A model generated the notes under the pieces. It was given only the letters and a program-made list of their open reading frames with translations. It had not been told where the DNA came from and did not search any database. From positions 62,001 through 126,000 of IMG/VR virus record IMGVR_UViG_3300003690_003472: 64,000 nt of DNA. One strand, 5' to 3'. Origin of the DNA: a virus. The number at the start of each line of letters is the position of its first letter. Positions within the stretch are counted from its first letter, which is position 1. The position numbers and the translations under genes were made by a program. This document shows positions 1 to 64,000 of this stretch, piece after piece.

Positions 1-2
1 AT

Positions 3-3000
3 TTTGGAAGCTATATTTACAACAACCTCTACGTACATTTTGGTATACCAAGGGAAGAAGTGGGCGGTATCAGAACAAATCACATTCCGGTGGACTTTGC
101 AGGGTTAAATACTCTTATTGTTGAGCCGATAACTAGTTCCGAAAATCATTTGGGATATGATCCAAGCCAGGGTATTGGTTATGATCAGACTGGCGACGCC
201 CCGCCTTGGGATGATACGCACTATTTTAATAATGATTATATTTATGTTCTGAACAGTGATTCTGATGCTACTCGCCCGGGCGGCGCCGCAGGCTTAAATT
301 CGTTAATACTCCACCGTCAAGGCCCATATGGTTGGCCATCTTGGAAACAGATTAGAGGCGGACAACATCCTATAATGCGCGCACATAAAAAAGAAAATAT
401 TCAATCATTTTTAAAAACTACTATTATTGATCCCATACCCACAGACGCTTGGAAAGGAGTACAATTAAAATCTGTATTTAATCAAGTTGAACCCCCTATA
501 ACTTCAAAATTTAATCCACTTAAACACTCGCTGGTGTATAAGAAATCTAATGATAATTCTCAAAAGCCAATAATAATATGGAACTCTTATGGAAATCAAA
601 AAGGTCACTTTACCGACCCTCCAGATTTTAATATTTCTGGAATTACCAATATTAATAATTCAAACTTTATACACGTTAATGCTGGCAACGCCTCAAACAC
701 ACTCAACCAAGCGAATCAAAGAATATTAATTTATGATACTTTAAATAAATTTCTTTTAAAATCTTTTGGAGGCTATATTTCAGGTGCGGCCAATCCAATT
801 AGCGATATTACAAGTTTAGATATATCGGAAACAATATATCCTCGTGAGCATTATACGTATCTAAGTGGAACCAGATCGCGCCTCGTCTTTTCGAATAATT
901 TTTGGAGAGATTTGCGCGATGATAGAACTCTTACATCTTCTAATGCTAATTCGCAAGGGAATATATTGGAATACGGGTCATCAATGTGGTCCCTTGATGC
1001 AAGAATTGATTTTGCGACTGCACAACCCAACCCTTCAGATTCTACTGGAAAAGAAGGAGAATTACAAAACAATTATAGTTTATTTTTCGATACAGATTAT
1101 CACGACCTTCAAGCTGGTGCGGCTTATATACGCCATGTACCAGAAAGCGCTTCCGTTGGAATATTATATGCAGGAGATACAAAATGGGAAGCAAATACAC
1201 AAGCCGACGTAAATCCATTTTTTAATTCTTTTGAAGAATTTTCAGAAGACACTAGAAGAGTTGGTAAAGATTATGGGATTATACCTGAATTTAGAATTAG
1301 TGAACATATGGAGTTTTATGTTAAGAATAACCCAAAAGCACCAGAAAATTGGACAGTCGATAATGATGGTTGGCTAACATTAACTGGTTCTTCTCCTTCC
1401 GGAAGTCTTGATAGTTCTTTTTATACCATTTATAGTAATAGTGATTTTATGAAATATTTTGAGCCGATTAGAACTGACTATGAGAACACTGCAGTTCCAA
1501 CCACCTTAACGCTAAAATGTAAAGGTATCACTAAGTTTTTACCTTATGATGGTTTTTATCCAGCAGAACGTACGGTTCAACTAGCTCAAATGTTTAGTCA
1601 GTCTTATGGAGTAGGAACAAAAGATCTCGGTACCGGCATGGCATCAAAGATAGTTTCTTTTACGGGGGAAGAAAATTGGAGAACATTATTAACACCGATA
1701 TTCTCACCAGGAATATTATATAATTCAATTAAATCGGGCATGGCAGTTGATTATCCAATTAGTACCACTAATTTTCCGACTATCCGGATGATTGTCACTG
1801 GATCTTCAGAACTTGGCACAAAAGATGACGGCGACCGTCGTTTAAAAGGAACTTTTTATACAAGAATTCCATTTGAAGCCCTCGCATCACCGGAAGTTTT
1901 CTTAAATGGTAAAAAAATTATTGATCTTGAACCACACCCTTCGGCGTCTATTGATAGTACAGGTTCTTTTTATGAACCAGATGATCCATTATTTAAATAT
2001 GCAATGAATAACTTCTTAGCAGAGGTTCCAGCATTCTTTTTAGGTGGCACAGATGGAAAAAACAAGAGCCTGCTCGGCCCATTAAGTACTTTATATTCTG
2101 ATGCAACTGGTGAAAATTCTAAAATTACTGTTGACGGTGGAAAAACATATGTTATGAGAATAATTTGTAGTCATTCTAAAATTACAGATCTACAATCTCT
2201 TAAAGATAATGATGATAGAACAGCCAATTCAGCTTCTTTTGTTTATAATCCGCCCACTATAACATTATATAATCGTTCTTTTGATAGAAGCAAAACAACA
2301 GAACATGGATATTCTGCTTCTTTTGTTGGAGAAAATAATGCCACAGTGGCATATGGCTCTTCTTTTGGTCCTCCTTGTGACGCATCTTCTTCAATCAATG
2401 GTGATGAGGCTAGTTTTGAACCATACACGCCACCCTATTATAATGGTTACAGTCACATAGAATTATCATATACTCCCGACGCAGGCGGCGGCGACGTTTC
2501 TATTAGTGATATTTTGGGTAAAATTGCTGATAGCGAGAGCAGCTATCGAGAACCTTTACGATCTGGCAGTTTATACGCTGGCTCAACAGCCGCTGGTCAA
2601 GGAATGTCTTTGAGCGCATCTTTAAATTATAAACAAGAAATTTCAACCCCCGAAGGACAAAGATGGGTTATTCAACCCAAATGGGAATGTCCCGTATTAG
2701 ATTTTAATGAAGCTTCAATAACGCTCCCAGAATATGGATCTGGCTCTGTTGCAAAGGGTATCTGGCATCAATATGGTAGAATCCCAAAAACCGAAGCTGG
2801 TATATTTATTTCAGTGGAAGATGTTCCATCATCTGAAATAACAGAAGCAAATGGCGCAGAACCATATTCACCTCAAGCAGTTACACAATCTTTAGCACAG
2901 CTGCTTGGATTTAAAGGTTCGGAATCTCCCGATAAACCTCTTAAAATTGGAAAAATACCGGTAGAAGGAAAAACAATATCTGAAGCAATTGTGGCAGTTC

Positions 3001-3878
3001 CATTTGCTTTAAAACAAGGCATTTGTACTAATGAAAAGGGATATTTTAATATACCAGAGAAAACTATTCAATGGGCAAGTGCAATTGTAGAAGGAAAAGA
3101 GATGTTTTTAGATTTTGATATGAAAGCAATCGAACATTTAAAACCAGCACAATCAGTAAAAACCATGGTGGAAATGATGAAAAAATATGTTTTGCCTCCT
3201 AAGTTTGATTTTTTAAATTTTCCGGAAGAGGTTGATCCATTTGCAATGGTGTTTTTTGAATTTAAAATGGATTTAAAACAAGAAGATCTAGTTAATATTT
3301 GGCAAAATTTACCTCCCGTTGCAGATCGTAAAAATGCCCCAACAGTTAAACAATGTGCTAATGCTATTGGAAGTATTGAGCTTGATTTGTTGAGTGGTCT
3401 TGAACAGTTAGATCCGGATCACAAAAACTGGCTTGAGGGTAAACCATACAAAGGGTTTGGCCTATTAAATGAAAAAGCCGTTGATCACGGCGTTACTGGT
3501 GATCTATTAATAAAGTTTCCAAGTGATATTCAGTGGTTAGTTTTTAAGGTTAAACAAAGGGCTGCCACTAATTATTTTGATTTAACTGCTAAAAAAGATT
3601 ATGTAACTAACAAATCTGGAAAACCGTTAATTAGTTATATAGACAAGGACATTCCTCCATGTAGTTATAATTGGCCTTATGACTTTTGTTCTATAGTAGA
3701 ATTAGCAAAAATTGAAAGTATAATAAAACTTGAACCTAAAGTATTTCACGCATTTGATCTAGGAGAGCCTCCTGCCTTTAAGGACCAAACAGAAAAAGAA
3801 GAAGCAACAGACGAGTATGGACCACCAGAAGCCGAAGATCCAGATGAATATTCTGAAGAAGAAGAGGGTGCACTATGA
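3..3878 (+). CDS. Large virion protein, 5' end outside window
   Basis: The reading frame is open to the left edge. A GTG at base 60 could serve as a start, but 19 sense codons precede it in frame, so I treat the gene as truncated on its 5' side. At least 1,290 residues remain. I do not recognise a family. The visible protein is rich in Asn, Ser, Tyr and Pro with no membrane segment or signal peptide, and ends in an acidic Glu-rich tail. It is followed by other oversized proteins of the same style and by fibre-type proteins, so a baseplate-periphery or fibre component is the likely role, from context only. The stop codon is followed after one base by a GC-rich micro-ORF. Confidence 0.7.
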   Translation, partial: FGSYIYNNLYVHFGIPREEVGGIRTNHIPVDFAGLNTLIVEPITSSENHLGYDPSQGIGYDQTGDAPPWDDTHYFNNDYIYVLNSDSDATRPGGAAGLNSLILHRQGPYGWPSWKQIRGGQHPIMRAHKKENIQSFLKTTIIDPIPTDAWKGVQLKSVFNQVEPPITSKFNPLKHSLVYKKSNDNSQKPIIIWNSYGNQKGHFTDPPDFNISGITNINNSNFIHVNAGNASNTLNQANQRILIYDTLNKFLLKSFGGYISGAANPISDITSLDISETIYPREHYTYLSGTRSRLVFSNNFWRDLRDDRTLTSSNANSQGNILEYGSSMWSLDARIDFATAQPNPSDSTGKEGELQNNYSLFFDTDYHDLQAGAAYIRHVPESASVGILYAGDTKWEANTQADVNPFFNSFEEFSEDTRRVGKDYGIIPEFRISEHMEFYVKNNPKAPENWTVDNDGWLTLTGSSPSGSLDSSFYTIYSNSDFMKYFEPIRTDYENTAVPTTLTLKCKGITKFLPYDGFYPAERTVQLAQMFSQSYGVGTKDLGTGMASKIVSFTGEENWRTLLTPIFSPGILYNSIKSGMAVDYPISTTNFPTIRMIVTGSSELGTKDDGDRRLKGTFYTRIPFEALASPEVFLNGKKIIDLEPHPSASIDSTGSFYEPDDPLFKYAMNNFLAEVPAFFLGGTDGKNKSLLGPLSTLYSDATGENSKITVDGGKTYVMRIICSHSKITDLQSLKDNDDRTANSASFVYNPPTITLYNRSFDRSKTTEHGYSASFVGENNATVAYGSSFGPPCDASSSINGDEASFEPYTPPYYNGYSHIELSYTPDAGGGDVSISDILGKIADSESSYREPLRSGSLYAGSTAAGQGMSLSASLNYKQEISTPEGQRWVIQPKWECPVLDFNEASITLPEYGSGSVAKGIWHQYGRIPKTEAGIFISVEDVPSSEITEANGAEPYSPQAVTQSLAQLLGFKGSESPDKPLKIGKIPVEGKTISEAIVAVPFALKQGICTNEKGYFNIPEKTIQWASAIVEGKEMFLDFDMKAIEHLKPAQSVKTMVEMMKKYVLPPKFDFLNFPEEVDPFAMVFFEFKMDLKQEDLVNIWQNLPPVADRKNAPTVKQCANAIGSIELDLLSGLEQLDPDHKNWLEGKPYKGFGLLNEKAVDHGVTGDLLIKFPSDIQWLVFKVKQRAATNYFDLTAKKDYVTNKSGKPLISYIDKDIPPCSYNWPYDFCSIVELAKIESIIKLEPKVFHAFDLGEPPAFKDQTEKEEATDEYGPPEAEDPDEYSEEEEGAL

Positions 3879-3879
3879 A

Positions 3880-3936
3880 ATGCGTCACGCAAAAGACCCT
3901 CGCACCGACAGATTCGCGAATACGCTGCAGCGGTAA
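3880..3936 (+). CDS. Possible 18-residue GC-rich micro-ORF
   Basis: A short frame (MRHAKDPRTDRFANTLQR) starts one base after the preceding stop codon. The stretch is clearly richer in G+C than its surroundings and contains the perfect palindrome CGCTGCAGCG at 3923-3932. A purine-rich GAGGG lies before the ATG, but further away than is ideal. It may be a real short peptide, a leader that affects the next gene, or an untranslated structured spacer. I know no homologue. Confidence 0.25.
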   Translation: MRHAKDPRTDRFANTLQR

Positions 3937-3954
3937 TCTAGGGAGTAATTACTC

Positions 3955-5010
3955 ATGACATTTTTAGATCCAAAAGAACAGGTTATTGATATACAGTTAA
4001 CTTCTTATGGAAGATATACATTGTCGCTTGGAAAATTTAACCCTACACATTATGCTTTTTTTGATAATGATATTATATATGATAGACAATTTGTTACAGG
4101 TACGGCCCCAGAACTTCAAAACAATATTGAACCACGCATACAAGAAAATACGCCGCGTTTAGGTGCCCAAACATTATATAGAGGCGCTCAAGTTGGAGTA
4201 TTTTCAGAAAATGGAGAGCATGTTAATAATTTAATGCCAGGAGTTGTTGCAGCCACAGATAAACAATCATCTGATTTTTTACTTGAAACTCCGGAAAATT
4301 CTTATATTCTTGCAGAGCCTATTGGAAATTCTTCTTTTAATTCTGATAATATAGCAGCTTGGAATGTTGGGTTTCTCAAAGCGCCTCTAGATAGCGCCTC
4401 CGGATCTTGGACTGGCGCCAGCGAAGAAATACCAACAACTTTTATTCCACAGTTAAATTGTGATGTTAAATATCAGTTTAACCTTTATCCTCCAAGCGAT
4501 AAATTAAGTGGAGATATTATTAATAAAACTATAACTGTAATGGAAGGTGGAATAGGAGATGATCCTGATGAAGATCTTGTGATTTTTGGGGATGATTCAT
4601 TTGCGGTATTTGAAAAAGATTATGCACTTTTAAAAGTAGAGGAGGATAATACTCAATTTGTAAAAGACAATCTTGAATTAGAAGTTTATAGAATATTAGT
4701 GGAAGCCTTTAAAGAAACAAAACCGGATGGAACAGTTGTATATCACCCAGAGGTTAAAGAAAAACTTTATTTTACTGATGAATATGCTAGTAACGTAGAA
4801 GATACTAAATTAGTAGAATATTATTTTGATATAGCAACTGATTTTGATATTGATCAGCAAGAATATTGTAGACTTAGAAAACAAAAAGAACACATTAAAG
4901 ACATTTATATTGATCAAATATTTGAATGTGAAGAAAAAAAGTCAACTTTACAATCATTAAATATTTATAATACAGACGAAAATATAGATATAGAGGGGGT
5001 ATGTGACTAG
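3955..5010 (+). CDS. Virion protein with LT-x-x-GR N-terminal module
   Basis: This 351-residue protein begins with FLDPKEQVIDIQLTSYGRY, followed by a Leu-x-x-Gly-Lys-Phe and Tyr-Ala-Phe-Phe-Asp pattern. The same N-terminal pattern opens the protein at 13628, so the two share a module of about 45 residues and then diverge. An LT-x-x-G-(K/R)-x-x-L start is typical of baseplate-binding ends of some tail fibre proteins (established analogy), so this may be an attachment protein. The C-terminal half is acidic and ends with a Cys. The start is supported by GGGAG upstream. The stop overlaps the next gene's GTG by one base, suggesting translational coupling. Confidence 0.75.
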   Translation: MTFLDPKEQVIDIQLTSYGRYTLSLGKFNPTHYAFFDNDIIYDRQFVTGTAPELQNNIEPRIQENTPRLGAQTLYRGAQVGVFSENGEHVNNLMPGVVAATDKQSSDFLLETPENSYILAEPIGNSSFNSDNIAAWNVGFLKAPLDSASGSWTGASEEIPTTFIPQLNCDVKYQFNLYPPSDKLSGDIINKTITVMEGGIGDDPDEDLVIFGDDSFAVFEKDYALLKVEEDNTQFVKDNLELEVYRILVEAFKETKPDGTVVYHPEVKEKLYFTDEYASNVEDTKLVEYYFDIATDFDIDQQEYCRLRKQKEHIKDIYIDQIFECEEKKSTLQSLNIYNTDENIDIEGVCD

Positions 5011-8000
5011 TGACACAGAATTATAATTTCAATGGTCTTTTTGGTTCTATACTACCAAATGTTTATATTGATAAAATAACCTTAGAAGGTGCTGATGCAT
5101 CTGTTAAAAAGGCATCTGCTAATAAACAGTCTGCAATTGAACTACATATTAAGCCCAGAAAAAAAGATGATAAGTTTGGCTGGACGGGAAACCCAACTGC
5201 AGATAAATATATCGACAGCAATATTTTAAGGATCACTTATAATTTATTTTTAGAAGTTTCCGACATCAATAAAGCATTTACTGGCGTATTTAAAGGCATC
5301 ACCCAACCCGGCGGCCTCTTTGAACACATTAATCTTTCTGTGGTAACTTTTAGCGGCATAAAAGGAAGAAAAGCTTATTTAGCTGCACTCAATAAACAGA
5401 CAGTCGGGTTGAAAGACGGCGGCAGCGAAGTTTCTAGCATAGATAAGGTAATTGCTGACTTCGTTGCCAAGAATTATAGTGGGCTTTTATATCAACAGGG
5501 ATTAGAATATGGAAAAGACTATACATATACTGGTGAAAGCGTTTGGAGTTCTATACCGGGTAATCCATCCACCCTTTTAAATACGGCCCAAATAGATCCA
5601 TCAAATTATTCAGCCTTTCTTGAACACACCAAGGATCAATACAGATATCATATGCCAAATGGCACTATAGTTTATAAAATTCCAATTCGCATAGTACAAG
5701 AATTATATGGAGAAGTATATCCAGATCACCTATCCGCAATTGCTACATGTACTTTAGATACAGAATATATGCAACACGCTGCATGGGATAAAATTCCAAC
5801 GGAAGTCAAAACACTTGAGATGGCCATTGGAGTTAGTAATTTATTTGGCGCCATGATAAAGCATGGCAGACATGCAACAGAAGTCATTATTGATGCTGGA
5901 AAAACGGTACAAAAAGGAATGATGTTTTATATCTCTGAAAACCAGGGAGATACAACAAAATTTAATCACATGAAAGGTGATTTATGGTTTGGAGGCGTAC
6001 ATAAAGATACGCTTCCGGACGGTACAATGAAATATATGGCCGGTAACAATCATGATAATAATCTACATCCTATTTTAGAATATATCTTAGTAGATAATAA
6101 AAGGATTTTGGATTTTAGGCAGATTACAACCATAAAGAAAACAATATTAAACTTTCAAAAAACAAGTGATAGTATATTTGGAGGAAGTTATTATAATTTA
6201 CAGTCTAAAGTAAGTGTGGCTGATTTTAGTGAAATAGCTTGTTTTTCAAATTTGATATCATCAATCCAACGAGGAACATCTGAAAACCCAAATGTTTCTA
6301 TTAAATTATTTTTTACCATTGACTGGGGGAAATTAATTAAAAGGTATTCATTAATTCCTGGTCTTTTAGATTTAGAGTCGTCAATAATTGAAACCTTTGG
6401 GAGTTTACATGATTCAATGCTTTCTTTTAAAATATATAGAGAAAGATTAAATGTAGCACACAACATCGTAAACCAAAATAATCGGAAATTAATTTATGAT
6501 GGATATCCAAAAATATTTTATTATGGCAGGGGTGGTGCAACAAAACTCTTCTTGGATGCGGGCGACGAGAAAATATATAATAAACCAATTTCTGCACTAG
6601 TACCAGTTAATCTAAACTATGGGAAAGGGGGGTTACCTGTTGCTGCGAATTTACAACATTATACTTTTACTGATTATGATGTCACGGCTGCCGCTTCAGA
6701 ACCTGGCGAATCTATTCAAAATGGTCAATTTAAATATTCTATTGAGGTTGAATTTCATGATCCTACACTAGATTTTCTTATGTTACATTACAACACAATT
6801 GAAGAAGCTATTCAACCTTTAGAAGAATATGTAGCAGCTGCAAATGGCAGTCACCATACTCTAAATAGCGGAAAACCGGTCAATTTTTTTAATGCGTATA
6901 CCGGCAAATATAGTAAAGCTTGGCAAAATGAAATGGCGGGGCATTATTCGGCAAATGAACAAAATTATAAGAAAGCATTCCAGTCGGCATGGGAACTAAT
7001 AAATATAATGAGGTTCCTTTCTCCCACGTCTGGTATATCTGGTGAAGTAGAAGATTGGCCTGCAACTATACAGACTTTTTTAAGCCCCGATAGTGCAACT
7101 CCGGAGGGAATAATCGTAGCTTTTGATATGTTAAATACTATTTTTAAGCAATTGGAAAAGCTTATAAATTCTTTTTCTACTAGGAATATACCTAAAGTGG
7201 AGGCAACTACTCAGGAAAATGATGATGGAACAACATCTCCTGTTATGCAACACTTTACCAAAGACCCACTTGGAAGCGCGCTTCCAAAAAGAAAAATCAA
7301 AGTAATATATGATTTTGATTCTCCCGAAGAAATTGTTGATACTACCAATCGAGACGCTGGATATGATTATTTTGGAAATATAGTAAATCGATCTGAAAAT
7401 TCTATTGGTCTTAAAGTAATTAGTAAATTTGATTATGATTATAAATCAGATCAAGAATTTGCAAAATATTTTTACACAAATATCGCTACCGGTAAGTTAC
7501 CATTTTTACTTGATTCTAATAAACAAAAATATATGATTGAAGTATACCCAGGCGCTAACAAAGGGAGATACTTTACTGTACCGAAAGGTTATACTTTTTT
7601 ACCAAATTATTTCGTTGATCCTAATACTGAAAATGTTTATTGGCAGGTTATTAATAATATAATTCGATATAAATCAAATTTGCCTGGAAATTCAAAAGAC
7701 GACGCCATGCTAGGATATGGCCCCAATGATACAATTCCTGGTTTTTTCGCCATAACTAAACAAATGGAAAGAATTCTTAAAGACTATCAAACGCTAGCTT
7801 CTCAAGGTGCTTATTTTTCACACAGCACAATAGTAGATCCAATGGTCGATCCTGAAGTAGTGGATGAAAAGCCTCCGGTACCAGATGGCGCGCCAGATGG
7901 TGAAAAAAAACCGAAGAACGACGCCCAGACTGTGTCAGAGATGAAAATTCCGTGGGCAAAAAATTATGGTCAAGAAAAGCTTTTATTATCTTTAATTTGT

Positions 8001-9011
8001 GCTAATGCCTTTAATCTAGATGTGCTTGATGCATCATTAGGAACTTTTAATTGTGGCACTAAAGGATCTCGAATTCAGCATTTAATTAATATTATAGCAA
8101 CAAAATATGTAATACTCAACGGCCCACAAAGCGCCGTTAAGCAGATTATAACACCATATATAAAGAATCTTCCACTACAAATTTTAGCTTTAATGTATAA
8201 TCACTCTCTCAACGAACAACACCTTAAAGAATCGTTTCGATACAATATTACTGGCGGAGATCCACTTTTATATGACGAAGGTATAGGCAACGCAGGACCC
8301 ACGGGTGCGGGTTTTATTGGTGATACTGATGATGATACAATGTATCTAGATAAATTTGGACAATTTTGGTTTAGCCATCAAAATTTAGGAGAAATAGAAT
8401 ATTTATCTGGATATCAACAAACTACAAAAATACCTCCTATTGAAATGAAAGCTTATATAAATCCAGAAACAGCACTTCCTCACAAGGCAGCATTTGGCTC
8501 TGTTTACCCAAGTTCGAATAAAGAAACAAGCAATATTGAAAAATATGAATATGACTATAATAGTTATGTTAATTCTCCTGTTTGGAAACCACTAACGGTG
8601 GGACAATTAAATAATTTTAAAATTGATGCCGCGCTCATTGTAGGTGGCCACGTTTTGTGTAGAATAAAAAAGTATAAAAATTCAACGTTTAATTCAATAC
8701 CATATGATGTATTATCTTTACCACTTTATGATGAATACTTTTTTATTGCGCAAGAAGAACTAAATATAAATCAAAATGCAAATTTTATGAGCACTCCAAA
8801 TCCGGATGTAATAATGAATGATCCAAAGCCAGTACCAGCTGCAGTTGGCGAACCACCACAACAAGGAGAAAAAGATAAAGAATATTGTGAAGAAAATCCG
8901 GACGATCCGGACTGTATAGCCCAACAGGAAGCTGCAGGATTTTTCGATTGTCCGGACGGTTTCGTTCCCGATGGCTTCGGCGGCTGCGTGGAAGAACAAT
9001 CCGGGATTTAA
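5010..9011 (+). CDS. Giant virion structural protein (1333 aa)
   Basis: The gene starts at a GTG that overlaps the previous stop by one base, with a GAGGGG ribosome site about ten bases upstream. The protein has no signal peptide or membrane segment and I recognise no enzymatic motif. Residues near 970-1000 form a Pro/Lys/Asp-rich linker, which suggests two separate globular halves. The last 50 residues contain five cysteines in short Pro/Asp/Gly-rich turns (CEENPDDPDC, then FFDCPDGF and FGGC), resembling a small disulfide or metal-stabilised knob. Size and neighbours suggest a baseplate-rim or fibre protein; this is inference. Confidence 0.75.
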   Translation: MTQNYNFNGLFGSILPNVYIDKITLEGADASVKKASANKQSAIELHIKPRKKDDKFGWTGNPTADKYIDSNILRITYNLFLEVSDINKAFTGVFKGITQPGGLFEHINLSVVTFSGIKGRKAYLAALNKQTVGLKDGGSEVSSIDKVIADFVAKNYSGLLYQQGLEYGKDYTYTGESVWSSIPGNPSTLLNTAQIDPSNYSAFLEHTKDQYRYHMPNGTIVYKIPIRIVQELYGEVYPDHLSAIATCTLDTEYMQHAAWDKIPTEVKTLEMAIGVSNLFGAMIKHGRHATEVIIDAGKTVQKGMMFYISENQGDTTKFNHMKGDLWFGGVHKDTLPDGTMKYMAGNNHDNNLHPILEYILVDNKRILDFRQITTIKKTILNFQKTSDSIFGGSYYNLQSKVSVADFSEIACFSNLISSIQRGTSENPNVSIKLFFTIDWGKLIKRYSLIPGLLDLESSIIETFGSLHDSMLSFKIYRERLNVAHNIVNQNNRKLIYDGYPKIFYYGRGGATKLFLDAGDEKIYNKPISALVPVNLNYGKGGLPVAANLQHYTFTDYDVTAAASEPGESIQNGQFKYSIEVEFHDPTLDFLMLHYNTIEEAIQPLEEYVAAANGSHHTLNSGKPVNFFNAYTGKYSKAWQNEMAGHYSANEQNYKKAFQSAWELINIMRFLSPTSGISGEVEDWPATIQTFLSPDSATPEGIIVAFDMLNTIFKQLEKLINSFSTRNIPKVEATTQENDDGTTSPVMQHFTKDPLGSALPKRKIKVIYDFDSPEEIVDTTNRDAGYDYFGNIVNRSENSIGLKVISKFDYDYKSDQEFAKYFYTNIATGKLPFLLDSNKQKYMIEVYPGANKGRYFTVPKGYTFLPNYFVDPNTENVYWQVINNIIRYKSNLPGNSKDDAMLGYGPNDTIPGFFAITKQMERILKDYQTLASQGAYFSHSTIVDPMVDPEVVDEKPPVPDGAPDGEKKPKNDAQTVSEMKIPWAKNYGQEKLLLSLICANAFNLDVLDASLGTFNCGTKGSRIQHLINIIATKYVILNGPQSAVKQIITPYIKNLPLQILALMYNHSLNEQHLKESFRYNITGGDPLLYDEGIGNAGPTGAGFIGDTDDDTMYLDKFGQFWFSHQNLGEIEYLSGYQQTTKIPPIEMKAYINPETALPHKAAFGSVYPSSNKETSNIEKYEYDYNSYVNSPVWKPLTVGQLNNFKIDAALIVGGHVLCRIKKYKNSTFNSIPYDVLSLPLYDEYFFIAQEELNINQNANFMSTPNPDVIMNDPKPVPAAVGEPPQQGEKDKEYCEENPDDPDCIAQQEAAGFFDCPDGFVPDGFGGCVEEQSGI

Positions 9012-9037
9012 ACAAGTGCAAAAAATATAAATAAAAG

Positions 9038-9055
9038 ATATTTATAAAGAGAGGA
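9038..9055 (+). promoter_or_regulatory. Late-promoter-like element (variant)
   Basis: GATATTTATAAAGAGAGGA lies 23 bases before the ATG at 9062. Seventeen bases of it, from TATTTATAAAG through the ribosome site GAGAGG, recur exactly before the gene at 59791. A TATAAATA string, the T4 late-promoter core, also occurs just upstream at 9026-9033. Confidence 0.4.
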
Positions 9056-9061
9056 TTAGAT

Positions 9062-9634
9062 ATGTCATTAAAAATAGAGAAGGCTTATGATAAAAGCTTT
9101 TTTTCGCAAGTTGGAACGGAATATGTTTGTACGGGTTTTATGAGTGACCCTCTTCTTCCTTCTAAAATAGGCGGAATTACAAGTGCAGGGTGGGACCATG
9201 TACATGTATTTCAGGTTGACGCATATGGAAACGGGTGGACAACACTTGAGCCTTTTAGCCTTTTTGGCGACACCGGCCCCATAGATAAAGGAAAATATAA
9301 GGACGTATACACTTTATCTTGGATACCTTGGGCTTCGGGATATATATTGAACCAGTTAGAAGCCGGTACAGAGACCAAGAAGACTGAAATTTTAAATGCA
9401 ATTAATCACAAACATCAAATAATTGAGTGGGTTGTACAGAAGGCTAAAAGTCCTTGTTACCCAGATTGCAGCACTGAAGTGAGTGATTTTTCGAAGATAA
9501 CAACAGGCTTGGGGCCTCACTCACATGAATTACAATTACATAAAACAACAACTGGCGCAGTAAGTATGGCGACTGGCGGCGGCGCTTCCACACCTACTAC
9601 CGGAGGCGGCGGCGCAATGGGCGGAGATTATTAA
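9062..9634 (+). CDS. Small virion protein with His motifs and Gly-rich tail
   Basis: This 190-residue protein follows a GAGAGG ribosome site and a late-promoter-like element. I do not recognise the family. Visible features are His-x-His type clusters (HVHVF near residue 40, HKH near 120, GPHSHELQLHK near 157-167) and a C-terminal tail of Gly/Thr/Ala repeats. His-x-His clusters bind iron in the T4 gp37 fibre tip (known), so a metal-stabilised tip or adhesin role is possible but unproven here. It sits three bases before the next giant virion gene and is likely cotranscribed with it. Confidence 0.7.
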   Translation: MSLKIEKAYDKSFFSQVGTEYVCTGFMSDPLLPSKIGGITSAGWDHVHVFQVDAYGNGWTTLEPFSLFGDTGPIDKGKYKDVYTLSWIPWASGYILNQLEAGTETKKTEILNAINHKHQIIEWVVQKAKSPCYPDCSTEVSDFSKITTGLGPHSHELQLHKTTTGAVSMATGGGASTPTTGGGGAMGGDY

Positions 9635-9637
9635 AGA

Positions 9638-12600
9638 ATGCCATTTTTTAAAGACCCAACAACTGGAGAAATTGTCTCAACCGAGGAACTTTTTGAATCG
9701 GCCATATATGAGAAAAACGAATTTGTTTCGATAAAAAGCGCACAGGCAAAAATCACCATAGCTCCTTATAATATGCCAGCAGAGTTCGTATATCAAGCCG
9801 GTAAGACAAGTAAAGACGGCGCTCCCATAAAAATGAAACAAATAGGAGGCACTACTACTTGGATAGCAAAATTTCTTGGTATTAATGCGCTTAAGGAGTT
9901 TGTGATCACCGCAGGAGGCGCCTGGCAGTGGCCAAAGTTCCAGTCATACGCGCACCCCCGCTGGAACCCGTGGAACTATAGCCCGTCAGAGTACAGTTTA
10001 GACGGGATCGTCAATGTTGCTTATCTCGCAGGTAATATGACTGCATTAGTTAATGCCACAGAATCACCTGATGGGGGTCTCTATTTTACAGGATTTACGT
10101 TTGATCCTGCTAGCCCGGGGATTCATAGCCTACCTGTCGATCCCATAAGAAGAGCATTCTTTAGTTTTCTGGAATTTAAAAAGCACAAAGTTCCCATCGG
10201 TGATTTCGAAACTTTTGATACAGATTTTACAGTGCAAATGAGAGCACATTGTAAAGGCGTTGGCTACGCCGCACTTATGGAAATATCTCCAACCGCCAAC
10301 TGGACCCCATCCAGCAATTTCGCAGATTGCGGATATGATGAACCGTTTCCTGGGCACCCCCAAAAACTTAAATATTTTGATTCAGAGCGAGCGTATAATG
10401 ATAAAACAATAGCAAATATTGCTGATTTTGCCGAAAGGTTGACTTTAATATCTGGATATAAAGGAGATCAAATCTTTTCGAAAATGTGGTGGACTCTTCC
10501 GGCCATAATAGAAAAACATATCGATCCAACATATAATCTGTTGTGGGCTTGGGCCCCCCCCGATCCGATTACGGGGGAAGTTCAAAAAAAGATTCAGGAG
10601 GTTGTTGTTGACTCGCCCGAGTTTTATAGGGATTCATATTGTCATATTGATAAACCATTTTTAGAAATGGCCTATCAAGAAGATATTGGCGAAAAAACTG
10701 GTCTTGCTTCTCCTGTAAATATTAAGGCTCACTATAATTTTCGGCTATTGCCATATGAAAATTTAATATCAGACAATCCTAGTACTGGGATATTGATTAA
10801 AACGCACCCCAATGCAACAACAACACATACAATTCCAGAATCAATTCTTCCTAATATATATGCTTTAATTTATGATTGGAAATCTGATGAAGCAAGCTAC
10901 AGATATTCAGATTTAGGATCCTTTATGCCAGTTGCTTGGTGGATGACAGGCGGCCCTGGTCAAACGGGAGGCACAACAAACAACTCATTGGCTTTTTTGA
11001 AGAAAGATAAGGGCCCATGGTTTGCGCCAGCCATAAAGGATAAATTAAGCCCCAACCTTAGTGATCTCGTCGCCATCAGCGAAAACGACATGTTGGTATT
11101 TGGGCGTCTTTTGATGCCTGAAGGTACCGGCATTGCAGCTTATTTAAATAATTTTATCAAAACTTTTAAAGATTTTTCCGATGGCCATGGAACTTTTTCC
11201 GGGGAATGGGGAGGAGGATCTGGTGCCGCTTACGCCCCGGGCGATTGGAAATTTTTTCAAAGCAGGGGCGGCGTTAAATCACCGCAGCGTCAAGTCGCTG
11301 AAAAAAAATACCACATTATAGGAATTTCTGCCGATGAAATGAAGAATTTTACGGATGAAGCAAATAAGTTGAAAAAAATGTTTCCTATGCATATTGATAT
11401 TAATATTCCTGCAGTCAACAAAGGAAAGGTTGGAAAAATACTTTATGAAAATAATTTATTTGATATTTTTATGCAAAATGTTATGGCAGCACTTTGGCCT
11501 CGAACACTTCACGATATGGAAGCCACGCACAGCGTAATTAGTAGTGAGGTAAAGATCAATCCAACAGGTATGGACGGCCCAGCAGTTATTGAAGGCGCTC
11601 CTATAATTAAAAGCGATGCTTATGCTGCAGAGTTCAGTAAAAAAGCGATGGGCAAAGCTTTTTTTACAACTCCAATAAGAAATACTCTTTTTTATGAAGA
11701 CATAATAAAGTTACCTTTAAACTCTATTTTGCAAAGCAGTGATCTGCTTTTAGATTTAGATTCTGCACCTGCTTCTCCCAATGGCACTATCGGATCAGAC
11801 CTGAGCCCGCAACAACCAATTAATTGGTGGTTACAAGGACTTCCTAGTCAATATTGGGAATGGATTACGATGAACGATGCGCCCGAGTATATTCATCAAA
11901 TTAATAAATTTCGCGCCCAACTCCACCCAGAGTTCTCCGGACTATTGGCCACCGATTATACTTTACACGCTAGCGAAGGCAATAATTTGATGGTCGGAAA
12001 ACCAATTATTTTTGGCAAAAAAGGTCAGAATCAACCAAATCTTTTATCTGCTTTGGAGTGGTATACGGCATTAGGACAAATCAGAGCCTTGGTTAATGAT
12101 CGAGTTAGAGGAGTTAAAGAAATATACGAAGGCAAAGAAGCATATGCTGAAGTTTTATTTTATGAAATAGTTAAATACCAATCTCAAATCGGTCCACATC
12201 TAGAGATCCCCGGCGCCGGGGGCAGTAAATATATCCCGCTTGGGGGCCCGTCGCCGTCGCAATCTGACCAAGATAATGATATGTTCGCTATGGCTACTGG
12301 CCCGGGCCGCAATTTTATACAAAGCATTTTTATACCAAACATTCCAGGACAAAACACACTAAATTATATCGATACTCAAGTTAAATTTGATAAGGGATAT
12401 TATTATCAAATTTACGCTCACACCTTTGTTGTTGGAACTCAGTATGAACTTGAAAAGGGACTACATAACCCCAAAGAACACGGCGGCACTTTATCACAAT
12501 GGGACCTTTCTTACAAGGTTAAGCCCGACGTTTCTTTAATGAGGATACCCTATTATAACACATTTGCAACTGCAAACGAAGTAGTCAAAATGAATGCTGT

Positions 12601-13570
12601 AGAATATCAAGATTATACGCAAGCTGTTGAGGAAGACGATTCGCCCGATAAAATGTTGTCACTTTTTAGTGGGAATACATTTAATTTAAATAAGTTAGAA
12701 ACCACATATATGTGGGATAAACCACCGATTTTCCCTGATGTGCAATTTGTTCCTCTTTATGGTGAAAAAAATAAAATATTAATAAATGCTAATTTCAACA
12801 TAGGAGAATATGAATTAAATCCAATTTCTATTATGTGGGGCAATCTTGCCTCCCCCAATACGCCGATAGGCGCGTCCATCAACTTCAATAAAGCAAGAAT
12901 GAATCAACACAAAATACAAGGCAAAATCACTTTCAAAAGTGATGATTTTTGTGGACAAATAGAAATATTAAGAATAGATAAAAAGCCAACCTCTTATCAA
13001 GATTTTTGGCCAGAATCCGAAACACGAATAGCGACAGTTGGTGAGGGTGCTTCTAATTTTGGATTTATAGATGATACTTTAATTCCTAATAAAAATTATT
13101 ATTATATTTTAAGAGAAATAGATTCACACGGCAATTATTCTAATCCATCACCGGTATATATGGTTAGAATTATAAACAAAGAGGCAGAAGCTCCTTATAC
13201 TATTTTTAAAATGTTTTTTATGTCAGAACTCACAGAAAAAAAACCTGCTCATGGAAAAAAATTCATGAAATATATAAGAATTCAACCCTCTTTGAAGCAT
13301 GCTAGTTTTCCCGAGGAGCTTCCCGCCCCAGGTGCACATGTGTTTAAATTCAATAATGTTCAAACTCTTCTTGGGCAAGTTAAGGACATCAATCCGTTGT
13401 CCCCCCAAAAGGTACCCGTATGGGGGCAAAAATTTAGATTTAGATTTACTAGCAAAAAGACTGGTAGGAAATTTGATTTAAACTTGACAGTTAAAGATGT
13501 GGAGACACTAGAAAAGGAATATGCGACCAGTGTTGGTGAACCAGATAAATATAGTTCAGGAAAATGTTAA
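9638..13570 (+). CDS. Giant virion structural protein (1310 aa) with FN3-like segment
   Basis: No family is recognised for most of the length. Around residues 1085-1190 the pattern of a beta-sandwich appears (QIEILRID, then FIDDTLIPNKNYYYILREID, then SNPSPVYMV), which fits a fibronectin type III-like domain. A KFRFRFTSKKTGRKFDL stretch precedes the end, and the last residue is Cys. There is no signal peptide or membrane helix. Base composition is patchy: about 9905-10010 is notably GC-rich, which may mark an exchanged segment. Together with its neighbours it probably belongs to the baseplate or fibre assembly. Confidence 0.75.
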   Translation: MPFFKDPTTGEIVSTEELFESAIYEKNEFVSIKSAQAKITIAPYNMPAEFVYQAGKTSKDGAPIKMKQIGGTTTWIAKFLGINALKEFVITAGGAWQWPKFQSYAHPRWNPWNYSPSEYSLDGIVNVAYLAGNMTALVNATESPDGGLYFTGFTFDPASPGIHSLPVDPIRRAFFSFLEFKKHKVPIGDFETFDTDFTVQMRAHCKGVGYAALMEISPTANWTPSSNFADCGYDEPFPGHPQKLKYFDSERAYNDKTIANIADFAERLTLISGYKGDQIFSKMWWTLPAIIEKHIDPTYNLLWAWAPPDPITGEVQKKIQEVVVDSPEFYRDSYCHIDKPFLEMAYQEDIGEKTGLASPVNIKAHYNFRLLPYENLISDNPSTGILIKTHPNATTTHTIPESILPNIYALIYDWKSDEASYRYSDLGSFMPVAWWMTGGPGQTGGTTNNSLAFLKKDKGPWFAPAIKDKLSPNLSDLVAISENDMLVFGRLLMPEGTGIAAYLNNFIKTFKDFSDGHGTFSGEWGGGSGAAYAPGDWKFFQSRGGVKSPQRQVAEKKYHIIGISADEMKNFTDEANKLKKMFPMHIDINIPAVNKGKVGKILYENNLFDIFMQNVMAALWPRTLHDMEATHSVISSEVKINPTGMDGPAVIEGAPIIKSDAYAAEFSKKAMGKAFFTTPIRNTLFYEDIIKLPLNSILQSSDLLLDLDSAPASPNGTIGSDLSPQQPINWWLQGLPSQYWEWITMNDAPEYIHQINKFRAQLHPEFSGLLATDYTLHASEGNNLMVGKPIIFGKKGQNQPNLLSALEWYTALGQIRALVNDRVRGVKEIYEGKEAYAEVLFYEIVKYQSQIGPHLEIPGAGGSKYIPLGGPSPSQSDQDNDMFAMATGPGRNFIQSIFIPNIPGQNTLNYIDTQVKFDKGYYYQIYAHTFVVGTQYELEKGLHNPKEHGGTLSQWDLSYKVKPDVSLMRIPYYNTFATANEVVKMNAVEYQDYTQAVEEDDSPDKMLSLFSGNTFNLNKLETTYMWDKPPIFPDVQFVPLYGEKNKILINANFNIGEYELNPISIMWGNLASPNTPIGASINFNKARMNQHKIQGKITFKSDDFCGQIEILRIDKKPTSYQDFWPESETRIATVGEGASNFGFIDDTLIPNKNYYYILREIDSHGNYSNPSPVYMVRIINKEAEAPYTIFKMFFMSELTEKKPAHGKKFMKYIRIQPSLKHASFPEELPAPGAHVFKFNNVQTLLGQVKDINPLSPQKVPVWGQKFRFRFTSKKTGRKFDLNLTVKDVETLEKEYATSVGEPDKYSSGKC

Positions 13571-13597
13571 TAAAAGGATTGAAAACGATAAAAACTT

Positions 13598-13610
13598 ACT
13601 ATTTAATTAA
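13598..13610 (+). promoter_or_regulatory. Late-promoter-like element, exact copy
   Basis: ACTATTTAATTAA, 30 bases before the ATG at 13628 and followed by the ribosome site AAGGAG. The same 13 bases occur at 35708 and 44286, each time in a gap before a gene. Confidence 0.5.
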
Positions 13611-13627
13611 GATAAAGGAGTATTATT

Positions 13628-14593
13628 ATGGCTTTTTTGGATAATAGCGGTGACATTATATTAGATGCAGTTTTAACAGATGCTGGCAGAAAAAGATTAG
13701 CAGAGGGCGATGGTTCTTTCAGAATCACAAAATATGCCTTTGGAGACGACGAGATAGATTATTCTAACTTTGACGCAAACAACCTTAGTGGTTCTGCTTA
13801 TTATGATTTAGAAATTTTACAAACTCCAGTGTTAGAAGCATTTACTAATAATACCGCAAACATGAAATCTAAGTTGATTACTTTAACAAATAATAATATT
13901 CTTTATTTACCTATGGTTGTTTTAAATCAAATAAATAATAGAACTAAAATGAACAACAATATAGGCTCCGGATCTGTTGTTGTTACCGTAGATCAAGACA
14001 CAACGAGTCAATTCAATATCTTAGACAATGATCAAGGGGGCACATTAGGATTTTTTATTGCAGGAGATGATCCCGGCAGTACCATGTCTAGAGATATTCG
14101 CGTAGATCAAGGATTAAACACTACTGAAATTTCAGATGCTTATAAGATCGATGCTGAATTACAAGAAAATCAATATATTGTTGAACTCGATAATAGATTT
14201 GGCACTATAACGACAGGAATAATAAAGGGGAATGGCAACGATCCCGGTACTCCAACTTCTTTTTCTTTTATTGATGATGATAATATTGCTAGTTATTATT
14301 TATCTACTCCAGCATATGTCAAAAGCACTCCCCCCGCACCAATAAACTCCGACGACGAAACAGCACTGGAAAATAAAGCAATCGCTGGCCCTCGCGGCAC
14401 ACATTGTGTTTTTAGAATTAGGGCCTCCACAAATTTAAGAACTAGCACATATTTATTTGAAAGACTAGGTAGTACCTTTAATCAAGATAGCGATGAATAT
14501 TATTATTTAGATACGACAATAAGAGTAACTGGTGCAACGACAGGATACAAGATAGACATTCCAGTAAGATTTGTAAAATGTAAATCTTGCTAG
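13628..14593 (+). CDS. Virion protein with LT-x-x-GR N-terminal module (paralogue)
   Basis: This 321-residue protein opens with FLDNSGDIILDAVLTDAGRK and then KYAFGDDEIDY. That matches the pattern at the start of the protein encoded at 3955 (FLD..., ...LT-x-x-GR..., YAF-x-D-x-x-I-x-Y). The shared part is about 45 residues; the rest differs, as expected if a common attachment end carries different distal parts. It ends FVKCKSC, with two terminal cysteines. The start is fixed by an AAGGAG ribosome site and a late-promoter-like element. A role at the baseplate-fibre junction is inferred. Confidence 0.75.
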   Translation: MAFLDNSGDIILDAVLTDAGRKRLAEGDGSFRITKYAFGDDEIDYSNFDANNLSGSAYYDLEILQTPVLEAFTNNTANMKSKLITLTNNNILYLPMVVLNQINNRTKMNNNIGSGSVVVTVDQDTTSQFNILDNDQGGTLGFFIAGDDPGSTMSRDIRVDQGLNTTEISDAYKIDAELQENQYIVELDNRFGTITTGIIKGNGNDPGTPTSFSFIDDDNIASYYLSTPAYVKSTPPAPINSDDETALENKAIAGPRGTHCVFRIRASTNLRTSTYLFERLGSTFNQDSDEYYYLDTTIRVTGATTGYKIDIPVRFVKCKSC

Positions 14594-14617
14594 AATTTTT
14601 TAAGGAAGGTAAAATAC

Positions 14618-15709
14618 ATGGCTACTACATTTAAAACATTTTTAAACAACGACATCGCAACCACAAGAACACTTCTTCATGAAGCAATTCCTGTGACAGG
14701 TACAATTGTTTCTGGCACATACGCAGACAATAATATTAAAAATTATTCTCACGGCATCTTTCAGTCGGTTTATGATTATCCTTATTTAAGTTCTTCTGCA
14801 AATCATATTTTTGATATTACTGTAGGCTTTAGTACGGGCAGCGATTTCAGTTCTGATACGGATACTCAGCTTAATAAAAAGCGCAATATTTATGATCAAA
14901 TGGCCCAAGTTTTAGTACCTTATGATATTTCTGGTAATGTTAGACCATTTGACCAAGATGGGAACTTATATGAAACAGGAGATGGCAAGATACATGATGC
15001 ATTCTTTCTAAATTTTGCTAGACTGATCACAAAAGATGAAATTAAAAAAGGTAGTTTTGAAGTAGTATTTTTTACTGGCTCTACTTTAGCAACCAGCTAT
15101 TCTGACGAAACGATGACAATTAGTGATTATGGTGCTGCATCTAGTTTTAATGTTAATTCTCCCACTGGAGAATATGGCCTTCTTTATACTAGTTCTGCTA
15201 GTCCTAACGACGACAGCGCCGTAGGGCATGTTTATTATCAAGCAGGTATTGCTGTTATAACTGCTAGTATTTTCACTGATGATTTTCTAGAGCCCGGCGA
15301 CCCTTCCGATGGGATTGAGACACATTGTGAATTCGGCGCACCCGGAGCAACATATGATACTAGTAGCTATGAAGCTGTTTTATCTGCTTCTTCTATTCAA
15401 TCTTTTGCTGATGGTGTTAGAAATAGATTATATAGTTTTGAATTTAATAATACTACTGAACTTAATTCAACGATTTATTTTTGCCGAGCAAACACGGGAG
15501 ATTATAATTATTCTTCGAATCCAACTTATATAAGCGCTAGCAAACTTCGTGTCAAGGGAGACAACCCCTTTGCACAGCCGATTTCATATATAACCACTAT
15601 CGGTCTTTATTCTTCTCAAAACGAATTATTAGCAGTTGCTAAACTTTCAGAGCCACTCAAAAAGACTCCAAGCAATGAGCTAACTTTACGTGTGAGATTA
15701 GATTACTAA
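14618..15709 (+). CDS. Baseplate/fibre-type virion protein, paralogue A
   Basis: This 363-residue Ser/Thr/Tyr-rich protein is a paralogue of the next gene product. Both contain a central FFTGSTL or FFISGTL strand, a SSNPTY motif about three quarters along, and an almost identical end (IGLYSSQNELLAVAKLSEPLKKT against IGIYDDQRKLIAVANLATPVKKT). A fibre or baseplate origin is suggested by composition and neighbours. No enzymatic motif is seen. A good ribosome site (AAGGAAGG) precedes the ATG. Confidence 0.75.
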   Translation: MATTFKTFLNNDIATTRTLLHEAIPVTGTIVSGTYADNNIKNYSHGIFQSVYDYPYLSSSANHIFDITVGFSTGSDFSSDTDTQLNKKRNIYDQMAQVLVPYDISGNVRPFDQDGNLYETGDGKIHDAFFLNFARLITKDEIKKGSFEVVFFTGSTLATSYSDETMTISDYGAASSFNVNSPTGEYGLLYTSSASPNDDSAVGHVYYQAGIAVITASIFTDDFLEPGDPSDGIETHCEFGAPGATYDTSSYEAVLSASSIQSFADGVRNRLYSFEFNNTTELNSTIYFCRANTGDYNYSSNPTYISASKLRVKGDNPFAQPISYITTIGLYSSQNELLAVAKLSEPLKKTPSNELTLRVRLDY

Positions 15710-15713
15710 TGTT

Positions 15714-16928
15714 ATGCCATATTATGAATTTAAAAAGAAAAACATTCTTAGAAACACACTAGTAACACATCCTGAATGTATATTCGATATTAACGATAGA
15801 AATATTTATTTAAACAAACTTAGTGCAATCTCTGGTGCTTATGTTGATAATGCAACAATGGTGCCAGTCGGACACACCAGCTTATATGAACTAAACGTTG
15901 ACAGAGATGAGAGCGCTCATACATACGACCCAGAAACTGGTGGTGGTGTTAAATCTTTAATCTTTCCTTTTACTGTAAAAGATAGTAGCCTAACATCTAT
16001 TGGAACAGTTACTGACGCAACTTATAATACTTCATATCAATATGGTGATACACTTACTGGATCTTATCCAATGTCTGCTAGTATAACTAGGGAAAGGTTT
16101 GCCACCGGTGTTACCACTCGAAGTCATATATCAGCTTTAAAAAATACATTAAATTATTATACATATTTAACTAAGTATTATTCCTTTTCATCGTCCTTTG
16201 GTGACAAAGCAACGCAAGAGGCCAATTTAATAAGCATCCCATCTATATTTTTTGATAGCGGCATAAAGCCGGGAACTGTTGATTTGAAATTTTTTATTAG
16301 TGGTACTTTGGTAGCACAAGCAACAGATAAAAATAAGAATGGTGAATTAATTCAAGTTAGTGGTACAGCATATGCTCAAACAAATGGTTCTACCTCTGTT
16401 GCAGGTGTTGTTTTATATAATGAAGGATTTATTTTATTAACTGGTAGTTGGGATTTAACAGAAAATACGTATGATTTTGGAGTAACAAATAGACAGGGCC
16501 AGTGGTGCGATTTTGCGGCCGGTGCCAATGATGGATCTGATATAAGCCTAACTCCTAGTGCAAGTTTTAGAATTGGATTTCAAGGAACAAACGAAATTAC
16601 AACAATGGAAATGTATGCAATTGCACCTAAAGGGTATTTAAATCACTCTAGTAATCCAACTTATAAATCATACACTAGCGCCTCTTTGTGGGGTACTGTA
16701 GGAAGCGTTCAAAGTAGTTCATATATAGAATCTGCAGATGTGCCTATTAAAAATACAATTAGTGGTTCAATTTGCAATTTTTCTTCTTCCTTTAAAAAGC
16801 AAACATTTATTAGTAAAATAGGTATATATGACGATCAAAGAAAATTAATTGCTGTTGCTAATTTAGCCACCCCAGTTAAAAAAACAGAAGAACGCGCCTT
16901 AACTTTTAAGTTAAAATTAGACTTTTAA
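15714..16928 (+). CDS. Baseplate/fibre-type virion protein, paralogue B
   Basis: This 404-residue protein follows its paralogue after four bases and shares the C-terminal 60 residues most strongly, ending LTFKLKLDF against LTLRVRLDY. The N-terminal part differs and begins with a basic PYYEFKKKNILRN segment. No clear Shine-Dalgarno precedes the ATG, so translation may depend on coupling to the upstream stop. The tandem pair looks like a duplication in which the C-terminal (assembly or anchoring) part is conserved. It is the last virion gene before the DNA-metabolism block. Confidence 0.75.
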   Translation: MPYYEFKKKNILRNTLVTHPECIFDINDRNIYLNKLSAISGAYVDNATMVPVGHTSLYELNVDRDESAHTYDPETGGGVKSLIFPFTVKDSSLTSIGTVTDATYNTSYQYGDTLTGSYPMSASITRERFATGVTTRSHISALKNTLNYYTYLTKYYSFSSSFGDKATQEANLISIPSIFFDSGIKPGTVDLKFFISGTLVAQATDKNKNGELIQVSGTAYAQTNGSTSVAGVVLYNEGFILLTGSWDLTENTYDFGVTNRQGQWCDFAAGANDGSDISLTPSASFRIGFQGTNEITTMEMYAIAPKGYLNHSSNPTYKSYTSASLWGTVGSVQSSSYIESADVPIKNTISGSICNFSSSFKKQTFISKIGIYDDQRKLIAVANLATPVKKTEERALTFKLKLDF

Positions 16929-16945
16929 AAAGAGATTAAAATAAA

Positions 16946-17494
16946 ATGATATTAGGATTAGATGTTTCAACCAGCATTACTGGTTATGCAGTGTTAGATT
17001 ATGAAGGAAAAATTATACGTTGCGGTGCATGGGATATGCGCAATAAAAACAGATTCAAAGATCATTTTGAAAAGGCGGTTTTTATCAAAGATGAGATATG
17101 CTTGATGAAAGCTCAGTTGCCGATTCAAAATATACATATTGAACAACCTTTTACTTTTTTTAATTCAGGTGGCTCTTCCGCAACAACAATGGCTTCCCTT
17201 CAAAAATTTAATGGTATAGTTTCATGGATTTGCTATGATATTTTTAATATTATACCACAATATTTAACCGCAGGAGAAGCAAGAAAAGCTTGTGGAATAA
17301 GAATCTTAAGAGGGCAAAAAGCAAAAAAAGTTGTTATACGATGGCTACTTAAGGAAGAGCCTGATTTTAAAGTAGAATACACTTCTCAAGGAAATCCAAA
17401 GCCAAAATATTATGACATGGCAGATTCGTTAATAATTGCCAAGGCCGCTCACCGCCTACTTGGTGAGATAAAAACAAAAGAAGGAAATTCTTGA
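16946..17494 (+). CDS. ruvC: RuvC-like Holliday junction resolvase
   Basis: The 182-residue protein begins ILGLDVSTSITGYAVLD, the RNase H-fold strand with the first catalytic Asp (residue 6). A second acidic residue lies in IHIEQPF (near 66), and the C-terminal helix carries DMADSLIIA (near 157-160), giving the acidic set expected for the RuvC superfamily. Enzymes of this type cut four-way DNA junctions; in phages they resolve branched replicated DNA before packaging. Length fits bacterial RuvC (about 170). It opens a block of replication and repair genes, and its stop codon overlaps the -35 box of the primase promoter. Confidence 0.85.
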   Translation: MILGLDVSTSITGYAVLDYEGKIIRCGAWDMRNKNRFKDHFEKAVFIKDEICLMKAQLPIQNIHIEQPFTFFNSGGSSATTMASLQKFNGIVSWICYDIFNIIPQYLTAGEARKACGIRILRGQKAKKVVIRWLLKEEPDFKVEYTSQGNPKPKYYDMADSLIIAKAAHRLLGEIKTKEGNS

Positions 17495-17519
17495 TTTTTT
17501 ATTTTTCTTATGTTATGAT
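17491..17519 (+). promoter_or_regulatory. Sigma70-like promoter for primase, predicted leaderless
   Basis: TTGATT (17491-17496) and TATGAT (17514-17519) are separated by 17 bases. The ATG at 17526 is only six bases past the -10 box, where transcription would be expected to start, and no Shine-Dalgarno is visible. Confidence 0.5.
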
Positions 17520-17525
17520 ACGTAT

Positions 17526-18455
17526 ATGAATTCTGAAAAGATTCAAATTCTCAGAGAAATATTGGGAGACTATTATAAGTCAAACGATGAATATTTATTC
17601 TTTTGTTCTTTTTGTGGGCACCACAAAAGAAAAATGTCAGTAAACATATCCAAAAATACATACAAATGTTGGATATGTGACAGTAGGGGTCGGAATTTAT
17701 ATTATCTTGTAAAGAGGTTTGGCAATTATCATCATCGTCAAGTGTGGAGAAGTTTTGAAGAAACTGTCGACATGTCAGATTTTGATAATATATTTGAGAA
17801 AAAAGAAGAAGAAGTAACACAACGAGTTAGACTTCCAAATGAATTTGTTTGTCTTGCAAATACAAACTTACCTTTTACAGCAAAAGCTCCTTTAAAATAT
17901 CTTAAAAAACGCAAAGTTACTGAGTATGATATATTAAAATGGAAGATAGGATATTGTGATGATGGAGAATATAGAAACAGAATTATTATACCCTCTTTTA
18001 GTTTGGATGGATATTGTGATTATTTTATCGCTAGAACTCATACAAAGGATTGGTTAAAATATAAGAACCCACCGGTATCTAAAAATATTGTTTTTAATGA
18101 ATTGATGATTAATTGGAACGAACCAATTACTTTAGTTGAGGGTGTATTCGATGCAATTAATGCTGAAAATTCGGTGCCACTACTAGGCTCAACACTGAGC
18201 ACTCACTCTAAGCTCTTTAAAGCTATTCTGACGCACTCTAGGCGAATATATGTAGCCCTCGACCAAGACGCCGAGAAAAAGGCTTTAAGCATCATTAACG
18301 CGCTTATTTCGCACGGTGTCGAAGTTTACAAAATTAATACATCTGATTATGAAGATGTTGGAGAAATGACAAAAGAACAGTTTAAAGAGAAAAAACAGGA
18401 AGCTTCTTTAATTGATTCAAGTTCATTATTAATTCAAAAAATATTACAAATTTAA
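17526..18455 (+). CDS. DnaG-type DNA primase
   Basis: This 309-residue protein has an N-terminal zinc finger (Cys27, Cys30, Cys48, Cys51) of the CHC2/DnaG type, and a C-terminal TOPRIM domain with the glutamate in TLVEGVFDAIN (near 205) and the DxD in VALDQDAE (near 247). It would make RNA primers for lagging-strand synthesis. It is shorter than bacterial DnaG and has no fused helicase, so a separate helicase should exist outside the window. The ATG lies directly under a promoter-like -10 box with no ribosome site, so the mRNA may be leaderless. Downstream comes a 92-base leader with two hairpins. Confidence 0.88.
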   Translation: MNSEKIQILREILGDYYKSNDEYLFFCSFCGHHKRKMSVNISKNTYKCWICDSRGRNLYYLVKRFGNYHHRQVWRSFEETVDMSDFDNIFEKKEEEVTQRVRLPNEFVCLANTNLPFTAKAPLKYLKKRKVTEYDILKWKIGYCDDGEYRNRIIIPSFSLDGYCDYFIARTHTKDWLKYKNPPVSKNIVFNELMINWNEPITLVEGVFDAINAENSVPLLGSTLSTHSKLFKAILTHSRRIYVALDQDAEKKALSIINALISHGVEVYKINTSDYEDVGEMTKEQFKEKKQEASLIDSSSLLIQKILQI

Positions 18456-18482
18456 CTTTATACAATAATAAAAGTGTGATAC

Positions 18483-18488
18483 GATAAT
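18483..18488 (+). promoter_or_regulatory. Possible -10 box (GATAAT) before ParB-like gene
   Basis: GATAAT follows GTGTGATAC; related strings (TATGATACGTATA at 17514 and GTGTGATAACGTATA at 19643) stand before the primase and SbcDC genes. The -35 region is weak (TTATAC at 18458). Confidence 0.3.
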
Positions 18489-18494
18489 CTTATA

Positions 18495-18534
18495 GCTCGT
18501 AAATGAGCATTTAAATAAGACCCTGTAAATAGGG
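18495..18534 (+). promoter_or_regulatory. Two tandem RNA hairpins with identical GTAAAT loops
   Basis: GCTC-GTAAAT-GAGC (18495-18508) and CCCT-GTAAAT-AGGG (18521-18534) are two 4-bp stems with different stem bases but the same six-base loop. The second ends a few bases before the Shine-Dalgarno AAGGA of the gene at 18548. Different stems with a shared loop suggest a repeated protein-binding site acting on translation, though 4-bp stems are short. Confidence 0.45.
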
Positions 18535-18547
18535 CAATAAGGAAAAT

Positions 18548-19588
18548 ATGAAAAAATGGAGCCCAACGGTATTATACCATTCTAAATTAGTAGATCTACA
18601 CCAAATTGCTTATGTCAAAAAAGGCGTACAATCTAGAATATCTGGCTTAGACTTAGACAATCTTAAAAATATCGAACGCAGTATTGAAGTAGAGGGCTTG
18701 AAAGAAGAGGTTCACGTGGAGGTCATTAATGCTGACCCCACAGATGAAAACAAATCTGAATATATTCTTCGCTCTGGTTGCCATCGATATTCTGCATATA
18801 AAAATCTCAAAAAGAAACATAAAAATAGTTCTAAATACGATTTGATTAAGTGCGTCGTTTATGAAAAACACACGGGCGCATCTTCTCAATTTGACTGGCT
18901 TCAATGGCAGCACCAAGAAAATGAACACATGACAAAAGCACATCGTGCTAACTCTTTAGATGATTCGATTTTTACTGCCTACACTCTTTTAACGGGTGGT
19001 CATTTAGATGCTAGGGCAGCAAATCTTATAAAAACAAAAAAAGGCTGGACTAATCCCCTCATTAATAAAGTGCTCATGGGGTGGTTTAAGGAAAACTGCA
19101 GAGGCCTTTCATATGACGAAAGAGATAAGATGGTTACTAAAGTATATGAATGCGGAAACCAAATTCGCAATGCTCAAATTAAGCGATATACTCGCGCTGA
19201 ACTAGAAAGTGTTCTTTTAATTAATTATGGGATTGAAAAGTCTGGAGATATAGATCCTTGTACTGGTGTTAGAGTTTATGTAGCTAGTGAACAAGATTGC
19301 TGGACAAAAGCGCTTACACCTGTTGCAAATCTGATCAAAGATAATCCTGTGAATAGAACGCCTCATCATATCATTTTTCATTGTCGTAAGGGAGATGCGA
19401 AACACATTAACACACGAAGAGATTATCTTCGAGATATGGTAAAAACAATTAATGCATGGTTTAAAGAAAATGTACCAGAAACTGTACTTGGTAAAGGATT
19501 TTCACCGATATCTGAAATTAAATATCTTGGTCAAAAAATTCAACTAGGGGAGAACCCCAATCAATTAATTTCTGTTAAAATTAAATAA
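18548..19588 (+). CDS. ParB/Srx-fold protein
   Basis: This 346-residue protein has an N-terminal ParB-like domain: a substrate-like strand VEGLKEEVHVEVI (near 48-62) followed by the signature RSGCHRYSAYKNLKK (near 75-90), the G-x-H-R-x-x-A motif. The C-terminal 200 residues are not recognised; they contain basic helices and a CRKGDAKH segment. ParB-fold proteins act in DNA partition, CTP-dependent DNA clamping, nuclease activity or regulation, and I cannot choose between these. Its place between primase and SbcDC suggests DNA replication or expression control. An AAGGA ribosome site precedes the ATG after two tandem hairpins. Confidence 0.7.
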   Translation: MKKWSPTVLYHSKLVDLHQIAYVKKGVQSRISGLDLDNLKNIERSIEVEGLKEEVHVEVINADPTDENKSEYILRSGCHRYSAYKNLKKKHKNSSKYDLIKCVVYEKHTGASSQFDWLQWQHQENEHMTKAHRANSLDDSIFTAYTLLTGGHLDARAANLIKTKKGWTNPLINKVLMGWFKENCRGLSYDERDKMVTKVYECGNQIRNAQIKRYTRAELESVLLINYGIEKSGDIDPCTGVRVYVASEQDCWTKALTPVANLIKDNPVNRTPHHIIFHCRKGDAKHINTRRDYLRDMVKTINAWFKENVPETVLGKGFSPISEIKYLGQKIQLGENPNQLISVKIK

Positions 19589-19624
19589 TAAATAATTTGA
19601 ATATCATAAAAGAAAAGGAAAAGG

Positions 19625-19653
19625 TTGACACTTTAAAACAAGTGTGATAACGT
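19625..19653 (+). promoter_or_regulatory. Promoter for SbcDC fusion gene, predicted leaderless
   Basis: A consensus -35 TTGACA (19625-19630) is followed after 17 bases by TAACGT, or alternatively by GATAAC in an extended TGTGATAAC. The ATG at 19661 lies about eight bases beyond with no ribosome site. Confidence 0.5.
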
Positions 19654-19660
19654 ATATTCA

Positions 19661-22600
19661 ATGAAGTTTGCTCATATCGCTGATACCCATATCAAAAATC
19701 TTAAATATCATCATGAATATCGAATTGTTTTCGATAAATTATATGAAAAGCTAAAAGAAGAAAAGGTTGATTATATAATTCATTGCGGTGACATGGCACA
19801 TACTAAGACTCAAATATCACCAGAGTTTGTAGAAATGTGCACTAATTTTTTAAGGAACTTAGCAAATATCGCACCTACGTATGTAATATTGGGGAATCAT
19901 GATGGGAATCTCAAAAACTCCAGTAGACAAGATGCATTAACGCCAATTGTTGATGCACTAGAACATAAAGATCTTCATTTATTGAAGAACTCGGGGGAGG
20001 TGTGTCTAAATGGTGGGTTTACTATTAACGTATTGTCTGTATTTGATCGCGATAATTGGGCCAATATTTCTGATACCAATCGGATTAATATTGCACTTTA
20101 TCACGGGTCTATATCGAATAGCGAAACTGATCTTGGATGGGTTATGGAACATGGGGAAGATGATGTATCAATTTTCAAAGGATACGATTTTGCTTTCTTG
20201 GGGGACATTCATAAAACCAACCAAGTTTTAGATAAAAAAAAGAAAATTAGATACGCAGGTTCAACCGTACAACAAAATCATGGCGAAACTAACGATAAAG
20301 GTTTTTTGATTTGGGATATAAAAGATAAAGATAGCTTTACTTGTAAGCATATTACATTAGAAAATCCTAAACCTTTTATTACAATAGAACTAACTCCCAA
20401 AGGAAGGTTACCCAACAAAATTAAAGTTCCTTCTGGTGCAAGATTGCGATTAGTTTCTAATAACAACTTGCCTCTAGATACAATGAAAAAAGCAGTTGAA
20501 ATTGCTAAACATCGTTTTAAGCCTGAAAGTATTACATTTTTAAATCGCGCCGCTGGTCAACGAGGAAACATAGAAGAATTTGCTGATGGATTAGTCGCTG
20601 ATAATCTTAGAGATCCAGTTATACAAGAAGAACTAATCAGAGAATATTTAAAAGATTTCCAACCAGAAGAAGATTTATTTAAACGTGTTCTAAGGCTTAA
20701 TTCTAAATATAATATAGCGGCTGAAGACCAAGAAGAAGTGGGAAGAAATGTTAATTGGAAATTAGAATCGTTAGAATGGGATAATTTATTTAATTATGGA
20801 AGTGGGAATCGGATCAGCTTTAGCAAGCTTCACGGAATCGTTGGGATATTCGGAAAGAATTTTAGTGGTAAATCTAGCATTATTGACAGCATGCTTTATA
20901 CTCTTTTTAATTCCACTAGTAAAAATGAGAGGAAAAATTTCAACATTATTAACCAAAATAAAAACCATGGTATGGGAAAGGTTGAAATTTCAATAGGAAA
21001 TAAAAAATATATAGTTCAAAGAAGTTCTGAAAAATATATTAAAAAACTTAAAGGCGAAGAAACACTAGAGGCAAAAACTGATTTAAATTTTGAATGTTAT
21101 GATAAGGTCACCAGAGAAACTCAAAGTCTTAATGGATTGACAAGAAATGAAACCGACAGAATTATAAGAAAACACTTTGGAACACTAGAAGATTTTCTTC
21201 TAACTTCAATGTCTTCGCAACTCGGCGCACTTCAATTTATTAGCGAGGGATCAACAAGACGAAAAGAAATTCTTGCAAAATTTCTTGATCTTGAGATGTT
21301 TGAGAAGAAGTATAAAATGGCAAAAGAAGATGCATCAGACTTTAGGGGCGCTTTAAAGCGTTTAGAGGGAAAAGAGTTTGATGATGATATCTTCACAGCT
21401 GAAAAAGATATCATTTTTAATGAGGCACAAACGCGCACCCACTCTGAAAGTTGTGAAATTATTAAAGAAAACTTAGTAGAACTTCAACAAAAAATAGATG
21501 AGATTCAAAAATCTATTGATTCCATCCCAACCGAAATTATTGATATTGAAAAAATCACTAGCCAATATAGTGAAAAAGAAAAACAGGCTGCGCATATTAT
21601 TGCTGACATTATTAATCTACAAGACAAACAAGTAGAAAAGGAAGACCTTCTCAAGAAAATTGATGAATTTGTCGATACTTTTAATATAGAAGAGTTACAC
21701 GAAAAGAAAAATTTAACCACAGAAAAAATTGCTTTAATAAATAAAATTAGTGATGAACTGTGCGCAATAGAAAACAGTCTAATAGTAAAGGAAAAAAAGA
21801 AACAACTTTTAGAAGAAGTGCCATGTGGAGATAAATATCCTAATTGCAAATTCATTTGTGATGCGCACAGTGCAGCAAACGAATTGTTTGATTTAACAAA
21901 AGAAGTAAAGAGTCTAAATGAAACTGCAGATAAAATTAATAAAGAAATAGAAACATTAGATCCAGAATACAAAATTGATGAACATTTAGAAAAATACAAT
22001 CAACTGCTTTACAAAAAGAAAGATATTGATAATGAAATTTCTACCACAAAGATTTTAATTGAAAAAAATGAAATTGCTTTAAAGTCTGTAGAAAAAGAAG
22101 CTATAGAGCTAGAGCAGCAGAAAAATATATATTATGATAACAAAGACATTATTGAAAATAAAGGATCGTTTATTAAGGAGCTAGCAAAAGAAAAGATACT
22201 TTATTTAGAAAAAGAAGAAGAATTAAAAGAATGTTTAGATGCTTTAATGGAGCTTTATAAAGAACACGGCTCTTTAGAGCAAAAACTAACTTCGCTTCAA
22301 GAACAAAAACAAGAACTAGCAGATCTTCGTGAAGATTATGCCGCATATGATTTATTTATGCAATGTATGCATAGCAATGGTATTTCATATGATATTATTA
22401 AAAGGAAGCTTCCAGTAATCAATAATGAAATTGCAAAGGTATTAGCCAATGTAGTTAATTTTGAGGTTTTTTTTGAAAACGATGGAAGACATTTAAGAAT
22501 TCTTATTAAACATCCAAGCCACGAACCAAGACCAATCGAAATGGGAAGTGGGGCAGAAAAAACAATTGCTGCAATGGCAATTCGTTTAGCGCTTTTGTCT

Positions 22601-22819
22601 GTTTCTAGTTTGCCAAAGTCCAATATTTTTATCCTTGACGAACCCGGCGCAGCGCTTGATGCCGATAATATGGATGGGTTTGTCCGTATTCTAGAATTAG
22701 TAAAATCTTATTTTAAAACTGTGTTTTTAATTTCACACCTCGATTCTCTTAAAGACTGCGTAGATATGCAAATTACAATTGATAAAAAAGACATGTACGC
22801 TTTTGTTAAAGAATTCTAA
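19661..22819 (+). CDS. Fused SbcD-SbcC (Mre11-Rad50, gp47-gp46 type) nuclease-ATPase
   Basis: One frame of 1052 residues holds both subunits of the SbcCD/Mre11-Rad50 complex. Residues 1-340 are the calcineurin-type nuclease: ADTH (Asp8, His10), HCGD (Asp44), LGNHD (79-81), then YHGS and GDIH. Residues 365 onward are the ABC ATPase: Walker A GKNFSGKS (near 397-404), a long coiled coil broken near 722-733 by a Cys cluster (CGDKYPNCKFIC) where the zinc hook belongs, the GSGAEKT signature and Walker B FILDEPGAALD (near 990). In T4, gp46 and gp47 are separate proteins working in recombination and DNA-end processing. I see no stop or frameshift between the halves. The hook is not the usual C-x-x-C. 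Confidence 0.9.
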   Translation: MKFAHIADTHIKNLKYHHEYRIVFDKLYEKLKEEKVDYIIHCGDMAHTKTQISPEFVEMCTNFLRNLANIAPTYVILGNHDGNLKNSSRQDALTPIVDALEHKDLHLLKNSGEVCLNGGFTINVLSVFDRDNWANISDTNRINIALYHGSISNSETDLGWVMEHGEDDVSIFKGYDFAFLGDIHKTNQVLDKKKKIRYAGSTVQQNHGETNDKGFLIWDIKDKDSFTCKHITLENPKPFITIELTPKGRLPNKIKVPSGARLRLVSNNNLPLDTMKKAVEIAKHRFKPESITFLNRAAGQRGNIEEFADGLVADNLRDPVIQEELIREYLKDFQPEEDLFKRVLRLNSKYNIAAEDQEEVGRNVNWKLESLEWDNLFNYGSGNRISFSKLHGIVGIFGKNFSGKSSIIDSMLYTLFNSTSKNERKNFNIINQNKNHGMGKVEISIGNKKYIVQRSSEKYIKKLKGEETLEAKTDLNFECYDKVTRETQSLNGLTRNETDRIIRKHFGTLEDFLLTSMSSQLGALQFISEGSTRRKEILAKFLDLEMFEKKYKMAKEDASDFRGALKRLEGKEFDDDIFTAEKDIIFNEAQTRTHSESCEIIKENLVELQQKIDEIQKSIDSIPTEIIDIEKITSQYSEKEKQAAHIIADIINLQDKQVEKEDLLKKIDEFVDTFNIEELHEKKNLTTEKIALINKISDELCAIENSLIVKEKKKQLLEEVPCGDKYPNCKFICDAHSAANELFDLTKEVKSLNETADKINKEIETLDPEYKIDEHLEKYNQLLYKKKDIDNEISTTKILIEKNEIALKSVEKEAIELEQQKNIYYDNKDIIENKGSFIKELAKEKILYLEKEEELKECLDALMELYKEHGSLEQKLTSLQEQKQELADLREDYAAYDLFMQCMHSNGISYDIIKRKLPVINNEIAKVLANVVNFEVFFENDGRHLRILIKHPSHEPRPIEMGSGAEKTIAAMAIRLALLSVSSLPKSNIFILDEPGAALDADNMDGFVRILELVKSYFKTVFLISHLDSLKDCVDMQITIDKKDMYAFVKEF

Positions 22820-22839
22820 TTATATTAAAGATAAGTAGC

Positions 22840-22853
22840 TATAGCGCTATATA
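22840..22853. promoter_or_regulatory. Palindromic TATAGCGCTATA element
   Basis: TATAGCGCTATA at 22840-22851 is a perfect 12-base palindrome. Overlapping it, TAGCGCTATATA (22842-22853) differs by one base from TAGCGCTGTATA at 61200-61211, before the DNA polymerase gene. This could be an operator or a shared promoter element. Confidence 0.35.
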
Positions 22854-22900
22854 TCGATGTTCAAGATTGCTCATATAAAATGCTTTCGAGGGACAATTAT

Positions 22901-22913
22901 ACTATTTATATTA
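22901..22913 (+). promoter_or_regulatory. Late-promoter-like element
   Basis: ACTATTTATATTA, 37 bases before the ATG at 22938, matches the recurring ACTATTTA-W-W-W-A pattern. It supports transcription starting downstream of the alternative ATG at 22857. Confidence 0.45.
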
Positions 22914-22937
22914 GTTTCACGATGGGAGGATTTTATT

Positions 22938-23168
22938 ATGGAACACTTACAAAAAGTTAGCAGTTGGCTTAAAGAAGTTGTAGGAATGACGCTTTCTGTT
23001 TTGGCATTGGCGGTTGTTTTGCAAGTATTGTTTGGGAAAGATGTTGCATTTTTTCCGGTCGATGTAGTAGGAAATGTAGTTTCTTTAACAAAAGCACTTG
23101 GCAGCGAAGGTCTTGTAGGTTTAGTTGCGTTATGGGTATTAGTTTCGCTTTTTAATAGAAAAGAATGA
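22938..23168 (+). CDS. Small two-helix membrane protein (holin-like candidate)
   Basis: I chose the ATG at 22938 because it follows a GGGAGG ribosome site and a late-promoter-like element. An in-frame ATG at 22857 would add 27 residues but has no ribosome site. The 76-residue product has two hydrophobic helices (about 17-35 and 58-72), an amphipathic N-terminus and a short basic tail (NRKE). Small size, two membrane helices and the following membrane and exported proteins are typical of a phage lysis cassette, so a holin is possible. No sequence signature proves it. Confidence 0.6.
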   Translation: MEHLQKVSSWLKEVVGMTLSVLALAVVLQVLFGKDVAFFPVDVVGNVVSLTKALGSEGLVGLVALWVLVSLFNRKE

Positions 23169-23178
23169 AGGAGTACTT

Positions 23179-23370
23179 ATGAGACAGATATTAGATAAAA
23201 CTTTAAATAAATTATTATCACGTAAATTAATGGTATGGCTTACAGCTACTAGCTTTATGTTTTTGCAAATTGTACCATTAGAATCTTCGGATTGGGTAGC
23301 AATTTCATTAGCTTACATTGGTCTAGAAGGACTAGCTGATATCGCATCTAGATGGAAACATGGATCATGA
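23179..23370 (+). CDS. Small membrane protein (63 aa)
   Basis: A 63-residue protein with a GAAGGAG ribosome site, a basic N-terminal helix and one or two weakly hydrophobic helices (about 18-33 and 38-54), ending in RWKHGS. It lies eleven bases after the putative holin and its stop overlaps the ATG of the next gene in an ATGA arrangement. The family is not recognised. A holin or antiholin partner is conceivable from context alone. Confidence 0.6.
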   Translation: MRQILDKTLNKLLSRKLMVWLTATSFMFLQIVPLESSDWVAISLAYIGLEGLADIASRWKHGS

Positions 23371-23777
23371 TTACGCTTTTAGCCATGAAAAAAATACTTG
23401 CAAAGATATGGACGTGGCTAAAACATAATTGGATGGCTCCATTTATTGTGGTTTATACTTTGTTCTTGTGGATTATTTTGAGGAGAAAAGATGAAGCTGA
23501 AGCTATATTGGAGATTAGGAGTCGCAGTTATCAAGATCAAATTGATGCAATTAATAAGACACACGAAGATGAAATTAAAAAAAGGGATGAGATTCTTAAA
23601 AAATATTATGAGACGATAACAAGATTAGAAGAAGAGTTCGCCAAAAATAATAAAGAATTGGATGAAAAAAAGAAAAAATCTGTTAAAGAGATTGTCGAAA
23701 AATATTATAATGATCCTGATACCCTAGCAATAATGATTGGCAAAAGGTTCGGATTTAAATATACGGAAGAAGATTAA
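23367..23777 (+). CDS. Membrane-anchored coiled-coil protein (inner-spanin-like)
   Basis: I place the start at the ATG overlapping the previous stop (ATGA); an in-frame ATG at 23352 would add five residues. The 136-residue product has one N-terminal membrane helix (WMAPFIVVYTLFLWIIL) followed by a long charged heptad region (about 45-110), and no catalytic motif. One N-terminal helix plus a periplasmic coiled coil is the architecture of Rz-type inner-membrane spanins, and the next gene encodes an exported protein, as in spanin pairs. This is architectural inference only. Confidence 0.6.
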   Translation: MITLLAMKKILAKIWTWLKHNWMAPFIVVYTLFLWIILRRKDEAEAILEIRSRSYQDQIDAINKTHEDEIKKRDEILKKYYETITRLEEEFAKNNKELDEKKKKSVKEIVEKYYNDPDTLAIMIGKRFGFKYTEED

Positions 23778-23782
23778 GAGTA

Positions 23783-24250
23783 GTGAAAAGTATTGTACTA
23801 ATATTAATTTTTTGTTTAACATTTCCAGCACATTTGTTTGCCGAACCACCGGAACCAAACGCGGAAGAAGAAAACACTGCAAAAGTTACAGGCATAAAGA
23901 AAGGAGAAGAAGCCCCTTATAATGGTGTGCTTCTTAACACGACTGCTGCAGCTAAAATATTTGCAGAGAAAGAATATTCTGGAAAAGAATGTGAACTAAG
24001 AATTAACTATGAGATACAAAAAGAGATTCTTCGAATGCAATTGCTTTTGGACACCACAAAAGTTAGTTTAGATGCCACACAAAAAAAGTACGACACTATT
24101 GTTAAAATTAAAGATGACGAGATAGAGAGACTTTCTAAGCTAGTGCTTAAGCCAAAGAATGATTATTCAGCTTTATGGGGTGCAGGAGGAGTCTTAGTTG
24201 GTATTGGTTTGACAATTGCTGTTGTTTATGCCGTTGGAGAATTAAGATAG
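23783..24250 (+). CDS. Exported protein with signal peptide and C-terminal membrane helix
   Basis: This GTG-started 155-residue protein has a signal peptide (MKSIVLILIFCLTFPAHLFA, likely cleaved after HLFA), an acidic linker EPPEPNAEEEN, a coiled-coil-forming middle (about 85-120) and a C-terminal hydrophobic helix (GGVLVGIGLTIAVVYAV). A Cys at residue 11 is not in a good lipobox, so an outer-membrane lipoprotein is doubtful. Signal peptide, coiled coil and C-terminal helix would suit an envelope-spanning protein in lysis. The stop overlaps the next GTG by one base. No endolysin is seen nearby. Confidence 0.65.
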   Translation: MKSIVLILIFCLTFPAHLFAEPPEPNAEEENTAKVTGIKKGEEAPYNGVLLNTTAAAKIFAEKEYSGKECELRINYEIQKEILRMQLLLDTTKVSLDATQKKYDTIVKIKDDEIERLSKLVLKPKNDYSALWGAGGVLVGIGLTIAVVYAVGELR

Positions 24251-25026
24251 TGTCAAAGATTAAACTCACCAAAGAACAATTATTTAGTTATATAAAACAT
24301 AAAAGCGGTGACATAAATTTAGATTTTAATCACGATCCTGCGCAAAATGCTGGTCCAGTTATATTAAAATATGGAACGGGCGCCAGATCAGATGATGCAG
24401 GAGGAAAGGTACAAGGTGGTCACGTTTATTGGTTGGATGAAACCACAGCCGTATGGACAAAGGCTCAATGGGCTGATGAAGCTTCTATGGGCGCTGGAAA
24501 TCTTTTAGGACTTGCTTTAGGAAAATTTGGCACATACGAAGGCACTCCCGAAACAGTTGGAATGTTGATTAACGGCGTGGCCACAACTGCCATTTTTGGA
24601 ACAGGCCCCGTTGGCGCACCATTGTGGGGTTCTTATAATGCCGCTGGCCGCATGGCCTCCGCGCCGCCGTCAGCAAACGGTGTTAGAATATTTCAAAAAT
24701 TGGGCCATGCTTTGGGGTATCGGCTCACACCCAGTGGTTATGTTGAAACTATAGTATCTTTTACTCCATCATTAGAATTTGCCACGACCTCCATCGGTTC
24801 TGGCGGTGGTGGCGGTGAAACAAACACCGCTTCAAATGTTGGCGCAGGCGATGGCTTATTTAAACAAAAAGCTGGTGTTGATTTGGAGTTTAAAACTTTA
24901 GTTGAGGGTTCTAATATAACTTTAACGGCAGGAACCGATGAAGTAACAATTGCTTCTACTGGCGGTGGAGGCGCAGACTGCGATGATGCTAGTTGTATAA
25001 TGGCTCAGCAGATGTTAGGGGGATAA
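24250..25026 (+). CDS. Virion/fibre-type protein (258 aa)
   Basis: I start the gene at the GTG overlapping the previous stop, with GGAG upstream; the frame is open further upstream but that part overlaps the exported-protein gene and is Cys/Trp-rich noise. The product has an N-terminal globular part with a GHVYWLDETTAVWTKAQWADE motif, then Gly-rich hinges (GSGGGGGE near 200), a repeat-like TASNVGAGDGLFKQKAGVDLEFKTL segment common in phage fibre shafts, and a Cys-containing end. I infer a fibre or head-decoration protein. No enzyme motif is visible. Confidence 0.7.
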   Translation: MSKIKLTKEQLFSYIKHKSGDINLDFNHDPAQNAGPVILKYGTGARSDDAGGKVQGGHVYWLDETTAVWTKAQWADEASMGAGNLLGLALGKFGTYEGTPETVGMLINGVATTAIFGTGPVGAPLWGSYNAAGRMASAPPSANGVRIFQKLGHALGYRLTPSGYVETIVSFTPSLEFATTSIGSGGGGGETNTASNVGAGDGLFKQKAGVDLEFKTLVEGSNITLTAGTDEVTIASTGGGGADCDDASCIMAQQMLGG

Positions 25027-25030
25027 TTTT

Positions 25031-25465
25031 ATGGCAACATTTACAAAAGAGTTTTTAAGTAGTTCAGTAAGTGGCAGCTTTTATGGATTGCCTATAGAAA
25101 TAATGACTTCTGGCACTTATCCTGCTGCACCTGATTTTGGGACACAAATACATACGCCTCCATCCGGCTCAACAGAGATAGATGAAGTGTGGCTATATGC
25201 CACAAATGTAAGTACAGGGCCAACAATTCTTGTTATTCAGTTTGGAAACACTGGAAGTGCTTATGAATTTGTACAAGAAATACCTTCTAGAAGTGGATTA
25301 ACTTTAATGGTTCCTGGGTTATCAATAGGCAAAACAGGAAGCATATCATCTCCTGGTTTACCTGACGGCGCGCAGATCGCTGCTTATGCTGGCGGTGTTT
25401 CAGCTAGTGCAACATCAGACATATTAATAACAGGGTATGTAAATAGAATAAGCGGGAGTTCATAA
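25031..25465 (+). CDS. Small virion/decoration-like protein (144 aa)
   Basis: An all-beta-looking Gly/Ser-rich protein with no membrane segment. It has a central IDEVWLYATNVSTGPTILVI strand pair and an ending AYAGGVSASATSDILITGYV. The style resembles the 137-residue protein at 35735, but I cannot show homology by eye. The ribosome site is AGGGGG, and the stop overlaps the next ATG by one base (TAATG), so it is probably translated together with the LamG protein. Confidence 0.65.
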   Translation: MATFTKEFLSSSVSGSFYGLPIEIMTSGTYPAAPDFGTQIHTPPSGSTEIDEVWLYATNVSTGPTILVIQFGNTGSAYEFVQEIPSRSGLTLMVPGLSIGKTGSISSPGLPDGAQIAAYAGGVSASATSDILITGYVNRISGSS

Positions 25466-26421
25466 TGGCATCACATGATGTAAGAAAGTTGAATCCCGGC
25501 ATTCAAGTGGATAATCTATTTGTAGGTGTTGCTTCAAAAGTAAACCCACACTTAGTTAAAGAAACATCAGGTGTTGGTAATTTTGGTTTAAAAACTCTTA
25601 GTCTTGTTAGCGGAGGAGCAAATCCAAATCTTGCTTTTGCATTAAACGCCAGCGGAAGTCTAATGGCTCTCAATAATCCTGCTTTATTAGAGGTATCGGG
25701 TGTCTTTTTTAATGGCACTAATGAATATCTTGATTTAGCTACCGATGCAGATTTTGATTTTAATTATAATACACCATATTCTTTATCCGCTTGGGTTGGA
25801 ACAACATCAAATGCCGCCCAGGCGCCCATATCTAAAATGAATTCGACTGATAGCTATCGAGGTTGGGATATGTACCTTTATCAAGGAAAAGTATCGGCTC
25901 ACCTTACACACACTTGGTCTTCATCGGCAATTAAAGTTACTACTACCACTGCGATGCCGACCGTAAATGACGGCGACGGACACAGTATTGTCATAACATA
26001 TGATGGATCTACTAACGCAAATGGAATGACTATATATATTGATGGTACCTCGGCATCAATTGACATCAACAACGATAATCTCGGCAACGATGATACGACC
26101 AATTCGATTGATATTAATATTGGCCGACGCGAGTACGGGGTTTACATGAATGGATTCTTGGCTCATGTTTCTGTTTGGAATAAAGAGTTAAATTCAACTG
26201 AAGTTACTGCAATCTATAATAGCGGCAAGCCGGGCGATTTATCGGCACATGCTGCAGCTGGTAATTTAATTGCCTGGTGGAAAACTGGAAATGGCATTAG
26301 TGGTAGCACTAAAGATTGTACTAATAGTACTACTGGGTCATCTTATGTTTACGATATGAGTACCGGTAGTCATCACATGACACCAAAAACTTTATACGGA
26401 TATGATACAATCGATGTTTAA
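25465..26421 (+). CDS. LamG-domain virion protein (single domain)
   Basis: This 318-residue protein holds one concanavalin-like LamG/LamGL domain at about 75-265: FNGTNEYLDL, SLSAWV, DGHSIVITYDGS, MTIYIDGTSASI and FLAHVSVWNKELNSTEVTAIYNSG. The domain is closely related to the second LamG domain of the protein encoded at 38767, including the ADFDFN stretch and the EVTEIYNSG-like end followed by LSAHAA. LamG domains bind carbohydrate or protein surfaces, so a virion-surface adhesin or decoration role is likely. It is coupled to the upstream gene by a one-base overlap. Confidence 0.8.
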   Translation: MASHDVRKLNPGIQVDNLFVGVASKVNPHLVKETSGVGNFGLKTLSLVSGGANPNLAFALNASGSLMALNNPALLEVSGVFFNGTNEYLDLATDADFDFNYNTPYSLSAWVGTTSNAAQAPISKMNSTDSYRGWDMYLYQGKVSAHLTHTWSSSAIKVTTTTAMPTVNDGDGHSIVITYDGSTNANGMTIYIDGTSASIDINNDNLGNDDTTNSIDINIGRREYGVYMNGFLAHVSVWNKELNSTEVTAIYNSGKPGDLSAHAAAGNLIAWWKTGNGISGSTKDCTNSTTGSSYVYDMSTGSHHMTPKTLYGYDTIDV

Positions 26422-26450
26422 ACAGTATATATAGAATAGGAGAGTGTAAC

Positions 26451-27410
26451 ATGGCGGAAAAGCATCAACAAGTAACTGTTGGCACTACAACCTGGCAGTT
26501 TTTTTTACAAAAGGTCTGGGAATTTGTAGAAAACACACAAGCCGCCGCGAATGTCTTACGGTTTGCTGAAGAGGGCGGCAATATTGCTGTAAAATCTGGC
26601 GGATCTTTTTGGGATGGCGATGCTGATTTATCAAGTGGCTTTGCGTCTGATAATGATTATATGGTTGTAGAGCCAGTAAATGAATATCCTGGCGGCGGAA
26701 GATGGCAAATGAAAATTAAGAGCACTGATGTATCTACTAATAGTTATGGTAATTGTTCAGTGGAAGTTAGTTGGTTAGGTGGTTATGATACGAGCGAAGA
26801 TGACTTTGGTTCAAATCTTACTACTGGTACATCTAGACGTCCATTCTATAGTAGTCTCGATAGCACGGCCGATTCACTTTATTTTTCTTGTTCAAATACT
26901 GATAGTTATATAAATTCAAGCGGTACCCAAACTTATACTTATTTCAGAATATTACGGTGGGATAATGGGGCAGCCGATGACATTCGTTTTGACGGCACTT
27001 ATGTAGGCGGATATATACCTAACGAACCAGATGATGATGATAAGCCAATTGTAGTCTATCACCGAGTAATGAGAGGCTATTGGAGTGGTGACTATTGGGG
27101 TGATTCTGATAGTTTGGATACTGGCATACTGCCTGGAAATTATGAGCATACGGTGTGCGGCGGAAATGTTTCTTCTTTTATTAACTCTATGGACAACGCA
27201 GCCCATACGGGATATAGCCTAACACGATCCGGTAACTGGTCTAATGGTCCGGTGTTGATAAATGATTATGCAAATACCCGTACACTTGGAGCTTGGGGCA
27301 AATACACGGCATTAAAAGGAGATATATTAAGAAATAGCGGCGCGACAGATGCTGCTAATGAATATTTAATTGGAAATGATATGGTAGTTCGATGGAAGCC
27401 TTCTGCATAA
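26451..27410 (+). CDS. Unrecognised virion-style protein (319 aa)
   Basis: A 319-residue, Ser/Asp/Tyr/Gly-rich protein with a GGAGAG ribosome site. The N-terminus is polar and helical (HQQVTVGTTTWQFFLQKVWEFVENTQ) and the rest reads as beta strands, with acidic clusters such as NEPDDDDKP. No signal peptide, membrane helix or catalytic motif is seen. It follows the LamG protein and precedes small genes leading to the terminase, so a structural or surface role is the simplest reading. I do not recognise a family. Confidence 0.65.
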   Translation: MAEKHQQVTVGTTTWQFFLQKVWEFVENTQAAANVLRFAEEGGNIAVKSGGSFWDGDADLSSGFASDNDYMVVEPVNEYPGGGRWQMKIKSTDVSTNSYGNCSVEVSWLGGYDTSEDDFGSNLTTGTSRRPFYSSLDSTADSLYFSCSNTDSYINSSGTQTYTYFRILRWDNGAADDIRFDGTYVGGYIPNEPDDDDKPIVVYHRVMRGYWSGDYWGDSDSLDTGILPGNYEHTVCGGNVSSFINSMDNAAHTGYSLTRSGNWSNGPVLINDYANTRTLGAWGKYTALKGDILRNSGATDAANEYLIGNDMVVRWKPSA

Positions 27411-27411
27411 T

Positions 27412-27834
27412 ATGAAATTAAAAAATTTAGATAAGATAGCTAAAATTGAAAAAGCAATTGCTAAAAAATATGGTACAGAGACAATTGTAAATCCCAAGTC
27501 TTCTTGGACAGATGAAAAAGAAGAAGAGTATCTAGAAGAAGTTAAAGAGTTTTATAAAGAAGAATATAAAAAGGAAGAACAGAAAGAGAAAGTTGAGAAA
27601 GACGGCTTTTTCCTTCCAAAGAATCTAATTACTAAGGAAAATAAAAGAAATTGTTCTGCATGCGGAATTCTTTCTTTTAAACTAAAAGATGACTTATATA
27701 TGAATAAGTTTGATTGTTGTTTTAAGTGTTATATTCAACATGTTGAATTCAATGAAGAAAGGTGGTTAAAAGGATGGAGGCCAAACAATGAAAGTGCGAA
27801 TTACAAGAAAGAACAAAAAGAGACGAGATCCTAG
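27412..27834 (+). CDS. Small charged protein with Cys4 zinc-ribbon-like motif
   Basis: The 140-residue product has a highly charged Lys/Glu helical N-terminal half (about 1-65), then a possible zinc site: CSACG (near 82-85) paired with a CCFKC cluster (near 103-107), followed by EFNEERWLKGWRP. It starts one base after the upstream stop and its last 47 bases overlap the next gene in another frame. Unknown function; nucleic-acid or protein binding is possible because of the zinc-ribbon-like spacing. Confidence 0.65.
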   Translation: MKLKNLDKIAKIEKAIAKKYGTETIVNPKSSWTDEKEEEYLEEVKEFYKEEYKKEEQKEKVEKDGFFLPKNLITKENKRNCSACGILSFKLKDDLYMNKFDCCFKCYIQHVEFNEERWLKGWRPNNESANYKKEQKETRS

Positions 27835-28039
27835 ATATTTTCTACATGAAAATTTAGAATTAGATCAAGAACCAGGGGAAGAAATAGGGCTAGAAGTAGA
27901 GCCAGAAGTAAAACCAGATGTTGATATCGAAGACGCCTCAGAACAAAACATTATTGCTCATGACGCTCGTTTGGATTTTATAGAGGGGTTTCTTAAAAGA
28001 GAGTTTCCCGAGTTTAAGCCCGGAAGAGAAGAGTGGTAA
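27788..28039 (+). CDS. Small acidic protein (83 aa) overlapping previous gene
   Basis: The ATG lies inside the preceding gene, supported by a GGAGG ribosome site about eight bases upstream. The protein starts with a basic stretch (KVRITRKNKKRRDPRYF) and turns strongly acidic, with alternating Glu/Val/Pro (EEIGLEVEPEVKPDVDIEDAS), ending FPEFKPGREEW. The 47-base overlap is long for this window. No family is recognised. Confidence 0.6.
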   Translation: MKVRITRKNKKRRDPRYFLHENLELDQEPGEEIGLEVEPEVKPDVDIEDASEQNIIAHDARLDFIEGFLKREFPEFKPGREEW

Positions 28040-28052
28040 GGAATAAAGATAA

Positions 28053-28424
28053 ATGAAATTAACAAAAAGGGCACTTAAAAATTTAATTAAAGAAGTATTT
28101 GGTGAAGAGTTTGGTGAAGAAGAAGTTTCCGAATCTAATATTGAATTTTTAGACCGTCAAGCCTGGAAACAAGCGAAAGGTATTCGCGCCGAGAACACAA
28201 CAGATGAAGATCATGAAGCACTTACTGCGGAATTTCCAGATAAAAACATTGTTGATCCGTTCGATGTAAATCAGATAAGAAAAGCAACTCAAGATGCATC
28301 TGAAAGAGACATAATTCCTCTTGGAAAAGTAGAAAATGAAGTTTGGTTTAAAACGGGTGATAATAAGTATGGAAAACTAACACTAGCGCAAGAAGAAAAG
28401 GAATTAACTTTAAGGGGATTTTAA
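28053..28424 (+). CDS. Small protein with basic N-terminal helix (123 aa)
   Basis: The start MKLTKRALKNLIKEVFGEE forms a basic amphipathic helix and is followed by an acidic stretch. A similar opening (LKKILKPLVKQCVKEVLLEE) is present in the protein at 35026. In T4-type phages, short N-terminal helices ending near an acidic L-x-E site target proteins to the prohead core (known), so this may be an internal head protein; that is inference. It abuts the next gene directly. Confidence 0.6.
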   Translation: MKLTKRALKNLIKEVFGEEFGEEEVSESNIEFLDRQAWKQAKGIRAENTTDEDHEALTAEFPDKNIVDPFDVNQIRKATQDASERDIIPLGKVENEVWFKTGDNKYGKLTLAQEEKELTLRGF

Positions 28425-28985
28425 ATGGCAACTGTATATGATATTATAAAAGGAATACATCAAGCAGCAGCAAATGCTTATGATGGTTCGCAATATGAAA
28501 GATATTCTTATGATGGCGAAGAGCGTAAGTGCGGCTTAAAGCGCGAAGAAGGCGATCCAATTATTGATTCTCGTGTAATGGACGGCTTTGGTGTTCGTAT
28601 TTCCGGTCCTAAACTTATTGTTTCTTATCAAAGTGAGTTACCAATAAAATCTTTTCACAACTCTAAGTTGGATGATGAAATTGAAAGCATATTTGCAGGC
28701 ATTGCTAAGTTTTTAAAGAAAGAATATAAAGCAATAACAGGCGATACCCTTGCTCTCAAGTCTGATGCGCCATGTGAAATACTACTTCAAAATATGTCTC
28801 GCATTCGCACGTGGTGTCAATGTAAGAAAGTCTACACTATTGGTGGCCTAAAAGATACAGAAGCCGTAGGTGAGAATTTACCTGGAGATTCAGAAGAAAA
28901 ACTTAGAGCAGCCGTTAAAAAATGGCTCGAAATAGGAAAGCCGAAATACGGCGCTGCAAAGAAATCAAATAATGTCAAGGCATAA
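28425..28985 (+). CDS. Unrecognised protein just upstream of terminase (186 aa)
   Basis: The 186-residue protein has mixed alpha/beta composition with a KLIVSYQSELPIKSFHNSKLDDEIESIFAGIAKFLKKEYK segment and a basic C-terminal tail. It begins immediately after the previous stop, with AAGGGG as ribosome site, and its stop overlaps the terminase ATG by one base. The small terminase subunit is often encoded at this position, but I see no convincing DNA-binding or coiled-coil signature to call it TerS. It could equally be a head-assembly protein. Confidence 0.6.
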   Translation: MATVYDIIKGIHQAAANAYDGSQYERYSYDGEERKCGLKREEGDPIIDSRVMDGFGVRISGPKLIVSYQSELPIKSFHNSKLDDEIESIFAGIAKFLKKEYKAITGDTLALKSDAPCEILLQNMSRIRTWCQCKKVYTIGGLKDTEAVGENLPGDSEEKLRAAVKKWLEIGKPKYGAAKKSNNVKA

Positions 28986-30571
28986 TGAGCTACAAACTAA
29001 CAAGAAAAGAGATCTTAAAAGAGATCTTAAAGTGTGGCAAAGACCCTAGATACTTTAATAATAATTACGCCAAGATACCTCACCCCGGGCAGGGCCTTAT
29101 CCCATTTAAAACATATGATTATCAAGATGATTTATTAGAAAATTTTAATGATTATCGATTTACTGTTATACTAAAAGCAAGGCAATTAGGTATCTCTACG
29201 ATTGTTGCTGGTTATGTTGCGTGGATGCTTCTTTTTCACCGCGACAAAAACGTTCTTATCGTTGCAACGAAGTTATCCACAGCAGCAAATTTAGTTCGAA
29301 AAGTAAAAAGTATTATTAAACATTTACCAGATTGGTTAAAAATTGCTAATATAGATATTGATAATAAAAATTCATTTGAATTAAGCAACGGATCTCAAGT
29401 CAAAGCTTCATCCACTTCTGGCGATGCAGGCCGCTCAGAAGCTTTGTCTCTTTTGGTTGTTGACGAAGCTGCACACATAGAAAACCTTACAGACCTTTGG
29501 ACCGGTCTTTATCCTACAATTTCAACAGGTGGTCGCTGTATCGCACTCTCAACTCCAAACGGCGTTGGTGATTGGTTTCATGAAACATATGTAAAAGCAG
29601 ATTCAGGACAAAATGAATTTTTTCCTGTAAAGCTTTTTTGGGATGTACACCCGGAACGCGATTTGGAATGGTTTGAAGTTGAGACAAGAAATATGAGCAA
29701 GAGGCAAATTGCTCAAGAGTATGAATGTAATTTTAATACATCTGGCGAAACCGTTATAGAGGGGGTTGATATTCAAAGACTAAAAAAGACAATTCGAGAA
29801 CCAACCTATAGAACGGGCATTGATAGAAATTATTGGATTTGGGAAGAATTTAAGCCAGAGAGTTCTTATTTATTAGTTGCAGATGTCTCACGCGGCGACG
29901 GCGCCGATTTTTCTGTTTTTCACGTTTTTAAATTAGAAACAATGGAGATAATCGCAGAATATCAAGGAAAAGTAACTCCAGATATCTTTTCGGATATTGT
30001 CCACGGTGCTGGTAAAGAATATGGAAATGCAATGATTGTTGTTGAAAATAATAGTGTTGGGTATACAGTGCTGGATAAACTGAAAGACAAAGGATATCCA
30101 AACATTTATTATTCTATTAAATCTTCTCATGAATATATTGATCAATATCAAGCCGAAACTTCTTCGCGGGCTATAGCTGGATTTACAACCTCTCTTAAAA
30201 CGCGCCCCTTGTTTGTTGCCAAGTTTGAAGAATTTATAAGAAATAAGTTATTAACTATTTATTCTAAGAGGCTGGTCAATGAATTAGATACTTTTATTTG
30301 GAGAAATGGTCGACCCGAAGCTCAAAGAGGTTATAACGATGATTTAATTATAGCTTGTGCAATCGGCTGTTGGGTGCGAGATACTGCTTTAATTGAAAAT
30401 CAGCGCGATATGGAGTATAAAAAAGTATTTTTAAATTGTATAATGACCAATAAGACTCATTTAGATACTACAGTACCAGGAATGGCCAAACAAAAAGACT
30501 ATGAGCTTTTTGACAAGGCCAATGAAGCAGTAAAACAAAATAAAGAATTTTTATGGTTATTAAAAGGATAA
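28985..30571 (+). CDS. terL: Terminase large subunit (gp17 type)
   Basis: This 528-residue packaging motor has an N-terminal ATPase with a Walker A variant KARQLGIST (near 64-72), Walker B LLVVDEAAH (near 155-163, with the catalytic Glu) and a coupling motif in ALSTPNG (near 187). The C-terminal RNase H-fold nuclease shows the acidic residues LLVADVSRGDGAD (near 298), MIVVENNS (near 352) and NDDLIIA (near 453). It pumps DNA into proheads through the portal and cuts concatemers. Length fits T4-like TerL. It is coupled to the upstream gene by a one-base overlap and followed after six bases by the portal gene. Confidence 0.95.
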   Translation: MSYKLTRKEILKEILKCGKDPRYFNNNYAKIPHPGQGLIPFKTYDYQDDLLENFNDYRFTVILKARQLGISTIVAGYVAWMLLFHRDKNVLIVATKLSTAANLVRKVKSIIKHLPDWLKIANIDIDNKNSFELSNGSQVKASSTSGDAGRSEALSLLVVDEAAHIENLTDLWTGLYPTISTGGRCIALSTPNGVGDWFHETYVKADSGQNEFFPVKLFWDVHPERDLEWFEVETRNMSKRQIAQEYECNFNTSGETVIEGVDIQRLKKTIREPTYRTGIDRNYWIWEEFKPESSYLLVADVSRGDGADFSVFHVFKLETMEIIAEYQGKVTPDIFSDIVHGAGKEYGNAMIVVENNSVGYTVLDKLKDKGYPNIYYSIKSSHEYIDQYQAETSSRAIAGFTTSLKTRPLFVAKFEEFIRNKLLTIYSKRLVNELDTFIWRNGRPEAQRGYNDDLIIACAIGCWVRDTALIENQRDMEYKKVFLNCIMTNKTHLDTTVPGMAKQKDYELFDKANEAVKQNKEFLWLLKG

Positions 30572-30577
30572 TATTAA

Positions 30578-32566
30578 ATGGACCCGAAAAACATTAAAAA
30601 CACAAAAAATCCTAGAAATCCAGATTCAGGCCTTTATAGAAAGCTAACAAAGCTTTTTTCAGGACCATTAATTAATTATCGCTCTCAAAACACGCGACAA
30701 TTAAGAAGAAGAAGGCTCGATAAATACGCAAAAACTTTTAAAGATGTTACTGGTCAAAAGTTCGAAAGGCTAGGATATAATCCTTTTGAGAATTTTTCAT
30801 CATATATGATGGGTACTCAATCTCGATTGCAAAGATATTCTGATTTTGATCAAATGGAATTCACACCAGAAATTTCTTCTGCGATGGACATATATGCGGA
30901 TGAGATGACTACTCACACGGGTATTAAAAAAGTTTTACAAATAGAATCTCCCGATGAAGAAATAAAAGGTATATTAGACGCTTTGTTTTATAATGTTTTA
31001 AATATTGAATTTAATTTATTCGGTTGGTGCCGCACAATGTGCAAATATGGAGATTTCTTTTTATATTTAGATATCGATCCAGAGCTTGGAGTTAAACAAG
31101 TTATTGGTTTACCTACAAACGAGATTGAAAGATTAGAAGGGGAAGATAAGACTAATCCAAATTATATACAATTTCAGTGGAATTCGGGTGGTGTTACATT
31201 CGAGAATTGGCAGATGGGTCATTTTAGAATATTAGGAAATGATAAGTTTGCTCCCTATGGAACTTCTATTTTAGACGGTGCTAGAAGAATTTGGCGTCAA
31301 TTAATTCTTTTAGAGGATGCAATGATGGCTTATCGCATTGTCCGAGCGCCCGAGAGACGCGTTTTTTATGTTGACGTTGGAAACATCCCACCTCAAGATG
31401 TTGAGCAATATATGCAACGTGTCATAACTTCCATGAAAAGAAATCAATTAGTTGATGCCGATACCGGCCGCGTTGATTTGCGCTATAATCCAATGAGCGT
31501 AGAAGAAGATTATTACATTCCAGTAAGAGGAGACGTTTCTACAAAAATTGAGACCTTGCCGGGTGGAACATATACCGGCGATATTGAGGATGTGAAATAT
31601 CTAAGAGATAAGCTATTTTCTGCTTTAAAAATTCCACAGTCTTACTTGTCACGCGGAGAAGGTGGCGACGAAGATAAAGCCACATTAGCACAAAAAGACA
31701 TTCGTTTTGCTCGCACTGTCCAAAGATTACAACGCGCCGTCATTTCTGAATTACAAAAAATTGGAACCATTCACCTTTATACAATTGGCTATAGAGGAGA
31801 TGACCTTTTATCTTTTAATATTAAACTAAATAATCCATCTAAAATTTCAGAACTTCAAGAACTTGAACATTGGAATACAAAATTTAGTGTCGCCGCACAA
31901 GCGATTGAAGGGTTCTTCAGTAAGCGGTGGGTGGCTAGAAACTTATTTGATCTATCTGAAGAGGAGTTTTTACGTAATCAAAGAGAACTCTTTTATGATA
32001 AATACTTATCTCAAGAACTTGAGATGGTGGGCCAAGAAGCTATGGCAGGTGCCGCACCAGCTGCTGGTATGGGCGCCCTTGGAGGCGAAGAAATGGCAAT
32101 GCCAGAGGAGGGAGGCGAAGAAATGGCAATGCCAGAGGAGGCGCCTGCTGAAGAAGTACCCCCAGAAGGAGAAACTTCTCTTCTTGCAGCTCCGGGTCAT
32201 CGAGACGATGATGCTTGGATAAAGGCAAAAGCAGTTAAAAAAGATACATTTGGAAGACCCAAAACAACAACGAGCAAATCAAAAGGAAAGTGGTATAAAC
32301 CGGTTACAGCAGACCAACGTCAGCGCGGAGCAAGAAAAAGGAATATGCTAGCAAAAGGTTCTCATGAAACTGCCACTGCGCCCAAAAGACAAACAAGAAT
32401 GAACTTGTCAGCTGGAGCCCAGGAGCTACTTGGTTTAGGAAAGGGTATTTCTGAGAATAAAGACACTATTTATAATGAAGAAGAACATAAACTATTTGAA
32501 GTTAATTATAGAATGAAAGATTTAATAGAGGAATTGGAGCAAAACGATAATGCCAAAGTACAATAA
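30578..32566 (+). CDS. gp20: Portal protein (gp20 type)
   Basis: A 662-residue portal vertex protein. Recognisable parts are SSAMDIYADEMTT (near 105), the GWCRTMCKYGDFFLYLDID region, the LLEDAMMAYRIVRAPERRVFYVDVGN crown/stem segment (near 248), ALKIPQSYLSRGEGGDED (near 350) and FARTVQRLQRAVISELQKI (near 380). It is longer than T4 gp20 (524) because of a C-terminal extension with Ala/Glu/Met repeats, including an exact 30-base tandem duplication, and a basic segment. It forms the dodecameric DNA gate to which terminase docks. Its end overlaps the next gene by 17 bases. Confidence 0.93.
   Translation: MDPKNIKNTKNPRNPDSGLYRKLTKLFSGPLINYRSQNTRQLRRRRLDKYAKTFKDVTGQKFERLGYNPFENFSSYMMGTQSRLQRYSDFDQMEFTPEISSAMDIYADEMTTHTGIKKVLQIESPDEEIKGILDALFYNVLNIEFNLFGWCRTMCKYGDFFLYLDIDPELGVKQVIGLPTNEIERLEGEDKTNPNYIQFQWNSGGVTFENWQMGHFRILGNDKFAPYGTSILDGARRIWRQLILLEDAMMAYRIVRAPERRVFYVDVGNIPPQDVEQYMQRVITSMKRNQLVDADTGRVDLRYNPMSVEEDYYIPVRGDVSTKIETLPGGTYTGDIEDVKYLRDKLFSALKIPQSYLSRGEGGDEDKATLAQKDIRFARTVQRLQRAVISELQKIGTIHLYTIGYRGDDLLSFNIKLNNPSKISELQELEHWNTKFSVAAQAIEGFFSKRWVARNLFDLSEEEFLRNQRELFYDKYLSQELEMVGQEAMAGAAPAAGMGALGGEEMAMPEEGGEEMAMPEEAPAEEVPPEGETSLLAAPGHRDDDAWIKAKAVKKDTFGRPKTTTSKSKGKWYKPVTADQRQRGARKRNMLAKGSHETATAPKRQTRMNLSAGAQELLGLGKGISENKDTIYNEEEHKLFEVNYRMKDLIEELEQNDNAKVQ
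32081..32140 (+). repeat. Exact 30-base tandem repeat in portal gene
   Basis: Two exact copies (32081-32110 and 32111-32140) encode GGEEMAMPEE twice in frame, in the disordered C-terminal extension of the portal protein. This is probably replication slippage in a tolerant linker. Confidence 0.9.
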
Positions 32567-33371
32567 AAAAAGAAACACTGCTTTTCTTTATGAGGCTTTA
32601 GTGCGTGAGGCTGTCAAAAAATCTTTGAACAAAGAAGTAAAAAAACGTAATAAAATTATTTCAGTTTTAAAAGAATCTTTTGCACATAATACCTTTCTGG
32701 GAAAAGAGTTGATGCTTTTTAAAATTCTTTTGGAAACAAAGGGGCTATCTACTAGATCCGCCGACAAACTTATTGAAAAAGTTAAAAAAGAATATTTAAA
32801 GCTTAATACAAAAGAGATTTTTAATGAACAAAGTGCTTTAATTAAAAAAATAAATAAACAAATATCAAAAAATGTTTTTTCTAATTTTGTTCCAAACTAT
32901 AAAGATTTAGCAACCATATCTCAGATACTTAACGCAGATAGCGGTGTAAGAAATTGTATAATTTTAGAAGAAAATTTGTTAAATAAAATTACACAAAAGA
33001 CCAACTTTAAAGAAAAAAATAAAAAAAGCAAAATATCAAACCTTGTTGTAAATGGGTTTATTAAAAAATTTAATGATAAATATAGTACGAGCCTTCAAGA
33101 AAATCAAAAAGTACTTCTTAGTAAATTTATATTATCATTCATGGATAATGGTGTTGATTTTAAGGTATTTTTAAACGAAGAAATTGAATATTTGAAAAAA
33201 ACAATAAGAAATTCATATGATCTAGAAGAGCTTAAAAAAGACGACAACATGATGATTAAAATGAAAAAAGTTTTAAGCCTATTGGAAAACGCCAATACAA
33301 AACCAGTTGATAATGAATTTTTGCAACAGTTATTAAAAATACAATCTTTAGCAAAGGAGATTGAAGTCTGA
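32550..33371 (+). CDS. Lys-rich helical protein between portal and protease (273 aa)
   Basis: A 273-residue, Lys/Asn/Leu-rich, largely helical soluble protein starting within the portal gene (17-base overlap, GGAG ribosome site). It begins PKYNKKRNTAFLYEALVREAVKK and has no catalytic motif. Its position between portal and prohead protease suggests a head-assembly or prohead-core factor. T4 has small genes 67 and 68 here, but I see no sequence resemblance. The stop overlaps the next ATG (TGATG). Confidence 0.65.
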   Translation: MPKYNKKRNTAFLYEALVREAVKKSLNKEVKKRNKIISVLKESFAHNTFLGKELMLFKILLETKGLSTRSADKLIEKVKKEYLKLNTKEIFNEQSALIKKINKQISKNVFSNFVPNYKDLATISQILNADSGVRNCIILEENLLNKITQKTNFKEKNKKSKISNLVVNGFIKKFNDKYSTSLQENQKVLLSKFILSFMDNGVDFKVFLNEEIEYLKKTIRNSYDLEELKKDDNMMIKMKKVLSLLENANTKPVDNEFLQQLLKIQSLAKEIEV

Positions 33372-33961
33372 TGGTAGATTTTAATGTAAAGGTCGAGGGC
33401 CCGAAGGTTGCCCCTCTTGCGCCAGCAACCAGTTTTAAAGTTAAGATTGATAATCCCATCGATGCAAGAATAAGACTGAAGGCAAGAAAAACATTAGATG
33501 GGAATATATTGGTTTTTGACCATCCAGAAATTGATATTGTATTGTCTCCTAAAAATAAAAAAGTTTTAGCTCTTTCAAAAGATGAATATGGCGATCACGT
33601 ATATGCAACTCAATCTAGACTTTTTGAATATTTAATAAAAAATGGAGTTATAGAAGGCTCCTCAATTCGAGGAGGCAATATTTATGGCTCACTGGAGGGT
33701 ACCATTTTAGAAAGCTTTGAGCCTGATAGAGTAGATTCACTACAGGTGGTTTTATATTCAGTAGCCTCCTTTTTGATCGAAGAAAAACCTCATTATCAAG
33801 CAGTCAAGCGATATGAAATTGAATTTGAGAAAGAGCTACTTGAACCAGACGACAAAGACTCTACCGAACTTGGCGAAATACCACACGATAAACGAAAAGG
33901 CACTGTTGGTCATTACAGTGGTATGGGTACTTATGGTCTTTTCGGTTATAGTGGTTACTAA
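33371..33961 (+). CDS. Unrecognised head-cluster protein (196 aa)
   Basis: A 196-residue protein with a beta-rich core (IDIVLSPKNKKVLALSKDEYGDHVYATQSRLFEYL), an amphipathic middle (VDSLQVVLYSVASFLIEEKP) and a Gly/Tyr-rich end (HYSGMGTYGLFGYSGY) that could be flexible or assembly-related. It is coupled to the previous gene by TGATG with an AAGGAG ribosome site. I do not know the family; a head or neck accessory role is inferred from location. Confidence 0.6.
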   Translation: MVDFNVKVEGPKVAPLAPATSFKVKIDNPIDARIRLKARKTLDGNILVFDHPEIDIVLSPKNKKVLALSKDEYGDHVYATQSRLFEYLIKNGVIEGSSIRGGNIYGSLEGTILESFEPDRVDSLQVVLYSVASFLIEEKPHYQAVKRYEIEFEKELLEPDDKDSTELGEIPHDKRKGTVGHYSGMGTYGLFGYSGY

Positions 33962-33970
33962 GAGGCTTAG

Positions 33971-34300
33971 ATGGATTTAATATACTTTATATTAACAGCA
34001 TACGGCCTTACTCAAATATTAATTTTTGGTTCAATATTTAATAATATTCGCCCTTCAAGAAATTGGATGTGTGGATTTGGAAAATTATTTCATTGCCCCA
34101 TGTGTATGGGCTTTTGGGTAGGCATCTTTTTATTCGGAATTAACAAATACACTGAACTATTTACATATGACTATAATATAGCCAATGCGTTTATATTGGG
34201 TTGTTTGGCTTCTGGGTCAAGCTATTTATTAAGCGTTTTGATTAATGACTATGGGCTTAAAATAACTTATAAAGACGAAGGAGATTGTCATGTTAATTAA
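33971..34300 (+). CDS. Small membrane protein, DUF1360-like
   Basis: This 109-residue protein has about three hydrophobic segments (about 3-22, 44-58 and 70-92) and the motif FHCPMCMGFWVGI, which resembles the F-x-C-x-x-C-x-x-F-W signature of the DUF1360 small membrane proteins found in Bacillus and phages. Its function is unknown. An integral membrane protein inside a head-assembly operon is unusual; it could affect prohead assembly at the membrane or the host envelope. Its last bases overlap a 26-codon micro-ORF with a strong ribosome site. Confidence 0.6.
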   Translation: MDLIYFILTAYGLTQILIFGSIFNNIRPSRNWMCGFGKLFHCPMCMGFWVGIFLFGINKYTELFTYDYNIANAFILGCLASGSSYLLSVLINDYGLKITYKDEGDCHVN

Positions 34301-34370
34301 AAAGTGGAAATTGCAACCGGTACGTCGTTGCTGCAGTGGCTCCAGTATCGCGCGGCTGACGGCCGCTTGA
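34290..34370 (+). CDS. Possible 26-residue GC-rich micro-ORF before protease
   Basis: The ATG at 34290 overlaps the end of the membrane-protein gene and has an ideal ribosome site (AAGGAG, six bases away). The frame encodes MLIKKWKLQPVRRCCSGSSI and a short Ala/Arg/Leu/Thr tail, then stops within the protease ribosome site. The second half is far richer in G+C than its neighbours and contains a GC-only 5-bp hairpin (34352-34356 with 34362-34366). It could be a real basic peptide or a leader that couples translation of the protease. Confidence 0.4.
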   Translation: MLIKKWKLQPVRRCCSGSSIARLTAA

Positions 34371-34380
34371 GGTGGTAAAA

Positions 34381-35022
34381 ATGTCTAAAGTGCTTTTACG
34401 AGAATTTTTTGAATTAAAATGTGATGAACGTGGATGTCAAGATTTACTAACCGAAGGTGAAAAAAGATTAGTTACTGAAGGATTTTGTATTTTTCCTGCG
34501 AAACTACAGCAATGCGATGTACAGAATGGTAATGGTAGAATATATGAAAGAAGCCTTTTAGAAAGAGAAATAGATAACTATGCAAAGTTAGTTGAAGAAG
34601 GCCGCGCCATTGGTGAATGTGACCACCCAGACGATAGCGTAATTAATCTTAGAAACGCATCCCACAAAGTTATTAGAATTTGGTGGGATGGCGATGATGT
34701 TGTCGGCACAATACAGTGTTTAAAAACACCTTCAGGTGAAATCTTAAAAGGTCTTTATGATAGTGGTGTTAAATTTGGGTTTTCTTCTAGAGCGCTTGGT
34801 TCGTTGCGACCTTGCTCAGAGGGTACAGGCGCTCAAGTAGTTCAAGAAGATCTTCAATTAATTTGTTTTGATGCTGTTTCAGAACCTTCTGCTCCTAACG
34901 CCTATATTCTAAATCAACCCGGAGGAGCAATCAACATGAATGAAAATGCAGAAAAAAACTTAACAAAAATATTTACAAAAGGCGATAGGATTAATCGTGC
35001 TATAAATAGTATTTTAAGGTAA
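34381..35022 (+). CDS. gp21: Prohead core protease (gp21 type)
   Basis: I start at the ATG at 34381, five bases after GAGGTGG; a GTG at 34372 would lie inside that site. The 213-residue protein shows the phage prohead serine protease pattern: GRIYERSLLEREI, the His motif GECDHPDD (near 79-86), then FGFSSRALGS (near 134-143) with the candidate catalytic Ser, and FDAVSEPSAPNAYI. It would mature scaffold and capsid proteins at (I/L)-x-E sites as T4 gp21 does. It lies between portal and scaffold/capsid genes, but here with extra genes (including bS21 and a fibre) in between. Confidence 0.9.
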   Translation: MSKVLLREFFELKCDERGCQDLLTEGEKRLVTEGFCIFPAKLQQCDVQNGNGRIYERSLLEREIDNYAKLVEEGRAIGECDHPDDSVINLRNASHKVIRIWWDGDDVVGTIQCLKTPSGEILKGLYDSGVKFGFSSRALGSLRPCSEGTGAQVVQEDLQLICFDAVSEPSAPNAYILNQPGGAINMNENAEKNLTKIFTKGDRINRAINSILR

Positions 35023-35025
35023 AAG

Positions 35026-35466
35026 ATGAAAAAAACAGATTTAAAAAAAATATTAAAACCTCTGGTAAAACAATGTGTTAAAGAGGTTTTATTAGAAGAG
35101 GGTGTTTTATCTAGTGTTGTCTCTGAGGTAGTTGTTGGCCTTTCCCCGCTGTTGGTTGAAAACAAAAACAACAGCATGAAACCAACAAATGAAATTTCCT
35201 TAAAGCAGCAAAAGCTTTTGGAACAACAAAGACAAGAACTTGAAGAAGAAAAGACGCAGACAATTAAAGAACAAAAAATAAAAATTTTAAATGCTACCGG
35301 ATTTGGAAGTGAAGTGTTCGATGGCGTAGAACCTTTAGCTTTTGCCGGAACACCAGACAGCAACCCTCCCACGAGCGCGTTAGCGGGAACTGCCCCTAGC
35401 GATGCAGGTATAGACATATCTGGTATTATAGCTTTGGGTGGCAATAGATGGAATAAATTAGTTTAA
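35026..35466 (+). CDS. Possible internal head protein with coiled coil (146 aa)
   Basis: The protein begins with an amphipathic basic helix (KKTDLKKILKPLVKQCVKEVLLEEG) like the protein at 28053, followed by a Gln/Glu-rich coiled coil (about 58-90) and a Gly/Ala/Pro/Ser-rich C-terminal part. The LLEEG stretch would suit a prohead-protease (L-x-E) cut, and the gene sits three bases after the protease, so an internal head or scaffold-associated protein is plausible. No homologue is recognised. Confidence 0.6.
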   Translation: MKKTDLKKILKPLVKQCVKEVLLEEGVLSSVVSEVVVGLSPLLVENKNNSMKPTNEISLKQQKLLEQQRQELEEEKTQTIKEQKIKILNATGFGSEVFDGVEPLAFAGTPDSNPPTSALAGTAPSDAGIDISGIIALGGNRWNKLV

Positions 35467-35480
35467 GGAAAATAATTAAA

Positions 35481-35708
35481 ATGTCAAAAAGGCCCATTAA
35501 TGTAGAAGTAAGACCACGAGATAAAAATGAAAATATAGAACGTATGATTCGCCGTTTTACAAAAAAAGTTAAAAAAGAGCGCATTATTGAAAACTTTAGA
35601 GAGCGTATGTATTATGAAAAGGAATCCGACAAAAGAAAAAGATTAAAAGCACGACGCAAAAAAGTGTTAGATAAATTAAGGATCGAGAGAGAAAATAGAT
35701 TAAAATAA
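35481..35708 (+). CDS. rpsU: Ribosomal protein bS21 homologue
   Basis: This 75-residue, strongly basic protein matches bS21 along nearly its full length: INVEVRPRDKNENIERMIRR corresponds to the bacterial start up to ALRRF, KKVKKERIIENFRERMYYEK corresponds to the CEK-x-G...E-x-RRREFYEK core, and DKRKRLKARRKKVLDKL to the basic C-terminal helix. bS21 sits on the 30S subunit beside the anti-Shine-Dalgarno end of 16S rRNA and helps initiation. Phage-borne bS21 genes are documented in aquatic phages. An AAGGA ribosome site precedes it. It lies inside the head operon and is followed at once by a late-promoter-like element. I rate this well above a random basic protein. Confidence 0.82.
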   Translation: MSKRPINVEVRPRDKNENIERMIRRFTKKVKKERIIENFRERMYYEKESDKRKRLKARRKKVLDKLRIERENRLK

Positions 35709-35720
35709 CTATTTAATTAA
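35708..35720 (+). promoter_or_regulatory. Late-promoter-like element, exact copy
   Basis: ACTATTTAATTAA begins at the last base of the bS21 stop codon and lies 27 bases before the ATG at 35735, with AAGGAG between. Confidence 0.5.
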
Positions 35721-35734
35721 AAAGGAGAATTAAA

Positions 35735-36148
35735 ATGGTATTCAACCCAGGACATGGTGTCGGATTAAGAAATGTAGGATCATATCAGATTTCTGGGCAC
35801 CCTTATATTACAGGCTCTTTATTGGCCACCGGCGAAGAAAAAGCAGTTATATTTCCACAGGTAACAAGAGAATTTACAGTAATCAACTCTGGAAGCACTG
35901 GCGGGGCAGGCCCAGTATTAAGAATACATTTTAATTCCACTTCATCTGGTGATGTGTATGCTGGGCATCACTATATTACACTAGAAAGCGACGATCAATC
36001 AATAACCTTCCACACTAAATGTAAAGAGCTTTATATTAGTTGTGTTGGTAATGGCGGCGGCGACAGTGGGTTTGAAGTACTTGCAAACTTAACCAACATT
36101 GGCGACAGTCATATGTATGAATTAACAGGTGCTGGCCTAACCGACTAG
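35735..36148 (+). CDS. Small virion/decoration-like protein (137 aa)
   Basis: A Gly/Ser/Thr-rich, beta-looking 137-residue protein with its own late-promoter-like element and AAGGAG site. Strand-like segments (KAVIFPQVTREFTVINSG, PVLRIHFNS, HYITLESDDQSITFHTKCKELYISCVG) suggest a compact beta sandwich, as in head decoration or fibre-associated proteins. It lies just ahead of the long fibre-like protein and may be exported into the same structure. The family is unrecognised. Confidence 0.65.
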   Translation: MVFNPGHGVGLRNVGSYQISGHPYITGSLLATGEEKAVIFPQVTREFTVINSGSTGGAGPVLRIHFNSTSSGDVYAGHHYITLESDDQSITFHTKCKELYISCVGNGGGDSGFEVLANLTNIGDSHMYELTGAGLTD

Positions 36149-36163
36149 AGGAAAACAAACACT

Positions 36164-38749
36164 ATGTCAGATTTTTTTGCAGGCGATAAAACAACTAAAG
36201 GCTCAACAATTGCATCAGGCGATGCCAGCACTGTTCACCAATTTACAGGCAGTGTCCGCGTCCAAGGCCTTGTGTCATCCTCTTTGGGCATCTCGGCCAG
36301 TAGTTTTGTCGGAGATGGTTCCGGACTAACAAACCTTCCTGGAGGCGGCGGTGGATCCCCCGGCGGGTCTGATACTCAAATACAATATAATAATGGTGGA
36401 TCTTTTGGTGGTATATCCGCCCTTACTTGGGACGATACAAACATAAAGGTAGCAGACGATACAAAGCTTTTCTTTGGTACCAATAGCGATGCCTCTATAG
36501 AATACGATGAAGATGGAACCAATAGGCTAATCATTTCAGGATCCGCAGACGGTATTGAAGTTACTGGAACTCTTAATGTTAGTGACGATATTGATTGTGC
36601 GGGAGGTCTTTCAACCGGTGGCAACAATACGCTCGGCGGCTTCCTTACTACAGTTAACTCGCTCACCACTCTCATAAATGGCAACATTGAGCTTGGCAAC
36701 GGCTCCAGCGACCAACTCGATATTAATGCGAGCTTTGTTTCGGACCTCGTTCCGCTCACCACAGACATCTATGATTTAGGTACTACCGCGCTTCAGTGGG
36801 GAGATATTTATGTTGGAGACGATAAAAAGCTTTATTTTGGATCCAACCAAAGTGGCTCTATTGAGTTCACAGGGAGTACTAACACATTAATTCTTAGTTG
36901 TTCGTCAGGCCTAGACATTTCGTCTGGAGATGGCATGGACATTACTATTGCTGCTGGCGACGAGGAAGCTCTTGTACTTCAAGACGAGAGTGGTTCAAAT
37001 ATCATTACAATTGAAACCAGCGAAGGTGGCAGTGATAATGAAGTTCATTTTCATTCTATAACAGTAATAAGAGATTCACTTACATTCTCAGGAAGTGATG
37101 GCTACGAGTCTGCAATGATTGAGACTGATAATACTGGGGATTATTTAATGATTTCTGGCACTGCAGATGGTATTCAAATTACTGGTAGTATTTTTGCAGA
37201 TGATATCGATGCTGGCACTGCTGCTAGCGCAGCAAGTTACATTGCTCTTGATGCTAATAATCAATTAGTTTTAGACGAACCTGCAGGCGGCGGAGGTGGA
37301 TCTCCCGGCGGATCTGATACTCAAATACAATATAATAATGGTGGATCTTTTGGTGGTATATCCGCTTTTACTTGGGATGATACAAATATAACGATAGCAG
37401 ATGATACAAAGCTTTTCTTTGGCACCAATAGCGATGCCTCTATAGAATATGATGAAAATGGAACCAATAGGCTAATCATTTCAGGATCCGCAGCTGGTAC
37501 TGAAATTACTGGTACTCTTGGTGTTAGTGATGATGTAACAATAGATGCTTTGCTAGTAATGAAAGATTCAATTTGGTTTTCTGGTAGCGCACACGATGAT
37601 GCCGCAATAATTGAAATGACCGATGACGGGAATTCTTTAATTATTTCCGGTTCTTCAGATTTCAACGTCGGCGGCCTTGTCATAAGCGGAAGCTCTGTCG
37701 TAATGGCCCTCCTGGACGCGCCCATGGCGCCTGGTCTGCAAATGAAAGACGACGTTAAACTCAGCTTTAGCCATACAGACATGAATGCGCCATATATTAA
37801 ATATGATAGTGACGGAGAATATTTAGTTATTTCAGGATCTTCAGATGGCATTATCATAAGTGGAAGTTCTGTCACTTTTGCTCTCGAAGACGAACGGGAA
37901 ATTATACTCAAAGATGATAATATTATTGTCTGGGCCGACGATGGGCCCGCCGACGCAGAGATTGGATATGATAGTGACGAGGGCGCCCTAGTTATTTCAG
38001 GATCGGCAGGAGGATCTGGTGGTACCATTATAAGCGGAAGCCACCTTACTTTTGCTCAAGGCGGCGCGCTCACATCAAGGGTAATGGTTAAAGATGATCT
38101 TCCTCTTGTCTTTGGTGCAGGATCCGGACTCGGTGCATCCCTGATTTATTATGATAGTGGCGACGAACAGCTAATCATTTCAGGAACTGCAGAAGGTGGC
38201 CTTGAAATACAAGGGGCTGGTCTAACCATTGGAGAACTCGGTATTGCCACAAGCTTCGGCACCACGCTTCAGCTAGGCAACGAAACCTCACTCAAATATG
38301 GCGATCCAACAGGCGAACAACAAGGGGGAGATCCTTTGGATGCTAATAAAGGCACTGGCGAAGTGGTTAATTTTGGAACTGCAAGCGCGGCCCTCACCGT
38401 TGGCGCTCTCTATTATTTAAATTCAGACGGAGGCTGGGCCAGCGCATCCGCAGAGACAACCGGCTCTGGCAACAGTTCAATGCTAGGAATAGCTCTGAGC
38501 GACGGAGATCCAGGCGCCGGTGGTATCCAAATGTTGACTCGCGGATATTTTAATGCAGCTACATATCTTTCTGGAGCTTTCGCCACAGGTTCAGTTTTAT
38601 ATGTGTGTTCCACCGCTAATGGTTATATGACAGCTTCAGCACCAGACGAATCAGATAACTATGTTAGAACAGTTGGCTATGCCACGGTGGGATACTCCGG
38701 AAGTATCATATATTTTAATCCTTCAAATGATTGGGTAGAAATCGCATAA
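36164..38749 (+). CDS. Repeat-rich fibre-like protein (861 aa)
   Basis: The protein is built from degenerate beta repeats that end in LIISGSADG or VISGS, alternating with DD-x-K-L-x-F-G segments, a pattern typical of elongated phage fibres. The module SPGGSDTQIQYNNGGSFGG plus about 65 following residues occurs twice (about 65-145 and 380-460), nearly identical in DNA. The start (DGSGLTNLPGGGGG) is a fibre-type hinge. The last 130 residues (VGALYYLNSDGGWASASAETT to the end) form a distinct compact domain. It lies among head genes, so it could be a head fibre or decoration fibre rather than a tail fibre. Codon use shifts to GC-rich in several internal blocks. Confidence 0.8.
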   Translation: MSDFFAGDKTTKGSTIASGDASTVHQFTGSVRVQGLVSSSLGISASSFVGDGSGLTNLPGGGGGSPGGSDTQIQYNNGGSFGGISALTWDDTNIKVADDTKLFFGTNSDASIEYDEDGTNRLIISGSADGIEVTGTLNVSDDIDCAGGLSTGGNNTLGGFLTTVNSLTTLINGNIELGNGSSDQLDINASFVSDLVPLTTDIYDLGTTALQWGDIYVGDDKKLYFGSNQSGSIEFTGSTNTLILSCSSGLDISSGDGMDITIAAGDEEALVLQDESGSNIITIETSEGGSDNEVHFHSITVIRDSLTFSGSDGYESAMIETDNTGDYLMISGTADGIQITGSIFADDIDAGTAASAASYIALDANNQLVLDEPAGGGGGSPGGSDTQIQYNNGGSFGGISAFTWDDTNITIADDTKLFFGTNSDASIEYDENGTNRLIISGSAAGTEITGTLGVSDDVTIDALLVMKDSIWFSGSAHDDAAIIEMTDDGNSLIISGSSDFNVGGLVISGSSVVMALLDAPMAPGLQMKDDVKLSFSHTDMNAPYIKYDSDGEYLVISGSSDGIIISGSSVTFALEDEREIILKDDNIIVWADDGPADAEIGYDSDEGALVISGSAGGSGGTIISGSHLTFAQGGALTSRVMVKDDLPLVFGAGSGLGASLIYYDSGDEQLIISGTAEGGLEIQGAGLTIGELGIATSFGTTLQLGNETSLKYGDPTGEQQGGDPLDANKGTGEVVNFGTASAALTVGALYYLNSDGGWASASAETTGSGNSSMLGIALSDGDPGAGGIQMLTRGYFNAATYLSGAFATGSVLYVCSTANGYMTASAPDESDNYVRTVGYATVGYSGSIIYFNPSNDWVEIA
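36344..36590 (+). repeat. Fibre module direct repeat, copy 1
   Basis: About 245 bases closely matching 37289-37535. The stretch 36371-36420 is identical over 50 bases to 37316-37365. Confidence 0.9.
37289..37535 (+). repeat. Fibre module direct repeat, copy 2
   Basis: Second copy of the module at 36344-36590, offset by 945 bases. The reading frame is kept, and most of the differences I can see are third-position changes. Confidence 0.9.
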
Positions 38750-38766
38750 AGGAGGCTTAATTAATA

Positions 38767-41157
38767 ATGGCAATAGGATCTTCCAAACCAGTTTTATACT
38801 ATACATTTGAAAATGGTACTGGCACTGAAGTCGTTGACCGGTCTAATGCTGGCAATGATCTAGATGGTGGTCGCACAGTAGATGAATGGGATGGCACAAA
38901 CAAAATACGTGGGTCATATGCTTATCTTGCGGATAGCAATGCACAAGCAGTTGGAGATGGCAAGCAAACCCCGACTTCACTTTCTATTGGTGATCTAACT
39001 TCATTTAATTTTATACACCAAACACGCATTTATACTATAAGTATGTGGGTGCGAATGGTAGCGCGCGCAGGAACTGGGGATACTCTTTGCGGCAACATTG
39101 CTGGTACTGAGAAAGGTATATTTTTTGGCTATAATAGCAGCAATCAGTTTTCAATATATGGTGGCGATGGTTCATCACAAGTAAATGTGCTTATTTCTGG
39201 GCATACCTTTACTCTTGATCAGTGGTATCATGTTCTTTTAGTATCTAAAGGAAATAGCACTGACGATCTTGCTGTGTACGTGGATGGTTCTCAAGTGGGG
39301 AGCGACGAAGACGGCCATGCGACTGCCACCGGAAATGCAACAAACACTTTTGCTATTGGAGATGCCGCTTATGCCAATGGATTACACAGCTCTGGGTTCC
39401 CTTTGTACGCTTGGCGAGGCCAGATTGATGAAGTTAGCATATGGGATGCTGATTTCGATGCAAATGAAATAGCAAGCATTTATAATGGTGGCGCACCATA
39501 CGATTTAAGCGACGGACTTAAAGTTAACTATCTTCCTGCTGATATTAAAAGGATAGGCCCCACTGAAGCTCTATTTGTTAAAAAACTTTTTACCACCCTT
39601 GCAGACGACATAAAAAAAGTCACCGGTGGTCCACCATATTCCCCGCCACCACTACCGCCATGGTCTAATGATTATTCCGTTTTGTTGGATGGTGTCAACG
39701 AGTATTTTGAGATAGATGATCACGCCGATTTCGATTTCGATTTCGATGATGCATTTAGTTTATCCGCCTGGATGAAAACTGATAATGCCTCTGACGCTAT
39801 GGGAGTCTTTGGCAAATTTGGCGCCGGTCCCACATATACCGGATATGGCATGCAGATAAAGAGCATATCTGGGAGAACTATCGAGCCTTATTTTTACCTA
39901 GTTAATAGCTGGGGCAGCGTGTATACGCTGTGTAGAGCCAACGTTGATATGACTGCTGCAGAGTGGCATCATGTTGTGTGTACAACCAACGGAAATAGCC
40001 GAGTATCAGGCATGAACATTTATATAGATGGCGTTGCCGCAACCGTTGTCGAGTATCTTGCAGATAACTTAGCCACCTCAATGACCAACAATGAGCCGCT
40101 TTGGTTAGGTACCGATGATGACGGCGCGGAGTTTGATGGAAGGTTGGACGAAATGTCGGTTTGGGATAAAGAACTAACAAGCGCCGAAGTTACTGAGATA
40201 TATAACAGCGGATCGGCAACCGATTTATCAGAACATTCTGCAGAAAGTAATTTGGTTAGTTGGTGGACTATGGGCGATGACTCAAGAGACAGCACAAACT
40301 CAAGCGATCCAGATGCATATATTTACGATCAAAAAGGAGCCCACAATGCAGCACCCGAAAACACGGAAACCTCAGATACCATTAAGGATGTACCGGGTCA
40401 CGTATGGCCTGTTGTATATTATAATATGGAGACTGGAACTGGTACAAGTTTAGTTGATCGATCCGCTGGGCCTAGTGATATAAACGGTACCCTTACTGAC
40501 TCTGGAATGTGGAGCACTAGCTCACCCGCAGCCGGTACTTATTCGTTAGAGTTTGATGCGCTTTCTGATTATGTAACAATTGCACTACCTGCGGACGGTA
40601 CTGTTGGCGCGCCAGCTACAAAAGGCGATTTTGAATATAATAGATCCTTTTCATTTTCTTTATGGTGCAAAATTGCCAGTTTCAGTGGCTGGAAAATTCT
40701 TCTTGCTAACGATAGCGGAGCGAGCGCGCCGAGCTATAGAGGCATCACTCTTGCTGTACAAAACAATTATGTATACTGGATGCTACAGAATTTATGGAAT
40801 ACTGGCACTCATCAAATTGCTCGTTATGGAAATACCCAAATCGGTACTGGTGCTTGGGTTCATGTTATAGTTACATATAACGGCAATGGCGCCAATGATG
40901 GATTAAAAATCTATATCAACGGCTCCGAGGAAAGTAGTTACGGCAATTATCCACCCGGCGCCGGTACCCTGATCGATACTATAGTACCATCTACTGATTT
41001 TAGAATTGCCACCGGCTTTGGCGTCGGTTCTTACGGGTTTGTAAATGGGTACATAGATGAAGTGTCAATGTGGAATATTGAACTTACCTCTGCTCAAGTA
41101 ACAGAACTTTATAATAGTGGCACGCCATTGGACGTTACAAACGGAATAGAGAACTAA
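38767..41157 (+). CDS. Triple LamG-domain virion protein (796 aa)
   Basis: Three concanavalin-like LamG domains are visible. Domain 1 (about 5-240) runs VLYYTFENGTGTEVVDRS, QWYHVLLVSKG, AVYVDGSQVG, GQIDEVSIWDADFDANEIASIYNGG. Domain 2 (about 300-510) runs YSVLLDGVNEYFEI, EWHHVVCTTNG, MNIYIDGVAAT, GRLDEMSVWDKELTSAEVTEIYNSG. Domain 3 (about 550-790) runs VVYYNMETGTGTSLVDRS, AWVHVIVTYNG, LKIYINGSEES, GYIDEVSMWNIELTSAQVTELYNSG. A Pro-rich linker (GGPPYSPPPLPPWSND) follows domain 1. Domain 2 is closest to the single-domain protein at 25465. A surface adhesin or decoration that binds glycans is likely. The ribosome site is AAAGGAGG. Confidence 0.87.
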   Translation: MAIGSSKPVLYYTFENGTGTEVVDRSNAGNDLDGGRTVDEWDGTNKIRGSYAYLADSNAQAVGDGKQTPTSLSIGDLTSFNFIHQTRIYTISMWVRMVARAGTGDTLCGNIAGTEKGIFFGYNSSNQFSIYGGDGSSQVNVLISGHTFTLDQWYHVLLVSKGNSTDDLAVYVDGSQVGSDEDGHATATGNATNTFAIGDAAYANGLHSSGFPLYAWRGQIDEVSIWDADFDANEIASIYNGGAPYDLSDGLKVNYLPADIKRIGPTEALFVKKLFTTLADDIKKVTGGPPYSPPPLPPWSNDYSVLLDGVNEYFEIDDHADFDFDFDDAFSLSAWMKTDNASDAMGVFGKFGAGPTYTGYGMQIKSISGRTIEPYFYLVNSWGSVYTLCRANVDMTAAEWHHVVCTTNGNSRVSGMNIYIDGVAATVVEYLADNLATSMTNNEPLWLGTDDDGAEFDGRLDEMSVWDKELTSAEVTEIYNSGSATDLSEHSAESNLVSWWTMGDDSRDSTNSSDPDAYIYDQKGAHNAAPENTETSDTIKDVPGHVWPVVYYNMETGTGTSLVDRSAGPSDINGTLTDSGMWSTSSPAAGTYSLEFDALSDYVTIALPADGTVGAPATKGDFEYNRSFSFSLWCKIASFSGWKILLANDSGASAPSYRGITLAVQNNYVYWMLQNLWNTGTHQIARYGNTQIGTGAWVHVIVTYNGNGANDGLKIYINGSEESSYGNYPPGAGTLIDTIVPSTDFRIATGFGVGSYGFVNGYIDEVSMWNIELTSAQVTELYNSGTPLDVTNGIEN
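39727..39744 (+). repeat. GATTTC hexamer repeated three times
   Basis: GATTTC x3 encodes DFDFDF in LamG domain 2, at the place where the single-LamG paralogue has ADFDFN. It is a small slippage-prone site in a surface loop. Confidence 0.8.
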
Positions 41158-41224
41158 AATATAAAATCTTATTACTTTTATCAGTTTAGCTTAAACAATA
41201 AAAGGTCATTTTAATGTTTATCTT

Positions 41225-41236
41225 ACTAATTATTCT
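41225..41236 (+). promoter_or_regulatory. Weak late-promoter-like element
   Basis: ACTAATTATTCT, 46 bases before the scaffold ATG, is similar to ACTAATTATATTA at 52931 but departs from the main consensus. It lies in a 113-base intergenic gap with no other feature that I see. Confidence 0.25.
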
Positions 41237-41270
41237 TGAAAAACTGTTTTAAGGACTAAAGGAGCAGAAT

Positions 41271-42338
41271 ATGTCTAACATGTTGGAACAAGCTATTATT
41301 GATGCAGAGGATCTCAAAGAAGCTGCCAAAAAAAGCGCTGAAGAAAAAATTGTTGAACATTTTTCTAGAGATATTAAAGATGCAATCAATACAATTTTAG
41401 AACAAGAGGAGTTGACCGCAGTAGATCCCACACTTGGACTGGTCGAAGATCCTATGCTCGCACCCCCTGCGCCTGCACCAACTATTGATATAGAAGCCGA
41501 AGGTGGAATTCAAATAGGTGACTCTGTTGTTGAACAAGCACCATATGCAGCCACCACTTCAAATGATGAATTTGTAAGCATCGACTTAGATAAATTAGAA
41601 GAATCTATTGCTAACGCTTTGACTGAAGAGGAATTAGATGAAGATCTTGAACTGGAAGAAGTATATGAGCTAGATGAAGATCTTGAGAGTAATGAGCCCT
41701 CCGAGGTATGCCCATCCGGCATGGATCAGGAAACAGCAGATAAACACGGGTGTGAAAAGCTTGACGAAAATAGTGACTCTTTAGAAGAAATGATTCGAAG
41801 CGCGTTAGCTGAAGAATTTTTAGCCGAAGATGAAGAAAAAGAAACAAAAGAAACAAAAGAAGCAGAAGAAGCAGAAAAAGAAACAAAAGAAGAAACTCAA
41901 AATGAATCTATTGTTCATGAAAGAAACTTATTAAAACTTATGTACAGTGAACAAGTTGATGTCGCTGATGAGTTAACAGAAAAAAATAAAAAATACCGAA
42001 CATTTATTCAGCAATTGAAAGAAGAGGTTCAAAAAGTTAATCTTTCAAATGCTAAATTATTATATCAAAATCGTGTTTTAAAGAGTGTCTCGTTGAATGA
42101 GCGACAAAAAGATAGAATTGTCGAAACTATTACAAATGCGGATACTGTTGAAGAAGCAAAAATTATATATGAAACACTTCAAAGTGCAGTGGGTACTCGT
42201 GTACAATCACACCAGCCAAAATCACTGAACGAAGTCGTGACAAAAAGCTCTTCAGCTTTTGTTCCTCGTAAAGAGGATAAAAGGGAAGACCCCTTTATGG
42301 TAAGGATGAAAACTCTTGCCGGAATAACTGATAAATAA
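41271..42338 (+). CDS. gp22: Prohead scaffold/core protein (gp22 type)
   Basis: A 355-residue, highly acidic protein with an N-terminal helix (NMLEQAIIDAEDLKEAAKKSAEEKIVEHF), a Pro/Ala linker, a long Glu/Asp-rich low-complexity stretch (about 110-215), then a coiled coil (ERNLLKLMYSEQVDVADELTEKNKKYRTFIQQLKEEVQKVN, about 220-265) and a conserved-looking end with DPFMVRMKTLAGI. Acidic, coiled-coil proteins immediately before the capsid gene are the phage scaffolds (T4 gp22). Many L-x-E triplets provide protease sites. An AAAGGAG site precedes it. Confidence 0.85.
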   Translation: MSNMLEQAIIDAEDLKEAAKKSAEEKIVEHFSRDIKDAINTILEQEELTAVDPTLGLVEDPMLAPPAPAPTIDIEAEGGIQIGDSVVEQAPYAATTSNDEFVSIDLDKLEESIANALTEEELDEDLELEEVYELDEDLESNEPSEVCPSGMDQETADKHGCEKLDENSDSLEEMIRSALAEEFLAEDEEKETKETKEAEEAEKETKEETQNESIVHERNLLKLMYSEQVDVADELTEKNKKYRTFIQQLKEEVQKVNLSNAKLLYQNRVLKSVSLNERQKDRIVETITNADTVEEAKIIYETLQSAVGTRVQSHQPKSLNEVVTKSSSAFVPRKEDKREDPFMVRMKTLAGITDK

Positions 42339-42353
42339 AGGAGGAAAGTTAAA

Positions 42354-44159
42354 ATGTCAGTACTTCAAAAATTAACAGAAGGGATTGTTAATCGCGATCT
42401 CAAGAAAGAAGGCGCGGCACTACTTAACAAGTGGGGCAAAACGGGCCTTTTAGAGGGTTTGGGAGGAGAGCAACACAAGCAAAATATGGCTTGCTTGCTT
42501 GAAAATCAAGCCAAAGAGCTTCTTCGCGAAGCTTCAGCCATGTCTCAAGGTGACGTGGAAGGGTTTGCCGCTGTTGCATTCCCAATTGTCCGTCGTGTAT
42601 TCGGTGGACTTATTGCTAACGATCTTGTTAGTGTTCAGCCAATGAGTCTCCCTTCGGGACTCATTTTCTTTATGGACTTTCAGTTCAATGGTGAACGTTT
42701 AGCAGAAGTTGCTAATGCATCATTGTACGGAGGCGGCGTAGTTGGTCAACAGCTTACTGGTGGTGTCGACTTAACTGGTGCAAATCTAGAAAAGAGTTTT
42801 TATAGCTTAAATAATGGTTATTCATCTCCAACTGGTTCTGAAGTTGCATCCGTTATCTCGGTTTGCAGCGGCACTTATCCCCCGGAAAACGTGTGGACAG
42901 GCACCGGCGGTGCTGCTGACCTCTTCGATACTAATTTAATCAATGAACTTCTTGAATTTGATACTGCATTTGTTTCAGGTACGTCCACTGTTGCTATTGG
43001 AACCTTAAACATTACAGGTACCGTCTCGGGGCTTAGCTCCTTGAACAGAGACGATTTAATTGCTGTTGTTGTTTCTGCATCTACTGGTGGACCTTCATCA
43101 TATAATGCTAATTCACTTCAAATTCGTCGTTTGACTAAATATTCTGGTTCAGATGGTTCAGGTAATTATCGAAATGATCGAGCTAGCAACACACTGTATG
43201 TTGTCGGCGCATCATTAGCTGGTGCGACTACTGCAAACGATCTCAGACTGGCTATGCTTCATGGTAGCAATAATACCTATTCATTCCCACAGGCTGATAG
43301 TTTTGCTGGATCTGCCGCGGCAGGTAATGCAAATGCACTTGGTTCTGTTGTCGGTACAAGTCCTTGGGGCTTGGAAAATGACGCAGGAATTCCTGAAATT
43401 GATCTCAAGGTAGATTCAGTGTCCGTCACTGCAGTTACCAAAAAGCTCAAAGCAAAATGGACTCCTGAACTTGGTCAGGATCTGAATGCTTATCATAATT
43501 TGGATGCCGAGGTTGAACTTACATCAATTCTTTCGGAGCAGATTGCTCTGGAGATTGATCGAGAGATCATGACAGACCTCATTAAAGGCGCCACGGCTGA
43601 TACTTTGTATTGGGCACGTTCCCCTGGTCTCTTCGTAAACCGTACAACCGGTGCCGAAGTAGGGGCTAGTGCTAAAGCTCCCGACTTTACGGGTACTGTT
43701 TCTGAGTGGTATGAAACACTTATTGAAACAGTTAATGATGTTTCTGCACAGATTCATCGTAAGACGCTTCGAGGTGGTGCAAACTTCCTTGTCACGTCTC
43801 CTGAAGTTGCTAATATCCTTGAGTTCACGGCTGGTTTCCGCGCAAGCGTTACTGCCGATGATAACAAGGGTGTCGCAGGCGCATCAAAGGTTGGCGCTCT
43901 TAGTAAGAAATTCGATATATATGTCGATCCTTACTTCCCGCGCAATCTTATACTTGTTGGTCGTAAGGGCAATAGCTTCCTTGAAAGTGGCTATGTATAT
44001 GCCCCTTATGTGCCGCTACAAGTTACGCCTACCATTTTTGGTACAGAAGATTTTGTACCTCGTAAGGGTGTCATGACCCGTTACGCTAAGAAAATGGTCC
44101 GTCCCGATATGTACGGTTTAGTTATCGTTCGAGGACTTCTTGGCGAAAGTGGTACTTGA
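42354..44159 (+). CDS. gp23: Major capsid protein (gp23 type)
   Basis: The 601-residue protein has the T4 gp23 N-terminal pattern: LLNKWGKTGLLEGLGG, then NMACLLENQAKELLREAS, then FPIVRRVFGGLIANDLVSVQPMSLPSGLIFFMDFQF (near 77-112), equivalent to gp23's VRRAIPNLIAFDICGVQPM. The C-terminal half contains LKAKWTPELGQDLNAYHNLDAEVELTSILSEQIALEIDREIM and FLVTSPEVANIL, typical of the HK97 fold of this family. L-x-E sites near residues 45-65 are candidates for prohead protease cleavage. GGAGG ribosome site; codons are more GC-rich and regular than elsewhere, as expected for a highly expressed gene. A strong terminator follows. Confidence 0.96.
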   Translation: MSVLQKLTEGIVNRDLKKEGAALLNKWGKTGLLEGLGGEQHKQNMACLLENQAKELLREASAMSQGDVEGFAAVAFPIVRRVFGGLIANDLVSVQPMSLPSGLIFFMDFQFNGERLAEVANASLYGGGVVGQQLTGGVDLTGANLEKSFYSLNNGYSSPTGSEVASVISVCSGTYPPENVWTGTGGAADLFDTNLINELLEFDTAFVSGTSTVAIGTLNITGTVSGLSSLNRDDLIAVVVSASTGGPSSYNANSLQIRRLTKYSGSDGSGNYRNDRASNTLYVVGASLAGATTANDLRLAMLHGSNNTYSFPQADSFAGSAAAGNANALGSVVGTSPWGLENDAGIPEIDLKVDSVSVTAVTKKLKAKWTPELGQDLNAYHNLDAEVELTSILSEQIALEIDREIMTDLIKGATADTLYWARSPGLFVNRTTGAEVGASAKAPDFTGTVSEWYETLIETVNDVSAQIHRKTLRGGANFLVTSPEVANILEFTAGFRASVTADDNKGVAGASKVGALSKKFDIYVDPYFPRNLILVGRKGNSFLESGYVYAPYVPLQVTPTIFGTEDFVPRKGVMTRYAKKMVRPDMYGLVIVRGLLGESGT

Positions 44160-44164
44160 TGAGA

Positions 44165-44183
44165 TAGATTGAGTTTCAATCTA
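44165..44183 (+). other. RNA hairpin right after capsid stop codon
   Basis: TAGATTGA-GTT-TCAATCTA forms a perfect 8-bp stem five bases beyond the capsid stop. It precedes the main terminator and may protect the 3' end of the abundant capsid mRNA. Confidence 0.6.
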
Positions 44184-44186
44184 AGT

Positions 44187-44220
44187 AAGCCCCCACTCGT
44201 AAAAAGGTGGGGGCTTTTTT
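44187..44220 (+). terminator. Strong intrinsic terminator after major capsid gene
   Basis: AAGCCCCCAC pairs with GTGGGGGCTT (44187-44196 with 44207-44216) across a ten-base loop, and the stem runs into a TTTTTT tract (44215-44220). This is the clearest Rho-independent terminator in the window. It separates the head genes from the neck and tail genes. Confidence 0.93.
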
Positions 44221-44285
44221 ACTTTAAAACTGCATATACGTTAAAATTTTGCGGGACCAATTTTTTGAGATTTTAAATTCTAGAA

Positions 44286-44298
44286 ACTATTTAATTAA
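44286..44298 (+). promoter_or_regulatory. Late-promoter-like element, exact copy
   Basis: ACTATTTAATTAA, 26 bases before the ATG at 44312, located about 65 bases after the capsid terminator, where a new promoter is needed. Confidence 0.55.
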
Positions 44299-44311
44299 AA
44301 GGAGGTTTATC

Positions 44312-44479
44312 ATGGGAAAAAAATGGAAAAAACTTTGGTTAATAAAAAAGAATGCAGCCAAACAAGCAGTAGTTGAAGAGGACACAACCAAGCCAACAAC
44401 TGCATCGAAACCTGAAAAAACACAAGTTAAAACTAAAAAACAGTGGTTTACAAGCAGCACGAAGAAATCTAATAAATAA
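44312..44479 (+). CDS. Small basic protein (55 aa)
   Basis: The start at 44312 follows an ideal AAGGAGG ribosome site and a late-promoter-like element; the frame's upstream extension only offers a TTG inside the intergenic gap. The product begins GKKWKKLWLIKKNAAKQ and ends KKQWFTSSTKKSNK, so it is a small, strongly basic, Lys/Thr-rich and probably disordered peptide. It may bind nucleic acid or act as an internal or cementing peptide. No family is recognised. Confidence 0.6.
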   Translation: MGKKWKKLWLIKKNAAKQAVVEEDTTKPTTASKPEKTQVKTKKQWFTSSTKKSNK

Positions 44480-44504
44480 CATTTATCCTTTTATATCACT
44501 CATA

Positions 44505-44514
44505 ACTATTTATA
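44505..44514 (+). promoter_or_regulatory. Late-promoter-like element
   Basis: ACTATTTATA followed by GTGAGGAGG, 29 bases before the neck-protein ATG at 44534. Confidence 0.45.
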
Positions 44515-44533
44515 GGTGAGGAGGCTTAAATGA

Positions 44534-45832
44534 ATGGCTGTACCCACTTTATCACCAGTATCACAAGTCAGTGCAGTTACTCTTCCTTCCGGCAGTGTTC
44601 CCAGCGCCGTTGAAGATAGTACGAGTCTTCCACTTGGACTTTATTCAAACACATCATCTGACAGATTTTCTCAATATTTTTGTTCTGGAGCCGCAGATCA
44701 AGTTGCTTATACTTATAAAAAATTAGGGGGTGATGTATTAGACATTGAACTAACTAACGGGAGCATATTTGCAGCTTATGAAGAGTCCGTATTAGAATAT
44801 TCTTATATCCTAAACATTCATCAAGCCAAAAATGCACTTTCTGACGTTTTGGGAGCCACCACTGGTACATTTGATCACGAAGGACAACTTCAAAGCTCTG
44901 ATTCATTAGCGGGTAAAAATATAAATCTTAAATATCCTCGTTTTGAGTTTTCATATGCACGCCGGGTAGGATTTGGTGTTTCAACCGAAATTGGTTTCGG
45001 AGGAGAGGTAACAATATATTCTGCATCTTTCACTGGATCCGCTGGCCGACAAGATTTTGACTTACAACAAATTCTTTCTTCTTCTGCTAATTCCGATAGT
45101 AGTTTATCATATTATGGAAAAATAGATGGCAAAAGAATTAATATAACTAAAGTCTATTACAAAACCCCTTCTTCTATGTGGAGATTTTATGGATATTATG
45201 GAGGTTTAAATACGGTTGGTAATTTAGCCAGCTACGGCCAGTGGGCCGACGATACAACGTGGGAGTTAATACCAGCTTGGCAAAATAAAGCACAAGCCAT
45301 GGCGTTTGAAGATGCAATATATACTAGGAATTCTCATTATTCATATGAAATTAAAAATAATCGAATAAGAATATATCCAGATATGACAACATCGGGCCCA
45401 ACTCAATATTGGATAGATTTTTTCGTAGATCCAGATCCATGGGATGCTGGAGACACAGACGGTAGAGGCGGCGGCGCAGGTGTAGAAGGTGTTAATAATT
45501 TAAACACAATTCCTTTTGAAAATCTTCCATATGATAACATTAATGCCATTGGAAAACAATGGATTCGAAGGTTTGCACTTGCTTTATCTAAAGAAACACT
45601 TGGCAATATTCGTAGTAAGTTTACTACTATTCCAATTCCAGGAGAATCTGTTACTCTAAATGGTCCTGCACTTTTATCGCAAGCACAAGCAGAACAAGAA
45701 AAACTTAAAGAAAACCTTAAAACAATATTGGACGAATTAACTTATTCAAAATTAATGATAGAAGATGCCACCATGATGGATGCTGTTAATAATATTCAAA
45801 AAAGAATCCCGCTAAAGGTCTTCGTGGGGTAA
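44534..45832 (+). CDS. gp13: Neck protein (gp13 type)
   Basis: This 432-residue protein matches T4 gp13 at both ends. The N-terminal part has YKKLGGDVLDIELTNGSIFAAYEESVLEYS, equivalent to gp13's [28 protein letters not shown]. The C-terminal part has AIGKQWIRRFALALSKETLGNIRSKFTTIPIPGESVTLNGPALLSQAQAEQEKLKENL and ends VFVG, equivalent to gp13's [21 protein letters not shown]...GGVTIDGQRLIEEA...ILVG. It is longer than T4 gp13 (309) through a middle insertion. It closes the filled head and forms the neck with gp14. Neighbours in order (gp14, gp15, sheath, tube) support this. Confidence 0.85.
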   Translation: MAVPTLSPVSQVSAVTLPSGSVPSAVEDSTSLPLGLYSNTSSDRFSQYFCSGAADQVAYTYKKLGGDVLDIELTNGSIFAAYEESVLEYSYILNIHQAKNALSDVLGATTGTFDHEGQLQSSDSLAGKNINLKYPRFEFSYARRVGFGVSTEIGFGGEVTIYSASFTGSAGRQDFDLQQILSSSANSDSSLSYYGKIDGKRINITKVYYKTPSSMWRFYGYYGGLNTVGNLASYGQWADDTTWELIPAWQNKAQAMAFEDAIYTRNSHYSYEIKNNRIRIYPDMTTSGPTQYWIDFFVDPDPWDAGDTDGRGGGAGVEGVNNLNTIPFENLPYDNINAIGKQWIRRFALALSKETLGNIRSKFTTIPIPGESVTLNGPALLSQAQAEQEKLKENLKTILDELTYSKLMIEDATMMDAVNNIQKRIPLKVFVG

Positions 45833-45837
45833 AATGA

Positions 45838-46350
45838 ATGGGTGATGCAACAGATAAAAATAAATGGACTCAACCAGCTTCTCCGCCTCCCCCTTTGTTT
45901 CTGGGAAAAAAAGAAAGAGATCTAGTAAAACAAGTTAATGATGAATTAATTGAGAGAGTTGTCGGCCAAGAGATAATTTATTATCCAATAAGCACAGAAC
46001 ATACAAATTTTCATCCTTTATATGGTGAAGCTATCAAAAAAAGTTTTTTAGCACCCATACGTGTACATGCTTTAATTACGTGGGAAGGATATACCACCAC
46101 GGTAACAAGTACTGGTATCGACAAAAGATTATCCATTATGGTGAAATTTCATAGAAGAAGACTCACAGAAGATCAAGATTTATATATTCGTGAGGGTGAT
46201 TTTATTTTGTATGGTCAAGATCATTTTGAAATATTAACTATTAACTATCCTAAACAAATATTTGGCCAAGGATGGGCAGGATGGGAACGTATTTTTGAAG
46301 CCGAAGCTAAATGTACAAAGGCAAGGGAGGGTACTTTCGATGGCAGCTGA
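45838..46350 (+). CDS. gp14: Neck protein (gp14 type)
   Basis: The 170-residue protein has the gp14 pattern: VVGQEIIYYPISTEHTNFHPLYGEAIKKSF corresponds to gp14's GVECYYVPREY...LIFGEDLKNKF, and REGDFILYGQDHFEILTINYPKQIFGQG corresponds to [29 protein letters not shown]. It is shorter than T4 gp14 (256), lacking most of the C-terminal third. It acts with gp13 in the head-tail connector. It begins six bases after gp13 and overlaps the next gene by 11 bases. Confidence 0.78.
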   Translation: MGDATDKNKWTQPASPPPPLFLGKKERDLVKQVNDELIERVVGQEIIYYPISTEHTNFHPLYGEAIKKSFLAPIRVHALITWEGYTTTVTSTGIDKRLSIMVKFHRRRLTEDQDLYIREGDFILYGQDHFEILTINYPKQIFGQGWAGWERIFEAEAKCTKAREGTFDGS

Positions 46351-47245
46351 TATTGATTCTAAAACAATTGAAGAACAAAATGAACATTTACCAGAATCGT
46401 TGCTAAATCCCTCTGATTTAGAGACAATTGACTTTGCATTATTTAAACTTGTTGATGAAAAAATGAATATCAGAGCAAAAACTAACAAAGGGTGGAAAAA
46501 AGTACCCATCATTTGGGCTTCTCCGGAGAGATCATTTTTCTCAAAAGAAAAAAAGGAATTATTTGACATAGATGGAACATTAATTTATCCGATTATTAGT
46601 ATTGAGAGAGTGTCAATGACTAAAGATTTAGGAAGAAAAGGTAAATTTTTTGGAGCGCCCACTATTTTTACAGATTCACTCCGCGGCGGCAGAATTGAAG
46701 TAAAAAAGAGGATAGTAGGCGATAAAACAAACAATTTTGCTATAGCTCAAAATAGAAAAAAATTTAACAATGTAAGGCGCACACCTAGCAGGCAATCATA
46801 TTATCCATTAATTGAAAAGAAAAATAACAAAATTGTTATTGAAACTTTGAGCGTTCCAATGCCGGTATACGTAAGTATGAATTATACAGTTACATTAAAA
46901 TCAAATTATCAACAACACATGAATCAAATGTTGCAGCCTTTTATAACATTGGGAGGTCACATTAATTCATTTACAATTGAACACGAAGGTCACACCTATG
47001 AAACATTTTTAAAATCTGATTTAGGACAAAATAATAATATTGCTTCTTATGAGCAAGAAGAAAGAATATATCAAACACAAGTTTCTTTTGAAGTGCTCGG
47101 ATACGTAGTAGGAGAAGGAGATAGTCAAAATAGATCAAGAGTCACGCGTCGCGAAAACGCAGTCGAAGTTAAAATACCAAGAGAGCGTGTAATAATTGAA
47201 ACTGGGCAAGAATTTGACCCAAAAAGTGGTTTTTATAAAGATTGA
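46340..47245 (+). CDS. gp15: Tail terminator / sheath stabiliser (gp15 type)
   Basis: I start at the ATG at 46340 with an AGGGAGG ribosome site; the frame is open to 46262, but that part lies inside the gp14 gene. The 301-residue protein has the gp15 layout: KKVPIIWASPERSFF (gp15: IRVPITYASKEHFM), LIYPIISIERVS (gp15: PRINLHLVDFS) and MPVYVSMNYTVTLKSNYQQHMNQMLQPFITLGG (gp15: SPIKMIYELSIFTRYEDDMFQIVEQILPYF). It caps the finished tail tube and sheath and joins the tail to the neck. Position between the neck genes and the sheath fits. Confidence 0.82.
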   Translation: MAADIDSKTIEEQNEHLPESLLNPSDLETIDFALFKLVDEKMNIRAKTNKGWKKVPIIWASPERSFFSKEKKELFDIDGTLIYPIISIERVSMTKDLGRKGKFFGAPTIFTDSLRGGRIEVKKRIVGDKTNNFAIAQNRKKFNNVRRTPSRQSYYPLIEKKNNKIVIETLSVPMPVYVSMNYTVTLKSNYQQHMNQMLQPFITLGGHINSFTIEHEGHTYETFLKSDLGQNNNIASYEQEERIYQTQVSFEVLGYVVGEGDSQNRSRVTRRENAVEVKIPRERVIIETGQEFDPKSGFYKD

Positions 47246-47276
47246 AAATCTAAAAAGGTTTTTGCCATGGTTCACT

Positions 47277-47287
47277 ACTATTTATTA
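47277..47287 (+). promoter_or_regulatory. Late-promoter-like element before sheath gene
   Basis: ACTATTTATTA, 45 bases before the sheath ATG at 47322, in the gap following gp15. Confidence 0.45.
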
Positions 47288-47321
47288 CAGAAATAGAACC
47301 GCCTTTAAAGGAGAAACATAG

Positions 47322-50300
47322 ATGTCTTACAAAAAATTTAAATTCATATCACCAGGAATTTTCATTAACGAGATTGACAATTCACAAGTACCTGCCCTAC
47401 CATCAGCAATGGGACCGGCAGTTATTGGTAGATTTGAAAAAGGCCCCGCTTTAAAACCGATTTCAGTTAATTCATTTTCAGAATTCATTGACATATTTGG
47501 CAATCCATCTCCTGGTGGCCAAGGCGGCGATGTTTTTCGTTATGGAAATTTTACTTCTCCCACTTATGCTGCTTACGCAGTCCAAGCTTGGTTCAGAAAT
47601 AACGCTCCCGTAACAGTCGTACGATTGTTGGGACAAACACATTCAGATGCAACACAATATGCAGGATTTGCTGGCTGGTCGACAGAGGCATCTGTAGCGG
47701 CAACGACTAATATGAGCACCAATAACGGTGCATATGGTCTTTTCATTTGTGAGGGCACCGGCTCGACCGGACCTGTGATCGTCGCTGATGCCGAAGGCAC
47801 ATTTGGCGGTTCTGGGGCGCTGACTGGTACCTTAGCGGCTGTGTGGTATTTAACACAAGGTGCAATTGCGCTTACTGGCGCTGTTGCCAACACCGCCAGC
47901 GCTGAAGAATATACAGCTTCATTATCACAATTTTTTAAAGCAGCAGATTCCGGCCCATCATTTAAAGTGACTATTCTTAGCGGCTCTACTACTTCAGTTG
48001 CTACATCTACTGCATTTACTTTCGATCCGGATTCTCCCAAGTTTATTAGAAAGGTTTTTAATACGAATCCTATTTTAACAAACTCAAGCATGGTGCCAAC
48101 TGGAGATACTGTTCAGACTTATTGGCTGGGTGAAACATATGAAGGTTGGGTTAGAAATGCTTTTGAACACGCTGGCTCTATTGGTATTAGTGGAAGCAAT
48201 GTGAATTCTTGCTTTGGAGTTATGATGAGATTATCAACTCCCAATGGCAGCACCGATCATGGTGACTTTAGAATGAGTACCACTAAAAGTCCAAGTAAAC
48301 AATTTGCAAAAACTGGCTGGTTTATTTCTCAAGACATGTCTAGTAATACTGCAAGTTACAGTCCTGAAAGTATGCAAAAACTATTCCGTTTCGCGTCGCG
48401 CGAATTGGGAGAAGACACACAACGCAAGATTAAAATTTCAATTCAAGATATTAAACCTAGTCAAGATACAGAGAATCCATATGGTTCTTTCAGTGTGGTT
48501 ATCAGGAATATAAAAGACACAGACGATGACCCACAGATACTTGAACAATATAATAATTGCAATATAAATCCTGCATCCGATAATTATGTAGCCAAAAAGA
48601 TTGGAAACAAATATGAACGATGGGACGATCTAGATCGTAGATATAGGGCATATGGTGATTATGTAAATATTTCTGATTATATTTATGCAGAAGTAAATGA
48701 ATCTGTGGATCGCGGTAATACTACTGCAGAATATCTTCCTTTTGGTGTTTATGGTCCTCCTCGCTATGTTGGCTTTGCAGTATCAGGAACACAATTAGCG
48801 ACATATGATGACATAACCAGCAAACCATCCGGCGATGCAGATGCCTTTGTCGCATCCGGAAGTACTAGTCCATTGGGATTGATACATGGCCACGTTGGAA
48901 GTTTCTTTTCGTCATCTGTTGACGGTGTAATTGTCAATTCAAAATTTAAGTTTCCTGCACTAAGGATGCGTAAAAGTTCATCTGAAGGTGCACTAACAGA
49001 TTCTAGAGATGCTTATTTTGGTGTTGATACAACCTACAGTACAGACGGTTCAAGATTTGACGTTAGTACGTGGGATGTCTTGCGCACTAGATGTGAAGAT
49101 CTCAATAGCTGGGTAGCAACATCTGGGAAGACTGAAACTTCATTTATCTTTTCTTTAGATGATGTGCACAACGCTAACATTACAAGTTCAGTTGATGCAG
49201 ATTCTTATAGTACTCAGGCTGTTTATCAGTCCGGATCTCGCGAGGCGGGATATTCTTATACTGCGCATACTGCATCTGCAAATGCCACCACCCCTGGCCC
49301 GGGAACCGTATCTTATCTAAATGTAATTAGTGATGAATCTCAAGATGGTGGCACCACGGCAGGTTGGAATCGATTTACTACTTGTCTACATGGTGGTACC
49401 GATGGAGTGAATATTAAAGAAAGTGATTATTTTAATAATAGTGATCTTGAAGGTGTTACAGGCGCTGGGCCCAAAGGTTGGAATAGTGCAGCATATAACT
49501 CAATTGAGGTTGCAGTAGATTCACTCCGAGACCCAGAAGTTGTTGAATATAATATACTTACAATGCCTGGATTAACGGATAACACACTTAACAGAAAAAT
49601 AGTAGATATGTGTTCTCTACGCGGCGATGCTTTGGCAATTATCGACCTTAAGAACGGCTATCAGCCAGAACATGAAAGCAGCGGAGATCGTATCTCTCGC
49701 AAGGGAGATCTCAAAGCGGTTGTAAACAATAAAAAATACACCCTCAAACTTAATAGTAGTTATGGTTGTGCTTATTATCCATGGGTACAAATTCGTGATA
49801 CCATTAATGGCGCAACACTTTGGGCACCCCCTTCGATTGTTGCTTTGGGCGCAATGTCATACGGAGAAGCGAATTCACAGCTTTGGTTCGCGCCTGCAGG
49901 CTTTACGCGCGGCGGTTTAAGCGCTAATCAAGCAGGTGGAATTCCCGTTGTCGGCGTAGAAGAAAGATTGACAGTTAAACAGCGAGACAGGCTTTATGAT
50001 GCTCAAATTAATCCAATTGCTTCATTCCCAGCAGAAGGTATTGTAATCTTTGGTCAAAAGACTTTACAAGTATCTGCTTCTGCTCTCGATAGAATTAATG
50101 TTCGGCGTTTAGTAATTTTCTTGAAAAAGCAAATTTCAAGATTCGCTGCTACAATACTTTTTGATCAGAATGTTGCTGTAACGTGGGCTCGATTTAAATC
50201 TAAGGTTGAGCCATTCTTGTTAAGCGTTAAATCTGGTTTGGGTATTACTGAATATAGAGTTATCTTGGATGAAACCACGACGACTCCTGATCTTATTGAT

Positions 50301-50405
50301 AGAAACATTTTGTATGCGAAGATTTATGTTAAACCAGCAAGAGCAATTGAATATATTGCTATTGATTTCATAATTACAGATTCGGGTGCTTCTTTTGAGG
50401 ATTAA
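47322..50405 (+). CDS. gp18: Tail sheath protein (gp18 type), very large
   Basis: The 1027-residue protein starts FKFISPGIFINEIDNS and contains VIGRFEKGPALKPISVNSFSEFIDIFG (near 33-60) and AWFRNNAPVTVVRLLG (near 88-103), the usual sheath N-terminus. The C-terminal contractile core is clear: GFTRGGLSANQAGGIPVVGVEERLTVKQRDRLYDAQINPIASFPAEGIVIFGQKTL (near 863-920), ALDRINVRRLVIFLKKQI and a final beta strand. It is much longer than T4 gp18 (659) because the surface-exposed middle (about 130-740) is expanded and Ser/Thr/Gly-rich. It forms the contractile outer tail layer. A GGAG site precedes the ATG. Confidence 0.95.
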   Translation: MSYKKFKFISPGIFINEIDNSQVPALPSAMGPAVIGRFEKGPALKPISVNSFSEFIDIFGNPSPGGQGGDVFRYGNFTSPTYAAYAVQAWFRNNAPVTVVRLLGQTHSDATQYAGFAGWSTEASVAATTNMSTNNGAYGLFICEGTGSTGPVIVADAEGTFGGSGALTGTLAAVWYLTQGAIALTGAVANTASAEEYTASLSQFFKAADSGPSFKVTILSGSTTSVATSTAFTFDPDSPKFIRKVFNTNPILTNSSMVPTGDTVQTYWLGETYEGWVRNAFEHAGSIGISGSNVNSCFGVMMRLSTPNGSTDHGDFRMSTTKSPSKQFAKTGWFISQDMSSNTASYSPESMQKLFRFASRELGEDTQRKIKISIQDIKPSQDTENPYGSFSVVIRNIKDTDDDPQILEQYNNCNINPASDNYVAKKIGNKYERWDDLDRRYRAYGDYVNISDYIYAEVNESVDRGNTTAEYLPFGVYGPPRYVGFAVSGTQLATYDDITSKPSGDADAFVASGSTSPLGLIHGHVGSFFSSSVDGVIVNSKFKFPALRMRKSSSEGALTDSRDAYFGVDTTYSTDGSRFDVSTWDVLRTRCEDLNSWVATSGKTETSFIFSLDDVHNANITSSVDADSYSTQAVYQSGSREAGYSYTAHTASANATTPGPGTVSYLNVISDESQDGGTTAGWNRFTTCLHGGTDGVNIKESDYFNNSDLEGVTGAGPKGWNSAAYNSIEVAVDSLRDPEVVEYNILTMPGLTDNTLNRKIVDMCSLRGDALAIIDLKNGYQPEHESSGDRISRKGDLKAVVNNKKYTLKLNSSYGCAYYPWVQIRDTINGATLWAPPSIVALGAMSYGEANSQLWFAPAGFTRGGLSANQAGGIPVVGVEERLTVKQRDRLYDAQINPIASFPAEGIVIFGQKTLQVSASALDRINVRRLVIFLKKQISRFAATILFDQNVAVTWARFKSKVEPFLLSVKSGLGITEYRVILDETTTTPDLIDRNILYAKIYVKPARAIEYIAIDFIITDSGASFED

Positions 50406-50420
50406 AAATATAATTTAGCT

Positions 50421-50433
50421 CTATTTACTTAAT
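50421..50433 (+). promoter_or_regulatory. Late-promoter-like element before tube gene (variant)
   Basis: CTATTTACTTAAT, 32 bases before the tube ATG at 50453, followed by AAGGGAG. The leading A of the consensus is replaced by T. Confidence 0.35.
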
Positions 50434-50452
50434 AGAAAGGGAGAAAAAAGAA

Positions 50453-51055
50453 ATGGGAGAATTTTGGAGTTCAAAAAAGATAGACCCTAAGCGAAGTTTT
50501 CGCTGGGCATTATATTTGACAAATCTGGATCCATATATTATTAAAACAGTTGCGAAACCAAGTTTCACAATTAATAATATTACTCACAACTATGCGGCTC
50601 ATACATTTAATTATCCGGGTAGAATAACATGGAATCCTGTATCCGTTACTCTAGTAGATCCTGTTGATCCAGACGCTTCCTCTAAATTAGTTAAAATCTT
50701 ACAAGCTTCCGGCTATGCTATACCTGTAATAGATAAAGCTGCACAAATTTCATTTACCAAAGATCAAGCCAATGTGGTGATTGGTTCTCCAACAATCGCT
50801 CAACTTGATGCATCTGGTAAGACGATTGAAGAGTGGGTTCTTAAAAATGCTTGGATTGAAAGCGTTAATTTTGGTAGCTTAAGTTACGAATCTGATGAAA
50901 TGGTAAATATCGAACTTTCTTTCCGTTATGATTGGGCTGAATATCACGGTGGCGACAAAGGCGTTGTTAAGCCTGTATTAACCCCCCAGAACGAAAGCGC
51001 TGGACAGCACATTGCAGACTTAAGGACCGAACTTGGTCAAGTTGCTGGTGAATAG
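50453..51055 (+). CDS. gp19: Tail tube protein (gp19 type)
   Basis: A 200-residue tube protein. The N-terminal strand SFRWALYLTNLDPYIIKTVAKPSFTINNI and the later EEWVLKNAWIESVNFGSLSYESDEMVNIELSFRYDWAEY (near 125-165) match the gp19 pattern of a membrane-free beta-barrel subunit (gp19: FQVEISYL...KATALP..., then EIKGLWPTNVGELQLDWDSNNEIQTFEVTLALDYWE). It polymerises inside the sheath to form the DNA conduit. Directly downstream is a second tube-like gene. Confidence 0.88.
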   Translation: MGEFWSSKKIDPKRSFRWALYLTNLDPYIIKTVAKPSFTINNITHNYAAHTFNYPGRITWNPVSVTLVDPVDPDASSKLVKILQASGYAIPVIDKAAQISFTKDQANVVIGSPTIAQLDASGKTIEEWVLKNAWIESVNFGSLSYESDEMVNIELSFRYDWAEYHGGDKGVVKPVLTPQNESAGQHIADLRTELGQVAGE

Positions 51056-51097
51056 TCAACAATTTAGAAACAAGAAATTATTAAGGTTTTTATATAA

Positions 51098-51847
51098 ATG
51101 AGTTTTATTGGACATCCAGCACGGTCATTTCAGTTTTGGTCAAATACAAAAATGCGCCCCAAGCGCAATTTTGAAGGAATATTAATTTTTCCAGATCTTA
51201 TATATGGTGGCGACGGCTTAAATAATTTAGAGCCTTTTTTAGTTAAAAGTTTTAGCAGACCAGGATATAATCAAATAGAGACACAAACGTCTGAATATCA
51301 ACTTAGATCAGGAGATTTTGCTAAAATAGATTATCCCACACAAAAATTTAGTACAAAGCCGCTTAAAGTAAAACTTATTGATATGTCGACAGGCAACAAG
51401 CGAGGCCCTGATACAGCAGCTGCTATACATGGATCACTAGTACTACAACAAAAAACAGCTACTTTTGAACACGAGGCAGGCGCACACCAACCTGGCAGTA
51501 CTAAAGACTCTAAATATCTTCAAATGGTAGAAGCATGTAGAGAATATCCATCGATATTTTTTATAATAGAGATGAATGGGGCGGGAGAGGAACTAGGCAC
51601 ATGGGAAATATGGAATCCTGTTTTAACGGCAGTTAATTTTTCTGATATAAATTATGAAGGTGCATCATTCGCAACTATTGATTTATCTTTTCAATATTCG
51701 AATTTTAAACTTAATCATGGCTGGGGCCAAAGAATTCTAAAGAATAAATTAAAACAAATTAAACAAGGAAGGAAAACGCCAATTGCTGATGCGCTGCGTG
51801 AAGGCGCAGATTGGTGGACTAATACAGCAACGACACCCTGGCATTAA
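51098..51847 (+). CDS. Second tail-tube-like protein (249 aa)
   Basis: The overall layout follows the preceding tube protein: NFEGILIFPD and FLVKSFSRPGYNQIETQTSEYQL at the start, and GTWEIWNPVLTAVNFSDINYEGASFATIDLSFQYSNFKL (near 165-205) at the end, aligned with the tube's WVLKNAWIESVNFGSLSYESDEMVNIELSFRYDW. It is therefore a tube paralogue with an extra 30-residue basic C-terminal tail. It could be a minor tube component, a tube end or initiator ring, or a baseplate-proximal tube protein. No clear Shine-Dalgarno is visible beyond AAGG about 19 bases upstream. Confidence 0.72.
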   Translation: MSFIGHPARSFQFWSNTKMRPKRNFEGILIFPDLIYGGDGLNNLEPFLVKSFSRPGYNQIETQTSEYQLRSGDFAKIDYPTQKFSTKPLKVKLIDMSTGNKRGPDTAAAIHGSLVLQQKTATFEHEAGAHQPGSTKDSKYLQMVEACREYPSIFFIIEMNGAGEELGTWEIWNPVLTAVNFSDINYEGASFATIDLSFQYSNFKLNHGWGQRILKNKLKQIKQGRKTPIADALREGADWWTNTATTPWH

Positions 51848-51885
51848 TATAAAAACAAAACACTTAATTTAAAAGAGAGGTAAAT

Positions 51886-52740
51886 ATGAGTTCAAGATCC
51901 AATGAAGATCGACTTGGAATCGATGTAGATCTTCCGAAGGAAGCCAAAGATTTAGATGGTTCTTCCTTAAAATTTATTACTCCAACTGAATTTGTTGAGT
52001 TACCAAGTCGAGGAAAATTTTATTTTCCCGATCACCCACTCCACAATCAAGAAGTAGTAGAAATAAAACACATGACAACAAAAGAAGAGGATATTTTAAC
52101 CTCAACTGCACTATTGAAAAATGGCTTAGCACTTGATCGGATGCTTGAAAGCATTATTGTAGATAAAAGAATAAATATTGGTAGCCTACTTTTAGGGGAT
52201 AAAAACGCTCTTATCATTTCAGCACGTGCACATGCGTATGGTACACAATATGATACTAGTGTAATTTGCCCATCGTGTTCAGAATCACAAGAATATTCCT
52301 TCGATCTCGAATCACTAGGTTATGATTTTCCATCCAAGGAAAAACTTGAAGATTTAAATATAACACTCACAAACAATGGAACATTCTTGGTTTCACTTCC
52401 TAAGTCTGATTATACCATCGAACTTAAGCTTTTAATTGCCGATGATGAAAAACGCATGAGTCGTTTAAGCGAACGAAAGAAAAAGAGAAATTTTCCTGAA
52501 ACGCCAGTTAGTGATCTTCTTAAAAACATTATTGTTTCTATTAACGATATCTACGAAGAAGAAACAATAAATAATTTTATTAATACACTGCCAGCAATGC
52601 AAACGAGATATATTCGCCGCGTTTACAATAAACTAGTTCCTAGCTTAGACCTAGAACATTCTTTTTTATGCACCTATTGCAACCACGAGGGGGCTTTGGA
52701 GGTCCCCCTCAATGCTGACTTTTTTTGGCCTAACGAATGA
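51886..52740 (+). CDS. gp26: gp26-like baseplate/tail-assembly protein with zinc ribbon
   Basis: The 284-residue protein resembles the T4 gp26 family. It has FVELPSRGKFYFP, VVEIKHMTTKEEDIL, a GSLLLGDKNALIISARAHAYGTQYDTSVICPSCSESQEYSF segment (gp26: [27 protein letters not shown]) and an end with FLCTYCNHEGALEVPLNADFF. The two C-x-x-C pairs (near 127-130 and 264-267) form a complete zinc ribbon. gp26 acts in baseplate hub or tail assembly but is not found in mature T4 baseplate structures, which suggests a chaperone. The gene ends inside the next gene in another frame, with a hairpin carrying that gene's ribosome site. Confidence 0.75.
   Translation: MSSRSNEDRLGIDVDLPKEAKDLDGSSLKFITPTEFVELPSRGKFYFPDHPLHNQEVVEIKHMTTKEEDILTSTALLKNGLALDRMLESIIVDKRINIGSLLLGDKNALIISARAHAYGTQYDTSVICPSCSESQEYSFDLESLGYDFPSKEKLEDLNITLTNNGTFLVSLPKSDYTIELKLLIADDEKRMSRLSERKKKRNFPETPVSDLLKNIIVSINDIYEEETINNFINTLPAMQTRYIRRVYNKLVPSLDLEHSFLCTYCNHEGALEVPLNADFFWPNE
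52687..52710 (+). promoter_or_regulatory. Hairpin presenting the Shine-Dalgarno in its loop
   Basis: GAGGGGG (52687-52693) pairs perfectly with CCCCCTC (52704-52710). The ten-base loop CTTTGGAGGT contains the ribosome site GGAGG (52698-52702), and the ATG at 52712 begins one base after the stem. Such a structure can tune initiation or couple it to translation of the upstream frame. Confidence 0.7.
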
Positions 52741-52912
52741 TTATATTCAAGCAGTATATGAACAGTTTTTTTATATGAAATACTATAGTTTTTGGGGCTT
52801 AGCCGAGCTTTATAGCTTGCCCGTTGGTTTACGAAAATGGTTTTTTCAAAGATTAACAGCACAAAAAGAAAAAGAATTAGAAGCACAAAAACAAGCAAAC
52901 AATCGTAGATAG
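52712..52912 (+). CDS. Small tail-assembly chaperone-like protein (gp51-like)
   Basis: A 66-residue protein starting inside the gp26-like gene (29-base overlap, +1 frame). Its sequence (GLTNDYIQAVYEQFFYMKYY, then GLAELYSLPVGLRKWFFQRL) ends in a Glu/Gln/Lys helix. Position between a gp26-type protein and the tape measure is where T4-like phages carry gp51 and other phages carry a frameshift-linked chaperone pair. An independent start is well supported by the hairpin-borne ribosome site. A ribosomal frameshift giving a fused product is possible at the T7 run (52730-52736), but not needed. Confidence 0.7.
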   Translation: MLTFFGLTNDYIQAVYEQFFYMKYYSFWGLAELYSLPVGLRKWFFQRLTAQKEKELEAQKQANNRR

Positions 52913-52930
52913 CTAAAATTTTGCTTTTTT

Positions 52931-52944
52931 ACTAATTATATTAG
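52931..52944 (+). promoter_or_regulatory. Late-promoter-like element (variant)
   Basis: ACTAATTATATTAG differs by one base from ACTATTTATATTAG at 22901. It lies 31 bases before the tape-measure ATG at 52962. Confidence 0.4.
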
Positions 52945-52961
52945 AACGGGAGCAACATTAA

Positions 52962-55304
52962 ATGGCCGATGATTTTAGTAAAAAACTAGCTAAATTACAA
53001 AAGGAAGCACCCGAAGCTGCAAAAGCGATTGAATTAGCTCTTGAAAAAGCAGATAAAAAATTTGGCTCGACAACAGAGGCCGCCTTGCGCTTGGCAGATG
53101 CTTTAATAAAAGGCGCAGATGCCCAAAAAGCCCTAAATACAGCCCTTGATAAAACCTATCAGAATTATTTAAAAGTTGCAACTGAAACAGAAAAAATAAA
53201 ACTTGCCGAGGATGCTCGCGTCGAAGCATACAAGCGCTTAAATACCCTTGTGGAACAAAGCAAGCAATTAGGCGCAGAAGAAAAAGAAAAATTTAGAACA
53301 ATTCTTGAAAGCCAGGAACTTCAGCTTAAAAATGCTGAAAAACAGGCAAAAACTATTCAAACCACCACAAAAGATTTAAAAAAACAGACAAAAGAAGTAG
53401 AAGACCAATACGGATGGTGGGAAAAGACTAAAGACGCTGTTCTCGGCATCGGCCTCGCTTTTGCAGCTATTAAAGCTGGTGGCGCTGCAGTAAAATTAAT
53501 TAAAGGCGCCAAAGGCTCATCAAAAGCTCTCAACGTTACATCAAAAAGTGCAAAAGCTGCTTCAAGTGCTCTTCATGGCGCCGACGATGCCGCAAGAAAT
53601 CTCTCTAAATCTACTAAAGGAGTTACCATGAGTGGCAAAGGCCTCGCCGCTAGCATTGCTGGGGGCGGCCTTTTGGGTGCAGGTGCTATATGGGGCGTTT
53701 ATAAGTTGGGGGATGCCATGGCGGCTGCCGGTCGAAAAATGAAAGAACTTATAACCTTTGCAGAAACAACGTATATGAGTCTTAGTGATTTAACCACCGG
53801 CTTCGCATCACTAACAGGACAAGTTCTAAATAGTGATTCCGCAGTCAGAAGAGGCGGAAAAGGAATGGCCAGTTTTGCTTCTAGGGTGATTCAACTTCAA
53901 AGAAGAAATCAGATGCTAGGCGCGTCCATAGAAAAGATCACCGAATCTTATAAGGAAATGTTTACAGCATCTCGTACTTTTGGAAAAGCAATGACTAGCA
54001 CTAGCGCAGGAAGCAGAAGAACAGCAGATAGTTTAGCGGAAATGGCTTTTAGATTTACAAAAGTTGGATTAACAACACAGAATTTTGCGGCCGCAGTAGA
54101 CGTTTTAGGAAAGACATATCGTAAATCTAAAATTATTGACGAGAGTAAATCTCTAGGTACTGAGCTTGTAAATATTGCTCGCGTTACTGGTCAACTTCCT
54201 GATATGGTTGCTAAAGACTTTGGTGGCGCAATGAATACGTTGGCTGCTTATTCTTTGCCAAAAGCACGAGAAATATTTAAGAAACTTTCCGCAACTGTTG
54301 CAGAGACAGGAATGGAAATGTCAGATCTTTTGGGCATTGCTGCAAAATTTGATGATATTGATGCTGCAGCCGAGTCAGTTGGCGAATTAAATGCAATGAT
54401 GGGAGGTCCGTACTTAAATACTCTTGACCTAGTTAATGCAAATGAAATAGAAAGAATTGAGCTTCTTAAAGAAGCCATGGACCAGACGGGAAAGAACTTT
54501 AATCAACAAGATCGATTTATGCAAAAGGCAATTGCGCAACAACTGGGCGTTGATGTACAGAAAGCTTCACGAATGTTTGCTGGAGATCAGGAAGCAATTA
54601 ATGAATCTACAAAAGCTATTGATACCCAAGGAGCTAGCTTTCAAAAGTTAGTTGGCAATGTTAGAGATGGCGCCGCTCGAAACGCTACTTCTATTAAAGA
54701 TCAAATGGCTGCCGTAAAAGAAAGTACAGTACTTATGGAAGGCGCCTTTGCTGCGATTGATAAAATGTCTCGCAAAGCTATGGGAACATTTCGCAGGTTG
54801 GGACATCGATTTCGGCAGGATATTGGCCAAAGTGTTGTTGGGGCGTTGCAGGATATTGAAAAGATGGTTCAATCCATGGCAGAAAGCGTAGAATCAGGAG
54901 GTAGCGCAATAACGGCGCTTGGTTCTGGAATAGGTTTGGCGTTGATGTCTCAAAAGCCGGGCCTCGCCTTGGCAGGTAGTTTAGCAAATAAGGCGCTGGG
55001 TAATCCTCTCGGCGGAGGCGCCGCAGCTGCTGGCCCCGGCGGCACCGTAGGATCTCAAGCCGAAGCAGCAAGCTTTACGGCCAGCCCTGCGACACAAACG
55101 CCAATTAGTATTGCAGAAATGGATCGAGCCACGCAGAGTGCTGTTGCTCAAAACGCAGGAATATCTAGAGAAGAATTGTTGGAAGTTATAGATAGACTAA
55201 GATCCGGCGAAATTGTTCTGAACGTTGATGGTCAAACGCTGGCAAGAGCATCTTCGCCGTTTATGCCAACAGCTACTGGAAATCCCGGAGGTAGAGGTTT
55301 ATGA
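52962..55304 (+). CDS. Tail tape measure protein
   Basis: A 780-residue protein with long Ala/Lys/Glu coiled coils (about 1-150), hydrophobic Gly/Ala segments that could be membrane helices (about 158-182 and 228-248), a helical middle and a C-terminal Gly/Ala-rich linker ending in EIVLNVDGQTLARA, a common ending of tape measure proteins. Tape measures set tail length and help DNA pass the membrane. The gene lies downstream of the chaperone pair and upstream of baseplate genes, the usual position. Its stop overlaps the next ATG (ATGA). Confidence 0.87.
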   Translation: MADDFSKKLAKLQKEAPEAAKAIELALEKADKKFGSTTEAALRLADALIKGADAQKALNTALDKTYQNYLKVATETEKIKLAEDARVEAYKRLNTLVEQSKQLGAEEKEKFRTILESQELQLKNAEKQAKTIQTTTKDLKKQTKEVEDQYGWWEKTKDAVLGIGLAFAAIKAGGAAVKLIKGAKGSSKALNVTSKSAKAASSALHGADDAARNLSKSTKGVTMSGKGLAASIAGGGLLGAGAIWGVYKLGDAMAAAGRKMKELITFAETTYMSLSDLTTGFASLTGQVLNSDSAVRRGGKGMASFASRVIQLQRRNQMLGASIEKITESYKEMFTASRTFGKAMTSTSAGSRRTADSLAEMAFRFTKVGLTTQNFAAAVDVLGKTYRKSKIIDESKSLGTELVNIARVTGQLPDMVAKDFGGAMNTLAAYSLPKAREIFKKLSATVAETGMEMSDLLGIAAKFDDIDAAAESVGELNAMMGGPYLNTLDLVNANEIERIELLKEAMDQTGKNFNQQDRFMQKAIAQQLGVDVQKASRMFAGDQEAINESTKAIDTQGASFQKLVGNVRDGAARNATSIKDQMAAVKESTVLMEGAFAAIDKMSRKAMGTFRRLGHRFRQDIGQSVVGALQDIEKMVQSMAESVESGGSAITALGSGIGLALMSQKPGLALAGSLANKALGNPLGGGAAAAGPGGTVGSQAEAASFTASPATQTPISIAEMDRATQSAVAQNAGISREELLEVIDRLRSGEIVLNVDGQTLARASSPFMPTATGNPGGRGL

Positions 55305-56302
55305 GTTTAGATAATAGATCAGCGGCAATGGCTTCGGGAAAAAATCAGAAGACAATACCGCCAAGAAAAAAGGCATATGCAAAATTCATTTTTGAACCAC
55401 TACACATTAGTGTTGGAGCACTAGAACTTCCTGTGGAAAATTTAACAATTAGTCAAAATTTTTCTCCTAACTATAACACAGAAGAAGCATATGGTCGAAT
55501 GGATCCAATTACTACTTATAAAAACACTACAAGAAAATTAAACATACAATTTAGTTGTCAATCTCATCAAATTTTTGACGGAGAAAGGGGTGTTGTTAGC
55601 AACATTCATCAAGTTAATGTTTTGACACAATTTTTATATCCTTCATATGAAGATATAGGCGCAGCGGATCAATTAGCTATATTAAAAGCGCCTCCATTTT
55701 TTAGGATAACATATGGAAATTATATAGGAAGCTTTAATGAGTTGGGCAGCATATTAGGAAACGATTCTGGTATAACTGGATTTATTACAAATTTCTCTCA
55801 TCAACTAGGCCCTGTTGCACGAAATGTTGCCCATGGGCGGTGGATGTCTAGAACACCAGAAGGAAAAAACTTCCCTGAACCGATTCGCGCTCTTCCAAGA
55901 GAAATCAAAATTAGTTTTAATTTTACTGTTGTACACGATAAAAGTGTGGGTTGGACTAAAGTAGGCGGAAACTATATATTTAGCCATCAAGGCTATGGAG
56001 GAAACTTTCCTTATAATGTAGGCAACTTTCAAGTTCAAGAGGCTGCTATGGAGCAAACAGCTGCATATCTTGCGGCTGAAAAAAATGCTGCTACACAAGA
56101 CAGTTGGTGGAGTAGCGACAAAGCAAAAGCAAAATCAGCGACAGACACAAAAAAGGCTGTTGAGAAGGCAGAGTCATCTCAAGGCGCATTACAACAGGTA
56201 AGCCAAGCTCAAGCTGATGCAGCTGTGGGCCTTGGTGCTAAAGAATTCCTGAAAACACAAACAAGCTGGGGTAAATCATCAACACCGTCCGGATGGGAAT
56301 AA
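55301..56302 (+). CDS. Baseplate tube-junction protein candidate (333 aa)
   Basis: The protein begins with a basic disordered segment, then AYAKFIFEPLHISVGALELPVENLTISQNFSPNYNTEEAYGRMDPITTYKNTTRKLNIQFSC, a tube-like beta layout used by proteins that start or cap the tail tube (gp48/gp54 in T4; inference, not a clear sequence match). Further along is LPREIKISFNFTVVHDKSVGW. The C-terminal 90 residues are Ala/Lys/Gln-rich and disordered or coiled coil. It overlaps the tape measure by four bases and precedes a LysM-like wedge gene, which favours a baseplate role. Confidence 0.68.
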   Translation: MSLDNRSAAMASGKNQKTIPPRKKAYAKFIFEPLHISVGALELPVENLTISQNFSPNYNTEEAYGRMDPITTYKNTTRKLNIQFSCQSHQIFDGERGVVSNIHQVNVLTQFLYPSYEDIGAADQLAILKAPPFFRITYGNYIGSFNELGSILGNDSGITGFITNFSHQLGPVARNVAHGRWMSRTPEGKNFPEPIRALPREIKISFNFTVVHDKSVGWTKVGGNYIFSHQGYGGNFPYNVGNFQVQEAAMEQTAAYLAAEKNAATQDSWWSSDKAKAKSATDTKKAVEKAESSQGALQQVSQAQADAAVGLGAKEFLKTQTSWGKSSTPSGWE

Positions 56303-56323
56303 GGTCAATAGGGAGAAACACAT

Positions 56324-56665
56324 ATGCCATTTAGCAGATATAATCGAAACACTGTAATCCGCACACAGACACAAGAATACTCAAAACAGCTTTCAGAAAG
56401 AAAGGTGTCTCATATTGATCATTTTAGCACTGTAGAGTTTAAATATCCTCCTGCAAACGTCCTAGGTTCTTTAAAAATTGATAAAGAATATTGGGGAGTT
56501 GGCACTCGCTTTTATAAATTAGCTAATAAGTACTATGGAGATCCTACGTTGTGGTGGGTAATACCATGGTTTAATAAAGTTCCTTTAGAATCCGATTATT
56601 CTGCTGGAGATGTAATTATGATCCCACACCCAATAGAGATTGTATTAGAATATTTTAGGAAATAA
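56324..56665 (+). CDS. gp53: LysM-like baseplate protein (gp53 type)
   Basis: This 113-residue protein contains a LysM-like fold: GVGTRFYKLANKYYGDPTLWWVIPWFNKVPLESDYSAGDVIMIP (near 57-100), with the typical pattern of the Y-G-D-P-x-x-W-W and P-x-x-I-x-x-G motif followed by I-P. T4 gp53 and P2 gpX-type baseplate proteins carry such a domain. The N-terminal part is basic and polar. It would sit in the inner baseplate, joining tube and wedge. GGGAG ribosome site; seven bases before the hub gene. Confidence 0.78.
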   Translation: MPFSRYNRNTVIRTQTQEYSKQLSERKVSHIDHFSTVEFKYPPANVLGSLKIDKEYWGVGTRFYKLANKYYGDPTLWWVIPWFNKVPLESDYSAGDVIMIPHPIEIVLEYFRK

Positions 56666-56671
56666 AAACCT

Positions 56672-59600
56672 ATGGGAAACCCAAGAAAAAGAAGGGGCAC
56701 ACAAAAAAATTGTGGCAAAGGAGCCTCAAGACAACTAACGGGTGCCAAAGCAAAACATGCATGGATGAGGCAAGCCTTTTTAATGTGTTTTGTACACCCC
56801 TTGGTGGATCCAATCAAATATGCGCCACTTACTGCAACAAAACCATCTCCAGATGATTCTTCTAAATATATTAAAAAAGTAGAGTCGACTAAAAAAAATG
56901 AATCTCTTGTCAACCTCTTAACGACAAGCGCTGACGTTATGACATTCCTCAATGGACGCCCAATTGATTATAGTCAGTTAGTTCCACAGATACAAATATA
57001 TAAAGTTTATGTAAAAAACAAAAAAGAAGTGGGAGAGGTTTTATTGCCGTTTCAATCAACAACAGACTTTCAACAATGGAAGGATAATGCAGGCGCCGAC
57101 GGCAGCTTATTTAGAGGCCGAGAGGCTGGTATACAAGATGTTCAAATAAAAATGGATGGGCGCGGACGCAATCCCGTTTCTGCAAACGTTATGCACCTTA
57201 CAATTAAATATTTCTTTAATGACGTAAAAACCTTGTTTGCTCCATTGGATATTGATCCTTTTTCGGCTAAGAGTCAAAATGCTAAACTCAATGCTGTTAC
57301 TTATTCAGATTTAATAAGATATCCACCAAGCACCCTCGATGTTGATTCAAGTCCCACTTCGTTGGATGCATCTTTTAGAATAAGGCTTATAATGGGGTGG
57401 TCCGTCAATGAAGAAAATTCAATTTTAGATCCCGCTTTCAGTAAGGCAGCAAAAGATGCTAAAATTAATTTTATTGGAGATTTATTTACCCATCAATTAG
57501 ATTTCAGGGAAGATGGGTCATTAGTTATTACAGCTGAATATAAAGGCGCCCTAGAAACCGCTTTTGCATCTACGGCTGCGAATATATTACATAATATAAA
57601 TCTTGACGAAAGCAACACTCTCGCAGGAATCAAAGCTGAGTTAAACAAGGTTGAAGCAACAGAATGGGCTAGCGTGAAAATAACGGGTGCAGGAAAAAGA
57701 AAGAAGATAAGTGAAATTACAACGGCACTAGAAACTTTGAAGCGGTATAGTGATGCTCGCGACGCATTTAAACAAATACTTAAAAAATCACCATATCCAG
57801 CTGAAATAGTAAAAAATTATAATAAAGCTTTGGGAGGCTATCAAAAAGCATTTTCTAATGCGTCGTTTCTCAAAGGAAAAGCCGGAAAAAAACTATTAGA
57901 TGCTGCAAAAAGTTTAAAAATTGATGTATATCCTAAGAAAAATGAAAAACTTGACAAACAAACAAAGATTGCGCTAGAGAAGGAAAGAAAAGCACAAGTA
58001 GGAAATAAACAAAAGCTGAAGAAGATTTTAGATAAAATTAATAAACGAAAACAACAATTAGGAGCACAAATAAACGCAGTTGAAGCGAGTATAAAATCTG
58101 GACATCTTTTTGGATATGTTCTTGATTTAATGGATAAAAACATGGTAGCATATGTCTATACCGACAAAAAAAGCGCATATGCTAATTGGGTAAGACTTCG
58201 AACATATTACGAATCTGGCGAATTTACTAAGGAAGGAGCATTAGAAAAAACAAACAAACTTTTAGGCGTTTTACGAAAAGAAAAATCAAAAACCACAGAA
58301 CCGCCTGCGAAGGGAGACCCCAAAGCCACCGCACAAGGTAAAAAAGGCAAAAAAAGCGGTTCTTCATCTCAGCAAGCCACACAACTGTTGAGAACCGGCG
58401 AATATAAGGGCGGCGATAAGATATTTTTCTTTAGATTAGGTGATTTATTAAGTGTGATATTCGATAAAGGACAATTTGGAGCAAATTTAGAGAATTTGTG
58501 TCCTGATTTTAAAATTCTTTTAGGACAATATTATTTTTACAACATAGATGCATCAGACAGAGGCGGAACTGAATCAACAAGTTTATATGATTTGCCTATT
58601 TCTTTGGAAATATTTAATGCATTTATATCTCAAAGAGTTGTTGGCAGTGGCAGATCAAACTATCCCTTGATAGCGTTTATTTGGGATTTAATCAAGTTTG
58701 TTATGGATAAAACTATGAGTAGCTTTGGAAAAGCTAGATCTGGTGCCGATAATCCATTTATAGACCCAATAAATTTTAAATTAGACATGACAGCTGTTGA
58801 TTTGCTTAAAGTAGATTTAGAGGGCGGAGGCGCCCTTTCAGTGAGCGACAATAAGAACATAAATACAGTAAAAATTCAAAAAACCCCTATAAACCAAATA
58901 TCAAATACTTTTTTATTTCATGCGCATGGAGGCCCCTTTAATAAAAGAATACAAATTGAACGAAGGGCTAATATAGCAGAAGATGCAAATGACGGTATAG
59001 TACATTTTTATGTTGGAGGCCCAAACAGAGGAATATTAAAAAGTATTAAATTTCAGGAAACCAAAAATACTCTTTTTAGCACAGCATTAATGAGAAATGG
59101 ACAAAATGGAGGACTTGACTCGGGCCGCGGAGTTATTAGGCCTACTAAATTTAATTGCGAGGTAGTATTAGTTGGAAATCCATATTTTTATATTGGTCAA
59201 ATGTTTTATGTTAACAGTGAATTAATTAGTTCTGGTCATTTCCGCGCAGAAAAAATAATGAATGGAGGTTATTATATAGTTACAGCTGTTGAAAGTCGCC
59301 TTTCAGCAAATGGGTGGGAAACAAGAATTAGAGGAGTTATGAATATACCAGACACTAATCTTAAATTTTCTCAAATACATATGCCCGTGAGACCTTTAAG
59401 AACTTTATCGGGTGAAAATATGCAAAAAATCTTAGATATGCAACCTAGTTTAAATCAAGCTAGCAACGCTACAAGTAATGTTCCCAAAACAGCAACAACA
59501 ACCAATCCGCCGCCCAAAACAAAAACTGATAAAAAGGGAAAAGCAGCCCCATCTAAATCCGAGAAAGATCCAAAGGCACACGCTGCAGAAATTCCCATTA

Positions 59601-59731
59601 CAGTGGATCATTTTGCGCGCGGCGCCGGGGGGCACGACGCGCGCGGTGCCGGGGCATATGGAGAAGAGACCGACTGGGAAGAAACTGGTATTCCTGAACG
59701 TTGGAAGAAATATTTTTCCAAACAACAATAA
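56672..59731 (+). CDS. Baseplate hub/spike-type protein (1019 aa)
   Basis: The N-terminal region (about 95-310) holds two barrel-like segments: LVPQIQIYKVYVKNKKEVGEVLLPFQ, and FRIRLIMGWSVNEEN with FIGDLFTHQLDFREDGSLVITAEYKGALE. A long Lys-rich helical insertion follows (about 320-590). The C-terminal part (about 730-910) has KFNCEVVLVGNPYFYIGQMFYVNSELI and GGYYIVTAVESRLSANGWETRIRGVMN, the late-control gpD/gp27-type hub pattern. The tail (about 930-1019) is Pro/Lys/Gly-rich. It is much larger than T4 gp27 and may combine hub functions. No lysozyme motif is seen. Confidence 0.75.
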   Translation: MGNPRKRRGTQKNCGKGASRQLTGAKAKHAWMRQAFLMCFVHPLVDPIKYAPLTATKPSPDDSSKYIKKVESTKKNESLVNLLTTSADVMTFLNGRPIDYSQLVPQIQIYKVYVKNKKEVGEVLLPFQSTTDFQQWKDNAGADGSLFRGREAGIQDVQIKMDGRGRNPVSANVMHLTIKYFFNDVKTLFAPLDIDPFSAKSQNAKLNAVTYSDLIRYPPSTLDVDSSPTSLDASFRIRLIMGWSVNEENSILDPAFSKAAKDAKINFIGDLFTHQLDFREDGSLVITAEYKGALETAFASTAANILHNINLDESNTLAGIKAELNKVEATEWASVKITGAGKRKKISEITTALETLKRYSDARDAFKQILKKSPYPAEIVKNYNKALGGYQKAFSNASFLKGKAGKKLLDAAKSLKIDVYPKKNEKLDKQTKIALEKERKAQVGNKQKLKKILDKINKRKQQLGAQINAVEASIKSGHLFGYVLDLMDKNMVAYVYTDKKSAYANWVRLRTYYESGEFTKEGALEKTNKLLGVLRKEKSKTTEPPAKGDPKATAQGKKGKKSGSSSQQATQLLRTGEYKGGDKIFFFRLGDLLSVIFDKGQFGANLENLCPDFKILLGQYYFYNIDASDRGGTESTSLYDLPISLEIFNAFISQRVVGSGRSNYPLIAFIWDLIKFVMDKTMSSFGKARSGADNPFIDPINFKLDMTAVDLLKVDLEGGGALSVSDNKNINTVKIQKTPINQISNTFLFHAHGGPFNKRIQIERRANIAEDANDGIVHFYVGGPNRGILKSIKFQETKNTLFSTALMRNGQNGGLDSGRGVIRPTKFNCEVVLVGNPYFYIGQMFYVNSELISSGHFRAEKIMNGGYYIVTAVESRLSANGWETRIRGVMNIPDTNLKFSQIHMPVRPLRTLSGENMQKILDMQPSLNQASNATSNVPKTATTTNPPPKTKTDKKGKAAPSKSEKDPKAHAAEIPITVDHFARGAGGHDARGAGAYGEETDWEETGIPERWKKYFSKQQ

Positions 59732-59744
59732 GATATATATCTTA
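59729..59744. other. 16-base perfect palindrome at the hub gene end
   Basis: TAAGATATATATCTTA begins with the hub stop codon and is followed by a T-rich stretch (59751-59766). It could be a weak terminator or RNA-stability hairpin, or an operator-like site. Confidence 0.4.
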
Positions 59745-59763
59745 AATTAAATTTTTTAATCTT

Positions 59764-59782
59764 TCTATTTATAAAGAGAGGA
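59764..59782 (+). promoter_or_regulatory. Late-promoter-like element
   Basis: TCTATTTATAAAGAGAGGA, 25 bases before the ATG at 59791. Seventeen bases are identical to the element before 9062, including the GAGAGG ribosome site. Confidence 0.45.
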
Positions 59783-59790
59783 AAAAGTAA

Positions 59791-61188
59791 ATGGCTTTTA
59801 TTGATCCACCACCAGAAGGTTCTAACGAAATAACAAATCCAGATTTATTTAGAGAGCGCCTCCTGTATAAGCAACAAACATTTTTACGACCCACAAAAAC
59901 TTCGTATGATCCAGTTCCGATTGATATGATTCATGAAAAACCTTTTTATGGAAAAGTTGATATATATGGAAATACCGTTTATCCTTCTGAGGGGGGCCGA
60001 TATCGTGGCATGAAGCAATTACCTGGCCCGGGCCTTATATTGGTACACGATTTTGTGGCCTATCAGTTTAAACAGCTTAAGAATTTTTTACTTCCCTCTC
60101 TCCTCTCCAAAGAACGCGTTCTTTCTAGCATGTTCGGTGATTATGTTCCAAAATCTGCTACTATAAATTTTCATCAACTTTATCAAAAACATTTCAAAAC
60201 AGAAGTTTATCCTGTTTTTGCCAACGATTATATAACTAGGCCCGAAATTAATAGAAATATTAAAACTTTTGATGACTTGGTGGATAAGTTTGTTAAATTT
60301 TCCATTGTAATGAGAGATCATTTTCCAATAACAAAGACTGCATTTATCATGTCTCCTTCTTGTCCTAATGCAGTTAGTGGGTTAATAATTAACCTACGTA
60401 ACAAATTGGCAGCTGATGATGATGGTCTTAAATATGAACAATTTATTTCAGATCCATGTTTTCGTAAATATGTAAGGGTTGTATCATCTTATGGTTTTTA
60501 TGTTGACAAAAATGTCCCATGGCGCATTGTAGCCAATTTAGATCATCCATCTTGGGAATCAGCATATGCTTCAGTAGGATCAACCGGCCTTGTTGATAAT
60601 CACATATTTTCTGAATATTTTTACAAATCTGAATATTTTTCATATGAAACACTTAAGTCAAATTTGTGGTGGATTTATTTGAAATTATCTAGAAACCCAG
60701 ACACAGAAGATTGGGGACACACATATGTCACAAAAAATTGTATGAGAGCTTTATGGTCGGATGCTGCTAGTCATAATTTTAAAACAATTACCGCCCGGGG
60801 TAAGAGAAAGCCAATATCCGAAAATTATGACACTTTTCAAGAAACGTACCCAGATGCCTTCTTTTTACCTATTTACCTTAAAATAAGAGCTAGTGAAAGC
60901 AGACTTAGATGGAAACCTCGTACCTTTCGTTCAACTTTGAAAAGGGTTTTACATGTTTATGACACACGAGGCATCACAAAAGCTCTTGAATTAATTGGCG
61001 ATATAACAAAACAATCGAAAGTATATCTTTATAATCCTTTGACAAAAGAGAGTCTAATACGTTATTTTGGATTTTCTACAAGTTCGGGCTTGCATTCTTA
61101 TTTAAGAGATGATATTATACAAATTGACTTAGAAGAACGCGCCGCTGAAATGGCAGAAGAAGATAAATTATTAGATGAGATGCTTTAA
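59791..61188 (+). CDS. Unrecognised tail/baseplate-region protein (465 aa)
   Basis: A 465-residue soluble protein rich in aromatic residues, with an N-terminal Pro-rich segment (AFIDPPPEGSNEITNPDLF), a globular middle (ATINFHQLYQKHFKTEVYPVF, then NVPWRIVANLDHPSW) and a basic C-terminal part (ESRLRWKPRTFRSTLKRVLHVYD). No enzyme motif, signal peptide or membrane helix. It has its own late-promoter-like element and follows the hub gene, so a virion or tail-assembly role is likely; I cannot name the family. It is the last virion-type gene before the polymerase block. Confidence 0.65.
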   Translation: MAFIDPPPEGSNEITNPDLFRERLLYKQQTFLRPTKTSYDPVPIDMIHEKPFYGKVDIYGNTVYPSEGGRYRGMKQLPGPGLILVHDFVAYQFKQLKNFLLPSLLSKERVLSSMFGDYVPKSATINFHQLYQKHFKTEVYPVFANDYITRPEINRNIKTFDDLVDKFVKFSIVMRDHFPITKTAFIMSPSCPNAVSGLIINLRNKLAADDDGLKYEQFISDPCFRKYVRVVSSYGFYVDKNVPWRIVANLDHPSWESAYASVGSTGLVDNHIFSEYFYKSEYFSYETLKSNLWWIYLKLSRNPDTEDWGHTYVTKNCMRALWSDAASHNFKTITARGKRKPISENYDTFQETYPDAFFLPIYLKIRASESRLRWKPRTFRSTLKRVLHVYDTRGITKALELIGDITKQSKVYLYNPLTKESLIRYFGFSTSSGLHSYLRDDIIQIDLEERAAEMAEEDKLLDEML

Positions 61189-61194
61189 ATACAT

Positions 61195-61222
61195 TTTACT
61201 AGCGCTGTATACAGTATATTAT
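61195..61222 (+). promoter_or_regulatory. Promoter before DNA polymerase with palindrome in spacer
   Basis: TTTACT (61195-61200) and TATTAT (61217-61222) are separated by 16 bases, which contain the perfect palindrome CTGTATACAG (61205-61214). The ATG at 61230 lies where transcription would start, without a ribosome site. TAGCGCTGTATA (61200-61211) resembles 22842-22853. Confidence 0.45.
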
Positions 61223-61229
61223 ATTTAAA

Positions 61230-62420
61230 ATGATTTTTCAAACGTTTGATGATAAAAAAAATTGTTATGCCATTTATGCAAATAATAAGATTTACTCAAA
61301 AGGCGCACCCTCACGACTGAACCTAACATCGACTTGGGATTATTCTGAATTTCTGAGAGACAAGGATATTTTATATGCAAAATATTATTGTGGTGGAAAG
61401 CCCCTTTCAGAAATATGCCCAGAACATCTTAAGGGAGAGTGGAAAAGTGTTTTTAATAAATTAAAAGCCTTTTATAGATCTATTAACGAGACAAAATTAA
61501 ATTTAAGTGAGCATTGTTTTTATGATATGCTTCCTTCTTATATCTTGTTAGAGTATGGAAAGATTAAAAACAAAATTTGTTCTTATATATTTGAAAATTA
61601 TGAAAAACCATTAGATTATAAATTTAAAGTTGAGCTGACAAAAGTTTTAACTGAAATGAAGAATAAAAAGTTGAATATTGATCTCTTGGCTATGAAAAGT
61701 CGTCGGCATGAGTTTAAAGTTCGTCAGTTCATTAAGAAAATAAAAGAAACACCACCTTTTGTTGTTTATGATGCATGCGGCACAAAAACAGGAAGATTGA
61801 CATCAAAGAAGTTTCCCATATTAACTATGGACAAAAGTTTTCGAAAAATATTAAAACCGAACAATAGCTGGTTTTTAGAACTTGACTATAATGCAGCAGA
61901 ACTTCGTGTGTTGCTTGGCTTATTGGACACAGAACAACCAAAAGAAGATATACATACTTGGAATCTACAAAATGTTTATAAAGGAATTGGAACAAGAGAA
62001 AAAGCTAAAAAAAGAATATTTGCATGGCTATATAATCCCAAATCAAAAGATTACATTTCTAGTCGAGTATATAATCGAGAAGAACTTTTAGAAAAGTATT
62101 GGGATGGCGAATATGTAAAAACATACTTTAATAGAGAAATCAAAGCAGACGAAAAACATGCCTTGAATTATATTGTACAATCAACTGCTGCAGATTTGTT
62201 TTTGCGCCAAATGATCAAAGTGTGGGAATATTTAAAAGATAAAAAATCTTACATTGCTTTTTGCTTGCATGATTCTTTGGTGATTGATTTGCACACAGAA
62301 GACGAGATGCAAATAAATGACATAAAAGAAATTTTTGAAGATACTGAACTAGGTAAATTTAAAGTTAATTCGTATGGTGGAAAAAACTTTAAGGATATGA
62401 AGAGGTTAAACGTAAAATAG
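61230..62420 (+). CDS. polA: Minimal family A DNA polymerase
   Basis: The 396-residue protein has the three polymerase motifs of family A: motif A LELDYNAAELRVLL (catalytic Asp near 219), motif B REKAKKRIFAWLYN (near 256-269, matching R-x-x-A-K-x-x-x-F-x-x-x-Y), and motif C LHDSLVID (near 346-353, with the second catalytic Asp; the usual HDE is HDS). GTKTGRLTSKKFP (near 184-196) is the conserved fingers/palm segment. No 3'-5' or 5' exonuclease domain is present, so proofreading must come from elsewhere or be absent. T4-like phages normally use family B. The ATG is probably leaderless, and the stop overlaps the next GTG by one base. Confidence 0.88.
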   Translation: MIFQTFDDKKNCYAIYANNKIYSKGAPSRLNLTSTWDYSEFLRDKDILYAKYYCGGKPLSEICPEHLKGEWKSVFNKLKAFYRSINETKLNLSEHCFYDMLPSYILLEYGKIKNKICSYIFENYEKPLDYKFKVELTKVLTEMKNKKLNIDLLAMKSRRHEFKVRQFIKKIKETPPFVVYDACGTKTGRLTSKKFPILTMDKSFRKILKPNNSWFLELDYNAAELRVLLGLLDTEQPKEDIHTWNLQNVYKGIGTREKAKKRIFAWLYNPKSKDYISSRVYNREELLEKYWDGEYVKTYFNREIKADEKHALNYIVQSTAADLFLRQMIKVWEYLKDKKSYIAFCLHDSLVIDLHTEDEMQINDIKEIFEDTELGKFKVNSYGGKNFKDMKRLNVK

Positions 62421-63286
62421 TGAAAACAATTATTGGACTCGGGCACGCAGGCTGTAGTATTGTGGACAAGCTCTCATCATATCCACAATACAAAACATAT
62501 AAAATAGACACTAATTTAGAAAAAGCACCTCGTTGTTATCCTTTTCCTAAATATAATCATCCCGAAGAATATGAAAAAAAGTGTCCTAGTTTAAAGGGTT
62601 TTTTTAAAAGTGTAAAAGGAAATGTGCTGTTCATAACTAGTTGCGGTTTTATATCTGCAGCATCCTTAAAAATCTTAGAACAAATTAAAGATAAGTGTAA
62701 TATAAGTGTTTTATATATACAACCTAATAGAACTTTGTTGTCTGAATTAAAATTGTTGAATGACAATACAATTTTTCACATTTTACAAGAATATGCTCGT
62801 TCTGGCTTGTTTCAAAGGGTTTATTTAGTTAGCAACGTCGAGTTGAGTAAAATTATTGGAGATGTTCCTCTTAGAGAATACTATGACAAGTTAAATGAAT
62901 TGATTGCAACAACAATTCATATGATAAATGTTTTCGATAATTCAGACTCAGAGATTAGTACTTTTACACAACTATTTGATTCTGCTAGAATTTCGACTTT
63001 TAGCATAGTTGATTATGAAAAAAATGAAGAAAAAATGTTTTTTGATCTTGACATTCCTCGCGATAAGAGATATTATTATGCTGTGCCTGAAACAATACTT
63101 CAAACAGACAAAACGTTGTTAAAAAAGATTACAGAACAGCTTAAAAGATTGAAGAAAAATGATAAAATAAAGGTTAGCTATGGAATCTTTTCAACAAGTT
63201 ATGAAGATATATACGTTTATGGTCTGTTAAATAGTTCTGTGGTGCAAAATAATAATTTTAGACTTGACAAAGATCTAGATATATAG
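62420..63286 (+). CDS. FtsZ/tubulin-like protein with degenerate GTP loop
   Basis: The 288-residue protein begins IIGLGHAGCSIVDKL (residues 4-18), like the FtsZ T1 loop (G-x-G-x-A-G), followed by a YKIDTN strand. FITSCGFISAASLKIL (71-86) occupies the position of the GGGTGTG glycine loop but has only one Gly. VYLVSNVELSKIIG and a helix ending INVFDNSDSEISTF (about 134-182) match the FtsZ nucleotide-contact strand and the T7 synergy-loop region, and VSYGIFSTSYEDIYVYGLL resembles the activation domain. It may be a filament-forming cytoskeletal protein, but loss of the loop questions GTP hydrolysis. The family call rests on pattern matching by eye. It starts at a GTG overlapping the polymerase stop. 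Confidence 0.6.
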   Translation: MKTIIGLGHAGCSIVDKLSSYPQYKTYKIDTNLEKAPRCYPFPKYNHPEEYEKKCPSLKGFFKSVKGNVLFITSCGFISAASLKILEQIKDKCNISVLYIQPNRTLLSELKLLNDNTIFHILQEYARSGLFQRVYLVSNVELSKIIGDVPLREYYDKLNELIATTIHMINVFDNSDSEISTFTQLFDSARISTFSIVDYEKNEEKMFFDLDIPRDKRYYYAVPETILQTDKTLLKKITEQLKRLKKNDKIKVSYGIFSTSYEDIYVYGLLNSSVVQNNNFRLDKDLDI

Positions 63287-63301
63287 TAATATATTAACCA
63301 G

Positions 63302-63325
63302 CAACGTGAGAGAGTTATCACGTTG
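63302..63325 (+). promoter_or_regulatory. Inverted repeat in the gene 32 leader
   Basis: CAACGTGA (63302-63309) and TCACGTTG (63318-63325) form a perfect 8-bp stem with an 8-base loop, 28 bases before the gene 32 ATG. T4 gene 32 mRNA carries a structured autoregulatory leader (known), so this hairpin may be the binding nucleation site. It could instead act on DNA as an operator. Confidence 0.6.
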
Positions 63326-63353
63326 ACTATAACAAAAAGGAAAAAAAATAATT

Positions 63354-64000
63354 ATGTCAATTGATATGAAAAAAATGCGAGAGCGCAAAATCTCTCTAGA
63401 CAACAAAGGTAATGGAAACAATCGTTTCTGGCGCCCTCAAGACGGTGAACAAACTATTCGAATTGTTCCCACTTCAGACGGTGATCCTTTCAAGGATTAC
63501 TGGTTCCATTATAATGTAGGAGACAATCCCGGCTTTTTAAGTCCCAAAAGAAATTTTGGAGAAGATTGCCCTTTGGATTCTTTTGTTCGCAACCTTTGGA
63601 AGGAAGGAACTGAAGACAGCAAGCGCATGGCAAAAAAGCTTTCTGCACGTCAACGCTTTTTCGCGCCCGTATTAGTACGCGGCGAAGAAGATCAAGGTGT
63701 ACGTGTTTGGGGTTTTGGCAAACAAGTTTATGAAAAGCTTCTTAATCTTGTTCTAAATCCGGAATATGGAGATATTACAGACGCCGAAGCGGGTACAGAT
63801 CTTGTGCTTACATATGGAAAGCCAGCAGGAGCAAGTTTTCCTGTAACGCAACTTACTCCGCGCCGACGAAGTTCCCCGCTTTGTTCTGATGGCCCCGAAA
63901 AGTGTACTGAATATTTGGACAACATTCCAGATTTTGAGGAGCTTTTTGCAGGTAGTCGTAAGACTTTTGAAGAGGTTCAAAATATGCTGGACGAGTTTCT
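63354..64000 (+). CDS. gp32: ssDNA-binding protein (gp32 type), 3' end outside window
   Basis: At least 215 residues are visible. The N-terminus MSIDMKKMRERKISLD is basic, as in the cooperative-binding LAST-type region of gp32 proteins. The OB-fold core follows: NNRFWRPQDGEQTIRIVP, DPFKDYWFHYNV, RQRFFAPVLVRGEEDQGVRVWGFGKQVYEKLL, and TYGKPAGASFPVTQLTPRRRSSPL. The zinc-site region reads FLSPKRNFGEDCPLDSF: only one Cys remains where related proteins have C-P-x-C, so the zinc finger is probably lost. It coats ssDNA during replication and recombination. AAAAGG about 13 bases upstream is the ribosome site. The frame runs off the window. Confidence 0.9.
   Translation, partial: MSIDMKKMRERKISLDNKGNGNNRFWRPQDGEQTIRIVPTSDGDPFKDYWFHYNVGDNPGFLSPKRNFGEDCPLDSFVRNLWKEGTEDSKRMAKKLSARQRFFAPVLVRGEEDQGVRVWGFGKQVYEKLLNLVLNPEYGDITDAEAGTDLVLTYGKPAGASFPVTQLTPRRRSSPLCSDGPEKCTEYLDNIPDFEELFAGSRKTFEEVQNMLDEF

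Follow-up and report, generated by a model that had tools for sequence, protein, structure and literature searches.

Between the genes for a DNA polymerase and a gp32-type single-strand DNA-binding protein, a phage contig carries an open reading frame which an earlier note, made from the letters alone, took for an FtsZ/tubulin-like protein with a degenerate glycine loop. Does this protein have the tubulin fold, does it keep what a GTPase needs, and what would it do in such a place? The stretch analysed, here called the window, is 64,000 nucleotides long and comprises positions 62001 to 126000 of a 185,564-base viral contig.

The gene and its predicted fold

The gene, here named tub, lies on the + strand at 62420..63286, starts with GTG and encodes 288 aa. 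Upstream of it is a short family A DNA polymerase of 396 aa (61230..62420, +; PF00476, 3.3e-16), which lacks the 5'-3' exonuclease domain; the TAG stop of this polA (62418-62420) and the GTG of tub have one base in common. The next gene downstream encodes the gp32-type protein (63354..64000, +, continuing beyond the window end; PF08804, 1.6e-15) and is followed in the contig by RecA (contig positions 126109-127269). The one-base overlap and the adjacent gene 32 are as the earlier note described them. The same is true of the motif G-x-G-x-A-G at residues 6-11, which reads GLGHAG within a T1-like loop GLGHAGCS (residues 6-13, 62435..62458, +), and of TSCGFISAAS, which stands at residues 73-82 (62636..62665, +) instead of GGGTGTG. 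The observation as read from the sequence is confirmed.

No usable match to the tub protein was obtained in Pfam, PHROGs or NCBIfam, tblastn found no relative in 50,697 annotated phage records, and a PDB sequence profile search gave no match. Hits to Ribosomal_S4, CLP1_P and phrog_29734 were rejected as noise (E >= 0.016). IMG/VR does contain relatives: scanning with the single sequence gave 41, scanning with an alignment at least 596. The 29 to 97 homologues that were compared have motifs in common at identities down to 34-38%, and family members are 34-71% identical to the window protein. Sub-threshold matches to PF00091 occur in 3/29 members (best E 0.048) and to TIGR00065 in 2/29 (best E 0.012). 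The C-terminal tail is short and variable, and the median dN/dS is 0.11 (112 pairs). The homologues with their common motifs, this dN/dS and the confident FtsZ-fold model described below place the reading frame far beyond chance. The carriers are a large group of uncultured phages, probably mostly aquatic to judge from the marine and freshwater origin of named relatives. One relative (L123; CP070664.1, a WOR-3 MAG) suggested a WOR-3 host, which was rejected as the phage genes are flanked by runs of about 100 N; this polA-tub-gp32 fragment inside a bacterial “chromosome” is probably a chimeric scaffold.

AlphaFold2, run on a 29-row alignment of tub members, gave a model with a mean pLDDT of 92.6 and a pTM of 0.90. 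Its order of elements is that of tubulin: an N-terminal Rossmann-like domain, a long helix H7 (151-173) and a C-terminal beta/alpha domain. When the model was used in Foldseek, 658 PDB chains were matched at E <= 0.001, and the best 50 of these are all TubZ, FtsZ, CetZ or tubulin (TMq 0.64-0.73). The top match is TubZ 4ei7 (E 1.6e-12), the leading TubZ, FtsZ and CetZ matches range from 1e-12 to 1e-10, and identity in the PDB matches listed is 10-19%. In a viral structure library the best informatively named matches were phage FtsZ, cell-division protein or tubulin.

Profiles of 97 tub members, of 21 FtsZ sequences, of 11 PhuZ proteins and of controls were then compared using hhalign. The match to FtsZ reached 86.2% (E 4.9e-6), with everything between T1 and T7 colinear over 172 columns, and that to PhuZ 26.8%; among the controls TrkA_N gave 17.2% (31 columns), UDP-glucose dehydrogenase 0.6, RecA 0.9, gp32 0.1 and PolA 0.3. 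Since the tub and FtsZ profiles are both shallow (Neff < 3), the fold evidence outweighs the profile evidence. The earlier note would have given up its reading if another Rossmann family had fitted better, or if homologues had no conserved C-terminal domain. Neither is the case: a dehydrogenase or TrkA-type identity falls far below FtsZ in hhalign and is absent from the best 50 of the 658 PDB matches, and the C-terminal domain is present and conserved. AlphaFold2, Foldseek and hhalign agree, and predicted fold and profile place the tub protein in the tubulin/FtsZ superfamily, of which it is a divergent member.

The nucleotide pocket and the missing T7-H8 segment

The putative nucleotide residues of T1, T6 and H7 are conserved. 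Each of the T1 glycines G6, G8 and G11 is kept in 94 of the 97 non-redundant members, and two asparagines are invariant (97/97): N139 at the T6 position (62834..62836, +), which hhalign aligns to the Asn of FtsZ IPN, and N159 in helix H7 (62894..62896, +). These two positions we take to be those of the guanine-base contacts in tubulin and FtsZ. Most members may therefore be expected to bind guanine nucleotide via T1, T6 and H7. In the clade L029/L031/L035, T1 is replaced by ALTRPAIN and dN/dS is 0.04; under such strong purifying selection, function in the T1-less members (L029:1500-2330, L031, L033 and L035:6001-6831) would need no canonical nucleotide pocket. T1 is also gone in L341, so two lineages are without it.

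The T4 signature GGGTG[ST]G does not occur in the family. The degeneracy is extreme in the window's clade, where the window member has SCGFISA; over the family as a whole the consensus reads [GS][SCAG]G-x-[IV]-S-G, which resembles the PhuZ T4, GGSGSVIG, and because of this likeness T4 alone is no argument against GTPase activity.

In the canonical longitudinal contact, one of the two halves is contributed by the T7-H8 segment. At the corresponding position in the tub protein (residues 170-187, 62927..62980, +), between the end of H7 and the next strand, there is neither a predicted H8 nor a conserved catalytic acid: the model has no helix from 173 to 191, and from 168 to 186 no acid is found in >= 50% of members. 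In the controls, NLDFAD is invariant in the 18/21 FtsZ sequences where the motif search located it, and the T7 aspartates D201 and D204 of PhuZ are invariant in 11/11. The sequence NSDSE, previously proposed as a T7-like motif, is present at residues 174-178, but its acids are not conserved across the family and the proposal does not hold. The suggestion that the protein is non-hydrolysing fares better. With the T7 acids and helix H8 both missing, as far as the sequence and the predicted secondary structure show, hydrolysis by the tubulin mechanism would not be expected.

The protein resembles FtsZ (TIGR00065, PF00091) in its fold, in the order T1-T4-T6-H7 and in its T1 (GLGxAGCN, close to VIGVGGAGCN of FtsZ), and FtsZ is its best profile match. 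It differs in having only 288 aa, in lacking the T3 GAG, the T4 GGGTGTG, the NxDxxD of T7 and H8, and in its place in a phage replication operon. With PhuZ (phrog_4733, the tubulin of nucleus-forming jumbo phages) it shares a phage-encoded tubulin fold and the form of T4, whereas PhuZ keeps its two T7 aspartates, is a weak profile match and has different gene neighbours; no match of the tub protein to phrog_4733 was found (phiKZ PhuZ control 4.6e-118). TubZ of Bacillus plasmids supplies the top PDB match, but it is larger (~380-410 residues in solved chains) and is a GTPase with a partner, TubR; nothing resembling TubR was noticed in the operon of tub. The tub proteins are distinct from both PhuZ and TubZ and form a divergent family, new within a known superfamily and unusual in its context. 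Reviews describe PhuZ, of the jumbo-phage spindle, and TubZ, of plasmid-prophage partition (PMC7950403; PMC7824862), one of them treating phage tubulins as two distinct representatives (PMC7824862). No published description of the tub family was found in the open literature, subscription journals and preprints being outside the scope of that search.

The polA-tub-gp32 module and the slot protein of sister phages

In the first two scans the nearest upstream gene of tub is polA in 90/102 loci and the nearest downstream gene is gp32 in 104/107. As a guard against circularity, polA and gp32 were also used as queries instead of tub. Where both genes are present, tub was found in 68/68 loci (polA query) and 52/52 loci (gp32 query), these loci having been picked by similarity to the tub lineage's own polA or gp32, with some contigs recurring across scans. 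The search for polA, a tubulin-like gene and gene 32 in relatives, which the earlier note had suggested, therefore finds that arrangement, and the tie to the replication module that it claimed is borne out by the fixed gene order. The two genes polA and tub overlap or lie <= 15 nt apart in 127/224 loci. Pairwise identities of tub and PolA are correlated (r 0.65), which is consistent with vertical inheritance of the two as a unit. By synteny tub has a fixed place in a phage module for DNA metabolism that consists of short PolA, tub, gp32, RecA and 5'-3' exonuclease; such synteny can reflect co-expression alone.

The sister phages have another protein in the same slot. Flavobacterium phage immuto, which has the closest terminase (45%), shows the order short polA, X (151 aa), a 171 aa gene, gp32, RecA, 5'-3' exonuclease and DnaB. 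This slot protein X (P0001-like) has 130-150 aa and the motif HRKKxSNTLYTINALN (L357:1346-1798 and homologues), and its homologues are present in Microcystis phage Mel-JY01, in LR756508 and in at least 591 IMG/VR stretches. Like tub it sits between the short polA and gp32, being upstream of gp32 in 76/80 loci, and yet no homology between X and tub is detectable. The possibility that the 151 and 171 aa genes of immuto are a split tubulin was rejected on sequence and profile comparison, and X as a homologue of the C-terminal domain of tub was rejected as well. A model of X of fair quality (pLDDT 84) had no match in the PDB (best E 0.22). The two proteins were not found together: immuto-type loci have X in 73/73 and tub in none, the loci found with X as query have X in 80 and tub in none, and the tub loci have no X. 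Among whole records, the 10 with tub are all without X and the 3 with X are all without tub.

The short PolA keeps the motif A D, the motif B R/K/F/Y and the motif C D, with HDS replacing HDE. A bacterial-type DnaE is present in eight records with tub, that of the window included; it is complete, with 1141 aa and PHP, alpha and finger domains, in L047:15453-18875 (positions 140453-143878 of the window's contig). Two shorter records with tub are without DnaE and may be fragments. The records with X have no DnaE but a second full-length PolA (~780 aa), and no PolB was found among the phage records checked. Given the DnaE of the one group and the second PolA of the other, the main replicase is probably not the short PolA. 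It fits these data that tub or X goes with an auxiliary short PolA and with gp32, RecA and a stand-alone 5'-3' exonuclease, a set which may fill gaps, mature Okazaki fragments or support recombination-dependent replication.

Several further features of these phages were recorded. In L114 a MazG-like domain (motif YNKLVRDKIP) is fused in frame with the N-terminus of the tubulin-fold protein (779-1954), and the RecA reading frame (2827-4124) is extended at its C-terminus by an HNH-like sequence (LHREIMKARKGVIVDHINGNTLDNRKTNLR) which may be the endonuclease of an intron or intein. Free-standing MazG-like genes are directly upstream of tub in L028, L030, L032, L036, L037, L221, L225, L242 and L275. 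A recurrent N-terminal tag, MKLLFENWRKFL-like, is found in the window's contig at N-termini at 191, 174723, 177290, 180396 and 184138, and a second, MKLTK..LKQLIKEE-like, at 127531, at 170655-173660 and at window position 28053; similarly tagged genes sit between polA and tub in ~10 relatives. Both tags are carried by many otherwise different proteins and are reminiscent of T4 capsid-targeting sequences; the tagged proteins may be a large group of head proteins, internal or ejected. At ~16-38 kb of the contig is a long run of ORFs which, by N-terminal sequences only, resembles sugar or nucleotide-sugar biosynthesis and glycosyltransferase genes.

The proposed role and its alternatives

We consider it somewhat probable that tub is a repurposed tubulin fold acting as an accessory protein, adaptor or short scaffold of the short-PolA/gp32/RecA module, probably nucleotide-binding and non-hydrolysing. 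It would be a nucleotide-responsive or purely structural link between the short polymerase and gp32/RecA, and could act at gaps, Okazaki fragments or recombination intermediates. In about half of the loci polA and tub are coupled in translation, as would suit partners made in stoichiometric amounts. The loss of T7-H8, together with the unrelated small protein in the sister phages, favours an accessory or scaffold over a cytomotive filament like that of PhuZ.

Alternatively, tub could form a true cytoskeletal filament like those of PhuZ and TubZ, static or slow, which positions the replication centre or the DNA, its place in the operon reflecting timing. The complete tubulin fold, C-terminal domain included, the conserved nucleotide residues and the PhuZ-like T4 are in keeping with this, and some tubulin-fold proteins do polymerise without hydrolysis. 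However, half of the longitudinal interface is now a 17-residue link without predicted helix or conserved acids, T1 is gone in one strongly constrained clade, the C-terminal tail is short and variable, and in sister phages an unrelated protein of 130-150 aa suffices. Filament formation is therefore doubtful and this explanation as a whole unlikely, a static filament being possible since hydrolysis-deficient T7 mutants of PhuZ still form filaments (PMC7950403).

Two non-structural roles are much less probable. In the first, a Rossmann-like pocket would sense nucleotide pools, or act on them as an enzyme, and so regulate the polymerase; the MazG-like gene (NTP pyrophosphohydrolase-like by motif reading) directly upstream in several clades, and fused in L114, would suit it, but that neighbour is found in a minority of loci, T1 is lost in two lineages and no catalytic signature was found, which makes it very improbable. 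That tub is a decoy which binds host FtsZ and blocks division during infection is equally hard to credit: its fold and T1 are FtsZ-like and phage-encoded FtsZ inhibitors are known in general, but the fixed polA/gp32 slot at every locus checked is unusual for a host-takeover gene, the FtsZ C-terminal tail is missing, and 34-71% identity to the window member gives no suggestion of a conserved host interface.

It can be proposed, tentatively, that a catalytically dead tubulin fold has become an obligatory subunit of a complex of polymerase, single-strand-DNA-binding protein and recombinase across a phage lineage, evolutionarily interchangeable with an unrelated small protein; if true, this would be the first tubulin-superfamily protein to serve as a component of the replisome and not of the cytoskeleton. 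The interchange of tub and X offers a direct genetic test of the function of the slot. A third, large phage family of tubulins, in a replication operon and without the GTPase switch, would be evidence that evolution has exapted the tubulin fold for a use other than dynamic filaments.
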